A stretch of 64,000 bases of DNA from Aphanothece sacrum FPU1 (lineage in GTDB: Bacteria; Cyanobacteriota; Cyanobacteriia; Cyanobacteriales; Microcystaceae), in contig NZ_BDQK01000013.1 in NCBI RefSeq assembly GCF_003864295.1, forward strand, positions 744,001 to 808,000. The letters run 5' to 3'. Positions within the stretch are counted from its first letter, which is position 1. Each line of letters starts with the position of its first letter. Below are positions 1-64,000 of this stretch, piece by piece. The position numbers and the translations under genes are program-made. A model generated the notes under the pieces. The model saw only the letters and a list, made by a program, of their open reading frames with translations, was not told the origin of the DNA and searched no databases.

Positions 1-1141
1 TTACCCCCATTTCAAGGAACTTTTTACTCAGGGTGATGGCGTTACCATTGCGACTGAGAACTAAGGCAGTAATGATAGGTGTAGGGATTTTACCTCCGGC
101 CCCTATAGTCATGCTTAAAGGCATTCCAGCCACCATTTGCGCCCCATCTAAACGACCTTCGGCTACTCCTTTAGCAATTTCTTTCCAGGAGGGTTCCCGA
201 CTCAGGGTCACTTCTTCTAACCCTTCTTCGGCAAAAAAGCCCAATTCTTTGGCTATAATCAAGGGCGCACAGTCGGTTAAGGCAATAAATCCTAGATTTA
301 GGTTGACTTTCTCTAAACCATTGTGAGAAATGGCAATTTCTGGGATTCTACCGACTTTTTTCGACCGTTTTTGTTGATTGAGGAAGTAAACCATTTCATT
401 GCGTAAACCATAGTAACTTGGATGGTTGACCACTTCTAAACGTTCACGGGGCCGGGGTATGGGGACTTCTAATATTTGTCCGATATGGGCCTCTGGCCCG
501 GTGGTTAACATGACCACTCTATCTGAGAGTAAAAGGGCTTCATCCACATCATGAGTGACCATAATACAGGTAACATCATTTTTTTGGACAATTTCCATTA
601 ATTTCGTCTGTAAATTGCCTCTGGTGAGGGCATCTAAGGCCCCAAAGGGTTCATCTAAAAGCAAAACTTTGGGACGGATGGCCAATGCGCGGGCGATCGC
701 CACTCGTTGTTTCATTCCACCGGATAATTGCCCAGGACGTTTATTAGCTGCGTGTTTTAAGCCTACTAAGTTGATATTATGATTAACGATGTCTCGTCTT
801 TCTTTCTCAGGGAAATGACGCATCACACGGTTAACCGCTAAGGCGATATTTTGACGGACGGTTAACCAAGGCAGAAGAGAATAGTTTTGAAATACTACCA
901 TGCGATCGGGGCCAGGTTCGGTGACTTCCCGTCCTTCTAAAATAACTCCTCCGTGAGTTGCTTGGGTTAAACCGGCCACAATATTTAGTAAAGTAGATTT
1001 ACCACAACCAGAGTGACCAATTAAGGAAATAAATTCCCCTTGTTTGATTTTAATGTCAATGTTTTTTAGGGCAATATAGCGATCGCCATTAGGTAGAGGA
1101 AAGATTTTATCAACGTGATCAATTTCAATAAAATTAGACAT
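1..1141 (-). CDS. nrtC: Nitrate ABC transporter ATPase NrtC (partial, cut by window edge)
   Basis: The frame opens at ATG 1141 and stays open to the window edge: about 380 codons of a protein that usually has about 650-670. It is the ATPase subunit of a nitrate/nitrite (possibly cyanate) importer at the inner membrane. The N-terminal ABC domain shows Walker A (GHSGCGKST), the signature LSGGMKQR and Walker B (LLLDEPFGALD). After about residue 275 a second domain begins (LNLGFIALTDCAPLIIAKE) that closely resembles the start of the mature NrtA encoded at 2176-3507. This ATPase plus NrtA-like fusion is the hallmark of cyanobacterial NrtC, in which the extra domain is regulatory. It follows nrtB by 40 nt. 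nrtD would be expected beyond the edge. Confidence 0.95.
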   Translation of the reverse strand, partial: MSNFIEIDHVDKIFPLPNGDRYIALKNIDIKIKQGEFISLIGHSGCGKSTLLNIVAGLTQATHGGVILEGREVTEPGPDRMVVFQNYSLLPWLTVRQNIALAVNRVMRHFPEKERRDIVNHNINLVGLKHAANKRPGQLSGGMKQRVAIARALAIRPKVLLLDEPFGALDALTRGNLQTKLMEIVQKNDVTCIMVTHDVDEALLLSDRVVMLTTGPEAHIGQILEVPIPRPRERLEVVNHPSYYGLRNEMVYFLNQQKRSKKVGRIPEIAISHNGLEKVNLNLGFIALTDCAPLIIAKELGFFAEEGLEEVTLSREPSWKEIAKGVAEGRLDGAQMVAGMPLSMTIGAGGKIPTPIITALVLSRNGNAITLSKKFLEMGV

Positions 1142-1142
1142 T

Positions 1143-1164
1143 TTTAGGGGTTAGGGGTTAGGGG
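1143..1164. repeat. Short tandem repeat TTAGGGG (STRR-like)
   Basis: Three consecutive copies of a TAGGGGT/TTAGGGG heptamer fill most of the 40-nt spacer between nrtB and nrtC and leave no room for a normal ribosome binding site. The same heptamer, read as CCCCTAA, overlaps the end of the glycosyltransferase gene at 40900-40925. Heptameric STRR repeats are well known in cyanobacteria. Confidence 0.7.
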
Positions 1165-1181
1165 ATGGATTTTATCTTCGA

Positions 1182-2021
1182 TTATTTTTGTTCGGGAGGG
1201 ACGACAATACTAGCAATATAACCTACTAATCTATCTAGTAATAATCCTACGACTCCCACATAAATTAAGGCTAAAATAATTTGACTCATTTTAGAACTAT
1301 TATAAGCATCCCAAATAAAGAAACCAATACCGACTCCTCCCACTAACATTTCTGCGGCTACAATAGCTAACCAAGATAAACCGATTCCTATTCTTAATCC
1401 AGTAAAAATATAAGGAACTGCTGAAGGGAAAAGAATGTTAAAAAAGTATTCTGTTTGAGATAGTTTAAGGACTCGTGAAACGTTGCGATAATCTTGAGGG
1501 ATTTGTTGAACTCCTACCGTCGTATTAATAATTATTGGCCAAATAGCGGTAATGAAAATTACAAAAATAGCTGAGGGATCAGATTGACGAAAAGCTGCTA
1601 AAGAGATGGGCAACCAAGCTAAAGGAGGAATCGTTCTTAATACTTGAAATATGGGATCTAAACCATCATAAATTAAGCGATTAGTTCCGATTAAAATTCC
1701 TAATCCTATACCGACAATAGCTGATAAAGAAAAGCCTATCGCCACCCGTTTTAAACTAGCTAAAATTTGCCAGAATAAACCGACATCTGTTCCTCCATTA
1801 TCATAAAATGGGTTAATAATATAAGGATTCCATGTTTCTTGAATAACCGTAATAGGAGAGGGTAAATTAGGACTTTCTCCTGAACAGAGGATTTGCCAAA
1901 TCATCAAAAATACGAAAAGTGCGACACAAGGGGCGATAATTTTCCTATTAGATTTTGAGAACAAAAACTGCATGAGTGGATTCTGAGGAGAATGACGTTT
2001 TAATTGTGCTTTAGCTGTCAT
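1182..2021 (-). CDS. nrtB: Nitrate ABC transporter permease NrtB
   Basis: Integral membrane permease of the nitrate importer. A hydrophobic N-terminal segment is followed by further membrane spans. The binding-protein-dependent transport motif lies near YRNVSRVLKLSQTEYFFNILFP (the EAA loop that contacts the ATPase), and the C-terminal half has the usual LAIVAAEMLVGGVGIGFFIWDA stretch. I place the start at ATG 2021 (279 aa, the family's usual length). An in-frame start at 2099 would add 26 residues with no family counterpart. It lies 154 nt after nrtA and before nrtC on the same strand, so it is part of one operon. Confidence 0.93.
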   Translation of the reverse strand: MTAKAQLKRHSPQNPLMQFLFSKSNRKIIAPCVALFVFLMIWQILCSGESPNLPSPITVIQETWNPYIINPFYDNGGTDVGLFWQILASLKRVAIGFSLSAIVGIGLGILIGTNRLIYDGLDPIFQVLRTIPPLAWLPISLAAFRQSDPSAIFVIFITAIWPIIINTTVGVQQIPQDYRNVSRVLKLSQTEYFFNILFPSAVPYIFTGLRIGIGLSWLAIVAAEMLVGGVGIGFFIWDAYNSSKMSQIILALIYVGVVGLLLDRLVGYIASIVVPPEQK

Positions 2022-2175
2022 AAAGTTGAAAACAAGAGGTGATAGGAATGAATGAGTTAAGGATAAATTTAGGTTGGTTTTAACGATTATGAAACCCAAT
2101 AAAACTCTTTAATGTGTTGGGTTTATTTCTCAAATATAGATGGGGTGATGCGTTGGGAACGCATCCTACCTTGAA

Positions 2176-3507
2176 TTAAGCTTTCTTTATTTTGAGACTC
2201 TTGAGGTATGCGGTCGGATTTTCCGGGTCAAATTCTACCCCATCAAAGAAAGTTTCAACTCCTCTAGATGTGCTAATAGGAATTTCAGCAGCAGGCACTT
2301 TTAACGCTGTGGCCGCTTCCTTCCATAAATCCTCACGATTAACTTGATCAATTAAGGCTTTGGTATCAGTATCCGCCGGAATATAACCCCAACGCATATC
2401 TTCAATTAAGAACCATAAATCATGGCTTTTATAGGGATAAGACGCATTATCAGACCAGAATTTCATAGCTTGAGGGAAGTTTTCAACTTCTTTACCATTG
2501 CCAAAGTTAATGTTTCCTTGGGCCCGAGGTAAAATATCTTCTACAGGTACTTTAAACCACTTATCTTGAGAAACAATTTTACACATTTCTGCCTTATTTT
2601 CTGGCTTATCACACCATTGTTGTGCTTCTAAAACGGCCATTAATAAAGCTTTCGCTGCTTTGGGATTTTTATCAACCCAATCTTTACGCATTGTAAAAGC
2701 TTTTTCCGGGTGATCTTTCCATAATTCACCAGTTACTAAAGCAGAATAACCCGCTTTTTGATTGACTAATTGGGCATTCCAGGGTTCTCCTACACAAAAA
2801 GATTCCATATTGCCTACTTTCATGTTGGCCACCATCTGAGGAGGAGGAACCGGAATCACTGATACATCTTTATTGGGATCGATACCTCCTGCTGCTAACC
2901 AGTAGCGTAACCAGAGATCATGGGTTCCGCCAGGAAAAGTGACAGCGCATTTGAGTTCTTTACCGGAAGATTTGGCTTTAGTAAACGCTTGTTTGAGTCC
3001 TGCGCTATCTGTGCCAATTTTTAGGTCTTTATGAGTATTAGAGACTGAAATTCCCTGTCCATTGAGATTTAAACGGGCTAAAATGTACATGGGAACGGGT
3101 TGTTTCGTTTTCGTAATAGTTCCCAGGGTCATCATGTAAGGCATAGGGGACAGAATATGGGCCCCATCAATACCCCCTCCTTCCGACCCTAATTCTAGAT
3201 TATCCCTAGTGACTGGCCAAGAAGCTTGTTTAAGCACTTCTACTCCCGTCATGCCATATTTATCAAAAAATCCCTTTTCTTTGGCAATAACTAGGGGTGC
3301 AGAGTCAGTTAAGGCGACAAAACCGAGTTTAGCTGTGGTAACTTCTGGGCCGTCTCCTGTTGCGGTGGTGGGTGAAGTTGTTGCGGTGGGAGAGGCCTGA
3401 GTTGTTGCCTGTTTGTCACCACCACTACTACATCCATGTAGAATCATTGTCCCTGCGGTGGTAGCCCCGGCGGTTAATATAAATTTACGTCTTGATAGTT
3501 TAGCCAT
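2176..3507 (-). CDS. nrtA: Nitrate/nitrite-binding lipoprotein NrtA
   Basis: Periplasmic high-affinity nitrate-binding subunit, 443 aa, the length typical of cyanobacterial NrtA. The N-terminus has a twin-arginine-like start (SRRKF), a hydrophobic stretch and a lipobox ending in Cys26 (ILHGC), then a Ser/Thr-rich tether to about residue 55. The ligand-site region TFPGGTHDLW puts His at 196, and HPEK puts Lys at 269. From memory of the structural work, Lys269 is the residue that separates NrtA from the bicarbonate-binding paralogue CmpA, which has Glu there. This and the NtcA-like promoter favour nitrate over bicarbonate. It is the first gene of nrtABC. Confidence 0.93.
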   Translation of the reverse strand: MAKLSRRKFILTAGATTAGTMILHGCSSGGDKQATTQASPTATTSPTTATGDGPEVTTAKLGFVALTDSAPLVIAKEKGFFDKYGMTGVEVLKQASWPVTRDNLELGSEGGGIDGAHILSPMPYMMTLGTITKTKQPVPMYILARLNLNGQGISVSNTHKDLKIGTDSAGLKQAFTKAKSSGKELKCAVTFPGGTHDLWLRYWLAAGGIDPNKDVSVIPVPPPQMVANMKVGNMESFCVGEPWNAQLVNQKAGYSALVTGELWKDHPEKAFTMRKDWVDKNPKAAKALLMAVLEAQQWCDKPENKAEMCKIVSQDKWFKVPVEDILPRAQGNINFGNGKEVENFPQAMKFWSDNASYPYKSHDLWFLIEDMRWGYIPADTDTKALIDQVNREDLWKEAATALKVPAAEIPISTSRGVETFFDGVEFDPENPTAYLKSLKIKKA

Positions 3508-3628
3508 ATTTTAATGATAGTCTTCCTTAGAATAGATTCCCAACAGCTTTGTCTAGTTGCCATTTGACCCTTAACCAAGGCAGTTTTGGGGATGGTCTGA
3601 ATTGCCTTTAAATGTAATTCGCTGATTA

Positions 3629-3671
3629 TTTATAAAGCTTTCAAACAGGTAACTTTTGTAGTTTATGTAAC
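3629..3671 (-). promoter_or_regulatory. Candidate NtcA-activated promoter of nrtA
   Basis: On the minus strand GTTACATAAACTAC (3671-3658) matches the NtcA consensus GTA-N8-TAC with one mismatch. It is followed 23 nt later by TATAAA (3634-3629). NtcA sites normally sit about 22-23 nt before a -10 box, replacing the -35. This leaves a leader of about 115 nt to nrtA. Nitrogen control of nrt operons by NtcA is established; this particular site is inferred. Confidence 0.55.
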
Positions 3672-3814
3672 AAAATCTTAATTTTTATGCGATTAAGTCT
3701 TAATTACTATGCGATTTCTGCATAATAAAAGTTTAAACCATAGTAAAGAAAGGATGATCTTATGAAAAAAGATGGTTTATTGTTTTAATAAGACTTTTTA
3801 TTTGGTAGAAAAAG

Positions 3815-4870
3815 ATGAACACACCTAATAATGATAGTCCATTAGGACAAGAGATAATTGAACCTCAAGAAGAAGTATCTATTGAAACCATTGCAAAAAT
3901 GAGTGCTGATAATTTAAAGTCAGTCGATCATCCTCCTGCTTATCGTCAAGTACATTCTAAACCTCATGGTTGTGTTTGGGGTCAATTAATGGTTGATTTA
4001 GATATCCCTGAAAATCTCAAGCATGGTATCTTTAAACATCCTGATATTTTTGATGCTTGGATTCGATTTTCTAATGGAAATCCTCCGGATCAAAATGGTC
4101 AGTTTAAACCGGATACTGTAGGAGATATTCGAGGCATGGCTATTAAATTAGTCAATGTACCAGGAGAAAAAATACTTGATGATCCTAATCATGCTCATGA
4201 GCATGATTTTTTGTTAATGAGTAGCCCTATATTTTTCATTAAAAATGTAGAAGACTATATTACTTTCTTTCAAGTAGGTAATAAAGTTAGAGCAGGAGAA
4301 ATAAACGTAAAAACTGGCGAAGTTCCTAATGATTTAAGGGCGGATTTTGATAAAGTGGCTTATGCTTTTAAGATTTTTGATGAAATTGGTGAAAGTCCAA
4401 CTAATAGCCCTTTAGATAGACCTTATTGGAGTGCTACTCCTTATCAATTAGGTACTCATGTGATTAAAATGTTAGCAGAACCTCACCCCAATACTGAACC
4501 ATTTAATCCCGAAAATGCGACCGATAAAGATAACTATCTTAAGGAAGCTATGAAAGCACATTTAAATAAAAAAGATGCTTATTTTGATTTAAAGGTTCAA
4601 TTACAAACGAATCCTGAAACTATGCCTATTGAAGATCCAACTATTGAATGGAATGAGGTAGAATCCCCTTATATTAAGGTAGCTACCTTGAGAATTCCTC
4701 GTCAAGTATTTGATTTTCAAGCGAGAAACAAATTTAATGAAAATTTATCTTTTTCTCCTTGGCATTGTTTACCTGAACATCAACCATTAGGGGGAGTTAA
4801 CCGAACTCGTAAAACTGTATATAAAGAACTATCAAAATTACGTCATGAACTCAATCAAATTAGTGAGTAA
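3815..4870 (+). CDS. Catalase-fold heme protein (catalase-related family)
   Basis: A 351-aa protein resembling the catalase-related family (small catalase-fold proteins linked to allene oxide synthase or peroxidase chemistry) rather than the roughly 480-aa monofunctional catalases. The distal motif RQVHSKPHGCVWG places Arg44, His47 and His51 as expected around the heme, followed by WIRFSNGNP and DIRGMAIKL. A RPYWSATPYQLG motif near residues 202-213 lies where this family contacts the proximal side of the heme. No signal peptide is seen, so it is cytoplasmic. It stands alone, divergent from nrtA. The substrate is unknown, so a hydroperoxide is only an inference. Confidence 0.8.
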   Translation: MNTPNNDSPLGQEIIEPQEEVSIETIAKMSADNLKSVDHPPAYRQVHSKPHGCVWGQLMVDLDIPENLKHGIFKHPDIFDAWIRFSNGNPPDQNGQFKPDTVGDIRGMAIKLVNVPGEKILDDPNHAHEHDFLLMSSPIFFIKNVEDYITFFQVGNKVRAGEINVKTGEVPNDLRADFDKVAYAFKIFDEIGESPTNSPLDRPYWSATPYQLGTHVIKMLAEPHPNTEPFNPENATDKDNYLKEAMKAHLNKKDAYFDLKVQLQTNPETMPIEDPTIEWNEVESPYIKVATLRIPRQVFDFQARNKFNENLSFSPWHCLPEHQPLGGVNRTRKTVYKELSKLRHELNQISE

Positions 4871-4887
4871 AGTATTAGATTGGGGTG

Positions 4888-4994
4888 ATAAGTAAAGCTT
4901 ATAATTTGTAGGGTGGGTTAGACGCGGCTATGATTTTGATAAAAAAACCATAACTTTTAAGGCGCGTCGTAACCCACCATCTTAAATATTATAG
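4888..4994. repeat. Dispersed repeat A, copy 1 (5' part)
   Basis: This 107-nt copy matches the first part of the full copy at 21094-21237. It holds an inverted repeat of the GGTGGGTTA...TAACCCACC type with GACGCG/CGCGTC inside. The match stops after TATTATAG at 4994, exactly where the IscB element appears to begin. Confidence 0.75.
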
Positions 4995-5011
4995 CGGCTG
5001 TCAACAACCCA

Positions 5012-5038
5012 CCGTTAATCGGAGTACCGATGTAACGG
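5012..5038 (+). other. Left-end hairpin of the IscB element
   Basis: Outer stem CCGTTA/TAACGG, inner stem ATCGG/CCGAT, four-base loop AGTA and a single unpaired G between the two 3' stem arms. All 11 pairs are Watson-Crick. Subterminal imperfect hairpins like this are the recognition sites of Y1 (HUH) transposases in IS200/IS605 elements. Confidence 0.75.
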
Positions 5039-5243
5039 GGGCTTGAAATATAGCCTAAGTTGACCAGACTAAGTATCTAGTATACTACGTTATTTTTGTC
5101 ACGACACCTTGCGGATGCGAAGCTAGTCCCCTGCTCTGTCATTAGTAATTAAACATCTTTAAAGGGTTAAGGAAGTGTTACTAATTTAAAAAGCTTAAAT
5201 AACATTGTCGAAGCTAACTTTACCCAGTAATGGAGAGGCAGTA
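5012..5243 (+). ncRNA. Probable omega RNA (guide scaffold) of IscB
   Basis: IscB nucleases use an omega RNA encoded just upstream of the gene, with the guide taken from DNA outside the left end. Here about 205 nt without an open frame separate the left hairpin from the iscB start, with several short complementary segments. I could not derive a full fold. The limits are only the element end and the iscB start. By this logic the guide would be the bases just left of the element end, inside or next to repeat A copy 1. Confidence 0.4.
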
Positions 5244-6521
5244 ATGTCAAATTATGTGTTAGTAATTGATTCAAACAAACAACCATTAAACCCTTGTCAT
5301 CCGTCAGTAGCCAGAAAACTATTAAAAAGTAAAAATGCAGCAATATTTAGACAATATCCTTTTACTATTGTCTTAAAAAAAGAAATTCTCGATGTTGTAA
5401 TTGAACCAATAGAAATTAAAATAGATCCTGGTTCTCAAACAACTGGTATTGCTTTAGTTCAAGGGGATAAAGTTATATTTGGTGCTGAACTTTCTCATCG
5501 TGGTTCAACTATTAAAGATAGTTTAGAATCAAGGAGATCATTACGTCGCGGTCGTCGTAGTCGTAAAACTCGTTATCGTCAAGCTAGATTTCTTAATAGA
5601 AAAAAACCTTCATGTTGGTTAGCTCCTTCCTTACAACATAGAGTAGATACTACTTTAACTTGGATTAAAAAACTAATTAAGTTCGCTCCTATTGTTGGTA
5701 TTTCTCAAGAATTGGTAAGATTTGACTTACAACAATTAGAAAATCCTGAAATATCAGGAGTAGAATATCAACAAGGTGAATTAGTTGGTTACGAGGTAAG
5801 AGAGTATTTATTAAACAAATGGGACAGAAAATGTTCTTATTGTTCAATAGAAAATGTCCCTTTACAAGTTGAACACATTCATCCTAAAGCCAAAGGAGGT
5901 ACAAATAGAATAAGTAATTTATGTTTAGCTTGTGAATCATGTAATCTCAAAAAAGGAACTAAAGATATTAATGTATTTTTAGCTAAAAAACCTGATGTTT
6001 TAAAGCGTATTTTATCACAAGCGAAACGTCCCTTAAAAGATGCTGCTGCTGTTAATTCTACCAGATGGACATTATTTAATGCTTTAAAAAACACAGGTTT
6101 ACCCATAACTACAGGATCAGGAGGTAAAACTAAATTTAATAGAACACGATTAAATTTACCAAAACAACACTGGATTGATGCAGCTTGTGTAGGAATAGTT
6201 GATACTTTAAAAGTGTTAACTAATAAACCATTATTAATTAAAGCAACAGGTCATGGAACTAGACAATCTTGCAGAACCGATAAATATGGTTTTCCTTCTA
6301 GATATGTTCCTAGATTCAAATTCATTAAAGGTTTTCAAACAGGAGATATCGTAAAAGCTGTTGTAACTAAAGGTAAAAAAATAGGGACTTATGTTGGTCG
6401 TGTTGCTGTCCGATCAATAGGTAGTTTTAATATATCTAGTCCTAATGGATTAATCCAAGGTATTAGTTATAAAAACTGTACGCATATTCACAAAAAGGAT
6501 GGTTATTCTTATGCGACATAG
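5244..6521 (+). CDS. iscB: RNA-guided endonuclease IscB
   Basis: A 425-aa OMEGA nuclease of the family ancestral to Cas9. Order: PLMP domain (residues 1-50, PLNPCHP), RuvC-I with Asp61 (IKIDPGSQTTG), Arg-rich bridge helix (about 96-118), RuvC-II with Glu156 (ISQELVRFD), HNH domain (about 195-240, with CSYC, VEHIHPKAKGG and CESC, His211), RuvC-III with His309 and Asp312 (HWIDAACVG), and a C-terminal basic domain. All catalytic residues are present, so it should be active. ATG 5244 is preferred because GGAGAGG lies 5 nt upstream. A TTG at 5205 would add 13 residues ahead of the conserved PLMP start. Confidence 0.93.
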   Translation: MSNYVLVIDSNKQPLNPCHPSVARKLLKSKNAAIFRQYPFTIVLKKEILDVVIEPIEIKIDPGSQTTGIALVQGDKVIFGAELSHRGSTIKDSLESRRSLRRGRRSRKTRYRQARFLNRKKPSCWLAPSLQHRVDTTLTWIKKLIKFAPIVGISQELVRFDLQQLENPEISGVEYQQGELVGYEVREYLLNKWDRKCSYCSIENVPLQVEHIHPKAKGGTNRISNLCLACESCNLKKGTKDINVFLAKKPDVLKRILSQAKRPLKDAAAVNSTRWTLFNALKNTGLPITTGSGGKTKFNRTRLNLPKQHWIDAACVGIVDTLKVLTNKPLLIKATGHGTRQSCRTDKYGFPSRYVPRFKFIKGFQTGDIVKAVVTKGKKIGTYVGRVAVRSIGSFNISSPNGLIQGISYKNCTHIHKKDGYSYAT

Positions 6522-6544
6522 ACCTTGCCCCTCATTTCCTCTCA

Positions 6545-6571
6545 TCGCTAATCGGAGTACCGATGTAGCGA
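6545..6571 (+). other. Right-end hairpin of the IscB element
   Basis: Outer stem TCGCTA/TAGCGA, inner stem ATCGG/CCGAT, loop AGTA and one unpaired G. The fold is the same as at the left end, but the outer-stem bases differ and the pairing is kept (compensatory changes). It is flanked by CTCA on the left and GAGTC on the right, like the tnpA-side end of the IS200/IS605 element at 33553-33588. Confidence 0.75.
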
Positions 6572-6593
6572 GAGTCTCCATGAGGGCGGAAAG

Positions 6594-6696
6594 ATGATTT
6601 TGATGAAAAACCCATAACTTTTAAGGCGCGTCGTAACCCACCAGCTTAAGTATTATAGGTGATTATACATTTTATACCAAGATATCGGGAGAGCCT
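6594..6696. repeat. Dispersed repeat A, copy 2 (3' part)
   Basis: It matches the last 103 nt or so of the full copy at 21094-21237, including the tail CATTTTATACCAAGAT and GGGAGAGCCT. The 5' third is missing, cut at the IscB right end. Its first 65 nt also match the left flank of the IscB element. Confidence 0.75.
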
Positions 6697-6980
6697 GCAG
6701 GGCTATTTCATTCTCTAAAAAGCCCTAACCCTAAAGGGTTGGGCTATATGAACGAAGCCTGCCTACGCAGGCTCAACTATTAATAATTCTTATGGAAATG
6801 GGATAAATCATGTTAGTATTATGATAGAGTAATGAAGATTAAGGTTCATTTTAAGTCATGAAAATTCTTTCACTTCGACAGAAAGTATTATCAATAGTGA
6901 TGATAAAATTAATCCTTGATTTTATCAGTTTTTCAGTTAAAATTAGATCAAGGTAAACTAGAAAATCTTAATTATTTCCC
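6697..6980. other. Intergenic region with two hairpins upstream of the ydeP-like gene
   Basis: Two palindromes stand out. At 6721-6745, AGCCC/GGGCT encloses AACCC/GGGTT. At 6757-6772, GCCTGC and GCAGGC flank CTAC. They could terminate transcription leaving the IscB element. The rest, to 6980, is AT-rich and should hold the promoter of the oxidoreductase gene, but I see no clear -35/-10 pair. No gene is apparent. Confidence 0.5.
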
Positions 6981-9209
6981 ATGTTAAACAAACCTAAAAA
7001 AGTTTGGAATCCATCAAACTGGGCCAGTTGGAAACCCTTCGGGTTAGGAAAACAATATCCTAATAATTATTGGGAATTGTTGCGGGCAATATGGGAAAAT
7101 AAAGATCAATTACCCTATGCCTGGGACATTCTTAATCAAGGAGTTTGTGACGGCTGCGCTTTGGGAACTACTGGCATGAAAGATTGGACAGTAGAAGGGT
7201 TGCATCTATGTAACGTCCGTTTGCGGTTATTGCGTCTCAATACTATGGCCGCCTTTGACCCTGCAAATTTAGCTGATATTAGTCAATTACGCGCTAAAAA
7301 TAGCCGTGAACTCAAAGAAATGGGCAGACTTCCTGTTCCTATGCGACGGGATAAGGGGGATAAAGGTTTTCGTCCTATTAGTTGGGAAGAAGCGTTAGAC
7401 TGTATTGCTAGTCATATTCGCGCTACAATGCCCGATCGCACCAGTTATTATCTTACCAGTCGAGGAACGGTTAATGAGACTTATTATGTGACCCAAAAAG
7501 CAGTTCGGGCCATGGGAACAAATAATATTGATAATGCGGCCCGTATTTGTCATTCTCCGAGTACCACTGGACTTAAAAGTAGTTTAGGAGTTGCGGCCAC
7601 TACTTGTTCTTATAAAGATTGGATAGGGACTGATTTATTAATATTTATTGGTTCTAATGTAGCAAATAATCAACCCGTTACGGTTAAATATCTTCATTGG
7701 GCAAAAAAAGCAGGAACCCGCATTGTTATGATTAATAGTTATCGAGAACCTGGAATGGAAAGATATTGGGTTCCGTCCATTCCTGAAAGTGCTTTATTTG
7801 GCACAAAATTTGCCGAGGATTGTTTTTTGGTAAATGTGGGAGGAGACATGGCTTTTCTTAATGGAACCCTGAAACATTTGCTAGAAAATAACTGGGTAGA
7901 TAACAACTTTATTGATAATAATACCACAGGATTTGAGAATCTTAAGAATACTATTAATAGTCAATCTTGGGAGAAATTAGAACAACTTTCAGGGTCTACT
8001 AAAGAGCAAATGTATGAGTTTGCTATCATGATTAAAGATGCTCAAAAAGCTGTTTTTGTCTGGAGTATGGGCATTACTCAACATCCTTGGGGTGAAGATA
8101 ATGTTAGGGCTATTATTAACTTAGCATTAACGAAAGGATTTGTCGGTCGAGAAGGTTGTGGATTAATGCCTATTCGTGGTCATTCTGGGGTACAAGGAGG
8201 GGCAGAAATGGGCTGTTATGCCACAGCTTTTCCTGGAGGAAAAGAGATTAATTCTGAAAATGCTGACTATTTAAGTCAAGTTTGGGGGTTTGATGTTCCC
8301 ACCAGTAAAGGGTTAATTACTTCAGAAATGATCGACGCAGCAGCAGAAAATAAATTGGATGTTTTATTCTCGGTTGGAGGTAATTTCTTAGATGTTTTAC
8401 CTGATCCAAATTATGTTAAAAATGCATTAAAACAGGTTCCATTAAGGGTTCATATGGATATCCTTTGTTCTCCTCAAATGTTATTAGAACCCCAAAAAAC
8501 TGTAATTTTATTACCCGCAATGACTCGTTATGAAATTCCCGGAGGGGTAACAGAAACTAATACAGAAAGACGGGTTATTTTTAGTCCTGAAATTCCTGGG
8601 CCTCGTATTGAGAATGCCCGATGTGAATGGGAGGTTTTCTTAGACTTAGCGAGACGGGTTAAACCTGAAATTCCTGATCAATTATTCTTTAATAATACCA
8701 CAGAAATTCGTCAAGAAATTGCTCAACTTATTCCCAATTATGCAGGAATTCAACATCTAAAAGAAGCAGGAGATCAGTTTCAATATGGGGGTTCTCATTT
8801 ATGTTTTGGTTGGCATTTTCCCACAGAGGATAAAAAAGCTAAGTTTACTGCTTTATTGCCCCCAGAAACTCAATTACCCGATGGTTATTTTGTGGTAACA
8901 ACAAGACGAGGTAAGCAATTTAATAGTATGATACAAGAGCGAAAAGATGCCATTACAGGGGCAATGAGAGAAGCCATTTTAATGAGTTCTATTGATGCAG
9001 AAAAATTGGGTTTAAAAGACGGCGATCGCGTATTATTAAAAAATGAATCAGGAGAATATGAAGGAACAGTTTATACGGCTGCTATCCTACCCGGAAACTT
9101 ACAAATTCATTGGCCAGAAGGTAATATTTTATTAGATAAAAAAGCGCGATCGCCTGTTGCGGGTATTCCTAATTATAATGGAATTGTTCAGTTAGAAAAG
9201 ATTCCCTAA
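6981..9209 (+). CDS. YdeP/FdhF-like molybdopterin oxidoreductase
   Basis: A 742-aa bis-MGD molybdenum enzyme of the formate dehydrogenase alpha-like family that includes E. coli YdeP (TIGR01701 type), not the cyanobacterial nitrate reductase NarB. The N-terminus has cysteines 56, 59 and 77 (GVCDGCALG...LHLCNVR), a partial iron-sulfur motif typical of this branch. NAARICHSPST gives Cys190-His191, the likely Mo ligand and its neighbour as in Cys-type formate dehydrogenases. The C-terminal part (from about residue 630) is the dinucleotide-binding domain. fdhD, the sulfurtransferase needed to activate such enzymes, lies downstream on the same strand. The substrate cannot be read from sequence. 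Cytoplasmic, with no Tat signal. Confidence 0.85.
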   Translation: MLNKPKKVWNPSNWASWKPFGLGKQYPNNYWELLRAIWENKDQLPYAWDILNQGVCDGCALGTTGMKDWTVEGLHLCNVRLRLLRLNTMAAFDPANLADISQLRAKNSRELKEMGRLPVPMRRDKGDKGFRPISWEEALDCIASHIRATMPDRTSYYLTSRGTVNETYYVTQKAVRAMGTNNIDNAARICHSPSTTGLKSSLGVAATTCSYKDWIGTDLLIFIGSNVANNQPVTVKYLHWAKKAGTRIVMINSYREPGMERYWVPSIPESALFGTKFAEDCFLVNVGGDMAFLNGTLKHLLENNWVDNNFIDNNTTGFENLKNTINSQSWEKLEQLSGSTKEQMYEFAIMIKDAQKAVFVWSMGITQHPWGEDNVRAIINLALTKGFVGREGCGLMPIRGHSGVQGGAEMGCYATAFPGGKEINSENADYLSQVWGFDVPTSKGLITSEMIDAAAENKLDVLFSVGGNFLDVLPDPNYVKNALKQVPLRVHMDILCSPQMLLEPQKTVILLPAMTRYEIPGGVTETNTERRVIFSPEIPGPRIENARCEWEVFLDLARRVKPEIPDQLFFNNTTEIRQEIAQLIPNYAGIQHLKEAGDQFQYGGSHLCFGWHFPTEDKKAKFTALLPPETQLPDGYFVVTTRRGKQFNSMIQERKDAITGAMREAILMSSIDAEKLGLKDGDRVLLKNESGEYEGTVYTAAILPGNLQIHWPEGNILLDKKARSPVAGIPNYNGIVQLEKIP

Positions 9210-9242
9210 TCTTAAAAAATATGTCTACCCTAAAAATAGCTA

Positions 9243-9584
9243 ATGGAAGCACAAGCAAAAGAAATTCGACTTTATATTACATCAGAGGGAAAAATTCCTT
9301 TTACCGACTGGTTAGAAGCCTTACCTGATCAACAAGCAAGAGGTAAAATTAAGGCAAGACTAAAGCGAGTTACTTTAGGAAATCTAGGAGATTACAAAAC
9401 AGTAGGTTTAGGAGTATGTGAACTTAGAATTAATTATGGTTCAGGTTATCGAATATATTTTAGAATAATAGGAAGCACAATTATCCTTCTTTTGTGTGGT
9501 GGAGATAAAAGCACCCAGACTAAAGATATTAACACAGCCCAACAATATTGGAGAGATTATGACAAGCGTACAAATATCAGCTAG
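9243..9584 (+). CDS. RelE/HigB-superfamily toxin (phage Gp49-like)
   Basis: 113 aa matching the addiction-module killer family (PF05973 type). It has the N-terminal EIRLYITSEGKIPFTDWLEAL strand-helix, a basic helix KIKARLKRV, then GVCELRINYGSGYRIYFR and a hydrophobic strand TIILLLCGGDKSTQ. These proteins are ribosome-dependent mRNA interferases. The toxin is encoded before the antitoxin, as is usual for HigBA-type pairs. It starts 33 nt after the oxidoreductase gene, so it may be co-transcribed with it. Confidence 0.88.
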   Translation: MEAQAKEIRLYITSEGKIPFTDWLEALPDQQARGKIKARLKRVTLGNLGDYKTVGLGVCELRINYGSGYRIYFRIIGSTIILLLCGGDKSTQTKDINTAQQYWRDYDKRTNIS

Positions 9585-9876
9585 TGACAGCTATCAAGAC
9601 TATTTAATTACATCTCTGAAAGTTCCAGAAGAAGCGGCCGGATATTTAGATGCTATTTTAGAAGAAGAAAACCCAGAACCAAATTTATTATTATCAGCTT
9701 TAGAAGATGTAGCTATAGCATTGGGTGAGGTAAAACTATCTTCAGAAAAGTCTAAATTACATCAACAAAAATTAAAAGATTTTTTACACAAACAAGAAAT
9801 TGAAGTTGTTTATGAGTTGAGTAGTTGGCTTAAAGTATTAGGATTAAAATTGACAGTAAAAGTTAGTGAAGATTAG
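9559..9876 (+). CDS. HigA-like antitoxin of the addiction module
   Basis: 105 aa, the probable antidote partner of the preceding toxin. The segment LLSALEDVAIALGEVKLSSEKSKL and the end LKVLGLKLTVKV follow the pattern of the putative addiction-module antidote family (TIGR02684 type, HTH), although the recognition helix looks diverged. ATG 9559 is chosen because GGAGAG lies just upstream and the start overlaps the toxin gene by 26 nt, which implies translational coupling. An in-frame start at 9496 would bury it further in the toxin gene. Confidence 0.8.
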   Translation: MTSVQISASDSYQDYLITSLKVPEEAAGYLDAILEEENPEPNLLLSALEDVAIALGEVKLSSEKSKLHQQKLKDFLHKQEIEVVYELSSWLKVLGLKLTVKVSED

Positions 9877-9895
9877 ATGAGCAATCTTATAAATT

Positions 9896-10744
9896 ATGTC
9901 TTTATTAATCATGAAAAATATACCAAAAAGTCAAAGTAAATCTAAAGTTTGGGTAGTAGAAAATGGTCAAATAAGATCACGTACTGATTTTTTGGTAACA
10001 GAAGAACCCTTAGAAATTCGTTTAGTTTCTCCTGCTCAAACTGTCGCAGTTACTATGCGAACACCAGGGGCAGATTTTGACTTAGTAGCAGGATTTTTGT
10101 ATAGTGAAGGTGTAATAATTTGTCAAGAAGATATTCAACAGATGAGTTATTGTGTTGACTCAGATATAGAGGCAGAACAAAACTACAATATTATTAAAGT
10201 TGAACTCAGAGAAGAACTAAAGCCAAATTTACCGTCATTAGAACGACATTTTTTTACCTCTAGTGCTTGTGGTGTTTGTGGAAAAACTAGCCTTGAAAGT
10301 TTAAAGATAAAGGGATGTATACCAGTTAATACTAATATTAAAATTACTTCAGAATTAATTCTACAACTGCCGACAAAACTTAAAGAAGCTCAAAATATTT
10401 TTACAAAAACAGGAGGGTTACACGCTGCCGCATTATTTGATATTGAAGGAAACTTATTAAAATTACGAGAAGATGTGGGACGACACAATGCTTTAGATAA
10501 ATTAATTGGTTCTGCTATTTTAAGTAAAGAAATGCCTCTAAATAATTGTATTGTGATGGTGAGTGGACGCTCTAGCTTTGAAATCTTACAAAAGTGTATT
10601 ATGGCTAAGATTCCTCTGTTATGTGCTGTGTCTGCACCGAGTAGTTTAGCCGTGACTTTAGCCCAAGAATTTAAAGTAACATTAATTGGATTTTTACGAG
10701 AAAATCGTTTTAATATTTATACAGAAGCAGAGCGAATTATCTGA
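9896..10744 (+). CDS. fdhD: Formate dehydrogenase accessory sulfurtransferase FdhD
   Basis: 282 aa. FdhD passes sulfur from a cysteine desulfurase to the Mo-bisMGD cofactor of formate dehydrogenase-type enzymes. The catalytic loop is seen as SSACGVCGKTS with Cys125 and Cys128. Other family blocks are TPGADFDLVAGFLYSEG, GGLHAAALFD, EDVGRHNALDK, and MVSGRSSFEILQK followed by PLLCAVSAPSSLAV. It starts 20 nt after the antitoxin, on the same strand as the YdeP-like enzyme, its likely client. ATG 9911 is an alternative start five codons in. Confidence 0.95.
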   Translation: MSLLIMKNIPKSQSKSKVWVVENGQIRSRTDFLVTEEPLEIRLVSPAQTVAVTMRTPGADFDLVAGFLYSEGVIICQEDIQQMSYCVDSDIEAEQNYNIIKVELREELKPNLPSLERHFFTSSACGVCGKTSLESLKIKGCIPVNTNIKITSELILQLPTKLKEAQNIFTKTGGLHAAALFDIEGNLLKLREDVGRHNALDKLIGSAILSKEMPLNNCIVMVSGRSSFEILQKCIMAKIPLLCAVSAPSSLAVTLAQEFKVTLIGFLRENRFNIYTEAERII

Positions 10745-10756
10745 AAACTTAAGAGT

Positions 10757-12049
10757 TTATTGAGGTTCAATAATTGATCCTATTAATAAAATAGTATCTG
10801 TTTTATTGTCTCGAATAGCAGAGATAAAGGGGCGATTTAAAACCATACTAAATTGATTTTTAGCAGAAAATAGAGGTTTTAATTTCAGATCAAGGGGATT
10901 AAATGAAGGAGAATTTGTGCCTGTTTCATTCATTTTTAATAAGGTTTTATGTTTAATTCCATCAATATAAGCAGGACGAGAACTTAAAGCAGAAAAATTA
11001 GCATCTGACTGTTTAAATATGGTTGATACTCCTAAAGATTTTAACGTATTTTTTAGATCAACTTCATATTCAATATGAAAACGGGGTATTTGGACTAAAC
11101 CTGTTTTTTTACTAAACTTATTTAACCATTTACTCCAGTTATTAACAGTTAATTGACCAATTATATCTTTGATAGTTTTATTGGGTTTAGGAAGAAACAG
11201 ATACAAACTAAACCGTCCATCACCATAGGGAATATTAACAGTTTGAAAAACTGAATTTTCCCAATATTTATATTGGCCTTGACGAGACATAAAAGGATAA
11301 ATTTTCTGATGGCCATTAGATAAATTAAACGGTTGATCAGTAGTCAAATTTTTGTCAAAATTAACCTGCCAATCCCCTTGAAAAGAAACAGCATTGATTA
11401 AAAATAAAGTATCATCATGACTCAGCTTATTCATAATATTCTGAATTTTGCCCTGAGTTTTATCTTGAACCCAACGATTAATAATCCCAAGAGATTCAGA
11501 ACTGGTAAAATTCAAATTAGTAATCTTAGTATCATAGTATTTTTGATTATCCTTAAGAAACTGATAACGAAAAGAAAACCCTTGTTTAGCCCAAACTGAA
11601 TTAGCCATCACTAATTCAACTTTATTATGATTAGTATTAATTTCTTTAAGTAAAGTTTGATTAGATTGATTTAAAGCATCAATATCTACCCCTTCAACGT
11701 CCAAAAGTGAGGCGATTTCTTGCTGAGTATTGCCCCTAGAACCATTGTAGAGAAGGGACACAGACAAGGCTATACTACTAGGAGAAATAAAAATATTTTC
11801 TCCCCCCCTAACTTTAGTTAAGGTCGAAAAGAGCTTAAAGCCAAATTCCGTCTGAGTATTCACCAATTGTCCCTGATTGAGAGATTTTTTGGGAAATAAC
11901 ACAGTAGGAGAAACTTCCTGGACAGCTTGAGCGTCTGGTAATATACTCAGAACGCGAGTCTTTGATAGGGGGAAAAACAAAGTCAACGAAAACAGACAAA
12001 GAAAGCCCATAGTTGCGGTTATAGCTTGTTGATTTCTCATCACCCTCAC
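10757..12049 (-). CDS. Serpin-family protein with an atypical reactive loop
   Basis: 430 aa with a hydrophobic N-terminal segment (residues about 10-28), so secreted or membrane-anchored. The serpin core is clear: NIFISPSSIALSVSLLYNGSRGNTQQEI, a shutter-like LINAVSFQGDWQVNFD, PFMSRQ, VNIPYGDGRFSLYLFLP, and a C-terminal NRPFISAIRDN then ILLIGSI. The hinge reads NETGTNSPSFNPLD (residues 374-387). Inhibitory serpins have small residues, mostly Ala, after GT, whereas here Pro381, Phe383 and Pro385 intervene. That would hinder loop insertion and suggests a non-inhibitory role. It converges with fdhD, 12 nt apart. Confidence 0.88.
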   Translation of the reverse strand: MRVMRNQQAITATMGFLCLFSLTLFFPLSKTRVLSILPDAQAVQEVSPTVLFPKKSLNQGQLVNTQTEFGFKLFSTLTKVRGGENIFISPSSIALSVSLLYNGSRGNTQQEIASLLDVEGVDIDALNQSNQTLLKEINTNHNKVELVMANSVWAKQGFSFRYQFLKDNQKYYDTKITNLNFTSSESLGIINRWVQDKTQGKIQNIMNKLSHDDTLFLINAVSFQGDWQVNFDKNLTTDQPFNLSNGHQKIYPFMSRQGQYKYWENSVFQTVNIPYGDGRFSLYLFLPKPNKTIKDIIGQLTVNNWSKWLNKFSKKTGLVQIPRFHIEYEVDLKNTLKSLGVSTIFKQSDANFSALSSRPAYIDGIKHKTLLKMNETGTNSPSFNPLDLKLKPLFSAKNQFSMVLNRPFISAIRDNKTDTILLIGSIIEPQ

Positions 12050-12283
12050 TCCTATTGATTAAACAGGTATGTTGACCAATGCTTAGAGAAAATACTCTAA
12101 AGCCTTGTCTGCGTTACCATTTGAGCAACGGTCAGTTTTTTTGTAGCCATTTGGGAGTTAACATGCTCCTTCTCAGAGGATATACTTGATCCCTCAATAT
12201 AAACCCTTAGAATTGTGAATAAATGATTATATCTATCAACGAAATGCCTAGCTCAAGGCAAGCAAAGGAGGTAAGCTAAGACG

Positions 12284-12961
12284 GTGAACATCGCAGTAAT
12301 TATGCAAAAGGGTGGGGTAGCCATGTGGCCCCTACTATTTCTCTCGGTATTATCATTAAGTACCATTATTGAGCGTTTTTGGTTCTGGGGCAGATTTTTA
12401 CTGAAACAAGGGCAGATTATCAGCCGAATTATGGATGCAGCCGCCCGTAATTGGGATTTAGCTCCAAAAATCGCTAAAGAATATAGTAATCATCCCCTGG
12501 GTAATTATCTTTATTCTCCTTTACGTTTAGTGAATGCAGATCCAGAGGTGTTTCATTTAGCTTTAGAATCAGCCGCAGATGATGAATTAGCCCTCATGCG
12601 ACGGGGAGACAAGGTATTAGAAGCGGTAATTGCCCTCTCTCCTTTGTTAGGATTATTGGGAACCGTATTAGGATTAATTACCTCCCTGAGTGATATTCAA
12701 CTAAGTGATTTGGGAACATCTTCGACAGCAGGTGTGACCCTAGGAATTTCGGAAGCACTGATCTCAACAGCCGCAGGATTAATTGTAGCTATCATTAGTT
12801 TGGCTTTTTACCGTGTCTTTCAATCTCTTTGGTTTAACCAAGTTAGAGTATTTCGTAAAACGGGTAACGAATTAGAGCTAATTTATCGTCAACGGTGGCT
12901 CGAAGAAGAAGATTATCCCCCAGCAAATCCGGTGAATCAGGACTTTAAATACGATGAATAA
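12284..12961 (+). CDS. exbB: MotA/TolQ/ExbB proton channel protein
   Basis: 225 aa. Inner-membrane proton channel subunit that powers TonB-dependent transport or Tol function together with ExbD. One span lies near the N-terminus ([21 protein letters not shown]). A conserved block [21 protein letters not shown] and a third span [20 protein letters not shown] follow. The start is GTG 12284, supported by AGGAGGT 11 nt upstream. It pairs with exbD 59 nt downstream. Confidence 0.93.
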
Positions 12962-13020
12962 AGAATTAAACTTTACTCAGAACGACTAACTATTACTTTC
13001 GTAATCTTGAGGGATTAAAG

Positions 13021-13704
13021 GTGGCCATGACACAGACAACAATAAAAAAAAGATTACCTCGTAAAACCAGATCTCAAATTCATGTTCGTCCCTTAAAATT
13101 GGGACAGGGTATACCCGTCGAACAAGAGGTACGCATTGAAATTGTTCCGTTAATAGACGTTATTTTTTGTATTTTGACCTTCTTTATCTTAGGGGCAGTA
13201 GGTCTATCCCGTCAGCAAGCCATGGAATTAGAACTACCTAAAGCAGGTAGTGGTTCCCCCCAAATGCGGGAAATGTTGGTGGTGAGTCTTGATGATTTTA
13301 GTCAAGTTTATGTCGAAAAACAACTGGTAAACCGCAATCAGTTATTTGATGCCATAAAAAACTATCACCAATTTAATCCTAATGGTGTAATGGTGCTTCA
13401 TGCTTCGAGAAATGCCAGTTATAACGACGTGATTCAAGTCCTTGATATGCTTAAACAAGTTGGGGGCGATCGCGTGGCTTTAGCGACATTACCCGGCGAA
13501 TCTAACCCTGGAAACAACTGGAGTAATCCTACAGCAAATCCCTTACCATCAGAGAGTGGTTTACCTGGAACTGTTCCCAATGGTTTCCCTCAGACTATAC
13601 CATCCAACCAATCTCAAGGATTTGGTACTATACCCACTACCCCGCCTAATTCGACCCTACCTGGTGTTCCTACTACACCTCCAAGCACACCACCGACTAA
13701 TTAA
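13021..13704 (+). CDS. exbD: Biopolymer transport protein ExbD/TolR
   Basis: 227 aa. Single-span partner of ExbB. The membrane segment VPLIDVIFCILTFFILGAVG contains the Asp that carries protons in this family. A periplasmic domain (LVVSLDDFSQVYVE...NYHQFNPNGVMVLHA) follows, then a tail of about 65 residues rich in Pro, Ser, Thr and Gly (SNPGNNWSNPTANP onward) that is probably a disordered linker through the cell wall. Start GTG 13021, or ATG two codons later. Confidence 0.93.
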   Translation: MAMTQTTIKKRLPRKTRSQIHVRPLKLGQGIPVEQEVRIEIVPLIDVIFCILTFFILGAVGLSRQQAMELELPKAGSGSPQMREMLVVSLDDFSQVYVEKQLVNRNQLFDAIKNYHQFNPNGVMVLHASRNASYNDVIQVLDMLKQVGGDRVALATLPGESNPGNNWSNPTANPLPSESGLPGTVPNGFPQTIPSNQSQGFGTIPTTPPNSTLPGVPTTPPSTPPTN

Positions 13705-13706
13705 GT

Positions 13707-13790
13707 GACACTCCTCCCGACGCTCACCGCAAGCGGGACAGCGCGGGCTTCCCTACCTCACAGTAGGACGTTACTGTTGGCTGGCTTTTT
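13707..13790. other. Solo IS200/IS605-like end (relic), possible terminator
   Basis: Just after the exbD stop, GACACTC is followed by a two-level hairpin: outer CCCG/CGGG and CGCT/AGCG, inner CCGC/GCGG (13716-13747). The left end of the IS200/IS605 element (31817-31854) has the same GACACTC followed by CGCT-ACCGC in its hairpin. No transposase is nearby, so this looks like a leftover end. A T-run at 13787-13791 follows GGCTGG, so it may also act as a terminator. Confidence 0.4.
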
Positions 13791-13820
13791 TGTCAATTTT
13801 CTTAGATAGTTTTGATGAGG

Positions 13821-14228
13821 TTAGAAAGTGCGACGACGAGCGAGTAATTGCTCTTCTAAGGCAGCAATTCGATTATAGGCGGCGGTTAGTTGCGCAGTAA
13901 GTCGCCGTACTTGAATATCTGTGGTTAGAATCACTTCTCCCTCTGTCGTAACTAGGGTATCGCTGGCCCGATCATCGACTAGAATGTCTTTATGTTCCAT
14001 CACCGACTTCAAATGTCCATGAGTGGGTAAGGCAGTAGGCTTCGGTAAAGCATTCTGATGAGACATGGTTGCCACAGAATATCTTCGGTTAGTCATCATC
14101 GGGTCATATTGTCCACTTGACCCTACTATCTGTTTAGTAAGCTGCTCAACAATATGATGGAGTTGATCTACTTTATGATTGATCTCATTAATTTGGTGCT
14201 GTAGTCCATCCATAGGATTGCCCATCAT
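13821..14228 (-). CDS. Small coiled-coil protein of unknown function
   Basis: 135 aa, not recognised. Two heptad-like helices, residues 7-37 (LQHQINEINHKVDQLHHIVEQL) and 103-130 (QVRRLTAQLTAAYNRIAALEEQL), flank a polar, probably disordered middle that contains a VDDRASDTLVTTEGEVILT segment. It has no signal peptide. It starts with Met-Met at 14228. It converges on exbB/exbD and diverges from the solute-binding protein gene. The composition suggests a self-assembling or scaffold protein, but no function can be assigned. Confidence 0.65.
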   Translation of the reverse strand: MMGNPMDGLQHQINEINHKVDQLHHIVEQLTKQIVGSSGQYDPMMTNRRYSVATMSHQNALPKPTALPTHGHLKSVMEHKDILVDDRASDTLVTTEGEVILTTDIQVRRLTAQLTAAYNRIAALEEQLLARRRTF

Positions 14229-14396
14229 TGAAAACTTTTATATCTTTTATCCTAAAAGGAAGTGAGAAGATAGGTTACAGAATGCTGATTGATTTAACGA
14301 TTACTTCACTACTCTTCATTAAATGATAAAGTTCTACTCTTTTTGTTAAGCTTTTTTATAAAGAAGTTAACCGTCAATTTTGATACAATAATATTC

Positions 14397-15560
14397 ATGT
14401 TTAACCGTCGTTCTTTTCTTCTTAGTCTAGGAACAATTGCACTAAATCAACTATTATCGGGGTGTGGCGATAGTGAGAATGGATTAGATATCTTATTGCT
14501 TAAAGGTTCAATTCCGCCTCAGCTTTTAAGACTATTCCGTCAACAACTCTCGAAGACACAAACCCTATCCCTGAAACCTCTAGCAAACTTAAAAGAGTTA
14601 TTTAAACTTCTAGAAACTTGGCATGATAAAGATGCTCAAAATTCAGGTTTTTTGCCTTATCTTCCTTTAGTTAATCCTCAACCCCCTCCTGTTAGTGATT
14701 TACTGACTTTAGGTGATAGTTGGTTAACTCAAGCAATTCAAGGGCAATTAATTCAACCGTTTGAGATAAGTGAAATTCCTGGTTGGGAAAAATTACCACC
14801 CCGTTGGCAGGCTTTAGTTAGACGAGATAATAAGGGAAAAATTGCAGATGATGGACAAATTTGGGGTGTTCCTTATCGTTGGGGAACGACATTAATTGTT
14901 TATGATGAAAATCAGTTTCAAAAGTTAGGATGGACTCCTACAGATTGGTCAGATTTATGGCGCGAAGAATTACGAGATCGCCTTGCTATAATTGATCAAC
15001 CTAGAGAAGTAATTGGCTTAACTTTAAAAAAATTAGGACAGTCTTATAATACTCCTAATTTAAGAGATATTTCTGAGTTAAAATCTCAACTATTCGCCTT
15101 ACAAAGACAGGTTAAATATTATAGTAATAAACACTATTTACAACCTTTACTTGTAGAAGATGTTTGGTTAAGTGTCGGATGGTCAACTGATATTCTTCCT
15201 TTACTTGCTAATAATCGGAATCTTAAAGCGGTGATTCCCCAATCAGGAACTGCTATTTGGTCAGACTTATGGGTAAAACCTAGCCTGAAAACTAAAGAAT
15301 CTCAATTATCTGATGTAGCTAAAAAATGGATTGAGTTTTGCTGGCAAACTAAATCGGTTAATTTAATTAGTCTATTTACTGATGGTACTTCACCAATGAT
15401 TTATCAGACCCCAGAAAAAGATATAGAAAAAGAAATTAAAAATAATCCGCTTCTTTTTATTAATCAAGAAATTAGCAAAAAATCAGAGTTTCTTTATCCT
15501 TTATCAAAAGAAAGTCAACAGCAATATGAAAACCTTTGGAAAGAGATGAGAAATAGTTAA
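14397..15560 (+). CDS. Extracellular solute-binding lipoprotein (PotD/spermidine-type fold)
   Basis: 387 aa from ATG 14397. An earlier start at 14343 only adds 18 residues before the signal peptide. The N-terminus is a lipoprotein signal ([22 protein letters not shown]) with a Tat-like RR. The body fits the family 1/polyamine-type binding fold: [49 protein letters not shown], and [11 protein letters not shown]. No permease or ATPase is adjacent, so the transporter partner must be elsewhere. The ligand is unknown. The gene is followed 10 nt later by yidD. Confidence 0.8.
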
Positions 15561-15570
15561 AAATATCACC

Positions 15571-15801
15571 ATGAAAACTTTATTTATTTGGCTAATTAAG
15601 GGATATAGAAACTTAATTTCTCCACTATTTCCTCCTAGTTGTCGTTTTCAACCTACTTGCTCTCAATATACCCTAGAAGCTATTGAAAGATTTGGAGTAG
15701 TTAAAGGTAGTTGGTTAGGAATTAAACGTATTTTACGCTGTCATCCCTTTCATCCAGGGGGTTATGACCCTGTTCCTCCTTTAAATCGGGATAAATTATG
15801 A
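15571..15801 (+). CDS. yidD: Membrane protein insertion efficiency factor YidD
   Basis: 76 aa, a full-length YidD. It has the family pattern [23 protein letters not shown], then [22 protein letters not shown], with the conserved cysteines in CRF, CSQY and RCHPF. It is a membrane-associated protein that assists YidC-dependent insertion. It is 10 nt from the preceding lipoprotein gene, so the two are likely co-transcribed. Confidence 0.95.
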
Positions 15802-15856
15802 ATTATGTTGCTAAACCTTAGTTGTTATTATTATAGAAGCCATAAAAATAAAAAAA

Positions 15857-15883
15857 TAGGGGTGAACGGCCGTTGACCCCTAC
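15857..15883. repeat. Palindromic repeat B, copy 1
   Basis: A near-perfect palindrome centred on GGCC (TAGGGGTGAACGG and its complement, one mismatch) 55 nt after the yidD stop. The copies at 22087-22114 and 43089-43114 also lie just downstream of genes. It may double as a terminator hairpin. Confidence 0.7.
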
Positions 15884-16003
15884 AACTGGGTTGGCTGTAC
15901 ATAAAACTTGTGCCACCTTAAATGTTCACAAAGGGGCCTTTTACAAGAAACCGACAAAAATGGTTAAGATAGACAATAGGCGACCCAATCTCCACTGCGA
16001 TTC

Positions 16004-17239
16004 ATGAAAGTATCTTCTGATAATTACCCTAAGTCTCTGATTCGTCCCGTGCAGTATCGGGATCTTGACTGGTTGGAAGCCCTTACCAGTGATTCTGCTC
16101 AATCCCAACAAAACTCCGTTTCTGTCTCATTTCAAGAGCAATTACAACAGGTTAGACGTTGGTTTGGACTGCTGAAGTTTCTCAGTTGGTTTCCTAATCT
16201 GTTTCAGGATCATTTTCGCGTCTATGTAGCTGAATTACCGAAATCTTCCCCAGAAGTTAACTTAAAGGGGTTTATCCAGATTTCGCCTTTTAATACGGGG
16301 CGTAGTACCTGGCGTGTAGAACGGGTTATCATAGCTGATGGAGAAGGAGAACCGGAATTATTGACTAATCCTAAAGGCATCGGTTCTCAATTATTACGCC
16401 ATTGTCTAGAAAAGATCTGGGAAGCCAGAACTTGGGTATTAGAAGTTAATATTAATGAAAAAAATACCCTTGCATTGTATCGTCAAAATGGGTTTCAACC
16501 TTTGGCCCAATTAACTTATTGGTTTTTAGAACCAGAATTATTACAACAACTGGCCCAACATAATTCAGATTTATCCAATTTATTACCTGTTAGTAATGCT
16601 GATGCTCATCTACTTTATCAGTTAGATTGTGTGTCTATGCCCCCATTATTACGGCAAGTTTTTGATCGCAACCCCCAAGATTTTAGGACTCGTTTTTTAA
16701 CTGGGTTTTTTTCAAAATGGCAAGAGTGGTTTAATCAACGAGAAGTGGCCGAGGGATATGTATTTGAACCCCAACGTAAAGCAGCGATCGGCTATTTTAA
16801 ATTAATCCTATCTAAAGATGGTTCACAAGCTCATCAAGCTCAATTAACTGTTCATCCTGCTTATACTTGGCTTTATCCTAAGTTACTGGCTCAGATGGCT
16901 CAAATTGTCCAAAAATTTCCTAATCCAAGTTTAGAATTAGTGTCATCAGATTATCAACATGAACGAGAAGAATATCTAGAAAAATTAGGAGCAAAACCTA
17001 TAGAACATTCTTTGTTGATGTCTCGTTCTGTTTGGCATAAACTCAAAGAAGTGAAACCAGAAGGACTGCATTTATCAGAAATGTTCCAAGGGTTACAAGC
17101 AGTTCCTCGAACTCCTATTCCTAGTCGTATGGCCTGGCTAAAAACACCCTTAAACCCTTCAGAAAAAAACACTAAACCGAATAATCAAAAAGAGCAAAAT
17201 TCTTCTCTAGAACCTTCAGAAAACCCTGATCACGAGTAA
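16004..17239 (+). CDS. GNAT-family N-acetyltransferase with two GNAT-like halves
   Basis: 411 aa. The N-terminal half (about 12-175) ends with the classic acetyl-CoA region NPKGIGSQLLRHCLEKI and VNINEKNTLALYRQNGFQPL. The second half (about 185-345) looks like a degenerate copy (KAAIGYFKLILS, LTVHPAYTWLYPKLLAQMAQI, YLEKLGAKPIEHSLLM). The last 60 residues are polar and probably disordered. The substrate is unknown. It stands alone between yidD and ldpA on the same strand. Confidence 0.8.
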   Translation: MKVSSDNYPKSLIRPVQYRDLDWLEALTSDSAQSQQNSVSVSFQEQLQQVRRWFGLLKFLSWFPNLFQDHFRVYVAELPKSSPEVNLKGFIQISPFNTGRSTWRVERVIIADGEGEPELLTNPKGIGSQLLRHCLEKIWEARTWVLEVNINEKNTLALYRQNGFQPLAQLTYWFLEPELLQQLAQHNSDLSNLLPVSNADAHLLYQLDCVSMPPLLRQVFDRNPQDFRTRFLTGFFSKWQEWFNQREVAEGYVFEPQRKAAIGYFKLILSKDGSQAHQAQLTVHPAYTWLYPKLLAQMAQIVQKFPNPSLELVSSDYQHEREEYLEKLGAKPIEHSLLMSRSVWHKLKEVKPEGLHLSEMFQGLQAVPRTPIPSRMAWLKTPLNPSEKNTKPNNQKEQNSSLEPSENPDHE

Positions 17240-17470
17240 GGAAAATTAATGAACTGTTAACCCAAACGACTGAGCAAATACACTCAAAATGTTTTTGAAG
17301 CTCTGTTGTTATGTAAAATCAGTTTTAGGGAACAATAACAGTAAATTGATTGAGATGATCTAGAGTATGAAAGCTTCAGAAACCAGTAATTTCGTTATAG
17401 AAATACAGAAAATTAACTAACAACTAGAAAAAATACCCACAATTGATACACAAACCGTTAGCATAGAGAG

Positions 17471-18547
17471 GTGAGCGATCTATTTTATCCGTTGCGATCT
17501 CTAAAAGCGGGAAACTGGTTTAAATTAATCTGTGGCGCAAGTTTTCAAGACTTGCCAGCCATTCGCACTCTCACCCTTATTTATACTTTAGCGGGTGTTG
17601 ATTGCATCGATGTTGCTGCTGATACGGCCGTCATTAATTCGGCTAAAGAAGGGATAAAAATAGCCCAAGGTTTGGGAAATATTGCCAAAAAGAAAGGCTA
17701 TCAGGGCATAAATAACCCCTGGCTAATGGTAAGTTTAAATGACGGGGAAGACCCCCATTTTCGCAAAGCTTACTTTAATGCTCAAATTTGTCCCCCAGAC
17801 TGTCCCCGTCCCTGCGAAACCATTTGTCCTGCCCAAGCGATCAACTTATTTGGGGTCATCGATCAGCGTTGTTATGGATGTGGTCGCTGTTTACCTGTCT
17901 GTCCCCATAATTTAATTCAGACGCGATCGCATATTATCACCCCAAATCAGATTATTCCCCTTATTGAACCGATGGGAGTAGATGCCCTCGAAATTCATAC
18001 CCAAGTGGGTCGAGAAGCCCAATTTAAGCAGTTGTGGCAAGCGATCGCCCCTTGGGTGGATCAGTTAAAACTGATTGCCATTAGCTGTCCCGATGGAGAA
18101 TCATTAATTGATTATCTCCACACTCTTTATGAGGTAATGTCTCCCTTGCCCTGCCCTTTGCTATGGCAAACAGACGGTCGCCCCATGAGTGGAGATATCG
18201 GCAAAGGAACTACCCATGCTGCCATAAAACTCGCCCAAAAAGTCCTTAATTCTAGTTTACCAGGATTGGTGCAATTAGCAGGAGGAACTAATCATCATAC
18301 TGTTCCTAAATTAAGAGAATTAGGATTATTAAAGGAGGCAAGAGATAAAAGAATAGAAAATGATACCTTTGTAGTAGGGGTTGCTTATGGCAGTTATGCC
18401 CGTTCTTTATTGTCTCCCATTTTAGAAACATTAGAAATGACCTCAATGTCTTCAAATACAACTCATCAGTTAGAAAATTATCCTGATTTACTCTGGCAAG
18501 CGGTAGCTACTGCTTATGAATTAGTTTCTCAGATTAAATCCTTTTAA
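17471..18547 (+). CDS. ldpA: Light-dependent period protein LdpA (circadian redox sensor)
   Basis: 358 aa, starting at GTG 17471 to give the conserved N-terminus MSDLFYPLRSLKAGNWFKL. LdpA is an iron-sulfur protein that links photosynthetic redox state to the KaiABC clock through CikA and KaiA. Two ferredoxin-like Cys groups are visible: Cys107, 111, 115 and 119 (CPPDCPRPCETICP) and Cys134, 137, 140 and 144 (CYGCGRCLPVCP). The C-terminal domain includes LVQLAGGTNHHTVPKL. The gene is 81 nt before ycf45 on the same strand. Confidence 0.93.
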   Translation: MSDLFYPLRSLKAGNWFKLICGASFQDLPAIRTLTLIYTLAGVDCIDVAADTAVINSAKEGIKIAQGLGNIAKKKGYQGINNPWLMVSLNDGEDPHFRKAYFNAQICPPDCPRPCETICPAQAINLFGVIDQRCYGCGRCLPVCPHNLIQTRSHIITPNQIIPLIEPMGVDALEIHTQVGREAQFKQLWQAIAPWVDQLKLIAISCPDGESLIDYLHTLYEVMSPLPCPLLWQTDGRPMSGDIGKGTTHAAIKLAQKVLNSSLPGLVQLAGGTNHHTVPKLRELGLLKEARDKRIENDTFVVGVAYGSYARSLLSPILETLEMTSMSSNTTHQLENYPDLLWQAVATAYELVSQIKSF

Positions 18548-18628
18548 ACAATAAACAAAGGAAAGCTTTCAACCTTGAATTGTTAATTGTTAACCTCATC
18601 CATACCTTTATCAGATTCAGAACCTTTA

Positions 18629-20383
18629 ATGCCAAATAATACCCTTTCTCAACGGATGCAAATTACCGATGATATCGGTAAACTTCTTGCTATTTTACCG
18701 CCAGATATTCGTCAGCAAATTGAGCAACATCCTAAACAAGATCGCTTAATTGAAGTTGTTATGGATTTGGGAAGATTACCAGAAGCGCGGTTTCCTGATG
18801 AAGCGGTTTATTTAGGAAATACACCCATTTCCCCCGAAGATTTACAACATTGTATTGAACGAGTCGGCAGTTTTAGTGGGGATAACCGGGCCGGAATTGA
18901 ACGAACTTTACACCGTATTAGTGCCATTCGTAACCGCACAGGTATTATTATCGGATTAACCTGTCGTATGGGACGGGCCGTTTTTGGTACCATCAGCATG
19001 ATTCGGGATTTAGTAGAAACGGGTCAATCCTTACTGCTTTTGGGTCGTCCTGGAGTGGGTAAAACGACGGCCTTGCGAGAAATTGCCAGGGTATTAGCAG
19101 ATGATTTTAATAAGCGGGTGGTCATTATTGACACCTCTAACGAAATTGCCGGAGATGGAGATATTCCTCATCCGGCCATTGGTCGGGCCCGACGGATGCA
19201 GGTTTCCCGTCCTGAATTACAACATCAGGTAATGATCGAGGCTGTGGAAAATCATATGCCAGAAGTGATCGTTATTGATGAAATTGGTACAGAATTAGAG
19301 GCATTAGCGGCCCGAACTATTGCAGAACGAGGAGTACAATTAGTAGGGACGGCCCACGGCAACCGCATTGATAATTTGATTAAAAATCCGACTTTATCCG
19401 ACTTAGTAGGAGGAATTCAAGCGGTAACGTTAGGGGATGAGGAGGCCCGACGACGGGGTTCTCAGAAGACCGTATTAGAACGGAAGGCCCCCCCAACTTT
19501 TGAAATTGCCATCGAAATGTTAGAACGTCAGCGTTGGGTGATTCATGAAAATGTGTCCCACACGGTTGATATGTTGTTACGGGGTGTAGAACCTAACCCA
19601 CAAGTCAGAACGGTTGATGAGAACGCAGAACTGACTATTACCCAAGAAAAGTTAGACAAACCTCCCAGTTATGGGTTAACTGGTACGGTCGGTTTAGAAA
19701 GTGTCCCTCGGCCCACGGGATTACGCGCATCAGGACGCATGACTCCTCTTGCACCGATGGGGCTAAATCAAGGGGGATTCTCTAGTGATTTTGAGCGTCT
19801 TTTGGATGAGTCTTGGTGTCAACCGGAAGGGGAAGGGGAAAGCGAAAAAATACGCATTCCTGGCCCTAATGGGGAGGATTTCCCTGTTTATGTCTATCCC
19901 TATGGTATCGGGCGATCGCAGCTTGAACAGGTGATTGATGTTCTTAATTTACCTGTTGTTCTAACGAAAGATCTCAGTAATGCGGATGTGGTGTTGGCCT
20001 TGCGTTCCCATCTGAAAAATGAGTCTAAGTTACGTCAGATTGCCAGGGTTCGTCAAATTCCTGTACATGGGGTAAAATCTAACACTATTCCCCAAATTAC
20101 TCGTACTTTGCGGCGATTATTAGGGATGGATGAGGTCAAAATCCCTGAGACGGCTGATTTACGGTTGTTTACTCGTGGGGGTAATGATGATGAGTTGGAA
20201 GCTTTGGAAGAAGCGCGACTGGCAGTAGAACAGATTGTATTACCAAAAGGGCAACCTGTGGAGTTATTACCGCGATCGCCGCAAGTGCGAAAAATGCAGC
20301 ATGAATTAGTAGAACATTATCGGTTACAGTCTGATAGTTTTGGGGAGGAACCTAACCGTAGATTACGGATTTATCCGGCTTAA
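18629..20383 (+). CDS. ycf45: Ycf45-type AAA ATPase with R3H domain
   Basis: 584 aa from ATG 18629. A TTG at 18587 would add 14 poorly supported residues. It is a cyanobacterial and plastid-conserved ATPase related to stage III sporulation AA/PilT-like P-loop proteins. Walker A is GRPGVGKTT (139-147). VIVIDEIGTELEA follows as Walker B, then GVQLVGTAHG. The C-terminal part (from about 440) includes an R3H-like nucleic-acid-binding segment ending RKMQHELVEHYRLQSDSFG and RRLRIYP. The precise function is not established. It is downstream of ldpA. Confidence 0.88.
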   Translation: MPNNTLSQRMQITDDIGKLLAILPPDIRQQIEQHPKQDRLIEVVMDLGRLPEARFPDEAVYLGNTPISPEDLQHCIERVGSFSGDNRAGIERTLHRISAIRNRTGIIIGLTCRMGRAVFGTISMIRDLVETGQSLLLLGRPGVGKTTALREIARVLADDFNKRVVIIDTSNEIAGDGDIPHPAIGRARRMQVSRPELQHQVMIEAVENHMPEVIVIDEIGTELEALAARTIAERGVQLVGTAHGNRIDNLIKNPTLSDLVGGIQAVTLGDEEARRRGSQKTVLERKAPPTFEIAIEMLERQRWVIHENVSHTVDMLLRGVEPNPQVRTVDENAELTITQEKLDKPPSYGLTGTVGLESVPRPTGLRASGRMTPLAPMGLNQGGFSSDFERLLDESWCQPEGEGESEKIRIPGPNGEDFPVYVYPYGIGRSQLEQVIDVLNLPVVLTKDLSNADVVLALRSHLKNESKLRQIARVRQIPVHGVKSNTIPQITRTLRRLLGMDEVKIPETADLRLFTRGGNDDELEALEEARLAVEQIVLPKGQPVELLPRSPQVRKMQHELVEHYRLQSDSFGEEPNRRLRIYPA

Positions 20384-20397
20384 TAAGATACTTTGTC

Positions 20398-20457
20398 GGG
20401 GCGGGTTTATCTAATATATTTATTAGAATCATGTAATTTTGTTAATAACCCGCCCTT
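20398..20457. repeat. Repeat C variant, likely terminator of ycf45
   Basis: GGGCGGGTTT at the left and AATAACCCGCCC at the right form a hairpin enclosing about 40 nt, 15 nt after the ycf45 stop. The ends match the repeat C copies at 22239, 33949 and 37081, but the interior is diverged. Confidence 0.55.
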
Positions 20458-20683
20458 GTATGCGAACCCATTAATAAAATGTTTTTTGTTTAAGTAATGT
20501 TAACGATATCAGATAAATAGTTAGTAACATCAAGAATTGTTTTTAAATGTGTCAGAGACAGTTTTGGTAACTGATTTTGAATTTGTTTCCGAATTTATTG
20601 CATTTGCTCTGTTTTACTTGTATAAGTTATTTTGTTATTCATACAATTTCTATTTTGAAAAATTAGGTATCATTAAAATAATT

Positions 20684-20884
20684 GGTTCTACCGGACAAGT
20701 TATGGTAAATTATTACAAATGATAGACCTTTGATAGACCTTAACTCGCTCAGAATTAAGCTATACAAACAAAGGTTGCCTACGCAACCGAGAATTTAGTC
20801 CGCGTAGGCGGACTTAGTCTTTATAGGATCAGACATAAGGTCTGTCATTAATTATTAATTTAGCATAGTAAGTCCGATAGAACC
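20684..20884. mobile_element. 201-bp MITE with 8-bp target duplication (copy 1)
   Basis: Terminal inverted repeats start GGTTCTACCGGAC and end with the complement GTCCGATAGAACC. Matches extend inward to about 28 bp (TATGGTAAATTA / TAATTTAGCATA). Directly outside both ends is AAATAATT (20676-20683 and 20885-20892), a perfect 8-bp target duplication. GG ends and 8-bp duplications suggest an ISL3-type transposase. There is no coding capacity. A second copy is at 33752-33947. Confidence 0.85.
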
Positions 20885-21093
20885 AAATAATTGAGAATTA
20901 TAATAGCATATTTTGTCAAAAATGACAACATTAATCACGAACTGTAGAGTTCAATGACGGGCAAAATGCCCATTCCACAAAAAACATAAAAATTAACCTA
21001 AATATTTAAAAATAAGCATAATCACTAATAGCCTAAATCACTCTTTTGGGGGAATAATAAAAAGATAAACCATGATACTTTTAAGAAGAGTAT

Positions 21094-21237
21094 ATAAGTA
21101 AAGCTCATAATTCGTAGAGTGGGTTAGACGCGGCTATGATTTTGATGAAAAACTAATAAGTTTTAAGGCGCGTCGTAACCCACCATCTTAAGTATTGTAG
21201 GCTTATTATACATTTTATACCAAGATCGGGAGAGCCT
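21094..21237. repeat. Dispersed repeat A, copy 3 (full length)
   Basis: The most complete copy, 144 nt. It contains the arms GTGGGTTAGACGCG and GCGCGTCGTAACCCACC, and a tail ending GGGAGAGCCT. It served as reference for the two half-copies around the IscB element. It lies between MITE copy 1 and the TVP38 gene. The remainder of 20885-21319 holds no gene that I can see. Confidence 0.75.
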
Positions 21238-21319
21238 ATATTACGTCCCACACGATACTTTATTGAGTCGCAAACTACTGTAAATTTAGATACGGACTGG
21301 GTTATTTTTGGGAGGAACA

Positions 21320-22018
21320 ATGAAAACAACTCACAAATATCGATTTTATGTCCAACGTAAATATCAAATATTTATTATATTTTTTCTGCTGACTTTACTA
21401 ATTATTTGGTGGGGACATAATAGTTTTAACTCTCATTTATTTACCTCAGAAGGATTACACAATATTCTCACTAAATCAGGTTGGCTTGCCCCTTTTATTT
21501 ATATCATTTTTTTAGTTATTTCTGTGGTCATTTCTCAAATTCCTGCTATTCCATTAGTGATGGCTGCTGGAATGGTTTGGAATCCTCCCCTTGCTACTAT
21601 ATATAGTGTAATTGGGGGATTTTTAGGAGGATTATTAGCCTATTATTTAGGTCGTACTTTAGGAAGAAATGGAATTAAAGCATTGACAGGAAAAATGTTT
21701 TATATTTCTAAAGACAGAGGAGAAATTTATCTCGGTTTTCTAATTTTTATGACTCGACTAATTCCTTTATTTTCTTTTGATTTAATTAGTTATGCTTCTG
21801 GTTTTGCTGGAATTTCTTTGCCTATTTATGCAATTAGTACTTTATTCGGCATGATTCCACCTACATTTTTATTAACTTATATGGGGTCTAGTTTAACCTT
21901 AGATTTTTATCAGAAATTGAATATTATGAGCTTTTTATTATTAAGTACCTTAATATTTGCTTGGTTGATTCATCGCTATAATTTTTTAGGTTTAAAAAAT
22001 TTAATTCATGTTGAATAA
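21320..22018 (+). CDS. TVP38/TMEM64-family membrane protein (DedA-like, VTT domain)
   Basis: 232 aa from ATG 21320, with GGAGGA four bases upstream. Membrane spans are at about 12-32, 50-75, 80-100, 140-165, 170-190 and 205-225. The family signature is visible: PAIPLVMAAGMVWNPPLATIYS, then GGFLGGLLAYYLGRTLGR, and later FMTRLIPLFSFDLISYASG. These proteins are phospholipid scramblase-like or lipid-transport membrane proteins of the SNARE-associated/DedA superfamily. The exact role is unknown. Confidence 0.9.
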   Translation: MKTTHKYRFYVQRKYQIFIIFFLLTLLIIWWGHNSFNSHLFTSEGLHNILTKSGWLAPFIYIIFLVISVVISQIPAIPLVMAAGMVWNPPLATIYSVIGGFLGGLLAYYLGRTLGRNGIKALTGKMFYISKDRGEIYLGFLIFMTRLIPLFSFDLISYASGFAGISLPIYAISTLFGMIPPTFLLTYMGSSLTLDFYQKLNIMSFLLLSTLIFAWLIHRYNFLGLKNLIHVE

Positions 22019-22086
22019 TATCTAATACTAATTTTTTATAAACGTAGGTTGGGTTGAGGCACGAAACCCAAAACTAAAATCTTATT

Positions 22087-22114
22087 GTAGGGGTCAACGG
22101 CCGTTGACCCCTAC
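22087..22114. repeat. Palindromic repeat B, copy 2 (perfect palindrome)
   Basis: A perfect 28-bp palindrome with half-site GTAGGGGTCAACGG, 68 nt after the TVP38 stop and followed by GTTTTAT. Just upstream (22043-22072) is a GTAGGTTGGGTTGAGG...CGAAACCCA motif of the kind widespread in cyanobacterial genomes. Confidence 0.75.
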
Positions 22115-22123
22115 GTTTTATAT

Positions 22124-22350
22124 CTAAAGAGTTATTCCTAAAAACGTAATAATTTGAGGGAATATTCTCGTACAAGCTGTGGCTAATTTAGTGGCAGGTT
22201 CTAATCCTTTAGCAAGAGTTTCTAATAAATTAACGGCTCGGGTTTTTTACATAAATCAATGATTCTCAGCAAAAAACTAGATAAACCCGCCGGAGGCTGT
22301 GCAATTAATTTTGCTTCGGTACTTAAATATCCAATAGTAATTGGGTAAAA
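22124..22350 (-). pseudogene. Decayed coding relic of an unrecognised gene
   Basis: On the minus strand two coding-like stretches sit in different frames. One (about 22350-22235) reads PITIGYLSTEAKLIAQPPAG then LSSFLLRIIDLCKKPE. The other (22238-22124) reads VNLLETLAKGLEPATKLATA then CTRIFPQIITFLGITL before a stop. The break coincides with a minus-strand copy of repeat C (22239-22292). There is no start codon. It looks like the C-terminal end of a dead gene. I do not recognise the family. Confidence 0.35.
22239..22292 (-). repeat. Repeat C, inverted copy within a gene relic
   Basis: The reverse complement begins GGCGGGTTTATCTAGTTTTT and ends GATTTATGTAAAAAACCCG, matching the copies at 33949 and 37081. 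It lies inside the relic and may have been inserted in frame (LSSFLLRIIDLCKKP). Confidence 0.65.
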
Positions 22351-22381
22351 TTAGCATATAGTTAATGTTGAGCTTAATAAT

Positions 22382-22930
22382 ATGGTTTCGGCAACTTACA
22401 AATGGTCGATAGATAAATGGCACGAATTGGTGAAATCTGGAGTGCTAGAAGGGCAAAAGGTGGAGTTATTAGAAGGAGATATCGTTGAGATGAGTCCAGA
22501 GGGTGTCGAACATAGCTTTACTAACGAGAGCATAGTTATTTATCTACGAAACAAGCTATCTCGATTAGCTCATGTTAGAGAATCTCATCCTATCACTTTA
22601 GATAATTCTGAACCCGAACCCGATATTGCTATTGTTAGATTGCCTTTAGCTATTTATCGTACCCATCATCCTTATGCAGAAGATATTTATTGGTTAATTG
22701 AGGTGTCCCAAGGAACACTCAAGAAAGATTTAGAACAGAAAGTTACTACTTATGCTCGTAATAGAATCTCTGAATATTGGGTAATCGATCTAAAAAATAA
22801 GAAGTTAATTATTCATACTCAGCCGAATAAAGATAAATACTTGCAAATAGTTGAATATAAATCGGGAATAGTAATGCCTCAAGCTTTTGCCAATATCGAG
22901 ATCGAGATCGATAATTTATTGTTGTATTAA
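22382..22930 (+). CDS. Uma2-family (DUF820) restriction endonuclease-like protein
   Basis: 182 aa. Members of this family are very abundant in cyanobacteria and have a PD-(D/E)XK nuclease-like fold. They are often thought to be linked to mobile DNA. Visible features: the N-terminal KWHELVKSGVLEGQKVELLEGDIVEMSP, the acidic core EPEPDIAIVRLP, IYWLIEVSQGTLKKDLEQKV with the catalytic-type Glu, and the C-terminal YWVIDLKNKKLIIH. It starts at ATG 22382. The true role is unknown. Confidence 0.88.
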   Translation: MVSATYKWSIDKWHELVKSGVLEGQKVELLEGDIVEMSPEGVEHSFTNESIVIYLRNKLSRLAHVRESHPITLDNSEPEPDIAIVRLPLAIYRTHHPYAEDIYWLIEVSQGTLKKDLEQKVTTYARNRISEYWVIDLKNKKLIIHTQPNKDKYLQIVEYKSGIVMPQAFANIEIEIDNLLLY

Positions 22931-23080
22931 TTGTTGCCAATTCAGGTGTTATTGATTTGCGCCATGCTGTAATACCGCCAGCTAAAACAAAGGTATGTAC
23001 TCCTTAATAATCCTTTCTTCCGTACTTATGTTGAAAAGGAATAATAAGCTATAATATTTTACTAGTGGATTAGGTTTTCG

Positions 23081-25903
23081 ATGAAAGAGTCTAAATTGAT
23101 CGAATCGTCAGAAAAGCCAAAGATTCAGAAGGCGAAAGGATTAAATGCAATTTCTTTACGCTTAGTCTTAATCTTGCCCTTTGTCCTGCAAATTGTTGGT
23201 GCAGTAGGATTAGTAGGCTATCTTTCCTTCAAAAACGGACAGCAAGAAGTGAATAATTTAGCTGGTCAACTGCGAAGAACTCACACAAAACAAATTTCCT
23301 ATTATCTTAGCAACTACTTATCCGTCCCCCAAGAAATTAATCAGATTAATCAGGAAATAATTACATCAGGCTTGCTAAAGTTAGATGACTTTGAACGAAT
23401 GGGACATTTATTTTGGCAGCAGGTACAGACATACGAAGTAGGTTATATTGACTTTGCTAATGAAGAGAAAGAATTTCTTGGCGTTGAGCGATTTGATAAT
23501 GGTCAGATATTACTCCACGAAGAACAGAAAAATACAAACAGAAAAAGCTTTAAGTATAAGATTGACAATCATGGTAATCGAAAATATCTGGGAACAACTG
23601 ACGTTATTGAAGATATCCGTAAAGAGGGTTGGTATGCCGATGCTGTTAAGGCTGGACACCCTATTTGGACACAGATTTATCAATGGGACGACAAGCCAGT
23701 ATTATCGATTTCCTCAAGCTACCCAATCTACGACAAAAATAAAAATCTATTAGGTGTGATTGGGGTTGACCTAGTTCTTTCTCAAATTAACGATTTTTTG
23801 AGGACAATTTCAATTAGTCCTTCAAGTTGTATCTTCATTTTAGAGAGAAATGGATTAGTTGTGGCTAGTTCTAGTGAGGTTCCTTTTTCTGAGGTTGTTG
23901 ATGGTAAAGTTAATCGACTGAGTGCGTCAGGAAGTTCAGATATACTTATAAAATATAGCACTGAATTTTTGCAAAAAAAGTTTGGTGATTTGTCCAAAAT
24001 AGAGCAAAGCCATCAATTAGATTTTTTTCTACCTAATAGTAATGAACGTTATTTTTTGCAAGTCACACCCTGGAAAGATAAATATGGATTGAATTGGCTA
24101 GTGATAGTAGTCGTACCTGAGTCAGATTTTATGGGACAGATTAATGCCAATAGACAAATAACCATCATCCTCTGTGTTTTAGCCCTAATAATAGCCATTA
24201 TTCTCGGATTAATTACCTCCTCTTGGATTACTCAACCCATTCGACGTTTGAGTCAAGCATCTGTTGCTATTGCTCAAGGAAATTTGAACCAAAAAGTAGA
24301 AGTTAAAGGCATCATTGAACTAGCTATTTTATCCCATTCTTTCAATGAGATGGCCCAACAATTACAAGCCTCCTTTGCTAATTTAGCTAGTACCAATCAA
24401 CAACTAGATCAAACTAATGCAGAATTAGAGAAAATCAATCAAGAATTAGAAATTAGAGTAGAAGAAAGAACTGCTGAATTAAAAGAAGCCAAAACTCTTG
24501 CCGAATCAGCTAATCGTGCTAAAAGCAAATTTATTGCTAACATGAGTCACGAACTTCGCACTCCCCTTAACGCCATCCTTGGTTTTAGCCAACTGCTGGA
24601 CCGTGAAACCTCTCTAACCCAACAACAACAAGGGAATATTCGCATTATTAATCGCAGTGGCCAACACTTATTATCCCTCATTAATGATGTATTAGATTTA
24701 GCCAAAATTGAGTCAGGAAAAATGACTCTTTATGGTACTGATTTCGATTTATACGATTTATTAGACCTCATCCATGAAATGTTAGCATTGAAAGCAACAT
24801 CTAAAGGGTTACAGTTAATTATTGAACGTGATAACAATCTACCCAAATATATCAACACAGATGAGAAAAAATTGCGTCAAGTTTTGCTTAATTTATTAGG
24901 GAATGCTATTAAATTTACCCATCAAGGCACTGTAACCCTAAGAGTAGGATTAGGAGACAAAGCTAACCATATTAACTTTGAAGTGGAAGATACCGGCGCA
25001 GGTATTGCGCCTGAAGATATAGACAGTTTATTTAAACCTTTTGTCCAAACAGAAATAGGCAAACAATCTCAACACGGAACAGGTTTAGGCTTGCCAATTA
25101 GTAAGAAATTTATTGAACTTATGGGCGGGAAAATTACGTTTAGTTCTCAAGTTAACCAAGGAACTATCTTTCGCTTTAGTATCGAATTTAAATTAAGTGA
25201 ATATCGTAAAATAAAAGAACAAAAATCCCTTCAAAGAGTCATTGCACTAGCACCAAATCAACCAGAATATCGAATTTTAGTCGTAGATGATTATTGGGAA
25301 AATCGTCAAGTATTATTAAAATTACTACAACCAATTGGTTTTACTGTCCGAGAAGCTTGTAATGGACAAGAAGCTGTAGACATTTGGCAAGAATGGCAAC
25401 CCAATCTTATTTGGATGGATATGAGGATGCCAGTAATGAATGGTTATGAAGCAACTCAACAGATTAGATCCCATCTTCAAGGACAAGCCACAGCCATTCT
25501 AGCGTTAACTGCTAGCACTTTAGAAGAAGACAAAGCCGTTGTCCTTTCGGCAGGTTGTGATGATTTTATTCGTAAACCTTTTCAGGAAGAAGTCATTTTT
25601 AAGAAGATGACGCAATATTTGGGAGTTCGTTATCTCTATGAAGATATTCACCCAGAGGATATCTCAAAAGCTGTTAACATTGATAAGTTAACCGCCGAAG
25701 CTTTAAGGATTATGCCTGATGAATGGTTAGAGGAACTTGCTGAAGCCGCTGCTTTAATTAATAATCAACTTATTACTCAATTACTCTCTCAAATATCTGA
25801 AGAACATCAAAGTTTAGCCCAAGCTATTCACATAGAAGTTGATAATTTTGATTTTGAACGTCTTATGAACCTTGCACAAAATGCTATAAACAATGGACAA
25901 TGA
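23081..25903 (+). CDS. Hybrid sensor histidine kinase/response regulator with periplasmic sensor (paralogue 1)
   Basis: 940 aa. Membrane span 1 at about 27-50, a periplasmic dCache-like sensor of about 300 residues, span 2 at about 358-382, HAMP ([14 protein letters not shown] onward), a coiled coil (about 430-478), HisKA with phosphorylatable His490 ([14 protein letters not shown]), HATPase with [12 protein letters not shown], and a C-terminal REC domain with Asp780 ([12 protein letters not shown]). A tail of about 75 residues follows. It overlaps the next gene (paralogue 2) by 4 nt (ATGA), so the two are co-translated. The signal sensed is unknown. Confidence 0.93.
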
Positions 25904-28653
25904 ATAATAACTTTAAAAGGTTTCCTCTACGCTTAATTTTGATATTGCCTTTTGTTCTTCAAATTTTTGGTGCGGTGGGATTGGTAGGTTATCTTTCTTT
26001 TAGAAGTGGACGACAATCAGTAGTTGAGTTGATTAATCCATTGGAAGAAGAAATTGCCAGCCGTGTTGAGAAAGAAACAATTAATTTCTTAAGGACACCC
26101 CATTTAGTTAACCAAGTTTTGCTCTCTAGTATCTATAGTGGTAATCTGAATCTAGAAGACAAGCCAGCCTTAGAAAAATTATTTTTTACTCAAATTAAAT
26201 CTCATGGAATTGTTTCATATCTTTTTTATCTAGACAATTTTGGCAATTTTACCGGAGTTCAACAACTTGATAATGGTCAATTTATTAATAAAATTAAAGA
26301 TAAATCCACAGGTAAAAATAGAAATATCTACGAACTTGATGAGCAAGGTCGTCGCGTTAAACTAATTAAAAGTACAGAATTTGATAGCAAGGAATATTTT
26401 TCATTCCCTCACTCTAAAGACACAAAAATCAAAAAAATAGACCAATCAACTTGGAGCAAAGTTTCTCTATCTTCTAGTGTATTGGCTTTGGAAATTAAAG
26501 CTCTTACGCCAGTATACAGTAAGATAGGTAAATTACAAGGTGTATTAGGAGTCGAACTTTTTCTATCTCAAATTAGTCAGTTTCTCCGCAAGCTCAAAGT
26601 CAGTGAGTCTGGACAATATTTTATTTTAGAACGTTCTGGGGAAATGATTGCAAGTTCAAGTTTAGAGTACCCTTACATTGAAAAAAATAATAGACAATTT
26701 CGACTGCTGGCGACAAAAAGCCACGATCCTTTGACTCAGGCAACAGCAAAACATCTATTACAAAAGTTTGGAGATTTTAATCAAATTACGTCCGGTCAAC
26801 GCTTCACTTTTGAACTTAATGGCCAACGGCAACTTGTTTATGTGCAACCACTAAAAGATCCTGGAGGAATAGATTGGTTAACGATTGTTGTTATTCCCGA
26901 ATCTGATTTCATGGCCCAAATAAATGCTAATACCCAAACAACTATCATCCTCTGTATTTTAGCATTAATAGTCGCCATTATTCTAGGCTTAATGACCTCT
27001 CGTTGGATTACTAAACCAATTGTGCGTCTGAGTAAAGCCTCAGTTGATATTGCTCAAGGAGATTTGAACCAACAAGTAGAAATACAAGGTATTATCGAAC
27101 TAGAAGTTCTATCCGACTCTTTTAATGAGATGGCGCAACAACTGCAAGCGTCGTTCAATAATTTAGCTCGTACTAATCAACAACTAGATCTTATCAATCA
27201 AGAATTAGAAACCAGAGTAGAACAAAGGACAAATGAGCTAAAACAAGCTAAAGAATTAGCAGAGTCAGCCAACCGTGCTAAAAGCGAATTTCTGGCTAAT
27301 ATCAGTCATGAACTGCGGACTCCCCTTAACTCCATCCTCGGTTTTAGCCAACTGATGAACCGTGAAACATCTCTGACAAAACCGCAACAAGAGAATATTG
27401 ATATCATCAATCGTAGTGGTGAACACTTATTATCTCTGATTAATGACGTACTAGATTTAGCCAAAATTGATTCAGGAAAAATGACTTTCTACCCCAGAGA
27501 TTTCGATTTTTATGATTTATTAGACCTAATCATAAAAATGTTAGCCCTCAAAGCTAAATCTAAGGGGTTACAGCTTATTTTTGAACGTAGCAACGAATTA
27601 CCTCGATATATCAATACTGATGAGAAAAAACTGCGTCAAGTTCTGATTAATTTACTAAGTAATGCCATCAAATTTACTGCATCTGGTAGAGTAACTTTAC
27701 GAGTAGAATTAGGAGAGAAAGCTAACAATATTAACTTTGAAGTAGAAGATACAGGTGCAGGCATTGCACCCGACGAGATAGAAAGTTTATTTGAACCTTT
27801 TGTGCAAACAGAAATAGGCAAAAAATCCCAAAAAGGAACAGGTTTAGGCTTACCTATTAGCAAAAAATTTATTGAACTGATGGGAGGGAAAATTAAGGTT
27901 AGTTCAGTATTAGGCAAAGGCAGTATCTTTCAATTCACAATTCAATCTAATTTGAGTGATACTACTCAAATTAAAACACACCAAGCAACTTCAAGAGTCA
28001 TTAGACTCGAACCTAACCAACAAGAATATCGAATTTTAGTAGCAGATGATCGCACTGAAAACCGACAACTATTATTACAATTATTACAACCAATTGGTTT
28101 TTCCCTCAAAGAAGCCAGCAATGGACAAGAAGCTGTAGAAATTTGGCAACAATGGCAACCCCATCTAATTTGGATGGACATGAGAATGCCTGTGATGAAC
28201 GGTTATGAAGCGACTCAAAATATTAAATCCCATCTCCAAGGACAAGCAACGGCAATTATTGCTTTAACCGCTAGTACCTTTGAAGAAGAAAAAGTATGTG
28301 TTCTTGCGGCTGGTTGTGATGATTTTGTCCGTAAACCTTTTTCAGAAGAAGTCATTTTTCAGAAGATAGAACAATACTTGGGGGTACGCTATGTCTATGA
28401 AAGTATTGAGGCTGGAGATAATTTTGAATTAGCTAGTATTGAGGAATTAACCGTTGAAGCTTTAAGGATAATGCCTGATGAATGGCTAAGGGAACTTGCC
28501 GAAGCTGCTGCCCTTATTAATAATCAACTAATTGCCCAATTATTGTCTCAAATACCTAAAGAAAATCAAAGTTTAGCCCAAGCTATTCACAAAGAAGTCG
28601 ATGATTTTGATTTTGAGCATATTCTTAACCTGGCTCAAGAAGCTATTAAGTGA
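25900..28653 (+). CDS. Hybrid sensor histidine kinase/response regulator (paralogue 2)
   Basis: 917 aa, with the same architecture as the preceding gene and very similar from the second membrane span to the end: HisKA His470 ([14 protein letters not shown]), HATPase [15 protein letters not shown] Asp760 ([12 protein letters not shown]). The periplasmic sensor domain is much more diverged, which suggests a duplicated kinase with a new ligand. The start overlaps the end of paralogue 1 (ATGA). The conserved tail ([18 protein letters not shown]) is shared by both and by many cyanobacterial hybrid kinases. Confidence 0.93.
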
Positions 28654-28899
28654 TAATTGATTATGAAATCATGTTGAGTTGTTGATCTAGATCACCATCA
28701 CAGAGAATATAATCAAGATATAATTGGTAATTGGTGATGAGTTTATAACTCCTTAATCGGGAAAACATCAAAAGAAGGCGTTGCTGATTGATGGTATGAT
28801 TTTTAGTTCGCGCAAAGACGTAAAGACGCAAAGAATCGACGCAAAAAATGGTTGTTTCATACTCTGATTCAGCAAGTACCAAAAGAAAAGTTGGACAAG
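28654..28899. other. Intergenic region with CGCAAAGA repeats
   Basis: No convincing gene. Around 28809-28846 there are short direct repeats of the CGCAAAGACGTAAAGACG type, a motif often seen in cyanobacterial intergenic DNA. GGCGTTGCTGATTGATGG at 28777-28794 resembles another common cyanobacterial REP core, but I see only one copy here. Confidence 0.4.
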
Positions 28900-30802
28900 A
28901 TGAATTTCATTAGTACCAATAAACCAATTAGTTTACTTAATAACCGTCAGTTTATGAATTCTAACAAGTTAGATTATTTTGGCCGCAATATTTTAATTGT
29001 TGATGATATTCCCGATAATCTCAGATTTTTATCCGCGTCTTTAAGCAGGCAAGGCTATCAAGTTCGTTGTGTTAAAAATGGGGCAATGGCATTAATCACA
29101 GCCCAAAAATCTCCACCAGATCTTATTTTATTAGATATTAAAATGCCAGAAATGGATGGATATGAAGTTTGTGAAAAGCTCAAAGCCAACGAATTAACTC
29201 GTGACATTCCTGTCATTTTTTTAAGTGCCTTAGATGATGTTTTTGATAAGGTAAAAGCCTTTACAGTGGGTGGCGCAGACTATATCAGCAAACCTTTTGA
29301 AATTCAAGAAGTGTTAGTTCGCATAGAACATCAATTATCTTTACAAGCAGCTAAAGCAGAAATTTATCAGCTAAATGCCAAATTGGAACAAAAAGTTCAA
29401 GCAAGAACCGCAAAATTAGAAGAGGTTATTAATAAACTTAATATAGAAGTTACTCACCATAGAAAAACCCAAGAACAACTCCGAAAACAGGCCTTTACAC
29501 GATTCTCTGACTGGTTTACCCAATCGTACCCTGTTTATGGATCATCTGGAAAAAGCTCTCCAACGCGGTCAAAGAAACCGAAATTATTTGTTTGCTGTCT
29601 TTTTTATTGACCTTGATCGCTTCAAAATTATTAACGATAGTTGGGGACATTCTGTCGGTAATAAGCTTTTAATTGCCATTGCTAAAATTCTCCAGAGATC
29701 ATGCCGTGAAATAGATACAGTTGCTCGTTTGGGTGGAGATGAATTTACCATTCTTTTGGAAGATTTGCCTGATTTTCAAGAGGCAATCACTATCGCCGAC
29801 CGACTATTAGAAAAACTGCATTCTGCCATTGATTTAGGGGGTAATAAACTTTTTACCAGTGCTAGTATAGGCATCGTTTTCGGCTCGACAAATTATGAAA
29901 ATGGAATAGAATTACTGCGGGATGCTGACATTGCCATGTATCGTGCTAAAGCTTTAGGAAAAGGATGTTATACTATTTTTGATCAAGAAATGTATGAGCA
30001 GACGCTTCATCTTTCACAAACCGAAAATGATTTGCGTTTAGCTCTAGAACGTCAAGAGTTTCGGCTTGACTATCAGCCCATTGTCTCTCTAAAAACCGGT
30101 CAAATGGAAGCATTTGAAGCCTTGTTGCGCTGGCAACATCCTGAAAAAGGATTAATTCATCCTAGTGATTTTATCCCGATTGCTGAAGAAACTGGCTTAA
30201 TTGTACCCATTGGAGAATGGGTTTTACGGTCCGCTTGCCAACAATTACGAACTTGGCATCTTAAGTTTCCCCATGCTTCATCTTTGCAGATCAGCGTCAA
30301 TCTTTCGAGTAGACAAATTAAATGCTTGAATTTTCTTGATAACTTAACAAAAATTATAATTGATACGGGTTTAAATGGGGAAAATTTATGTTTAGAATTG
30401 ACTGAAACTATGATTATGGATCAAGGAGAAAAGACTATCGAAATTCTATCCCATATTAAAGAGAAAAATATCCACTTAAGTCTCGATGATTTTGGGACGG
30501 GTTATTCCTGCTTAAGTTATTTACATCGTTTCCCTATAGATACTCTTAAAATCGACCGCTCTTTTGTCAATTGTATTGATACTGAAAAAGCAAATTCTGG
30601 CATCATAAAGACAATCATTACCCTAGCTGATTCTTTGGGGATGAAAGTGATCGCTGAAGGAGTTGAAACATCATCTCAATTTACTCATTTAAAAAGTTTA
30701 GGCTGTGACGCAGCCCAAGGATACTACTTTAGTCAACCTCTTAGCTCACAGTTAGCAGAATCAATAATTACTACCAATCGTCATTTCCTCGACGAAAGAT
30801 AA
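28900..30802 (+). pseudogene. REC-GGDEF-EAL c-di-GMP regulator split by a one-base frameshift
   Basis: The first frame (ATG 28900; a TTG at 28852 is possible) encodes a REC domain with Asp79 (LILLDIKMPEMDG) and a coiled coil ending QLRKQAF. Then an extra A, about position 29497, shifts the frame. Removing it restores [18 protein letters not shown], the canonical start of a GGDEF domain. The second frame then continues through [10 protein letters not shown] and an EAL domain ([23 protein letters not shown]) to 30802. Both enzymatic motifs are intact. It is either a recent pseudogene, two separate proteins, or a sequencing error. It follows the two hybrid kinases on the same strand and may be their output. 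Confidence 0.85.
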
Positions 30803-30891
30803 TTTTCGTCTCTAAGTTTTTTATTATAGTTAAAAAATTATCCTAGCTTTTTCTGAAGAAATATTGGTATAATCTAAAATATTAAATTTTT

Positions 30892-31473
30892 ATGATTCAA
30901 TTATTTGCTTTCATGAAAGAAGTCAAATATCCCCTCTGGAATCTCAACAGTATCAGCTTAATACCCGTAATTTTGTTATTATTTTTTGCTGCTAGTTTGG
31001 GTATGGTTTGGCAAATTTTCCATAGTCATACCTTAACGGAAAAAATACTCGCCTTTTCTCTGTTTTTAGCCTCTATTGAGCAAGGAAGAATGGCAAAAGT
31101 TGATTTAGACCAAATTGTACAAGTAAAACAACATATTGAAGATTCTCGCTTAACTCATTTTTCTTTAGTAACTATCACCACCATTATTGTAGAACTTATG
31201 GGCTTTTTTTGTGCATTTTTTCTACCTTATTGGGGAACATTGATCATAATATTAAGCCTCGCTGGATTTAATCTTTTTGCAGGTATCAGACTTCACCCTA
31301 ATGAAGAAATAATGATTGAACCTTGGGGGGTTTTACCCAGATTACCTATCCTATTAGCTGATGGATTAGGATTAGTTTTAGTTAGTTTGGCCATGCTTCC
31401 ATTTACCCCCCTAGTTATGGTATTATTATTATTAACAATCTTTCTTATTTATGGCTGGATTAAGTATATTTAA
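30892..31473 (+). CDS. Conserved-looking integral membrane protein, function unknown
   Basis: 193 aa with about five hydrophobic spans (about 20-42, 55-68, 95-135 as two spans, 150-165, 168-190). Between spans 2 and 3 is a polar loop EQGRMAKVDLDQIVQVKQHI. A motif RLHPNEEIMIEPWGVLPRLP precedes the last two spans. There is no recognised family. It starts 89 nt after the GGDEF-EAL gene. Its 3' end overlaps the 3' end of a small minus-strand gene by 14 nt. Confidence 0.7.
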   Translation: MIQLFAFMKEVKYPLWNLNSISLIPVILLLFFAASLGMVWQIFHSHTLTEKILAFSLFLASIEQGRMAKVDLDQIVQVKQHIEDSRLTHFSLVTITTIIVELMGFFCAFFLPYWGTLIIILSLAGFNLFAGIRLHPNEEIMIEPWGVLPRLPILLADGLGLVLVSLAMLPFTPLVMVLLLLTIFLIYGWIKYI

Positions 31474-31648
31474 ACAGTTGAGCAGTCGTGTTAAAAAATT
31501 GCTTAGCTCCTTCTGTTAAACTATCTTCGTCTAACACCCATAATTCCTCATCATTGTTATCCCAATTATCTTGATTTTCTTCTAAGATAGATTCCATTAA
31601 AAAAATGAGATAGAGTTCATCTTGAATATTATTAGAAAAATTACACAT
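31460..31648 (-). CDS. Small acidic protein, function unknown
   Basis: 62 aa, rich in Asp, Glu and Asn (SILEENQDNWDNNDEELWVLDEDSL). The best support is a strong AGGAGG nine bases before ATG 31648. There is no recognised domain. It lies between the membrane-protein gene and the IS200/IS605 element, in opposite orientation to the former. Confidence 0.5.
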   Translation of the reverse strand: MCNFSNNIQDELYLIFLMESILEENQDNWDNNDEELWVLDEDSLTEGAKQFFNTTAQLFKYT

Positions 31649-31815
31649 TGATTTCCGCCTCCTATTTCCTTTTATTTAATTATCTTAAATTCTGAATTAA
31701 TTATCTTCATTCCTAAGACTTATTCAGTAGGATGATTTAAAACCCACTAAGGATGAAGTCATCTATCCATTAAGAGTGCAACTATTCATCCCAATGGGTG
31801 AATTGAGAGCATGAC

Positions 31816-31924
31816 TTGACACTCTCGCCGCTAACCGCTTGGGGGGTGTAGCGGGAGATTCCTGATTCAACGAGCGATGCTTTCTAATACAAGTACCAGC
31901 GAGTCTTATTCACTCTCCACAGGC
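31816..31924 (-). ncRNA. Probable reRNA/omega RNA of TnpB at the element end
   Basis: TnpB nucleases use an RNA from the 3' end of tnpB through the element end, with the guide from flanking DNA. Here about 110 nt after the tnpB stop holds the end hairpin (31828-31854: outer CCGCTA/TAGCGG, inner ACCGC against GGGGT with one mismatch). By analogy the guide would be the bases left of about 31816. Inferred from family knowledge only. Confidence 0.45.
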
Positions 31925-33043
31925 TTAAAATTCCGTCTGTCCGGCGGTATTTATTGACAGTATTCTTAATCCTTCTGCTCTGATATTTTTAGCTGCGTTT
32001 TCGTCTCGGTCATGGTGAGTTTGACAATTAGGACAAACCCAATCTCTGATGCTTAAATTTATCAAATTATTTTTGAATCCGCAGCAAGAACAGGTTTTTG
32101 TACTTGGATAAAATCTGTCAACTTGAACAAGTTTCCCCCCCTCTCTTTCTAGCTTGTAGCTTAAGAAGTTTAGTAACATACCAAATCCAGCATCAAGTAT
32201 TGATTTAGCTAATTTGGTACGCGCTAATCCTTTTATACAAAGGTTTTCTGCTACAATGACTTGGTTTTCGTCAACGAGCTTTCTTGAGAGTTTGTGGAGA
32301 AAATCTTGTCTAGTATTAGTAATTTTTTCGTGAACAAGAGCGACTTCTTTAATCGCTTTTCTACGGTTGTTAGAACCCTTGGTTCTACGAGATAATTTCT
32401 GTTGTCTCCTTTTTAATCGTTTGGCATATTTTCTAGTTGGTTTAATTGGGTCAACCTTATAAGTTGTTTCACCATCAAAGACTGTCACTAGGCTAGATAA
32501 GCCTAAATCAATTCCTGAGACTTTAGAGGTTTTATTGATGATTAAATCGTCAGATTCAAATAAAATAGAGGCAAAATATTTACCTGTACTTGTTTTTGAA
32601 ACTGTCACTGACTTAATCTTTCCTAAAATCTCTTTTGAAAGTTTAGCTTTAACAATCCCCAGTTTTGGGAGCTTTAAACCGTTGTTATTAAGAGAACAAC
32701 CTTCAGGGTAACGGATTGATTGTTGTTTATATTTACTCTTAAACTTAGGAAATTTAGCCCTTTTAGAAAAGAAATTTTTAAAAGCAGCTTCTAAGTTTTT
32801 GAGTGCCTGTTGTAAGGTGGCAGCCGTTGATTCTTGCAACCATTCAAAATCAGGGAGCTTTTTTAGCTGAGTTAGGTCTTTTGCCATTTGGCAATAAGTC
32901 ATCCCAATCCCAGTTTCTTGATACTGATTGTTAGTCTTATTTAAGTAAAAATTATACACAAATCTTGCACAGCCTAAATTTCGATTTAAGGCAATTTCTT
33001 GTGGCTGATTTGGATAAATTCTGACTTTTAAGACATTTAACAC
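31925..33043 (-). CDS. tnpB: RNA-guided endonuclease TnpB
   Basis: 372 aa, full length. N-terminal helix-turn-helix-like domain (QPQEIALNRNLGCARFVYN), RuvC-I Asp179 (SGIDLGLSS), basic region KRLKRRQQKLSRRTKGS, RuvC-II Glu266 (VIVAENLCIKG), zinc finger CSCCG...CPNC (Cys318, 321, 337 and 340) and RuvC-III with Asp347 (HHDRDENAAKN). All catalytic residues are intact. In IS200/IS605 elements it cuts the excised donor site to favour element retention. Divergent from tnpA. Confidence 0.95.
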   Translation of the reverse strand: MLNVLKVRIYPNQPQEIALNRNLGCARFVYNFYLNKTNNQYQETGIGMTYCQMAKDLTQLKKLPDFEWLQESTAATLQQALKNLEAAFKNFFSKRAKFPKFKSKYKQQSIRYPEGCSLNNNGLKLPKLGIVKAKLSKEILGKIKSVTVSKTSTGKYFASILFESDDLIINKTSKVSGIDLGLSSLVTVFDGETTYKVDPIKPTRKYAKRLKRRQQKLSRRTKGSNNRRKAIKEVALVHEKITNTRQDFLHKLSRKLVDENQVIVAENLCIKGLARTKLAKSILDAGFGMLLNFLSYKLEREGGKLVQVDRFYPSTKTCSCCGFKNNLINLSIRDWVCPNCQTHHDRDENAAKNIRAEGLRILSINTAGQTEF

Positions 33044-33095
33044 GGCTTTCGACCTGTTGTGTTACATTAGCCAGTGTAACACTTAACGCTTTAAT

Positions 33096-33512
33096 ATGTC
33101 AAACGCTTACAATCATGGATTTAGATCGGTCTACAGACTTAACGCTCATATTGTTTTTGTCGTTAAATACAGAAAACAGGCTATCAGTGAACCTATACTG
33201 TCTAGACTTCAAGAAATCTTTAAAGACACTTTAAATAAATGGGATTGTGAATTACTAGAATTTAATGGCGAGTCCGACCATGTTCATTTGCTCATTGACT
33301 ACAAACCCGATAAACCTTTATCTACTTTAATCGGTAATTTAAAAACTGTTAGTAGTAGGTTGATACGAAAAGAAAACCCTGACTTGTCTAAGAAATACTT
33401 TTATGGAAAACCTTATTTTTGGACAGGCTCTTATTTTGTGGCAAGTTGTGGTGGCGTAACTGTTGAACAACTTAAAAATTATGTTGAAAACCAAAATTCC
33501 CCTAAGAAATAA
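33096..33512 (+). CDS. tnpA: IS200/IS605 Y1 transposase TnpA
   Basis: 138 aa. The HUH motif is His62-Val-His64 (SDHVHLLIDY) and the nucleophile is Tyr129 (QLKNYVENQ). Family blocks VYRLNAHIVFVVKYRK and LIGNLKTVSSRLIRKE are present. It is a single-strand transposase that recognises subterminal hairpins, intact and likely active. It is the only full Y1 transposase in the window and therefore the best candidate to move the hairpin-bounded IscB element in trans. Confidence 0.96.
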   Translation: MSNAYNHGFRSVYRLNAHIVFVVKYRKQAISEPILSRLQEIFKDTLNKWDCELLEFNGESDHVHLLIDYKPDKPLSTLIGNLKTVSSRLIRKENPDLSKKYFYGKPYFWTGSYFVASCGGVTVEQLKNYVENQNSPKK

Positions 33513-33556
33513 GGACTCCCTACGGTCGGTTTATTTGTTGGCAAAAATTCATCTCA

Positions 33557-33583
33557 CCGCTAACCGCTTAGGCGGTGTAGCGG
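33557..33583 (+). other. tnpA-side end hairpin of the IS200/IS605 element
   Basis: Outer stem CCGCTA/TAGCGG, inner stem ACCGC/GCGGT, four-base loop TTAG and one unpaired G. Stem lengths, loop size and bulge are the same as in the IscB hairpins. Flanks CTCA and GAGTC are shared with the IscB right end. Confidence 0.8.
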
Positions 33584-33620
33584 GAGTCCTCTTTTTGCAT
33601 TTTAGATAGTATAATTTTTT

Positions 33621-33695
33621 GTAGGTTGGGGAGCCACTTCCTCTACTTGGGGTCTCCCCAAGTAGAGGAAGTGGCGTTTGAGGAACGAAACCCCA
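33621..33695. repeat. REP-like motif split by a perfect 20-bp inverted repeat
   Basis: GTAGGTTGGGG at 33621 and TTTGAGGAACGAAACCCC at 33677 are the two halves of the motif seen intact at 22043-22072. Between them is a perfect hairpin: 20-bp arms (33633-33652 and 33656-33675, starting GCCACTTCCTCT) with a three-base loop TCT. It looks like a palindrome inserted into a REP. Confidence 0.6.
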
Positions 33696-33751
33696 CACAG
33701 CACAGAGGTTTAGTCTGCATTATTCATGACAAGCTACGAGGCCAGTTATGG

Positions 33752-33947
33752 GGTTCTATCGGACAAGTTATGCTAAATTATCACAAATAATCGACTTTAA
33801 CTCGTTCATAGTTCAGCTATACAAAACAGGTAAGATGCGGCGTTCCACACCTAGAATTTAGTCCGCGCTCGTCGGACTTTGTTTCTATAGGATAAGGCTT
33901 TAGTCTTTTATTCATTATTAATTTAGCATAGTAAGTCCGGTAGAACC
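33752..33947. mobile_element. 196-bp MITE, copy 2
   Basis: The ends GGTTCTATCGGAC and GTCCGGTAGAACC and much of the interior match the copy at 20684-20884. The flanks (AGTTATGG left, AAAAACCC right) show no target duplication. It is directly followed by repeat C, so one may have recombined with or inserted beside the other. Confidence 0.8.
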
Positions 33948-33948
33948 A

Positions 33949-34054
33949 AAAACCCAGGGCGGGTTTATCTAGTTTTTTGGTAATAATCATTGATTTATGT
34001 AAAAAACCCGCCCCTACTACAAATTTTGTGTAATTAATTTTGTCTACCTACTTA
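33949..34054. repeat. Repeat C, copy with 3' extension
   Basis: It begins AAACCCAGGGCGGGTTTATC, ends its hairpin at AAAACCCGCCCC, and continues with about 45 nt (CTACTACAAATTTTGTG and on) that are also present at 37138-37183. The mobile unit is therefore about 105 nt, not just the hairpin. Confidence 0.7.
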
Positions 34055-34109
34055 TGATTAGCGGTGCTGTGATAACATTAATAGGATTAAGTCTAGCTTT
34101 TTTAACTCT

Positions 34110-35459
34110 CTAAAACTCCTGTCGTAAACGATAAAGAATAGTATTGCGGTCAATTTCATCAAGAATTGTTTTAATAACGGTACTTGGCCCCAATGGCCCC
34201 CAACTACAGCCTTTTTCTAAATATTCTTGGGCTGCTTTTCCAATAATATAAGCACAATATCCCGCCATTCCTCCTTGCATTAAAGCGGTAGTTCCATAAG
34301 TAGTTAATATAGCAGGACTTTCTAAAAAACTAGACACCGCAGACGCACTTTTTCCGACTCCTAAAATCAAACTACTCCCTAGTTCTGTTAATAATAATCC
34401 CCCTGAACTAAAAAGAATTTTTCGCCATAATTTCCCCGCTTCATGATTAGTAATGGGCAAGCCATACAATTGAGCTAAGGCACGAATTAAAGATAAATCG
34501 GCAAAAGCTCCTCCAATTATATCAAATAAAGCAACCGGATTTAAACCCACAATTAAAGCTTTATATTTAGTATATTGCCAAATAATTTTTTCTGCTTCTT
34601 TTTGTCTAATTTCTAATGTTTTTTGAGCAATATTTTCTTCCGCTTGTTTTGCTTGCATTAAAGCATTAATTGATAAAAGAGACTTGCCTTCTTGGTTTAA
34701 AATATTAAGAATAGTTTGACGAAGTTGTTCAATATCTGGGGGAGGTGTTTCCCATTCTTCTGTTACTTTACCATTAGGATATTCCACTCTAATAGGAATG
34801 GGTTGAGGTTCAGCGGCCACCATAATAATTTCTTCCGTTGAAAGAAGTGGATTTGCTTTTCCTTGGGATTTAATAGCAATATTTTGTAATTGTTTATAAA
34901 TAGTTTCACAATCTTTTTCAGGATAAAGATCAATCTTATTAAACACTAAAATAAGAGGTTTTTGAGCGCGTCTTAACTCCCATAAAGCTTGATATTCTGT
35001 CCGAGTAATATCTCCCGCCACAATAAAGAGAATTAAATCAGCTTGACGCGCTATTTCTTGAGCCATATTTGCCCTTGCTTCCCCCTGAATTTCATCTAAC
35101 CCAGGAGTATCAATAAATTCTATTTGTATCTTACCGCTAGGAGGTGTCCAACGCACTGATTTTGGCCACTGAGTTACACCATGAAGGGGCCCAGTATCAA
35201 GAAGTTTCTGTCCAATTAAAGCATTAACAACCGCAGATTTTCCCCGACTAACTAACCCAAAGGTAGCAATTTTAATTATATTTTGTTCTACTTTATCTAA
35301 AGCTTCTTTTAGTGCTTGTAAATCTTGTCGTACTGCTGCTTGCAGTTCAGGATTAGGGGGATAATTCCAATGACGACGAAAACTCGCATACCAGGATAAC
35401 GCTTGTTGGAGACTAACGCGAGCTTGTTGGAGATGGGTTTCTTGTTGCGTTTGAGTCAA
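34110..35459 (-). CDS. GTP-binding protein with C-terminal DUF697 membrane domain
   Basis: 449 aa. Era/dynamin-like G domain: P-loop GLVSRGKS (68-75), DTPGLDE (117-123) and NKID (174-177). A helical linker (about 245-290) leads to a DUF697-type hydrophobic domain (about 300-430: KALIVGLNPVALFDIIGG, then FADLSLIRALAQLYGLPI and glycine-rich spans). Proteins of this sort are thought to act at membranes in stress or envelope remodelling. The exact role in cyanobacteria is not known. It is monocistronic, 94 nt upstream of which lies the end of the HTTM gene. Confidence 0.87.
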   Translation of the reverse strand: MTQTQQETHLQQARVSLQQALSWYASFRRHWNYPPNPELQAAVRQDLQALKEALDKVEQNIIKIATFGLVSRGKSAVVNALIGQKLLDTGPLHGVTQWPKSVRWTPPSGKIQIEFIDTPGLDEIQGEARANMAQEIARQADLILFIVAGDITRTEYQALWELRRAQKPLILVFNKIDLYPEKDCETIYKQLQNIAIKSQGKANPLLSTEEIIMVAAEPQPIPIRVEYPNGKVTEEWETPPPDIEQLRQTILNILNQEGKSLLSINALMQAKQAEENIAQKTLEIRQKEAEKIIWQYTKYKALIVGLNPVALFDIIGGAFADLSLIRALAQLYGLPITNHEAGKLWRKILFSSGGLLLTELGSSLILGVGKSASAVSSFLESPAILTTYGTTALMQGGMAGYCAYIIGKAAQEYLEKGCSWGPLGPSTVIKTILDEIDRNTILYRLRQEF

Positions 35460-35553
35460 AGTAATTTTAAATAATGAATGATAACTAATTAATTAAATTA
35501 TAGCAAATCTGGTATAAATTGTGTGTTTTGTAAGGGCAATTTATGAATTGTCT

Positions 35554-36501
35554 CTAGAAGTAGAATCTCTTGGTAAGTCCTGTTTTTATCTTATTTAACC
35601 CATGCTTTATCAGTTTAAAATCTTCTGGCTCAGTAAAAGATAATAATCCCACTAACATGAGCCATTGAAATAAAAATAAATTCATGGCATATTCGAGAGA
35701 GAGGTGCATTCCCACTGCTATTAATAAGGCAAAACGACGGGTTTCTTTAAACCATAAACCAATAGGAATAAATAATTCAACTACTAAAACTATCCAAGTC
35801 ATTATCTTCATTAATGTTAATGAAGTAAACAAAAATTGAGGAACGGGAAAATGTCCAAATAAATCGTCTAAATGACTAACATAATAAATTGCTGTTCCAT
35901 TAACCCAGTCTTCTCCTTTCATTTTTTCCCATACTGTAGAAAAGTAAATTAATGACATCTGAATCTGAAGTAATCTTAAAGCCCAAGTTGATTTTTTTTT
36001 ATTTAAAGTATATCCTTTACGAGTATTTAAACAATTATCTAAAGAATAGTAAGTTCCAATTGGCATAAATATTAAAAAAAATCCTATTAGTCTAAATAAA
36101 GTATCTTCTGCATCAAATAAAATATGATGGCGATGGACAAAAGAAACAAACCAAATAAAGACACAAATCGCTTGAAATCTGCTAAATAAGCCAATTAATA
36201 ATAGAATAATTTGAGAGACAAAAATTCCATAACACAGCCATAATACGTCATTATTCTTAGGTAGCCACATAAAAATTGTTAGAGTATCAGGATCAATAAT
36301 TTCTCTAGATACTGAGTAAGGTAAAAGCCCATTTTCTCCAAACCAATTGTTTAAATCTGGTAACAAAACTAAAAGATTAATTAGTAATAAAAAACTATAA
36401 AAAATGCGAATAATATCACAAATTTGAGGATTAATAGGCTGATGAAAAAATATATTCCAACCTCGAAAAATTTGCTTCCAGCTTAAAGAAGAAATACTCA
36501 T
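35554..36501 (-). CDS. HTTM-domain (vitamin K gamma-carboxylase-like) membrane protein
   Basis: 315 aa from ATG 36501. Multiple membrane spans. The HTTM features are FIWFVSFVHRHHILFDAEDTLFRLIGFF and LQIQMSLIYFSTVWEKMKGEDW, typical of bacterial relatives of gamma-glutamyl carboxylase. The start overlaps the stop of the preceding gene (ATGA), so the two are translationally coupled. The activity in bacteria is largely unknown. Confidence 0.85.
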   Translation of the reverse strand: MSISSLSWKQIFRGWNIFFHQPINPQICDIIRIFYSFLLLINLLVLLPDLNNWFGENGLLPYSVSREIIDPDTLTIFMWLPKNNDVLWLCYGIFVSQIILLLIGLFSRFQAICVFIWFVSFVHRHHILFDAEDTLFRLIGFFLIFMPIGTYYSLDNCLNTRKGYTLNKKKSTWALRLLQIQMSLIYFSTVWEKMKGEDWVNGTAIYYVSHLDDLFGHFPVPQFLFTSLTLMKIMTWIVLVVELFIPIGLWFKETRRFALLIAVGMHLSLEYAMNLFLFQWLMLVGLLSFTEPEDFKLIKHGLNKIKTGLTKRFYF

Positions 36502-37037
36502 GGATTCCCTTGCCAAGTATACAGTTGAGTATAATTTATTTTCTGATTATCTGATATTTCTTTCTGTACTTTATTGTCGTTAGGTGGCGGAATATTGACC
36601 CATTCTTGAATTAAAAAAATTTTGATAGGTTTCGCTTCTGGATTATTAGGAGAAACAATATTTTTAGCTAAATATTCAGCTAAATGTGGCCAAGTTTTTT
36701 GATAAGTTTGTAAGCGAACACCATCATAATATTCCATATATCGAAACTTAATAAAACGTTCCCAAATTGACATTTGAGTCCAATCAGGAGAAGACCATTT
36801 TCCTTGAGTTAGATCAGAAAATGTGATTTTTGCAATAATACGACTATTAATTTTATCCACATTAGGAGCAAATAATTGCCAACTTCCTTGCCAAATTCCC
36901 ATAGCATCTACTATGGGGTCAATCATCTGTTTTAAGCGACCATGTAACAAAGAAGTTTCAGGTAAACCGTCAATTAATATTAAGAATAAGATAAAAGCAA
37001 TAAAAGTATTAAGAACAAATCTTTGACCTAATTTCAT
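36498..37037 (-). CDS. Membrane-anchored partner of the HTTM protein, unknown function
   Basis: 179 aa from ATG 37037 (a GTG at 37043 is also possible). One N-terminal hydrophobic span (LNTFIAFILFLILIDGLP) is followed by a soluble domain with GIWQGSWQLFAPNVDKINSRI, WTQMSIWERFIKFRYMEYYDGV, then a region rich in polar residues. The phrase 'W.LFAPN' followed by a predicted beta region is typical of proteins encoded beside HTTM genes. Coupling with the downstream HTTM gene by an ATGA overlap suggests a two-protein complex. Confidence 0.72.
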   Translation of the reverse strand: MKLGQRFVLNTFIAFILFLILIDGLPETSLLHGRLKQMIDPIVDAMGIWQGSWQLFAPNVDKINSRIIAKITFSDLTQGKWSSPDWTQMSIWERFIKFRYMEYYDGVRLQTYQKTWPHLAEYLAKNIVSPNNPEAKPIKIFLIQEWVNIPPPNDNKVQKEISDNQKINYTQLYTWQGNP

Positions 37038-37080
37038 CAACACTTTTTAAGTATTAGATAATATTGATTTATGTAAAAAA

Positions 37081-37183
37081 CCCAGGGCGGGTTTATCTAG
37101 TTTTTTGGTAATAATCATTGATTTATATAAAAAACCCGCCCCTACTACAAATTTTGTGTAATTAATTTTGTCTATCTACTTAT
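37081..37183. repeat. Repeat C, copy in the 37.0-37.3 kb spacer
   Basis: Nearly identical to the copy at 33949-34054, including the 3' extension. Just upstream (37064-37084) there is a partial duplicate of its own internal segment (TTGATTTATGTAAAAAACCC). The rest of the 304-nt spacer holds a weak hairpin (CCGACGA / TCGTCTCGG, 37221-37251) but no gene. Confidence 0.7.
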
Positions 37184-37347
37184 TAAGATTCTACTAAAAT
37201 TATATAAAATCAGAAAGAGAACCGACGACTTTCCTTGTTTCGTCTCGGCTCTCTTGCTGGTTTTCGCTCCTCACACTTGTAATAACTATAGAAGAAACTT
37301 TTTATTTTGTCACTGTCCTTAAAGAAAATTTTAAATTTGTTGTAAAG

Positions 37348-38265
37348 TTATAATTCGACTGGGGGAACACGCCCTGTTTCCCTCTCCCAGAGCCTCTTTA
37401 ACCATTGTTGTGTCACCCAAATTAATCCTAGTCTGGCTTGGGATAATTCGGGAGTCTCTCGCAACGTTTCTCCAAAAATACGACAATAACGCTCAAATTC
37501 TAAAAAAGATAGGCTTAAATTAGTAGCTAATTTACTTAAACTCTCTAAAGATTCACTAGAAACTTGATCACTCGTGTTTACTAAGCAAGAAATCAGCGAT
37601 CGCTCTTTTGGGTCACTTAACCATAAATTTTTCTCTGATGTCCTTAACCAAGGAATGGGTTGAGGTTTTTTTTGAGGCTGAGTAAAACTACTCAAAACCG
37701 AGTCATTAAGCTGGATTATCCCTTCTTGATCTCCAAGACGTAATAGGGCGCAACAACGAGCATGAGCATAGTTAACTAAGAATGAATTGTCATAATTACC
37801 TGACATTTGTCGGTGATTTGACGGTTGCCATTCTTCAAAATTAAGCGAACTAATGTATTGTAGCCACATGGCCAAGGAGGAATCAGTCAAACGAAAATCT
37901 AACCACCCTGGTTCAATAAATCTCACCCTGACACTTAACTGAGGAAACAACTCGTCAGAATCATCAATCTGAGGGAGCAAAAGAGCTAATATATCTTGAG
38001 CTAGTTGTGGAGGGGATAAACCAGACTGACGGGATAATTGAAACGCGATCGCACAACGATAAGTAATGTCTGTCCCATGAGACAAACGAAATAGAGAAAT
38101 CTCTTGAACTTTCAAATCATTGGGAGCAACTTGTAACCCTGATTTACAATTTAATCGAGTCAATAAAAATAGTTTCAGGCACTTCTGAAGGGAAAAAGTC
38201 TCTAATGTCAGATTAAACGGATAAAAATGTCCTTTAATTCCTTGATTATCTAGGCTAAAATTCAC
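37348..38265 (-). CDS. Stand-alone DALR anticodon-binding-like protein
   Basis: 305 aa. The C-terminal third (VNYAHARCCALLRLG to LGLIWVTQQWLKRLWE) has the all-helical DALR pattern found at the C-terminus of arginyl-tRNA synthetase, but no catalytic synthetase domain (no HIGH/KMSKS) is present. The N-terminal part resembles the tRNA-synthetase additional domain (LSHGTDITYRCAIAFQLSRQSGLSPPQLAQDILALL). Similar stand-alone proteins occur in cyanobacteria. A tRNA-binding or decoy role is only an inference. Confidence 0.75.
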   Translation of the reverse strand: MNFSLDNQGIKGHFYPFNLTLETFSLQKCLKLFLLTRLNCKSGLQVAPNDLKVQEISLFRLSHGTDITYRCAIAFQLSRQSGLSPPQLAQDILALLLPQIDDSDELFPQLSVRVRFIEPGWLDFRLTDSSLAMWLQYISSLNFEEWQPSNHRQMSGNYDNSFLVNYAHARCCALLRLGDQEGIIQLNDSVLSSFTQPQKKPQPIPWLRTSEKNLWLSDPKERSLISCLVNTSDQVSSESLESLSKLATNLSLSFLEFERYCRIFGETLRETPELSQARLGLIWVTQQWLKRLWERETGRVPPVEL

Positions 38266-38388
38266 ATTTTTAAGATGGATTCCAAAGATTATGTTTTAGA
38301 TTTAAAAAATTTAGTTTGGAGCATTATTGATCACCCAAATTATTAATTATAAATACGATAGGAATAGAAGGACAAATTTGCCGTTTTA

Positions 38389-38865
38389 TTATGACCATTT
38401 GTAGGGAATTAGGTCTGTATCAAATGGTAAACGTTCTTCGTCGGGAGTATCTGCTATAAAAGCAACTGAGTTAAGATGCAAGGCAAAGGTTTCTTGAGTA
38501 CCAACTGCTTGAAAACCATGCCAAATTCCTGGAGGAAACTGAACTAGCTTGGGAGCCAATTCTCCTAACAATATAGTATCAACTCTTTCATAGGTTGGAG
38601 AATCCTCTCTAGCATCGTAGAGAACAAGTTTTAATAACCCTATAATGACAGCAATTTGGTCTATCTGTATAGAGTGCTTATACCAAGCCTTGATAACACC
38701 AGGAAAAGTAGAAGTGATATAAGCTTGTCCAAAACCGGGGAAAATAGAATCATCAAATCTTTGGACTTCCATCAGTCGTCCTCGTTCATTAGGAACAAGT
38801 TTTAAGGGAGATACTTGTACCCCATCTATCCAATCTACATTAGAGACTTTTGATGTCAAACCCAT
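38389..38865 (-). CDS. dTDP-4-dehydrorhamnose 3,5-epimerase-like cupin (RmlC-related)
   Basis: 158 aa from ATG 38865. An upstream in-frame start at 38925 would overlap the divergent gene. RmlC-like features: LVPNERGRLMEVQRFDD, then TSTFPGVIKAWYKHSIQID (the family's active-site His region), LYDAREDSPTYER and KLVQFPPGIWHGFQAVG. It is shorter than typical RmlC (about 180) and of the 'epimerase-related' branch. Likely a nucleotide-sugar enzyme for surface glycan. Divergent from the aldolase-like gene. Confidence 0.8.
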   Translation of the reverse strand: MGLTSKVSNVDWIDGVQVSPLKLVPNERGRLMEVQRFDDSIFPGFGQAYITSTFPGVIKAWYKHSIQIDQIAVIIGLLKLVLYDAREDSPTYERVDTILLGELAPKLVQFPPGIWHGFQAVGTQETFALHLNSVAFIADTPDEERLPFDTDLIPYKWS

Positions 38866-38945
38866 AAAAACTAGAGAGATTGTTGACAATTTATACTTGC
38901 TATTATATCTTAAATCATATTGCATATTATAGAATTTGGAAATTA

Positions 38946-39752
38946 GTGGTTATCAATCATTTAAACTTATTGTTATTTACAAAAGATGTATCATTAGCAA
39001 AACAAGCTGAGGAAGCAGGTGTTGAGAGCATTATAGTTGATTGGGAGCAAACAGGTAAACATCAAAGACAGAGCGGTTATTCAACAGAGATTAACTCACA
39101 TACAACCCAAAATGTGATTGAGCTTGCTGAAGTTATTACTATACCAATTACAGTCAGGATTAATCCCTTTGGATCAAATACCATTAAAGAAATTGAGACA
39201 GCACTAGATTGCGGTGCTAAGATTATTATGTTGCCTATGGCCAAACATCCCAGAGAAGTAGAAAAATTTCTAGATTTAGTTCATGGGAGAGCGGAAACAA
39301 TCATTCAGATTGAAACTTCCGAGTTAGTTGAACATTGCCATCTCCTTCGAGATCTTTCATGGAACTATGCTTACATCGGTTTGAATGACCTAACTATTTC
39401 ACGCCAAAAAACATGGATTTGGGATTTAGTAGCTGATGGCACAGTAGAAAAGATTTTTGAAAGTTTAGGGCATCGTCTAATCGGGTTTGGAGGTGTTACT
39501 ATAATTAGTGGTGGAAACCCTATCCCTTTCATCAACATCTTACATGAAATGTCCCGACTAAACTGTCGATTAAGTGTTTTAAGACGTAGTTTCAAAAGGG
39601 AAATTGTAGGGCGTGATTTTCAGACTGAAATTGATGCTATTCGGACTGCTTGGGTGGCTGCATCCGAAAGGAATCCGAAGACTATTCAGGATGATCATCT
39701 AGCTTTTATAGAGCTACTTCGAGATAAAAAATATATGTTATACAAAGTTTAA
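38946..39752 (+). CDS. HpcH/HpaI aldolase/citrate lyase-family protein
   Basis: 268 aa, starting at GTG 38946 (LVVINHLNLLLFT). Upstream in-frame codons reach 38880 but read into the divergent promoter. The TIM-barrel family shows VESIIVDWEQTGK, ITVRINPFGSN with the conserved Arg, and ETIIQIETSELVEH with the metal-binding Glu. The conserved acidic partner is likely in the IGLNDLTISRQ segment. These enzymes cleave or form C-C bonds of 2-keto acids. It precedes a glycosyltransferase gene, so a role in making an unusual sugar or sugar acid is possible. Confidence 0.8.
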   Translation: MVINHLNLLLFTKDVSLAKQAEEAGVESIIVDWEQTGKHQRQSGYSTEINSHTTQNVIELAEVITIPITVRINPFGSNTIKEIETALDCGAKIIMLPMAKHPREVEKFLDLVHGRAETIIQIETSELVEHCHLLRDLSWNYAYIGLNDLTISRQKTWIWDLVADGTVEKIFESLGHRLIGFGGVTIISGGNPIPFINILHEMSRLNCRLSVLRRSFKREIVGRDFQTEIDAIRTAWVAASERNPKTIQDDHLAFIELLRDKKYMLYKV

Positions 39753-39804
39753 GTTTTTTAAAAAAATTGTATTTTTGATTTTCTTCGTTTTTTTTAAAGA
39801 CCCA

Positions 39805-40920
39805 ATGATGGATATAGCTGTTATCATCCCATTATTTAATGGTGCCAAATGGATTCGTCAAACCCTAGAGTCAGTTTTTTCTCAATCTCACTTACCACGA
39901 GAAGTGGTAGTAGTAGATGATGGCTCAACCGATAAATCATTAGAAATCCTTCAGGATTTTCCTCATGTCAAACTGTTACGATCTCCCGATAAAGGAGGTC
40001 CTGCGGCGCGAAATTTTGGACTACAACAGACTACAGCACCATTGGTAGCATTTCTCGATCAGGATGATATTTGGCATCCTGATCACCTGCGTCTTTTAAG
40101 CGGTCTTCTGTGTCAATATCCTCAATATCCGGCTGCCGTTGCCATGATGTTAAGTTTTGAAGATAACCTAGTGTTTCCACATCCTGTTCTCGATGAGTAT
40201 CCTTTGGATTTTTGGAGTACCTTTCCCAGAAATAGTATTGGTGGTCCTTCGCCAATTCTAATCCGTAGAACTGCTCTCGATTCAATTGGAGGCTGGCCAA
40301 CAAAATTTTCTACAAGTGCTTTTTATGCTTGGCTGAGACTCAGTGCCAATCATCCCTTTATGCAAAACCGAAGCTTTACAGTTGGATATCGTCAGCATGA
40401 TCAATCTCATAGCTATAGATTACGGAAACAATGTAGTTTTTATGATGAACAAATAGAAGCTTTAGAAGATGCCCTTCCTTATAGGATAATGGCTCAACCT
40501 CAAGAAGAGAAAGAGTTAAGAAAACGGTTAGATACTTGGTTCATTTTATCTGATCTATTGAAGGCAATAGTTAATTGTGATTACACGCTTCTAGAAAAGT
40601 ATGCTCTGATTTTAGAAGATAATTTATCTGACTTCTCAACGGAATTTAGTGAATCTTTGTGTCAAAGTTTAGTCTTTTGGAATTTAGTACCTGTTTGGCG
40701 TTATGATTCATTACAACAGCAGCAACAACTAATAGAAACTCTATTAGAACATTGGCCTAAAAAAGCAGAAAGAACGAGACAAATTATCCGATCATTGACT
40801 CAGCAAATTGCACCAAGAAAAGCATTTATAAAATATCTATTACATCGTCCCTTTTCTTGGAAACGGTGGATTGTATTTTCAGAGATAATCTTCAATTTAT
40901 CCCCAACCCCTAACCCCTAA
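39805..40920 (+). CDS. Family 2 glycosyltransferase
   Basis: 371 aa from ATG 39805. Canonical GT-A fold start (MDIAVIIPLFNGAKWIRQTLES), VVDDGSTDKSLEILQ, GGPAARNFGLQQTTAPLVAF, then the metal-binding LDQDDIWHPDHL. The rest is helical and not membrane-spanning. The C-terminal SPTPNP and stop codon are encoded by a CCCCTAA tandem repeat, so the gene end has been remodelled by the repeat. It is downstream of the aldolase-like gene. Confidence 0.88.
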   Translation: MMDIAVIIPLFNGAKWIRQTLESVFSQSHLPREVVVVDDGSTDKSLEILQDFPHVKLLRSPDKGGPAARNFGLQQTTAPLVAFLDQDDIWHPDHLRLLSGLLCQYPQYPAAVAMMLSFEDNLVFPHPVLDEYPLDFWSTFPRNSIGGPSPILIRRTALDSIGGWPTKFSTSAFYAWLRLSANHPFMQNRSFTVGYRQHDQSHSYRLRKQCSFYDEQIEALEDALPYRIMAQPQEEKELRKRLDTWFILSDLLKAIVNCDYTLLEKYALILEDNLSDFSTEFSESLCQSLVFWNLVPVWRYDSLQQQQQLIETLLEHWPKKAERTRQIIRSLTQQIAPRKAFIKYLLHRPFSWKRWIVFSEIIFNLSPTPNP

Positions 40921-40925
40921 CCCCC
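40900..40925. repeat. CCCCTAA tandem repeat overlapping the glycosyltransferase stop
   Basis: Heptamer CCCCAAC/CCCCTAA repeated through the last codons and the stop. The complementary version is in the nrtB-nrtC spacer at 1143-1164. Such C-tract repeats could form quadruplex or i-motif structures; that is speculation. Confidence 0.65.
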
Positions 40926-41035
40926 ATCTTCACTTTGGCCTACTTGTCACCCCGTCAGCCCTTATTCTCTCGTTGAAAAAATTATCCACGACGAACTCCG
41001 AATTCAGGTTGCCCCTTTACAACCCCTATGACGTG

Positions 41036-41102
41036 CTATAATTATCGGGCGGTAATCCCCACGAAGCAAGAATCCCACCGCTTCTAGCTGTGGAAGTTTC
41101 AA
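41036..41102 (+). other. Relic of a tnpB-type element 3' end upstream of dxs
   Basis: The run CGAAGCAAGAATCCCACCGC, followed by a hairpin (CCAC/GTGG around GCT/AGC with loop TCT, 41074-41092) and then AAGTTTCAAA, resembles the 3' ends of cyanobacterial TnpB elements as I remember them. No tnpB lies nearby. It sits in the dxs leader. Confidence 0.35.
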
Positions 41103-41152
41103 AGTGAGATATAGCGATCTAAAATTAAACTCGTAGAAAACAGGCCATTTCT

Positions 41153-43063
41153 ATGCATATAAGTGACATGACTCATCCCAATCAGTTGCATGGCTTATCA
41201 CTTCGACAACTGGAGGATGTCGCCCGTCAAATTCGAGAAAAACATTTACAAACCGTCGCCGCAATAGGAGGCCATTTAGGCCCAGGGTTAGGAGTTGTAG
41301 AATTAACCGTTGCCTTATACCAAACCCTAGATTTAGACCGAGATAAAGTCATTTGGGATGTGGGACACCAAGCCTATCCCCATAAAATATTAACCGGACG
41401 TTATCATCGTTTCCACACTTTACGGCAAAAAAAAGGCGTTGCTGGCTATCTTAAACGTTGTGAGAGTCAATTTGACCATTTTGGAGCGGGACACGCCTCT
41501 ACTAGCATTTCTGCTGCTTTGGGAATGGCTTTAGCCAGAGATTCTCAAGGAGAAGACTACAAAGTTGTTGCTATCATCGGAGATGGTGCCTTAACCGGAG
41601 GTATGGCCCTAGAAGCCATTAACCACGCCGGCCATTTGCCCCATACTAACCTGATGGTGGTCTTAAACGACAATGAAATGTCGATTTCTCCCAATGTGGG
41701 CGCAATTTCTCGTTATCTCAACAAAGTTCGTCTCAGTGATCCGGTACAGTTCCTCTCAGACAACCTAGAAGAACAATTTAAGCATTTACCCTTCTTTGGT
41801 GAGGCATTTAATCCCGAAATGGAACGGCTTAAGGAAGGCATGAAACGCCTTGCTGTACCGAAAGTTGGCGCAGTCATTGAAGAATTGGGCTTTAAATATT
41901 TTGGCCCTATTGATGGTCATAATTTACAAGAATTAATCGCCACCTTCAAACAAGCCCATAAAGCCACAGGCCCCGTATTCGTCCATGTTGCCACAGTTAA
42001 AGGCAAAGGTTACGAATTAGCCGAAAAAGATCAAGTGGGCTATCATGCCCAAAGTCCCTTTAATTTGGCGACCGGAAAAGCTATTCCCTCCAATACCCCT
42101 AAACCTCCTAGTTATTCCAAGGTTTTTGCCCATACCCTCACTACCCTCGCTCAAAATAACCCTAAAATTATCGGTATTACGGCAGCGATGGCTACTGGGA
42201 CAGGACTTGATAAACTTCAGGCAAAATTACCGAAACAATACATTGATGTGGGTATTGCCGAACAACACGGCGTTACTTTAGCCGCAGGGTTAGCTTGTGA
42301 AGGAATGCGCCCCGTAGTGGCGATTTACTCCACTTTTCTACAACGGGCTTACGATCAGGTCTTACACGATGTCTGTATTCAAAACTTGCCCGTTTTCTTC
42401 TGTTTAGATCGGGCCGGTATTGTAGGCGCAGACGGGCCTACCCATCAAGGGATGTATGATATTGCCTATCTACGGTGTATCCCCAATATGGCTATTATGG
42501 CACCCAAAGATGAAGCGGAATTACAACGCATGATAGTGACGGGAATCAATCATACTGATGGCCCTATTGCTATGCGTTATCCTCGTGGTAACGGTATCGG
42601 GGTTCCTCTGATGGAAGAAGGATGGGAACCTTTACCCATCGGCAAAGGGGAAATTCTGCGTAATGGGGATGATCTTTTATTAGTCGCTTACGGTAGCATG
42701 GTTAATACGGCCTTGCAAGTGGCTGAAGTTCTCAGAGAACACTCTGTTGAGGCCACAGTCATAAACGCCCGTTTTGTTAAACCTTTAGATACCGAGTTGA
42801 TCCTACCTCTAGCCCAACGTATCGGTAAAGTCGTTACTTTAGAGGAAGGCTGTTTAATGGGAGGTTTCGGATCGGCTGTAGCTGAGGCTTTAATGGACAA
42901 TAATGTCTTAGTTCCTCTTAAACGCTTTGGAGTCGGGGATCACCTAGTTGATCATGCTACACCCAATGAATCTAAATCTGATTTGGGGTTAACCAGTCCT
43001 CAAATTACGGAACAAATTCTCAAAACCTTTTTTAGTGTTAAACAATCTTCTGTTGTCAGCTAA
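41153..43063 (+). CDS. dxs: 1-deoxy-D-xylulose-5-phosphate synthase
   Basis: 636 aa. First enzyme of the MEP pathway: pyruvate plus glyceraldehyde-3-phosphate to DXP, TPP-dependent. The TPP-binding region [19 protein letters not shown] ends in [13 protein letters not shown]. The catalytic Glu motif is [19 protein letters not shown]. The C-terminal transketolase domain is also complete ([28 protein letters not shown]). Length is normal. It is the essential supply of isoprenoids for chlorophyll, carotenoids and quinones. Monocistronic. Confidence 0.97.
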
Positions 43064-43088
43064 ATTACACTAATTAGACAAATAAACT

Positions 43089-43114
43089 GTAGGGGTCAGA
43101 CTGTTGACCCCTAT
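43089..43114. repeat. Palindromic repeat B, copy 3, likely dxs terminator
   Basis: GTAGGGGTCA and TGACCCCTAT arms, 26 nt after the dxs stop and followed by a T-rich run (ATTTTTTCC). The central part (GACTGT) is diverged from copy 2. Position and T-run fit an intrinsic terminator. Confidence 0.6.
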
Positions 43115-43193
43115 ATTTTTTCCTATCAATTGATTAAGATGTATAGCAGTAGCCAAGGCAATTAGGACATTTTCCAAAGCTCAAACAAGGGCG

Positions 43194-43310
43194 ATGACAA
43201 CGGTTTTACTGTTGCCTGTGATTTATCAAATGGGAGAAGAACGGAGTCAAGAACTAATTAATACTTATTTTCCACGTTTTTGTCAAAAAAAATATGAAGT
43301 GATTACTTAA
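43194..43310 (+). pseudogene. Short coding relic of unknown origin
   Basis: A 38-aa open frame (MTTVLLLPVIYQMGEERSQE then LINTYFPRFCQKKYEVIT) with no ribosome binding site. It reads like the end of a larger protein and could be a relic. No family is recognised. It lies between the dxs terminator and the NACHT gene. Confidence 0.2.
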
Positions 43311-43355
43311 TTAAAGTCAAATTTACGTGACTGTATCAGACAAAAGATTCTTTTA

Positions 43356-45698
43356 TTATACAGACAAGAGGGGGTTTATTTGCGTCTTTAAAATTTCTAA
43401 GATTTGAGGCGGTAATAATAGAGTAGATTCAATTTCTTGAGAGACTTTAGGACTAATTTGTCCGTCTGAGTTTAAACATTCCACTAAAAATAAATTAGCT
43501 TGATAATACTGATCCCAGAGTTCTTGTTGTTCAGGGTTCAGTTGCCAATTATAACCAATTTGACGATGTTCAATCAGTAGATGATGAAACGTTTCAACCC
43601 ATTCTTTTCCTTCTTCTTGCCACCAAGTAAAAATATCTTCTTTCTTATTTTCGGGTGAAGGAAGTATAGATTTTAATGTTTGAAAACTTTCTTGAAAATT
43701 GGGATCTAACTGAAACTTGTTTTCTAATTCCAAAGTAAAACATAAATTCAGAAAATGTTTAAGATTGGGTTTTTCAACTAAGCGGACACTATCTACAAAT
43801 GCTCTGGCTAAAATAGAATCTAGTTGTAGTTCTTTATCTAATTTTAATTGACTTGATAAATTAATATCAAGAGCAAGAGCTAAGTCTAAATCTCGATGAC
43901 GAAATAAAGTAAAATAAAAAGCTCTTAAGGCTGATTTTTCACCAGAAAATTTCACTGATGATACCTTGTTCTCTAGAAGAACTAAGAATCTTTCTAATAG
44001 CAAATCTTGTTGAACTAAAGAATCAAGAACTTGTTTCATATTTTGCAATACAAAATCGGCATTAGGTAACAAACTAATCGTTAATAAAATTACCTCCCGC
44101 CAACGACTTTCTAGTATTTTTTGGGCTAATTTATTTAATTCATTTTTTAAAACTTCAGATTTTGTACTAACAATTTTTCTCGCTGTCAGATATTCTTGAA
44201 AAGTTAAATGAGAAAAAGAATAAATATCCCTCGCTCTTTCAATTAATAAACCATGCTGTAATTCAATGGATTTTAACACCGCTTCACTGGTTAACCATAA
44301 GGTTTCAGCATCTTCCTTCAAATCAAGAGAATTCTCTAGATATTCTTCGATAATATCTAAAACTTCCCGACTTTCAAAAAAACAACTATCCCGCTCAAAT
44401 GTAATAGCAGCAATTTGACATAAAAGCTTGATTTTATGAGGTAAGGGCAAATTATGATAAATACCATCTCTTTCAATACCTCTAGCTTGATCCCAACGCT
44501 GTAATAAAATATCTAAGCCAATTTGATATAATTTAGCTCGTTTAGTCGGGAAACTAGACCTTTCTTTAAAGACTGAACAGAGAAGATTTAGTAAAATAGG
44601 CGTAATCGCTAATTCTCGAATGGGCTGATTTTCAGGGAGATCTAATTGTTCTAGGAATTCATCTGCTTTATTCTTACCATTCCGCTTATTATCAGCCATT
44701 GCCACAAACCATCTTTGAGCAAAATTTTCAATACTGGTATGATCAAAATCAGCAATTTCTACATAGGTAAATCCCTTAAAATGAAATTGCTGAACCGCAC
44801 CTCTACAAGTCATAATAATTCTATTTTTGTAATAATCTTGAGCAAAATTATCAATATTTCTGTATAAAATCTCTCGACTTTCTTGAGAAATTTCATCTAG
44901 TCCATCTAATAAACAGAAAAATTTCCCCTCCTGCAATAAAGTCAAGCTTTGTTCATGAGATAACCCATGACCAAGACATTGTCTCATCAGATAAGATGAT
45001 AAATTAATTTCCTCATCAAACCCTTGTTCTAACCAACTTCTTAGCTGAATAAAACAAGGAATTAAGTCACCTTTATACTTGCCTTTACTACATTGGAGCG
45101 CAATATATTGTAAAAATGTGGTTTTTCCTGCTCCTGGTTTCCCCAAAATCATCAACTTGTTATATTTATTGATTATTTCGAGTCCAGATACCGCTTTCGG
45201 GTTAGTACCCTTAACACTAAATCTTTGTGTACTATTTTTCCCTTGTTGTAAATCAACAACTTCTAACCATCGTTGATGGGTTGGTTCAGGTAAAATCTTA
45301 ACCGTAGTATAAATTTGATCAAGGGGAGGTTGAGTTAACTCAAAAGAAGATTGTAAGCTATTACATTGGATTTGAATTTGCTCTCCCACTTTAGCGCGCA
45401 TCATCTTTACACATTCCTCAAGACCTAGATTTTCCACTATCCATTCAGGTTGCACTCGTTTGGGTGATTGTTCATAAGGTAAGTCAACAATTTCTTCCCA
45501 ATTAAGTTCTAATTTAAAACAAATTTCTTTAAAAATATGACGTTCAATGGGTCGCCCTGTCAAAAATTTCCAGACACATTGACGACTAGACAAGCCGACT
45601 TCACCCGCCAAATATTGCTGACTCCAGCCTTTCATGGCTAATATTTGCTTCGCTTGAGTAATTCCGTCTTCAGAAGAACGTACAGATCGGTGTGTCAT
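43356..45698 (-). CDS. HTH-NACHT STAND ATPase (bacterial NLR-like)
   Basis: 780 aa. The N-terminal 15-70 is a helix-turn-helix-like domain (KGWSQQYLAGEVGLSSRQCVW). A linker to about 170 leads to a NACHT module with Walker A GKPGAGKTT (186-194), Walker B FCLLDGLDE (261-269), MTCRGAVQQF as a sensor and a winged-helix region (PILLNLLCSVFKERSSFPTKRAKLY). SFSHLTFQEYLTAR is a marker of the family, and the remainder (about 500-780) is an all-helical NACHT C-terminal domain. Bacterial NACHT proteins are known anti-phage NLR relatives. The sensed trigger and the effector (perhaps DNA-binding) are not known here. No neighbouring defence genes are seen. Confidence 0.85.
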   Translation of the reverse strand: MTHRSVRSSEDGITQAKQILAMKGWSQQYLAGEVGLSSRQCVWKFLTGRPIERHIFKEICFKLELNWEEIVDLPYEQSPKRVQPEWIVENLGLEECVKMMRAKVGEQIQIQCNSLQSSFELTQPPLDQIYTTVKILPEPTHQRWLEVVDLQQGKNSTQRFSVKGTNPKAVSGLEIINKYNKLMILGKPGAGKTTFLQYIALQCSKGKYKGDLIPCFIQLRSWLEQGFDEEINLSSYLMRQCLGHGLSHEQSLTLLQEGKFFCLLDGLDEISQESREILYRNIDNFAQDYYKNRIIMTCRGAVQQFHFKGFTYVEIADFDHTSIENFAQRWFVAMADNKRNGKNKADEFLEQLDLPENQPIRELAITPILLNLLCSVFKERSSFPTKRAKLYQIGLDILLQRWDQARGIERDGIYHNLPLPHKIKLLCQIAAITFERDSCFFESREVLDIIEEYLENSLDLKEDAETLWLTSEAVLKSIELQHGLLIERARDIYSFSHLTFQEYLTARKIVSTKSEVLKNELNKLAQKILESRWREVILLTISLLPNADFVLQNMKQVLDSLVQQDLLLERFLVLLENKVSSVKFSGEKSALRAFYFTLFRHRDLDLALALDINLSSQLKLDKELQLDSILARAFVDSVRLVEKPNLKHFLNLCFTLELENKFQLDPNFQESFQTLKSILPSPENKKEDIFTWWQEEGKEWVETFHHLLIEHRQIGYNWQLNPEQQELWDQYYQANLFLVECLNSDGQISPKVSQEIESTLLLPPQILEILKTQINPLLSV

Positions 45699-46295
45699 AC
45701 TTATAGCTTAATTGAGTAATATAATTAGTTTTATATCCTTGAACAAATACATCAATTTATCTGAAGGAGACTGGGGGAGTCGCTACTAATTAATTTTCTC
45801 CCAGATATATTATCAATAGATAATTCACTATATAGAATGTATTTTAGATAAGTTCAAGCATTTTTGCTGTGATCACCGTCACTGAGATTTAGAGATCGAT
45901 ATTACACCTATATCAAGTATAAAGCATGATAGTAGAAAGCAATTGATAGAAAACACTTATTTCTTACATTAACAGAACAAAATGGCTATTAATGATCTTA
46001 AGAAATGTCTTGACCTTTTACATCCTGTCGTTGAAAACGCCAAGGAAATTAAAATATTTAGCCTAGTACTTTCAATTAGAGACACCGAAAGAAAATAACT
46101 GTCCTAACTTGTCTTCATTGTAACAAGCTATTGTCATATTATAAATAATTATGAATCTATGGAAACAAAAATTGATAAAGTAGAAAGAGTGTACATAAAA
46201 CCAAAAAATTAGCAATAAATACCAATAAACTTCAGAACTTGATTACCTGACTCCCTAAACTAGCTATAGCCATAGCTTTATTCTCAGTTAAATCT
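45699..46295. other. 597-nt spacer between the divergent NACHT and kinase genes
   Basis: AT-rich with no strong gene. One 38-codon frame at 45982-46098 (MAINDLKKCLDLLHPVVENA) could encode a small helical peptide or be the start of a dead gene. It has no good ribosome binding site. The spacer should carry divergent promoters for both genes, but I do not see a confident -35/-10 pair. Confidence 0.35.
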
Positions 46296-49010
46296 ATGAC
46301 AATGAGTAATATCAAACCGAACAAAATAACCCTTCGCTATTTAGTCCTGACAAGTATTGGTTTGATCGTGGCGCAATTGATTTTTGGGATCATTCAGGTA
46401 CGTTGGCGATACTATCAGAGTACGGAAAATATTCGAGATCGCGTACAAGATTTAGCTAAAGAATTACGCATTATTTCTCAAGAATCATCCCTTAAGCTAA
46501 ATGATTCTACCTTAGAACGATTAATGAGACAAAATAGTTTAGAAAATAAATTGGTTTATGGCATAATTATTAATGATCAGGGTCAGACAATAACCAGTTT
46601 TTTTAATCAAGAAGAAAAAACTATTTCTGATGCGATCACTACTCCAAATACCACTTCAATTAAACTTAGTAAAATCCTTGAAACAATTAAAAATAATCCT
46701 AAAATAAGGGAAATTCGTCAACCAGTTATCGTTTCTGGCGAATCTTTAGGAGAGATTCGTCTAGCTTATTCCTTAGAACCAACAGATCAAGAAACCCTCA
46801 AATCAGCCAGTAAAATTATTATTGCTTCTTTAATAGTGAGTGGAGTCTTGGTAATAATTACAGTCGCAATGTTTAAGAGAGAAATACAACGTCCATTACA
46901 AATTTTAGTTAAACAAGCTCAAGATATTCTGCCAACTGATGAAGTTTCAGACATTGATAATAAAGATGAATTAAGTCAATTACAGATATTAATTGATAGT
47001 CTGAGAAAACACTTAGAACGTTTTGAAAATTTACAGATAAAAGTTACAGAACAAAAAGCAACAGAAAAAGCGATTGAAGAACTTAGCAAAGCTAAAAATG
47101 AGTTTTTAGCCATGATTGGCCATGAAATTCGTACCCCGTTAAATGCAGTCACTGGAATGACCGGATTATTATTAGATACTCAACTAAATCCCCAACAAAA
47201 AGAATTTGTGAATATTGTCCGAAGCAGTGGAGAAAGTCTTTTGACGATGATTAATAATATTTTGGATTTCTCCAAAATCGAAGCCGAAAAAATTGAATTA
47301 GAAGAACAACCTTTTGAACTGGGCCCCTGTATTGAAGAAGTATTGCGTTTATTCGTTCCCCAGGCCTCCGATAAAAAATTAGAATTAGCCTATTTGATAG
47401 AACCAAATACTCCTAGTGCCATTGTGGGAGATAGCACAAGATTAAAGCAAATTTTAGCTAATTTAGTTGGTAATGCTGTTAAATTCACCGAAACTGGGGA
47501 AGTGGTTATATATATCAATGGGACATCCCTGTCTCAGGAAGAACCGACGGAAGAATCTTCCCCTAACTATGAACTGCGCTTCGCCATCAAAGATACAGGT
47601 ATTGGTATTCCCAATGATCGCTGTCATCGCCTATTCCAAGCCTTTAGTCAAGTTGATGCCTCTACCACCCGAAAATATGGGGGAACAGGGTTAGGCCTAG
47701 TCATCAGCAAACGTTTGACCGAGTTGATGGGAGGTAAAATGTGGGTACATAGTACAGAAGGAAAAGGATCGACATTTTACTTTACCCTTCAGACTAAGGC
47801 GGCCCCCAGTTATTGTCGCGCGACTTCTCAAGAAGGAGAACGGGAGTTAATGGGTAAACGAATGTTAATTATTGATGATAACCTGACAAATCAGAAAATT
47901 TTGACCTTACAAGCCCAATCTTGGGGAATGTTTACCTGTGCCGTTGATTCAGGTGAAAAATCCCTAGAATGGCTCGATCGCGGCATTACCTTTGATGTGG
48001 CAATTTTAGACATGAATATGCCTCAGATGGACGGTTTGTCCTTAGCTAAGAGCATTCGTCAACAACCCCACTGTCAAAATTTACCCCTAGTGATGCTCAG
48101 TTCCATCACGACTCAAGAGATCAACCAACAGTCTGATTATGCTGACTTTGCCGCCATACTAATTAAACCGATCCGACAAACTCAACTTTATAATAGTTTG
48201 ATGCAGATTTTCGCTGGAAAACCGATTATAGTGACTAAATCGGTTAAAGAAGCGTCCCCAGAACAATTAATGGCTGATATTATGCCTTTACGCATTCTGG
48301 TAGCGGAAGATGTGGGGGTCAATCAAGAGGTTATCCGTTTATTATTAGAAAAATTGGGCTATTGGGCTGATATGGTCAGTGATGGAGAAGAAGCTTTAGA
48401 CGCAATACGTAATAGACCCTACGATGCTGTTTTAATGGACGTGCGAATGCCTGTTATGGATGGATTAACGGCCACTCGTCAGATTTGTCAAGAAATCCCG
48501 AACCATAAGCGTCCCCGCATTATTGCCATGACCGCAGAATCAATGCGAGGCGATCGCGAAAAATGTCTGGCCTCTGGGATGGATGATTATATTTCTAAAC
48601 CTATTCGCATCGAGGAGTTAAAACAAGCCCTTAGACGATGTAAACCTCTAGCAAAAATGCCCGCTCTTGATGGTTCTACTCTCAATTCTTTACGAAAAAT
48701 GGCAGGAAAACGGGCGGGGGAGGTAATTAATAACCTAATCATGGGTTATCTTGAAGATGCTCCCCTACGTCTGTCTGCCATAAAATCCGCGATCGCTCAA
48801 AATGATCCAGACGCTTTACGTCAGGCGGCTCATGCTCTAAGATCGGCTAGTATTAATTTAGGGGCAACGGATTTATCTAATTTGTGTCAAGAATTAGAGA
48901 TGATGGGACGAAAAGGAACCATGTCTGGAGCAAATAAGAAAATGTCTGTCCTTAAAATGGAGTATGATCGAGTGTGTCAGACTTTGCAAAAAGAACTTAT
49001 TAAGATCTAA
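46296..49010 (+). CDS. Multi-domain hybrid histidine kinase (HK-REC-REC-HPT)
   Basis: 904 aa. Span 1 at about 12-35, a periplasmic domain to about 170, span 2 at about 172-195, a signalling helix, HisKA His276 ([14 protein letters not shown]), HATPase ([15 protein letters not shown]), receiver 1 with Asp572 ([13 protein letters not shown]), receiver 2 with Asp715 ([13 protein letters not shown]) and an HPT domain with His846 ([13 protein letters not shown]). It is a complete BarA-like phosphorelay in one chain, in tandem with a single-REC regulator 26 nt downstream. Confidence 0.93.
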
Positions 49011-49036
49011 CAACCCATCATTGTTAATGGTTAACT

Positions 49037-49972
49037 GTGAGCAGTCAAACTTTTCTATCAAAAACCCCTCTAATTCTGATTGTGGATGATGATCGAGCCA
49101 TGCGAACCTTGTTAAAAGTCGCCATGGAAGAAGAAGGTTATCGTGTGATAGAGGCCAAAAATGGTCAACAATGTCTGGAGGAATATAACCGGGCTAAACC
49201 GGATATGATCCTCTTAGATGCGATTATGCCGGAAATGGACGGATTTACCTGTTGTCAGCAACTTCGCGCCCTCCAGAATGATGTTTATCTGCCCATTCTA
49301 ATGATTACTGCTCTTGATGATCAAGACTCCATTGATCAGGCGTTTGTCGTAGGGGCCACAGATTATGTCACAAAACCTATTTATTGGTCGGTATTATCCC
49401 AACGGGTACGGCATTTATTGGAAACCAGTCAAGCTTTACAAGAGCTTCAGTCTTTAAAATATCAATTAGAGCGACAACAGCAGTGGCAAACTCTTTGGCA
49501 ACATTTGACGGGACAATTAACTAAACCGTTTCAGATTAAATCTTTACTTCAAAAAACGATTAATGAACTACGAACATTAGTAAATGCTCAACGGGTTGGA
49601 TTATCACAGGTTAATGATAAGTTCTTGGTAGAATCAATTGAACCTGGTTATCCTTCGGTTAAAACTTTATCTTGGGACAAATTGACAGGTTTTGAAGAGT
49701 ATAAAAATACTTATGAAGCCGAACAAATTGTCATGATTGATTTATTAAGTCAAACTGATATCCCTCAAACCGCGATCGCCCCTTGGGAACAATTAACGAT
49801 TAAAAGTTTAGCAATGGTTCCTATTATGGGTAAAGAAGGATTATTTGCTATTTTATGGATTCATCATTGCCAATCTTCCTATCAATGGGAATCTTGGGAA
49901 GTGGAATGTCTGTCTTATCTTAGGGACTTATTAGGGTTGACAACTAGCTACCATTTTGCTAACATTAACTAA
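49037..49972 (+). CDS. Response regulator with C-terminal GAF-like domain
   Basis: 311 aa starting at GTG 49037. REC domain with Asp61 (MILLDAIMPEMDG) and acidic pocket DDD in ILIVDDDRAM, then a coiled linker and a GAF-like domain (about 155-305, KTINELRTLVNAQRVGLSQV and GKEGLFAILWIHH). No DNA-binding or enzymatic output is seen, so it is likely a signalling adaptor. It is the probable phospho-acceptor partner of the preceding hybrid kinase, 26 nt upstream. Confidence 0.88.
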   Translation: MSSQTFLSKTPLILIVDDDRAMRTLLKVAMEEEGYRVIEAKNGQQCLEEYNRAKPDMILLDAIMPEMDGFTCCQQLRALQNDVYLPILMITALDDQDSIDQAFVVGATDYVTKPIYWSVLSQRVRHLLETSQALQELQSLKYQLERQQQWQTLWQHLTGQLTKPFQIKSLLQKTINELRTLVNAQRVGLSQVNDKFLVESIEPGYPSVKTLSWDKLTGFEEYKNTYEAEQIVMIDLLSQTDIPQTAIAPWEQLTIKSLAMVPIMGKEGLFAILWIHHCQSSYQWESWEVECLSYLRDLLGLTTSYHFANIN

Positions 49973-49993
49973 CAAACGCTAACAAATCAGCGA

Positions 49994-50317
49994 ATGTTTG
50001 TTCCATTACGAAAAGCTGTTGAAATTTTGGGTTTTCATCCCAATACATTAAGAAAATATGCCGACGAAGGAAAAATCAAAAGCATTAAAAATGAAGCTGG
50101 ACAACGATTGTACGATGTCCAATCCTACATTAATGGTGCAACTAGAACTTCCCTTGTTTGCTATTGCCGAGTCAGTTCAACAAAGCAACGAGACGACCTT
50201 GACCGACAAGTTAACTTCATGTACTCATTCTATCCAGAAGCAGAAATCATCAAAGATATTGGAAGTGGGATGGCTCATAGTAATACTGTTACATCTTCTA
50301 GTGCTGTTGTTAAATGA
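49994..50317 (+). pseudogene. Truncated IS607-type serine transposase (TnpA)
   Basis: 107 aa where about 190-200 is normal. It has an N-terminal MerR-like HTH (LRKAVEILGFHPNTLRKYAD) and the start of the serine resolvase domain with the catalytic Ser in CYCRVSSTKQRDDL. The family pattern holds up to IKDIGSGM, and then AHSNTVTSSSAVVK is unrelated to IS607. The catalytic core's second half and the C-terminal helix are lost. The end abuts the methyltransferase start (4-nt overlap). Confidence 0.85.
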
Positions 50318-51072
50318 CAAATAACTCGCTTAAGGCAGTACGTATCATTTTAGTCGAAACGGCTGGCCCTTTAAATGTGGGATCAGTAGCGCGAGTTATG
50401 AAGAATATGGGACTTAATCAGTTAATTTTGGTTAACCCTCGTTGCGATCGCTTCAGTGATGAAGCTAGACGCATGGCTGTTCATGGTCTTGATGTGTTAG
50501 AACAATCTCAATTAGTGGGTAGTTTGCCGGAAGCTTTAAGGGGATGTCAACAAGCAATCGCCACAACTTCTCGTTCTCGGACTCTTCTAACTCCCTTAGA
50601 ATCACCTAAAGAAGCCCTCCCCTGGTTACTGACACCTAACCTGACCAGTGCCTTAATTTTTGGGCCAGAAGATCGGGGCTTAAATAACGAAGAACTCAAC
50701 TATGCTCAGCGTTTTGTCGGAATTCCGGCAAATCCTGATTATCCTTCCCTTAATTTAGCGCAGGCGGTGGCTGTTTGTGCCTATGAACTCTATCAAGCGG
50801 CCCAAAGTGTTAGGGAACCTCTACCAACTATAGAATTAGCGTCATTGGACATTCTCGAAGGCTATTATCAACATTTAGAAGCCAGTTTACTTAAAATTGG
50901 TTATCTTTATCCTCATACCGTGACTGCTCGTATGGAAAAAATTCGGAGATTATATAATCGTGCTAATCTGACTCCTGAAGAAGTCGCTCTATTACGGGGC
51001 ATTCTCGGACAAATGGACTGGATGTGGCAACATTTATCCCAACAGGAGAGTCACAAAAGCCAACCATCTTAA
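50314..51072 (+). CDS. trmJ: SPOUT RNA methyltransferase, TrmJ/TrmH-like
   Basis: 252 aa. The SPOUT knot methylates RNA 2'-OH using SAM. Family blocks: VRIILVETAGPLNVGSVARVMKNMG, LILVNPRCDRFSDEARRMAVHG, then ALIFGPEDRGLNNEEL and IPANPDYPSLNLAQAVAVCAYELY. The C-terminal extension suits TrmJ (tRNA position 32). The start overlaps the truncated transposase end by 4 nt (ATGA), so expression may now depend on readthrough from the IS or the upstream regulator. Confidence 0.9.
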   Translation: MTNNSLKAVRIILVETAGPLNVGSVARVMKNMGLNQLILVNPRCDRFSDEARRMAVHGLDVLEQSQLVGSLPEALRGCQQAIATTSRSRTLLTPLESPKEALPWLLTPNLTSALIFGPEDRGLNNEELNYAQRFVGIPANPDYPSLNLAQAVAVCAYELYQAAQSVREPLPTIELASLDILEGYYQHLEASLLKIGYLYPHTVTARMEKIRRLYNRANLTPEEVALLRGILGQMDWMWQHLSQQESHKSQPS

Positions 51073-51117
51073 TTCGGTTGACTAGAAATAATCTGTCTCA
51101 TCAGGAAAAATCTACTT

Positions 51118-52473
51118 ATGTCTCGTCGAATTGTTAACCCTTCCTCCTCTAACAAAAACACCACTAACTCTCCTTCTCGTCGTTCTGTGAAAGCTAGAAG
51201 TAGTCAAAGTCGTCAACGAATTAATATGGTTTCAGGGAAAGCAAATTCCGACAGAGACAATACTATAAAAGAATCTTCTACCCTGACAGTTTCTGCAAAA
51301 CGGGTCGATACCCCATCCCGTCAGCGTAATAAGCCTCGTCCCCCTAATATTATTGCATCTGCCTTATTGTATGTCCTTCGTTTCGCCATTATGGGAGTAG
51401 GAATTGGTGCGATCGCCGGAACAGCTTTCACTGTTTTTGATCCTACTGGCTTTTTGGCGACTTACCTAAAATTTCCCTCCTCAACTGCGACTCCCCAAAA
51501 ACCCGCACCCATAGAGGTAGAAATTCCCCAAGAAACTCCTAGTAATGAAATTATTTTAAATCAAGAATTAACCAATCTCAAAACTAAATTACAAGCAATT
51601 GCAGCTAAATATCCAAAGGTTAAACCTCAAGCTTGGTTTTTGGATTTGGATAATGGGGCTTATATTAATTTAGGCGGTTCTACTCCTATTCCTGCGGCTA
51701 GTACCATTAAAATCCCTGTTTTAGTGGCTTTCTTTGAAGAAGTTGACAAGGGAAATATTCATCTTGATCAAATGTTGATAATGGATAAAGAAGTTATAAC
51801 TACTGGGTCAGGTGATATGCAATATATGCAGGTCGGAAAAAAATTTACCGCATTAGAAGTAGCGACTAAAATGATTATTATTAGTGATAATACTGCTACT
51901 GATATGTTAATTCGGCAAATTGGGGGTAAAGAAGTTCTCAATCAAAGGTTTAAAGAATGGGGATTAACTCATACTGTAATTAATAATCGTTTGCCGGATT
52001 TAGAAGGAACTAATACCACCAGTTCAGAAGATTTAGGTAAACTTTTAGCTAAAGTTGAACGAGGAGATTTTTTAAGTCCAAGATCCCGCGATCGCTTATT
52101 AGCTATTATGGAAAAAACCAAAACTAGAACTTTATTGCCTCAAGGGATTGAAAAAGAGGCTAATATTGCTCATAAAACTGGAGATATTGGCACGATTTTA
52201 GGGGATGCTGGAATTATTGATATTCCTACAGGAAAGCGTTATATTGGTGTAGCATTTGCCCAAAGAGCTTATAATGATCCCGCAGCAAGATCCTTAATTC
52301 AAGAATTTTCTCGAACAGTTTATCAACACTTTAAATATTATCAAACTCGTCCCACACCTAAAGTAATCGAAAATAAACCTAAACCTCCAGCACAACCGAC
52401 TAATTCCAATATTCCTGAAAATAAACCTAAACCCCAAGGACAAGCAGATAATTCTAATCATTCTAACAATTAA
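51118..52473 (+). CDS. Class A beta-lactamase-fold serine hydrolase
   Basis: 451 aa. A basic, disordered N-terminus (1-75) leads to one membrane span at about 78-105, a short linker, and a penicillin-recognising domain with SxxK Ser195-Lys198 (ASTIK), SDN 256-258 (ISDNTATDM) and KTG 353-355 (HKTGDIG). A Pro/Lys/Asn-rich tail follows from about 425. The catalytic triad of motifs is complete. It is membrane-anchored with the catalytic domain in the periplasm. It could be a true beta-lactamase or a peptidoglycan-active hydrolase of the cyanobacterial envelope. Confidence 0.88.
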   Translation: MSRRIVNPSSSNKNTTNSPSRRSVKARSSQSRQRINMVSGKANSDRDNTIKESSTLTVSAKRVDTPSRQRNKPRPPNIIASALLYVLRFAIMGVGIGAIAGTAFTVFDPTGFLATYLKFPSSTATPQKPAPIEVEIPQETPSNEIILNQELTNLKTKLQAIAAKYPKVKPQAWFLDLDNGAYINLGGSTPIPAASTIKIPVLVAFFEEVDKGNIHLDQMLIMDKEVITTGSGDMQYMQVGKKFTALEVATKMIIISDNTATDMLIRQIGGKEVLNQRFKEWGLTHTVINNRLPDLEGTNTTSSEDLGKLLAKVERGDFLSPRSRDRLLAIMEKTKTRTLLPQGIEKEANIAHKTGDIGTILGDAGIIDIPTGKRYIGVAFAQRAYNDPAARSLIQEFSRTVYQHFKYYQTRPTPKVIENKPKPPAQPTNSNIPENKPKPQGQADNSNHSNN

Positions 52474-52524
52474 TATTGATGTATCAAATAGGTATTATAA
52501 TAATCAAAAATCTCTCTTAAAACC

Positions 52525-52788
52525 ATGATAAATCTTACCATTCATAACCTAGACGAAAACCTCAAAAGTCGTCTACAAAAACAAGCTAAACAAAATGGAC
52601 ATACCCTGGAAGAAGAAGCTAAAGAAATTTTGCGTTTAGCCCTCATGAAAAATGAAAATCCTATCAATCTTGTTACTCTGATAGAGCGACGTTTTGCCCA
52701 TTGTGAAGACATTGAAATACCAGAAATACCTAGAGAACCTATCCGACAAATAGCCACCTTTTTAAAAAGCGGCTTCAATATAGTCTAA
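52525..52788 (+). CDS. Ribbon-helix-helix antitoxin (FitA/VapB-like), no toxin beside it
   Basis: 87 aa. The N-terminal RHH pattern is clear: INLTIHNLDENLKSRLQKQAKQNGHTLEEEAKEILRLAL. FitA-like antitoxins usually precede a PIN-domain toxin on the same strand, but the next gene (yraN) is convergent and overlaps the last 27 nt. This makes it an orphan antitoxin or a remnant of a lost pair. The C-terminus (PREPIRQIATFLKSG) may retain a toxin-binding function. Confidence 0.8.
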   Translation: MINLTIHNLDENLKSRLQKQAKQNGHTLEEEAKEILRLALMKNENPINLVTLIERRFAHCEDIEIPEIPREPIRQIATFLKSGFNIV

Positions 52789-53190
52789 TAACGTTAATTG
52801 ATAACCTTGCCATTGAATAGATTTACCAATTTTGATAGTAAGTGTATCGAGTTCTAACTCATTATTTTGACAAGGTTTATAATGAACTAAAGCCACATCA
52901 AAACGACAAGGAAGTTCAGCAAATTGCGTATATTTTCCTAAAAAATAAGCGGCTGTTTGCCTAATTTTAGCTTTTTTTTGACCTGTAATTGCCAAGACTC
53001 CCCCGCCATCCCAATTACAAGTTTTACGGGTTTTGACTTCAACAAAAGCAACCATAGAGGCGTTATAATGTTGAGCAATGAGGTCAATTTCTCCCCAAGG
53101 AGATCGCCAACGCTGTTGTAAAATTTGCCAACCGCCAGACAGTAACCATTGAGCGACAAATTGTTCTCCAACTTGGCCAATTGATGTCAT
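52762..53190 (-). CDS. yraN: UPF0102 (YraN) endonuclease-like protein
   Basis: 142 aa. The family is a predicted PD-(D/E)XK nuclease or resolvase-like protein, often in housekeeping clusters. The motif set is seen as GQVGEQFVAQWLLSGGWQIL, RWRSPWGEIDLIAQ (Glu and Asp), MVAFVEVKTRKTC (Glu-Val-Lys), and ITGQKKAKIRQTAAYFL. It converges with the antitoxin gene (27-nt overlap) and diverges from the pentapeptide gene. Confidence 0.92.
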   Translation of the reverse strand: MTSIGQVGEQFVAQWLLSGGWQILQQRWRSPWGEIDLIAQHYNASMVAFVEVKTRKTCNWDGGGVLAITGQKKAKIRQTAAYFLGKYTQFAELPCRFDVALVHYKPCQNNELELDTLTIKIGKSIQWQGYQLTLLDYIEAAF

Positions 53191-53243
53191 AAAATTGGTG
53201 TAAAGTAAATCAATAGAGTGTTATTGAGACAAGGTTAATCAAA

Positions 53244-53747
53244 ATGATAATCCCCAGAGTTTTCAATTATAGACGATTATTTCTAGTTATTACTTGTTTA
53301 GTGATTTCTTTTTTATTTTTCACTCCTGATCAATCTGTTTTAGCCGTAAGTTATAATCAACAGAATTTGGTAGGAAGCGATTTTTCTTATCAAGATTTAC
53401 GGGATGTTACCTTTGATCATGCTAACTTAAGGGGAGCTAATTTCAGTCACGCGAAGTTACAAGGAGCAAGGTTTTTTTCTGCTAATTTAGAATCAGCTAA
53501 TTTTGAAGAAGCGGACTTAAGATTTGCGGATTTAGAGTCTGCTAGATTAACCCGTGTTAACTTTACTAATGCGGTTTTAGAAGGAGCCTTTGTTACCAAT
53601 ACATTATTGAATGGGGCTATTATTGACGGGGCAGATTTTACAGATGTTTTATTACGTCCTGATACAGAAAAGAAACTGTGTCAAATTGCCCAAGGAACCA
53701 ATCCGGTTACTGGTAGAAATACAAAAGATACATTATATTGTCCCTAA
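53244..53747 (+). CDS. Secreted (lumenal) pentapeptide-repeat protein
   Basis: 167 aa. Signal peptide (YRRLFLVITCLVISFLFFTP to VLAVS, cleavage about residue 33). Then about eight A(D/N)LXX pentapeptide units form a right-handed quadrilateral beta helix (LRGANFSHAKLQGARF, LESANFEEADLRFADL and so on). A C-terminal segment has Cys residues LCQIAQGTNPVTGRNTKDTLYCP that could form a disulfide. Such proteins with a signal peptide often sit in the thylakoid lumen of cyanobacteria. The function is unknown. Confidence 0.88.
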   Translation: MIIPRVFNYRRLFLVITCLVISFLFFTPDQSVLAVSYNQQNLVGSDFSYQDLRDVTFDHANLRGANFSHAKLQGARFFSANLESANFEEADLRFADLESARLTRVNFTNAVLEGAFVTNTLLNGAIIDGADFTDVLLRPDTEKKLCQIAQGTNPVTGRNTKDTLYCP

Positions 53748-53775
53748 AATATTAAGAGACAAAAAATATATAATG

Positions 53776-54735
53776 TTACTTAATATAACGAGTAGTAATT
53801 TCATTCATTTTTAATTGAAGGCTTTTTTGTAATGGCTTAATTCGCAGTTTTCGAGATACATAATCAGCTAAAAATAACCCTAAACCAAAACGCTTAACCC
53901 GAAACTGTGTCCGAAACAACCAATCTTGTAACCGAAGTTGTTTTTGTCTTGATGATGTTACTTCTCGATGAGGTAAACCACTCAATTCATAACCTCTATC
54001 TTTGAGTAAATGTCCAATTCTTGATTCAACTAATTGGACCTCATCCTCAGACATTTTCTTGCGCCACTGATTTATCAACTTAGGATCAGGTAAATCATAA
54101 GTTGTATGTTGAGCATAGTTCAACATAGATTGATCATATTCTAAACCAAGGAAATGACATATTTTTGTTAATATTTCCACTGGATTAGTAATGAGATCTT
54201 CATAAATAATTTCAATATATCTATCAGGTGTAATTGTGTTTTTAAGTTGATTCCACAAACATTCAGCCTCTAACCAACGCTCTACTCCTGTCCAAACATT
54301 ACCAGACCATCCCATTCCTATACAAGAACGAGCAACATCTCTACCATCTCGAATTAAATGAATAAAACGGGCATCTGGCCAAATTTTAGGTAGTCTATCA
54401 AAATGACGATGAACTGTTGCACCAACTATTTTTTTATTTTCTCGCTCTAATTGCTGGCATAAAAAACTATTCACCAGTTCATTATAATCTAAACTTTGAT
54501 TAATGATGAAATCCGTCGCTTGAAAAATCCAGTGAGTTTCTAGCCATTCATAATATTGGTCGAGATTAGGGGCTATACCATCATCTCCAAATTTATCCAC
54601 CACATATTCAAATTCTGGACACCAGCAAATTTGAGAATGATCAGACAACATAAGTCTCAGAAGAGTGGTTCCAGAACGCTCGGCACCAACAAGAAAAATG
54701 GGTTGAGAGATTATTGATATATCGTTATTATTCAT
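53776..54735 (-). CDS. PAPS-dependent sulfotransferase (Sulfotransfer_3 type)
   Basis: 319 aa. The 5'-phosphosulfate-binding loop is seen as VGAERSGTTLLRLML near the N-terminus, and the 3'-phosphate region as RFIHLIRDGRDVARS. There is no signal peptide, so it is cytoplasmic. It is the first of two sulfotransferases in this minus-strand glycan cluster, downstream of the Wzy-like gene (a 265-nt spacer with a MITE separates them). It likely adds sulfate to a polysaccharide or lipid-linked sugar. The acceptor is unknown. Confidence 0.87.
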   Translation of the reverse strand: MNNNDISIISQPIFLVGAERSGTTLLRLMLSDHSQICWCPEFEYVVDKFGDDGIAPNLDQYYEWLETHWIFQATDFIINQSLDYNELVNSFLCQQLERENKKIVGATVHRHFDRLPKIWPDARFIHLIRDGRDVARSCIGMGWSGNVWTGVERWLEAECLWNQLKNTITPDRYIEIIYEDLITNPVEILTKICHFLGLEYDQSMLNYAQHTTYDLPDPKLINQWRKKMSEDEVQLVESRIGHLLKDRGYELSGLPHREVTSSRQKQLRLQDWLFRTQFRVKRFGLGLFLADYVSRKLRIKPLQKSLQLKMNEITTRYIK

Positions 54736-54874
54736 GAATATATTGTTAGTGATTATATTTAATAATTATCAAAATTAATATAAGTCCTAAACCAGTTGTA
54801 ACATGAGTATATTGTAACAGATATAATTATCTAGGACAAGGGTTAGTTTGATCTGGCTATCAACCATATACATT

Positions 54875-54984
54875 AGACCTCTTGCGAAAGTCAAAAATAT
54901 AATTAATCATCATAAAATTTTCGTCAATTATTATCCTTATTTCCTATTGTTTATTAATTATTAAGTTACTTTCGCAAGAAGTCT
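54875..54984. mobile_element. 110-bp MITE with ATT target duplication
   Basis: Ends AGACCTCTTGCGAAAGT and ACTTTCGCAAGAAGTCT form a 17-bp inverted repeat with one mismatch. ATT precedes the left end and follows the right end (3-bp target duplication). The AT-rich interior has no frame. Ends of this sort with 3-bp duplication suggest an IS5- or IS982-type transposase. It is within the spacer between the Wzy and sulfotransferase genes. Confidence 0.75.
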
Positions 54985-55000
54985 ATTCTTATCTTTCTAA

Positions 55001-56407
55001 TCAAATTAAGTTAGTATTATCAGTTAAATTTCTCCTTGTTTGTGTCGAAATGACCCGACGAGTAATAGGGTTGGCTTTAGTCAACACAAACCCACTTAAA
55101 GCACCGGACATCACCATAAAAACTGGATTGAATTGATTGTTTATCGTGCAGTCAAGCATATACAAAGGTAAAATGATTGCTACAATAGCTGCGGGTGCTA
55201 CCTGGGGATGAAACCAGATACGAGCAGGATATCGCAATAAAAAAACTAAAGGTGGCAGTAATGATACAGCAAAAATACTAAATAAACCAACTGCTCCATT
55301 AACACCATAGCTCATAATCCATAGACTATCTGTGATAGAAACATCAACTAATTCATCAGCATAATTATAATCGAAGACACGGTTACGTCCCCATCCTCCC
55401 CAACCCAAGATTGGTTGTTTCATTGCTTTTTGTACTAATGCTTCTTCATTATCAAATCTAAATGCTAATGACTCAACTCGCTCAGGTGGAACTATTTGAG
55501 AAACAAAAGAAATAACTTGATCAGCATTTTGTCCCGCAAAGTTACCTGTCGCACCCAAAAATAAATAGAATGATATAGAAAAAATCAGAAATAGTAAGGG
55601 GATGGCATTACGAAACCATTTGGCGGTGAATAAGACAACAAGTCCATAGAGTAAATACACATAAGCCCCTGTGGATTTGAGCAGAATAAATGTTATCATC
55701 ATTCCCCCAATTAACCAAGTCATGGGGATATTCCAGAGTTTTTTCAACATTCCTGACTGCCAAAGCCAAATTCCTATCAGGGTGGCTGCCATCATCCACA
55801 TAGCAACACTAAGTCCATGACGCATAAAAACTGTAGGTCGATATCCTCCTAAACGGATTGACTGCAAGAAACTCCGAGTTCCTTCGTAACCATAAACCAT
55901 ACGATGAAGTTGTGGACTCATTTTAACTTCATACAAACATAAAGGAACGTAAACTAACCCACCAAGAAAAATGGCAATTACTAACTTTTTTAGACTAGAA
56001 AAATTAGTCAAATAAATACGTCCTAAAAAGTAAGGAAATCCATATTGAACAGTTTGATTCAGAGTAGCAGAGAAACCATCATAAGGTCCAAGATCATTCG
56101 CCATGGATGAAAAAAATGGGACAATACACAAGATTAGGATAGGAACATCAAGCCAGCTAAATTTAAAGCTTCTAAACCGTTGGAAATCAAAGATAAACGT
56201 AGCCACAAAAATCCCATAACAAGTGGCAGATATTCTATCGTAGTCTGGAAGGCCAGGGATAGAAAAACCTGCTTTCTGGGGTAAAAAAAGCCAGGCTACT
56301 ATGAAACCAATAATTACAGCTTTTTCTTTTTCGCGGGAAAAGCGAATAAATAACCAGAAAATTGTGGGAACCCACAATATCATCACTAATTGAGCTTGAG
56401 GACTCAT
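55001..56407 (-). CDS. O-antigen ligase/Wzy-like polysaccharide polymerase
   Basis: 468 aa with about 11-12 membrane spans and a large periplasmic loop (about residues 290-350, including SQIVPPERVESLAFRFDNEE and LGWGGWGRNRVFDYNYADE). The latter GWGxxGRNR pattern is common in Wzy/WaaL-type enzymes. It probably polymerises the repeating unit of the exopolysaccharide made by this cluster. The C-terminal tail is polar. It lies between the oxygenase and sulfotransferase genes. Confidence 0.82.
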   Translation of the reverse strand: MSPQAQLVMILWVPTIFWLFIRFSREKEKAVIIGFIVAWLFLPQKAGFSIPGLPDYDRISATCYGIFVATFIFDFQRFRSFKFSWLDVPILILCIVPFFSSMANDLGPYDGFSATLNQTVQYGFPYFLGRIYLTNFSSLKKLVIAIFLGGLVYVPLCLYEVKMSPQLHRMVYGYEGTRSFLQSIRLGGYRPTVFMRHGLSVAMWMMAATLIGIWLWQSGMLKKLWNIPMTWLIGGMMITFILLKSTGAYVYLLYGLVVLFTAKWFRNAIPLLFLIFSISFYLFLGATGNFAGQNADQVISFVSQIVPPERVESLAFRFDNEEALVQKAMKQPILGWGGWGRNRVFDYNYADELVDVSITDSLWIMSYGVNGAVGLFSIFAVSLLPPLVFLLRYPARIWFHPQVAPAAIVAIILPLYMLDCTINNQFNPVFMVMSGALSGFVLTKANPITRRVISTQTRRNLTDNTNLI

Positions 56408-56483
56408 GATTAATAGGATTTAGAACAATGTATTCAAGACAACAGGCAACGCCGAAGGGAGATAATGTAAACGAATCCTAGAT

Positions 56484-57320
56484 TTACGGCTTATTTTTTA
56501 AGAAAATATTGCCAATATCTAACACAATAGGGGGTAATATTTTTCTGACAATAGTTTTAGCAGTGGAAGCAGATGATACAGGTTTTTTAATCGTTTCTTC
56601 CATTGGACGTTCTTTAAATAAAGTAGTATGAGAATCAGAAATTTCTTCTGGGGGTCGGCCATTACTATAATAATAAAGTGCTAAAGATTTACGAGTTAAT
56701 CCTTCTGGACAGTTTAAGGGATCAGGATGACCATGATAGGAAAAATCTGAGGTACTAAAAACAACACAACGATTGAATATAGGTAGTATTTTTTTTACAC
56801 ATATCGTCATATCCTTATTCCACATTTCAAAATGTCCACCATATTCTTCTTGCCAATCTTTATTGAGATAAATTAGTAGATTTAAACGACGATCTACTTT
56901 CATTATCCTATCTCTGTTAAAATCAACGTGCATTTTCAAAAATCCCCCCCGTTCAATTTGATGTAATCCTCCGCCCTGAAAATGAGGATCAGGAATGATT
57001 CCTTCAATTCCTGTTAGCTTCTCCAAAAAGTTAATAAAAATTGATGAATTTAGCTGGTAAAGAAAAAAGCGGGTGAATTCTCCCATTTGTAGTTCTGAAG
57101 TAGATGCTAACTTTTTCGAGCCAGTGCCATCAAAACGTTGCCAATCAATTGAACGAGGTTGAGGAAATTCATCGAGAATTTGTTCTAAGACATATTCGGG
57201 TAAAAAGTTGTCTATAACAATGTGAGGAAAAGGATTAGCTTCAACATATTGCTCATGACATTGAACCGCTAAATTATCTAGGTAATCGGCATCCAAGCAA
57301 AATTTTAATTGTGTTTTCAT
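56484..57320 (-). CDS. 2OG-Fe(II) oxygenase (prolyl-4-hydroxylase-like)
   Basis: 278 aa from ATG 57320 (a TTG at 57338 is less likely). The double-stranded beta helix has the iron triad His131-x-Asp133 (LKMHVDFNRD) and a distal His196 or His198 (YHGHPD), plus the 2OG-binding Arg210 (GLTRKSLALYYYS). N-terminal part: NPFPHIVIDNFLPEYVLEQIL. It hydroxylates an unknown substrate. In a glycan cluster a sugar or glycopeptide is possible. Upstream is sulfotransferase 2. Confidence 0.85.
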   Translation of the reverse strand: MKTQLKFCLDADYLDNLAVQCHEQYVEANPFPHIVIDNFLPEYVLEQILDEFPQPRSIDWQRFDGTGSKKLASTSELQMGEFTRFFLYQLNSSIFINFLEKLTGIEGIIPDPHFQGGGLHQIERGGFLKMHVDFNRDRIMKVDRRLNLLIYLNKDWQEEYGGHFEMWNKDMTICVKKILPIFNRCVVFSTSDFSYHGHPDPLNCPEGLTRKSLALYYYSNGRPPEEISDSHTTLFKERPMEETIKKPVSSASTAKTIVRKILPPIVLDIGNIFLKNKP

Positions 57321-57363
57321 GACTAAAACTTTCTCCAAAATTTTAATTGTGTATTGACTTTGG

Positions 57364-58269
57364 TTATTGATCCCAGTGGGATAGATCTCGGTTTAAAAAT
57401 TGAGCTAATTCCCGATTAGGTTCACGAAATTTTTCAATTAGCATTATACGAGTTTCAGGTAACATCTTAGGAGGAAAATATTGCTTTTTTTTCCATTTTT
57501 CATAGGTCAAGTCCTTCAGCATATTATACATCCCTTGTTTGATAGGTTTAGGAACAAGTTTAGTCATCAATTTAACCCCAGGAATAGCGTTAACAGAACC
57601 TGCGATTTTTTTTTGAAAGACTCCTTCTCGATAATCCTTCGCCTGGTTAGCTATGACTTCTCCTCCCTTCATAATATCGACAGTAGAATCAGCCCCTAAA
57701 AAAGTCAATATCTGATTTAGAGTACTAGCTGGTTTTTCAATTAAATCTTCCATTAATAGAAATAAAAAAGATTCTCTTGGAAAAAACGGTAAATATCTTT
57801 CAATTTGCTCTAAATAGTAACTACTATCAATGAATTCACTTTGTTGAGCGATCGCTTCTTCAAAGGTTTTTGCTGTCATTAACTCATTTCTAGCTACATG
57901 AAATTCTTGATTAAGTTGAGTTCCTTTAAATCGATAAGCATAAAATGAATAAGCCCTATCTAGCGGATGCCGCATAATATAAATTAACTTCACATTAGGA
58001 CAATATTTTGCGATTCTTTCTGCTGCTTTAGGATGTTGCTCATACCTAGAATAGGTTGTAGAGGCCTCCCCACAAATTTGATCTGGTGTTGCGTCCTTAA
58101 ATAGAGATTCATACCAATCAATTCCCCTAGCATAACTTTTTTCAAGGGAGAAAAAGTCAGGCTCCTTTGGAGTACTCATGTAAATCTGTGGATGACGACA
58201 TAAATACTGATAAAGTGTCGTTGTCCCTGACTTAGCCGCCCCTATAATAATAAAATCAGGCTTCCTCAT
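57364..58269 (-). CDS. Sulfotransferase (Sulfotransfer_1 type)
   Basis: 301 aa. PAPS-binding loop GAAKSGTTTLYQYLCRHP, and CPNVKLIYIMRHPLDRAYSFYAY as the 3'-phosphate motif. KEPDFFS after the first helix is typical of heparan/NodH-like sulfotransferases acting on sugars. It is a different subfamily from the first sulfotransferase of this cluster, so two positions may be sulfated. It lies 44 nt before the oxygenase gene. Confidence 0.9.
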   Translation of the reverse strand: MRKPDFIIIGAAKSGTTTLYQYLCRHPQIYMSTPKEPDFFSLEKSYARGIDWYESLFKDATPDQICGEASTTYSRYEQHPKAAERIAKYCPNVKLIYIMRHPLDRAYSFYAYRFKGTQLNQEFHVARNELMTAKTFEEAIAQQSEFIDSSYYLEQIERYLPFFPRESFLFLLMEDLIEKPASTLNQILTFLGADSTVDIMKGGEVIANQAKDYREGVFQKKIAGSVNAIPGVKLMTKLVPKPIKQGMYNMLKDLTYEKWKKKQYFPPKMLPETRIMLIEKFREPNRELAQFLNRDLSHWDQ

Positions 58270-58378
58270 TCTCTAACTCCTTCAACTTAATTCAGCTCTG
58301 ACTTGTCGAAAAAACACTTCTACCTGAATATAACATGATTGGTGACTAATTCTCTAGATAAAACCATTAAACTATTTA

Positions 58379-59359
58379 TTAAGAGTAATAAGAGGTATAC
58401 CAATTAACAAAGTTTTGAATCCCGATTTCAAGGGGAGTATTTGGTCTAAATCCCACATCTTGTATTAAATCATCCACATCCGCATAAGTCATCGGTACAT
58501 CCCCTGGTTGCATCGGTAAAAAATCCTTAATTGCTTTCTTATTTAAGCAATTCTCTAAAACCTCAATAAAATACATAAGATTTACTGGTTGATTATTACC
58601 AATATTATAAACTTTATAAGGTACATTGTTATTAGAATCTAAGGGTTGAGGAATCTTATTCATTACTCTTGTTACCCCTTCTATAATGTCATCAATATAG
58701 GTAAAATCTCGCATCATTTTACCATGGTTAAATACTTTGATCGCCTGACTTGCTAAAATTGCTTTAGTAAATGAAAAATAAGCCATATCAGGACGACCCC
58801 AAGGGCCATACACCGTAAAAAAACGTAATCCTGTGGTGGGTAATTGATAAAGGTGACTATAGGTATAAGCCATTAATTCATTAGCTTTTTTCGTGGCAGC
58901 ATATAAACTCAGGGGGTGATCAACATTATCTTTGGTAGAAAAAGGAATTTTCTTGTTAGCTCCATAAACTGAACTCGAAGAAGCGTAGACCAAATGATCA
59001 ATTTTAGCATAACGACATCCTTCTAATATATTCATAAATCCGACTAAGTTACTATCTACATAAGCCTGGGTATTTTCCAAAGAATATCTCACACCTGCTT
59101 GAGCTGCTAAATGAATAACATAATCAAAATTATTTTGCTCAAACAACTTATAAATAGCCCTCCTATCAGCTAAATCAAGTTGATAAAAACTGAATTTTTC
59201 TTGCTTTTTTAATTGGCTGAGACGAGCTTCTTTAAGAGAAACATCATAGTAAGAATTCAGATTATCTATTCCTACTACTATATCCCCTCGCAGAAGAAGA
59301 TATAAACTTAAATGAAAACCAATAAAACCAGCAGCACCTGTCACTAAAATTGTTGTCAT
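58379..59359 (-). CDS. UDP-glucuronate 4-epimerase-type NAD-dependent epimerase
   Basis: 326 aa extended [12 protein letters not shown] Rossmann motif, [18 protein letters not shown] (signature of the uronate 4-epimerase branch), SSSSVYG and catalytic Tyr153-x3-Lys157 ([21 protein letters not shown]). [13 protein letters not shown] is also typical. It supplies UDP-galacturonate (or a related sugar) to the exopolysaccharide. It is 28 nt after the flippase gene, in the same operon. Confidence 0.9.
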
Positions 59360-59387
59360 ACTTTTACTATTAATTGATTTTTTAAAT

Positions 59388-60737
59388 TTAAAGATAAACT
59401 TTCAAGCCATCAATAGGTGAACCAAAACCTAATAAGTTTCTGATAGTTATTTCTATTATAATTAATGCTACCAGTAATAAGGTTGCTTGAAGATCCTGAG
59501 AAAGACAAGATAATTTTTCTTTCCAAAGTTTAAAATTGATCGTTATATAATAAGGAAAGTCGTTTAAGACGATAACCCATATTGCCCCTAAAAAACCGAA
59601 ATTTAAAAAAGCCATAGGTAAAAATAACAACATATACAAGAATTTAAAGCAATTGCCTAATGCTGGATAAAAAGGTTTTCCTAAAGCATAAAGAGATTTG
59701 TCAACTGTTATTGAGAGCATAAGAGGCCAAAGACCTAATGATAATAGGGGAAGCATCCAAGCTGCCTCTTTATATCTTTTATCATATAAGGTCAAAATAA
59801 TGAAATCTCCTCCACAGAATAGTAAGCTTACTATAACAGCAAGTGCCACCAATATTAACCATCTTGCTTTTAAAATTTTAGCTCGAAGAATTTCTCTAGG
59901 TAAGTCAATTTGTTGAGCGATGATTGGCATCATTATCTGTTGACTCACTTGCCTAAAAGCTTTTCTAGGTAAATCGGAAAATGTAAAAGCTATAATATAA
60001 ACTCCTAACATTTCTAATGATAAAAATTTTCCTAACATCAGCGTATCAGCTTGGTCGGCTAAAAAAGCCATAGCGGTTGCTACAAATATCCAGCGACCAA
60101 AAGATATTAGTTCTTTGAGTGATTCTTGATCCCAAGCAAAACGATTAGATATTTTTGGTTCTAATCGATGACTCATCACCATATTAATGAAACTAGAAAT
60201 CAATGTTCCAGCAATTAAAGCCCATATTGATCTTTGGAAATAAGCCCAAACAATCATCACGCTAATGGAGATAGACTGTATTATAAACTGATACTTCGTA
60301 ATCTTCTCAATGTCCATTTTACGATTGAGAGTCGCTAAAGCAGTTGAGGCAAATCCTGACATGATTGTTGTTAAGCCAACAATAGGTAATAGCCAGAGAA
60401 ATTGATACTTTCCATAAAAGTGAGCTACTGGCCAAGCTATTACACAACAGGCAAACCACAAAATAAATCCCCTGATGACAGTTAATGTCCAAGCTGTATT
60501 GATGAAAATCGGGTCATCTCCTCTGGGACTACGGATAATACTAGGACGAACTCCAATGTCAGAAAATAAGTTTAATCCTTGGATGAAAGTATTAACTAAG
60601 GCCATTAAACCAAATAATTCTGGCACCAAGAGACGAGTCAGAATTATATTGCTACCAAGACGGAGAACTTGAGCTCCCCCATACCCTATTAATGTCCAGA
60701 TAGTACCGCTAATTGCTTTTTGCTTGATTGATGACAT
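59388..60737 (-). CDS. Wzx-type polysaccharide flippase (MOP superfamily)
   Basis: 449 aa with about 12-14 spans. Family blocks: [36 protein letters not shown], then [22 protein letters not shown], and [16 protein letters not shown]-like region around 225. It translocates lipid-linked repeat units across the membrane. It is the first gene of the minus-strand exopolysaccharide cluster. Its promoter must be in the 60738-61158 spacer, shared with the divergent repeat-protein gene. Confidence 0.88.
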
Positions 60738-61064
60738 CAGAATTAATTTCTTAACAGTGAATTTTTACCTTGGGGATCTCAAAATTTTAACATTCTTGTA
60801 ATATATATTAATTTTGAGAGTTGTTCATCCTAGCATAAATCTTATCTGATTTTATCATAAATTAGTCTTTTCCTAATACTATGCTCCTCATTGACTCAGT
60901 AAATTTGACTAATTATATCATTAATTTGCTTTTTCGATTTATTTATCACGATTAAAATTAACTTGACAAGATCTTAACAATTTAACGGTAATTTGAAGAA
61001 ACTCAGTATAGATTAATATATCTAAACTGCAATTTTTTCCGTATTACGGATCAAGTTAATCTAA

Positions 61065-61092
61065 TTGTTGTTCTAAAAATTAGGTGTATACT
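61065..61092 (+). promoter_or_regulatory. Candidate sigma-70 promoter of the repeat-protein gene
   Basis: TTGTTG at 61065-61070, a 16-nt spacer, and TATACT at 61087-61092. It is in the 421-nt spacer between the flippase gene and the start at 61159, which leaves a leader of about 60 nt. CCGTATTACGG (61040-61050) just upstream is a small palindrome and could be an operator. Inferred from the motif only. Confidence 0.45.
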
Positions 61093-61158
61093 ATTATATT
61101 TTACCTAAACATTTTGGGTAATTTAAGTCTATCAATCAATATATAAAGGTGTTAAAAT

Positions 61159-64000
61159 ATGACGGAAATAAATGATTTTAATAAAGCGGTTAGTCGAGGG
61201 ACTGTTACCGTAAAAGTTAATAATCCTCCCTTGGCAGTTAATGATAATCAGATTACTCAAAAAAACACCCCAATTACCATTCTAGCCTCTGATTTATTAG
61301 GCAATGATAAAGATCTTGATGGCAATCCATTAACCCTTACTGGTGTCAATAATGGGGTCAATGGAACCGTCGCTCTTAATAGTAAGGGAAATGTAGTTTT
61401 TACCCCTAAGGCTAATTTTGCAGGAGCAGCTAGTTTTACTTATAATGTTAGTGATGGAAATCAAGGTGTTAGTCGAGGGATTGTTACCGTAAAAGTTAAT
61501 AATCCTCCCTTGGCAGTTAATGATAATCAGATTACTCAAAAAAACACCCCAATTACCATTCTAGCCTCTGATTTATTAGGCAATGATAAAGATCTTGATG
61601 GCAATCCATTAACCCTTACTGGTGTCAATAATGGGGTCAATGGAACCGTCGCTCTTAATAGTAAGGGAAATGTAGTTTTTACCCCTAAGGCTAATTTTGC
61701 AGGAGCAGCTAGTTTTACTTATAATGTTAGTGATGGAAATCAAGGTGTTAGTAAAGGGACTGTTACCGTAAAAGTTAATAATCCTCCCTTGGCAGTTAAT
61801 GATAATCAGATTACTCAAAAAAACACCCCAATTACCATTCTAGCCTCTGATTTATTAGGCAATGATAAAGATGCTGATGGCAATCCATTAACCCTTACTG
61901 GTGTCAATAATGGGGTCAATGGAACCGTCGCTCTTAATAGTAAGGGAAATGTAGTTTTTACTCCTAATGATAATTTTGCAGGAGCAGCTAGTTTTACTTA
62001 TACTATTAGTGATGGAAATCAAGGTGTTAGTCAAGGGATTGTTACCGTAAAAGTTAATAATCCTCCCTTGGCAGTTAATGATAATCAGATTACTCAAAAA
62101 AACACCCCAATTACCATTCTAGCCTCTGATTTATTAGGCAATGATGAAGATCTTGATGGCAATCCATTAACCCTTACTGGTGTCAATAATGGGGTCAATG
62201 GAACCGTCGCTCTTAATAGTAAGGGAGATGTAGTTTTTACCCCTAAGGCCAATTTTGCAGGAGCAGCTAGTTTTACTTATAATGTTAGTGATGGAAATCA
62301 AGGTGTTAGTAAAGGGACTGTTACCGTAAAAGTTAATAATCCTCCCTTGGCAGTTAATGATAATCAGATTACTCAAAAAAACACCCCAATTACCATTCTA
62401 GCCTCTGATTTATTAGGCAATGATAAAGATGCTGATGGCAATCCATTAACCCTTACTGGTGTCAATAATGGGGTCAATGGAACCGTCGCTCTTAATAGTA
62501 AGGGAAATGTAGTTTTTACTCCTAATGATAATTTTGCAGGAGCAGCTAGTTTTACTTATACTATTAGTGATGGAAATCAAGGTGTTAGTCGAGGGATTGT
62601 TACCGTAAAAGTTAATAATCCTCCCTTGGCAGTTAATGATAATCAGATTACTCAAAAAAACACCCCAATTACCATTCTAGCCTCTGATTTATTAGGCAAT
62701 GATGAAGATCTTGATGGCAATCCATTAACCCTTACTGGTGTCAATAATGGGGTCAATGGAACCGTCGCTCTTAATAGTAAGGGAAATGTAGTTTTTACTC
62801 CTAATGATAATTTTGCAGGAGCAGCTAGTTTTACTTATACTATTAGTGATGGAAATCAAGGTGTTAGTCAAGGGATTGTTACCGTAAAAGTTAATAATCC
62901 TCCCTTGGCAGTTAATGATAATCAGATTACTCAAAAAAACACCCCAATTACCATTCTAGCCTCTGATTTATTAGGCAATGATAAAGATGCTGATGGCAAT
63001 CCATTAACCCTTACTGGTGTCAATAATGGGGTCAATGGAACCGTCGCTCTTAATAGTAAGGGAGATGTAGTTTTTACCCCTAAGGCCAATTTTGCAGGAG
63101 CAGCTAGTTTTACTTATAATGTTAGTGATGGAAATCAAGGTGTTAGTCGAGGGATTGTTACCGTAAAAGTTAATAATCCTCCCTTGGCAGTTAATGATAA
63201 TCAGATTACTCAAAAAAACACCCCAATTACCATTCTAGCCTCTGATTTATTAGGCAATGATAAAGATGCTGATGGCAATCCATTAACCCTTACTGGTGTC
63301 AATAATGGGGTCAATGGAACCGTCGCTCTTAATAGTAAGGGAAATGTAGTTTTTACTCCTAATGATAATTTTGCAGGAGCAGCTAGTTTTACTTATAATG
63401 TTAGTGATGGAAATCAAGGTGTTAGTCGAGGGATTGTTACCGTAAAAGTTAATAATCCTCCCTTGGCAGTTAATGATAATCAGATTACTCAAAAAAACAC
63501 CCCAATTACCATTCTAGCCTCTGATTTATTAGGCAATGATGAAGATCTTGATGGCAATCCATTAACCCTTACTGGTGTCAATAATGGGGTCAATGGAACC
63601 GTCGCTCTTAATAGTAAGGGAAATGTAGTTTTTACTCCTAATGATAATTTTGCAGGAGCAGCTAGTTTTACTTATACTATTAGTGATGGAAATCAAGGTG
63701 TTAGTCAAGGGATTGTTACCGTAAAAGTTAATAATCCTCCCTTGGCAGTTAATGATAATCAGATTACTCAAAAAAACACCCCAATTACCATTCTAGCCTC
63801 TGATTTATTAGGCAATGATAAAGATGCTGATGGCAATCCATTAACCCTTACTGGTGTCAATAATGGGGTCAATGGAACCGTCGCTCTTAATAGTAAGGGA
63901 GATGTAGTTTTTACCCCTAAGGCCAATTTTGCAGGAGCAGCTAGTTTTACTTATAATGTTAGTGATGGAAATCAAGGTGTTAGTAAAGGGACTGTTACCG
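61159..64000 (+). CDS. Giant tandem Ig/cadherin-like repeat protein (partial, runs off the edge)
   Basis: From ATG 61159 the frame stays open for at least 947 codons. After a ten-residue start (MTEINDFNKA) it consists of 93-residue modules of the VCBS/'tandem-95' cadherin-like type: NPPLAVNDNQITQKNTPITI, LASDLLGND, GNPLTLTGVNNG, VVFTP.ANFAGAASFTY, SDGNQGVS.G. The calcium-type acidic motif (NDKDLDGN or variants) is in every module. Proteins of this type are surface adhesins usually secreted by type I systems, which agrees with the absence of a signal peptide. The N-terminus joins straight into the tail of a module (SRGTVTVKV), as if an earlier part was deleted. Confidence 0.85.
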   Translation, partial: MTEINDFNKAVSRGTVTVKVNNPPLAVNDNQITQKNTPITILASDLLGNDKDLDGNPLTLTGVNNGVNGTVALNSKGNVVFTPKANFAGAASFTYNVSDGNQGVSRGIVTVKVNNPPLAVNDNQITQKNTPITILASDLLGNDKDLDGNPLTLTGVNNGVNGTVALNSKGNVVFTPKANFAGAASFTYNVSDGNQGVSKGTVTVKVNNPPLAVNDNQITQKNTPITILASDLLGNDKDADGNPLTLTGVNNGVNGTVALNSKGNVVFTPNDNFAGAASFTYTISDGNQGVSQGIVTVKVNNPPLAVNDNQITQKNTPITILASDLLGNDEDLDGNPLTLTGVNNGVNGTVALNSKGDVVFTPKANFAGAASFTYNVSDGNQGVSKGTVTVKVNNPPLAVNDNQITQKNTPITILASDLLGNDKDADGNPLTLTGVNNGVNGTVALNSKGNVVFTPNDNFAGAASFTYTISDGNQGVSRGIVTVKVNNPPLAVNDNQITQKNTPITILASDLLGNDEDLDGNPLTLTGVNNGVNGTVALNSKGNVVFTPNDNFAGAASFTYTISDGNQGVSQGIVTVKVNNPPLAVNDNQITQKNTPITILASDLLGNDKDADGNPLTLTGVNNGVNGTVALNSKGDVVFTPKANFAGAASFTYNVSDGNQGVSRGIVTVKVNNPPLAVNDNQITQKNTPITILASDLLGNDKDADGNPLTLTGVNNGVNGTVALNSKGNVVFTPNDNFAGAASFTYNVSDGNQGVSRGIVTVKVNNPPLAVNDNQITQKNTPITILASDLLGNDEDLDGNPLTLTGVNNGVNGTVALNSKGNVVFTPNDNFAGAASFTYTISDGNQGVSQGIVTVKVNNPPLAVNDNQITQKNTPITILASDLLGNDKDADGNPLTLTGVNNGVNGTVALNSKGDVVFTPKANFAGAASFTYNVSDGNQGVSKGTVT
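61222..64000 (+). repeat. Ten tandem 279-bp coding repeats (9 full, 1 cut by edge)
   Basis: Unit starts (AATCCTCCCTTGG) at 61222, 61501, 61780, 62059, 62338, 62617, 62896, 63175, 63454 and 63733: exactly 279 bp each. Units differ at only a few fixed spots, chiefly DKDLDG/DKDADG/DEDLDG, GNVV/GDVV, PKAN/PNDN, YNVS/YTIS and SRGI/SKGT/SQGI/SRGT, and these are reshuffled between units. This implies recent amplification with gene conversion. Confidence 0.95.

What the first reader, a model, noticed from the sequence alone, without database searches (positions are those of the whole stretch)
4995..6593. IscB element shares hairpin-end architecture with a complete IS200/IS605 element: likely trans-mobilised
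Both IscB end hairpins (5012-5038, 6545-6571) and both IS200/IS605 end hairpins (31828-31854, 33557-33583) have a 6-bp outer stem, a 5-bp inner stem, a 4-nt loop and a single unpaired G on the 3' side. Stem bases differ but pair (CCGTTA/TAACGG, TCGCTA/TAGCGA, CCGCTA/TAGCGG), so pairing is conserved by compensatory change. The IscB right end and the tnpA-side end also share the flanks CTCA and GAGTC. IscB has no tnpA; the only intact Y1 transposase in the window is at 33096-33512. Y1 recognition of subterminal hairpins is established; that this TnpA or a sibling moves the IscB element is inference.
Basis: partly seen in the sequence, partly recalled or inferred. Interest (0 to 1): 0.75.

Follow-up and report, generated by a model that had tools for sequence, protein, structure and literature searches.

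The report
IscB element borrowing a neighbour's transposase
A small mobile DNA element that carries a Cas9-like nuclease but no transposase has ends built like those of complete elements in the same genome, so it most likely moves by borrowing their transposase.

Summary
The shared hairpin architecture is real and not chance; one slip is that the window's left IS605 hairpin has a G:G mismatch. The IscB element is 5000-6593, in three near-identical copies. It inserts precisely before ATGA, carries a HEARO omega-RNA and encodes no TnpA. Besides hairpins it carries IS608-type 4-nt guides at both ends, spaced as in the resident IS605. They predict its own cleavage sites (TCAT, TGAC); the IS605 guides predict CTAT and TCAA. 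Across related ends 84 of 107 obey the guide rule (shuffled guides: mean 20.8, maximum 35). So IscB shares the recognition structure but encodes another target. In relatives this end type flanks IscB, TnpB-only, TnpA+TnpB and RNA-only elements. In a sister genus IscB uses a second hairpin type, whose left end matches (55-57 of 59 nt) that of a resident TnpA+TnpB element of another TnpA clade. Hairpin type follows TnpA clade in the 15 labelled cases but is scattered on the IscB tree. Trans-mobilisation by a fam1/fam2-clade TnpA is well supported genomically; nothing was tested biochemically. The element is a new member of a known kind. The bolder reading: IscB elements switch TnpA partners by swapping end hairpins.

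The parts
5000..6593 (+). IscB element, non-autonomous, bounded by comparison of three copies
   Evidence: copies identical from 5000 to the ATGA but for one SNP; empty sites
6594..6597 (+). ATGA target (TCAT on the transposed strand), single copy, shared by all three insertions; expected position of the IscB TAM
5000..5003 (-). right cleavage site TGAC (transposed strand); as RNA it is also part of the 5' arm of omega-RNA stem P1
5008..5041 (-). TnpA-right-end hairpin with 3-bp foot
5042..5045 (-). right guide CAAG, predicts TG?C
   Evidence: rule plus inference
5000..5223 (+). HEARO omega-RNA scaffold (RF02033, 149.2 bits)
5244..6521 (+). iscB, 425 aa (RRXRR + HNH); the ATG at 5244 is my choice of start
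6541..6574 (-). TnpA-left-end hairpin with 3-bp foot
6575..6578 (-). left guide GAGA, predicts TC?T (observed TCAT), 15-nt linker
31816..33605 (-). complete IS605-type element fam1 (7 copies in genome): tnpB 31925-33043 (-), tnpA 33096-33512 (+)
31824..31857 (-). fam1 right-end hairpin (G:G mismatch in this copy) with foot; guide GAAT at 31858-31861, cleavage site TCAA at 31816-31819
33553..33586 (-). fam1 left-end hairpin with foot; guide AGGA at 33587-33590
33606..33609 (+). fam1 target ATAG (CTAT on the transposed strand)

Best explanation
The IscB element is a non-autonomous single-strand (IS200/IS605-type) transposon. A Y1 TnpA supplied in trans binds its two subterminal hairpins; in this genome the best candidate is fam1 or fam2. 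The element's own 4-nt guides place the cleavage sites TCAT (left) and TGAC (right) in the active site, the strand is excised, and it inserts 3' of a TCAT. Because guides sit in the element's DNA and not in the protein, one TnpA could move IS605 into CTAT and IscB into TCAT. ATGA, the complement of that target, is also where the IscB TAM should lie. After excision or insertion the IscB-omega-RNA, whose guide would be read from the upstream flank, would cut the empty site and help restore a copy. Shown here: boundaries, empty sites, guide/cleavage-site agreement, shared architecture, agreement of hairpin type with TnpA clade. Inferred: TnpA binding and cleavage, and RNA-guided cutting.
For: Hairpins beyond chance. 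Same nested left-end fold in IscB and IS605. Three copies with 1 SNP and no tnpA. Precise insertion: joining the C2 flanks restores a 536-aa frame, and orthologues in two relatives align without a gap across the join (170/226 and 169/226; a third, 136/196, has gaps but none at the join). Guide rule met 3 of 3 at both ends of IscB and of fam1, and by 84 of 107 distinct ends against a shuffled mean of 20.8 and maximum of 35; one end per hairpin-and-guide class, 59 of 80 against mean 14.0 and maximum 26. Same end type around TnpB-only, TnpA+TnpB, IscB and RNA-only elements. In G018 eight IscB copies share 55-57 of 59 nt of the left end with a TnpA+TnpB element, while the preceding 45 nt do not match (19 of 45). 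TnpA clade agrees with hairpin type in 15 of 15 labelled TnpAs. With four TnpA queries, no tnpA match in the flanks held for 57 of 58 IscB loci.
Against: IscB and fam1 differ in loop (AGTA against TTAG), inner stem and guides, so recognition of both by one protein is unproven. G002 carries 22 HEARO RNAs and type-A IscB ends but no fam1-like TnpA match and only weak or broken Y1 genes. 23 of 107 ends miss the rule at the spacings tried; L071 and L072 break one pair, and type-B IscB right ends in G018 meet 2 of 3 pairs (by eye). Several genomes hold both end types. 42 of 57 TnpA rows could not be given a hairpin type.
Confidence: 0.78

Rival explanations
1. The ends are inherited Y1 substrates, but the TnpA that moved IscB is not fam1/fam2: it was lost, or came and went with another element; the resident IS605 is only a structural cousin.
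For: Different guides and target from fam1/fam2. G002 and G006 keep 22 and 24 HEARO RNAs with no fam1-like TnpA match.
Against: Near-identity of the three IscB copies implies recent movement, and fam1 is recent too (the same TnpA protein in 7 copies). Guides are element-borne and IS608 has been retargeted by changing them (PMC5934647, passages), so the target difference does not exclude fam1.
Confidence: 0.15
2. Another resident Y1 protein (C13:690903, C13:1024648, C1:259368 or the degenerate C8:50823) moves IscB.
For: They are present. C1:259368 lies in an array of A+T-rich palindromes of which one unit meets the bare 6+5 bp, 4-nt loop, 1-nt bulge geometry exactly and two with one mismatch.
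Against: None of the four stretches matches the end model R1 even at E up to 1. C13:690903 has a smaller end hairpin (by eye). C13:690903 and C13:1024648 fall outside the type-A TnpA clade; the other two were not in that tree.
Confidence: 0.04
3. The hairpins are kept as RNA structure (omega-RNA part and terminator) and not as transposase substrates.
For: The 5' hairpin lies inside the HEARO model and the 3' one just after iscB.
Against: The 3' hairpin is outside the omega-RNA. Guides agree with cleavage sites. The same hairpin type flanks TnpB stretches without a HEARO match. In G018 the shared stretch is the last 59 nt of the left end, not the cargo side.
Confidence: 0.03

Closest known systems
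Non-autonomous ISC / IscB (HEARO) elements (Kapitonov 2016, Altae-Tran 2021, Weinberg 2009: recalled, not held; PMC9755519: passages)
   Same: IscB with RRXRR and HNH, HEARO RNA upstream, insertion before ATGA, no tnpA inside. [quoted passage not shown]
   Different: Here the guides, exact boundaries, empty sites and the matching resident TnpA end type are worked out for one family, with two interchangeable hairpin types.
IS608 (IS200/IS605 family; PMC5934647, passages and section 11)
   Same: Subterminal imperfect palindromes; guides 5' of the hairpin (AAAG, GAAT) that pair with TTAC and TCAA; C at +1, as here (TCAT|C, CTAT|C). fam1 TnpA matches solved IS608 TnpA chains.
   Different: IscB cargo; no tnpA; 3-bp foot; 15-nt left linker; targets TCAT (IscB) and CTAT (fam1).
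Geobacillus IS605/IscB elements mobilised by TnpA in trans (Meers 2023, recalled only; not held)
   Same: Recalled as experimental support that TnpA acts on TnpB and IscB elements in trans.
   Different: Not read here; another phylum and other ends.

Membership tests
IscB / HEARO (ISC) element | IscB protein with RRXRR (RuvC-like) and HNH domains | tested here: met
   RRXRR 248.9 bits, HNH 43.8 bits; IscB chains, best E 2.2e-43
IscB / HEARO (ISC) element | HEARO omega-RNA upstream of iscB, starting at the element edge | tested here: met
   RF02033 5000-5223, full model
IscB / HEARO (ISC) element | precise insertion next to ATGA/GTGA (motif recalled), no target duplication | tested here: met
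IscB / HEARO (ISC) element | RNA-guided DNA cleavage | not testable with these tools
   no biochemistry possible
IS200/IS605 single-strand transposon | subterminal imperfect hairpins | tested here: met
IS200/IS605 single-strand transposon | guide tetranucleotides that can pair with left and right cleavage sites | tested here: met
   3 of 3 pairs at each IscB end
IS200/IS605 single-strand transposon | own tnpA (autonomous member) | tested here: not met
   no tnpA in 5000-6593; hence filed only as a non-autonomous element that works like one
IS200/IS605 single-strand transposon | TnpA binding and single-strand circular intermediate | not testable with these tools
   needs in vitro assay

The most novel reading that the evidence does not exclude
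IscB/omega-RNA modules are transposase-partner switchers. They repeatedly exchange their end hairpins between two structural types (6+5 bp with 4-nt loop; 5+4 bp with 2-nt loop), each read by a different TnpA clade, while keeping their own target guide (ATGA or GTGA), which fixes the IscB TAM. The 5' edge of the omega-RNA is a doubly constrained sequence: as DNA it is the TnpA right cleavage site, as RNA it is stem P1.
Probability: 0.55. Interest if true: 0.65.

Novelty: new member of a known kind. Interest (0 to 1): 0.5.

Why it matters
IscB nucleases are held to be ancestors of Cas9, yet most copies lie far from any transposase. This gives a sequence-level answer, testable with short oligonucleotides, to which TnpA moves them and why they insert at ATGA or GTGA: the element's own DNA guide sets the site. 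If partner switching holds, it explains how an RNA-guided nuclease can spread without carrying a transposase, and it is a natural case of IS608-style retargeting, which I otherwise know only from laboratory work.

Tried and rejected
Considered and rejected: (1) that the unpaired G is the shared specificity mark: fam2 has C, relatives A, C or T. (2) That IscB and fam1 share a target: they do not. (3) A clean genome-level co-occurrence of type-A IscB with type-A TnpA: it fails in G002, and several genomes hold both types, so I rest on TnpA clade and hairpin type instead. (4) The high pairing percentage as evidence in itself: most of those ends were picked by a scan that demands pairing, so only the two-sided changes count. 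(5) The C1 insertion as an empty-site proof: the joined frame ends two codons after the join, so it neither supports nor opposes. Led nowhere: papers by DOI (not held); literature searches.

Rows dropped. Guide test: one search used hits entered by hand (104 distinct ends, 97 with the foot in register, 76 fitting, shuffled maximum 31). One search repeats it on all 147 hits: 32 duplicates, 1 with short flank, 7 with the foot out of register (3 of them the solo micro-elements), leaving 107. Hairpin types of IscB: 71 loci were screened; 31 got a type set by hand and went into; program hits that I judged chance (for example L065, L091, L094, L098, L301) were not used. One search repeats the test on 25 of them, a subset that I chose after seeing the first tree. 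TnpA: 57 distinct rows, 5 type A and 6 type B with a guide fit, 46 without a fit. One search adds L120 and L131 (type A hits, L120 weak) and L137 and L318 (type B without guide fit); an A-like hairpin without fit beside L121 and one beside the distant L333 were left unlabelled. These rows came mostly from a fam1 query, so L354-like TnpAs are under-sampled.

Full report
THE OBSERVATION. A scan for 6+5 bp, 4-nt loop and one 3' unpaired base finds three perfect sites in the window, all among the four named, and the fourth (31828) with one mismatch. A Markov null gives 0.05 per strand at no mismatch. The mismatch is a G:G in the inner stem; 3 of 7 genomic copies of this IS have it. Folding the transposed strand as DNA gives the same nested structure at the IscB and IS605 left ends: outer stem of 6-7 bp, a 5-by-5 internal loop, 3-bp foot, unpaired base, 6 bp, unpaired base, 5 bp, 4-nt loop (z-scores of the four ends -3.0 to -7.1).

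BOUNDARIES. The genome holds three IscB copies with one SNP among them, at C13, C2 and C1. They share 5000 to 6597 and then diverge; the last four bases, ATGA, are the target. Removing 5000-6593 from the C2 copy restores a 536-aa frame, and orthologues in two relatives align across the join without a gap (170/226 and 169/226); a third aligns at 136/196 with gaps elsewhere. In the window the element sits in a repeat whose copies begin exactly at ATGA, 4930 and 6594. The IS605 element fam1 (7 copies) runs from 31816 to 33605 with target ATAG; removing one copy (L021) restores a 373-aa frame, while the other sites gave no long frame.

WHAT THE ELEMENT IS. IscB has RRXRR and HNH domains and matches solved IscB chains. 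HEARO RNA spans 5000-5223. No tnpA lies inside. Searched with TnpAs of four kinds, the flanks held for 58 IscB relatives gave a match in one locus only, L101.

GUIDES. In IS608 the cleavage sites are chosen by guides just 5' of the hairpin, with pairs A+16:T-3 and A+17:T-4 (PMC5934647, passages and section 11). From its pairs (AAAG/TTAC, GAAT/TCAA) I take the rule C1-G2, C2-G1, C4-G4; the last pair is my inference. On the minus strand IscB has GAGA with TCAT and CAAG with TGAC; fam1 has AGGA with CTAT and GAAT with TCAA. The left linker is 15 nt and the right linker 4 nt in both. Of 107 distinct ends of this type, 42 fit as right ends and 42 as left ends (84 of 107); shuffling guides among ends gives a mean of 20.8 and a maximum of 35 in 2000 shuffles. 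With one end per hairpin-and-guide class it is 59 of 80 against a mean of 14.0 and a maximum of 26. Ends are still related, so the shuffle is not a strict probability. In IscB with another end type, GTGA goes with guide CTTC and ATGA with TTTC as read on the plus strand; there the best-fitting candidate was chosen, so only copies with known boundaries, as in G018, are an independent test.

SAME ENDS, DIFFERENT CARGO. A covariance model R1 of 19 ends finds such ends in 12 of 14 genomes searched at E up to 0.05. Among 40 stretches read they flank IscB (e.g. L187, L197, L200), TnpB without a TnpA match (e.g. L183, L188, L214), TnpA with TnpB (L206, L209) and, in one genome, HEARO RNA without an IscB match (L184 and L185 with both hairpins; L216 and L217 with one clear hairpin). 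HEARO RNAs are numerous in relatives: 61, 59 and 32 in G007, G013 and G005, against 3 plus 2 sub-threshold in this genome.

PARTNERS. In G018 (same family, one contig) eight IscB copies at 73-74% identity have a different end hairpin, 5+4 bp with a 2-nt loop, and the same ATGA target; R1 finds no end of the first type there. A TnpA+TnpB element there has a left end identical to theirs at 55-57 of 59 nt, while the 45 nt before it do not match (19 of 45). Its right end differs. Its TnpA belongs to another clade than fam1. Among 57 TnpA rows, type-A hairpins with guide fit lie only beside fam1-like TnpAs (5) and type-B only beside L354-like ones (6); 46 had neither. On the tree of 15 labelled rows one change suffices (100/100). 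On the IscB tree the types need 8 changes, at least 3 forced by well supported branches (31 rows), or 6 and 3 in a stricter set of 25, where one clade is rejected (p-AU 3e-62; labels come from hairpins, but that subset was chosen after the first tree). So IscB lineages have changed end type repeatedly, and with it, I infer, their TnpA.

DOUBLE CONSTRAINT. The right cleavage site is also part of the 5' arm of omega-RNA stem P1. Where the DNA site reads GTAAAC in place of GTCAAC (L062, L111, L197), both the guide (AAAG for CAAG) and the P1 partner (GTTTAC for GTTGAC) change with it. L071 and L072 are exceptions on the guide side.

AGAINST. IscB and fam1 differ in loop and inner stem; G002 has type-A IscB ends and no fam1-like TnpA match; type-B IscB right ends meet 2 of 3 guide pairs (by eye); another resident Y1 gene, C1:259368, lies among A+T-rich palindromes of the same bare geometry, though these do not match R1; no protein was tested. 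[quoted passage not shown] Four key papers are not held and are recalled only, so I do not claim that trans-mobilisation of IscB is new; I recall it as shown for Geobacillus. The listings (open-licence papers only) showed no report of TnpA-partner switching by IscB; I did not read most of the listed papers.

VERDICT. The element itself is an ordinary non-autonomous IscB element; the switching of end types is the part worth following.

Noticed in passing
L035, L036, L040 (genome C8:15341, C13:133295, C13:566016): Three solo micro-elements of about 60 bp: fam2 right end and left end fused through one hairpin (TTGACAC ... ATAG), at three different sites. Either hairpin-mediated deletions or single-hairpin mobile units.
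   Followed up: partly
L184, L185, L216, L217 (genome G005): HEARO omega-RNA elements without an IscB match; L184 and L185 (roughly 470 bp) keep both hairpins and an ATGA edge (L184's left guide does not fit the rule): RNA-only elements that would need TnpA, and IscB if they act, in trans.
   Followed up: partly
window 4930-4994 and 6594-6658: 65-nt direct repeat (94%) on both sides of the IscB element, starting exactly at the ATGA target; a tandem repeat that was there before, or a trace of repair after insertion.
   Followed up: partly
L003, L004, L006: 3 of 7 fam1 copies carry a G:G mismatch in the right-end hairpin, so a sub-line with a damaged stem may still have spread.
   Followed up: no
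L028:4100-5200 (genome C1 near 259368): A Y1 gene of another kind sits in an array of repeated A+T-rich palindromes with 6+5 bp, 4-nt loop, 1-nt bulge geometry: REP-like units around a resident transposase-like gene.
   Followed up: partly
L354 (genome G018:C1:4097000-4102500): TnpA+TnpB element whose left end matches the resident IscB elements for 55-57 of 59 nt but whose right end differs.
   Followed up: yes
genomes G002 and G006: 22 and 24 HEARO RNAs but no fam1-like TnpA match and only weak or broken Y1 genes: elements persisting after loss of a mover, or moved otherwise.
   Followed up: partly
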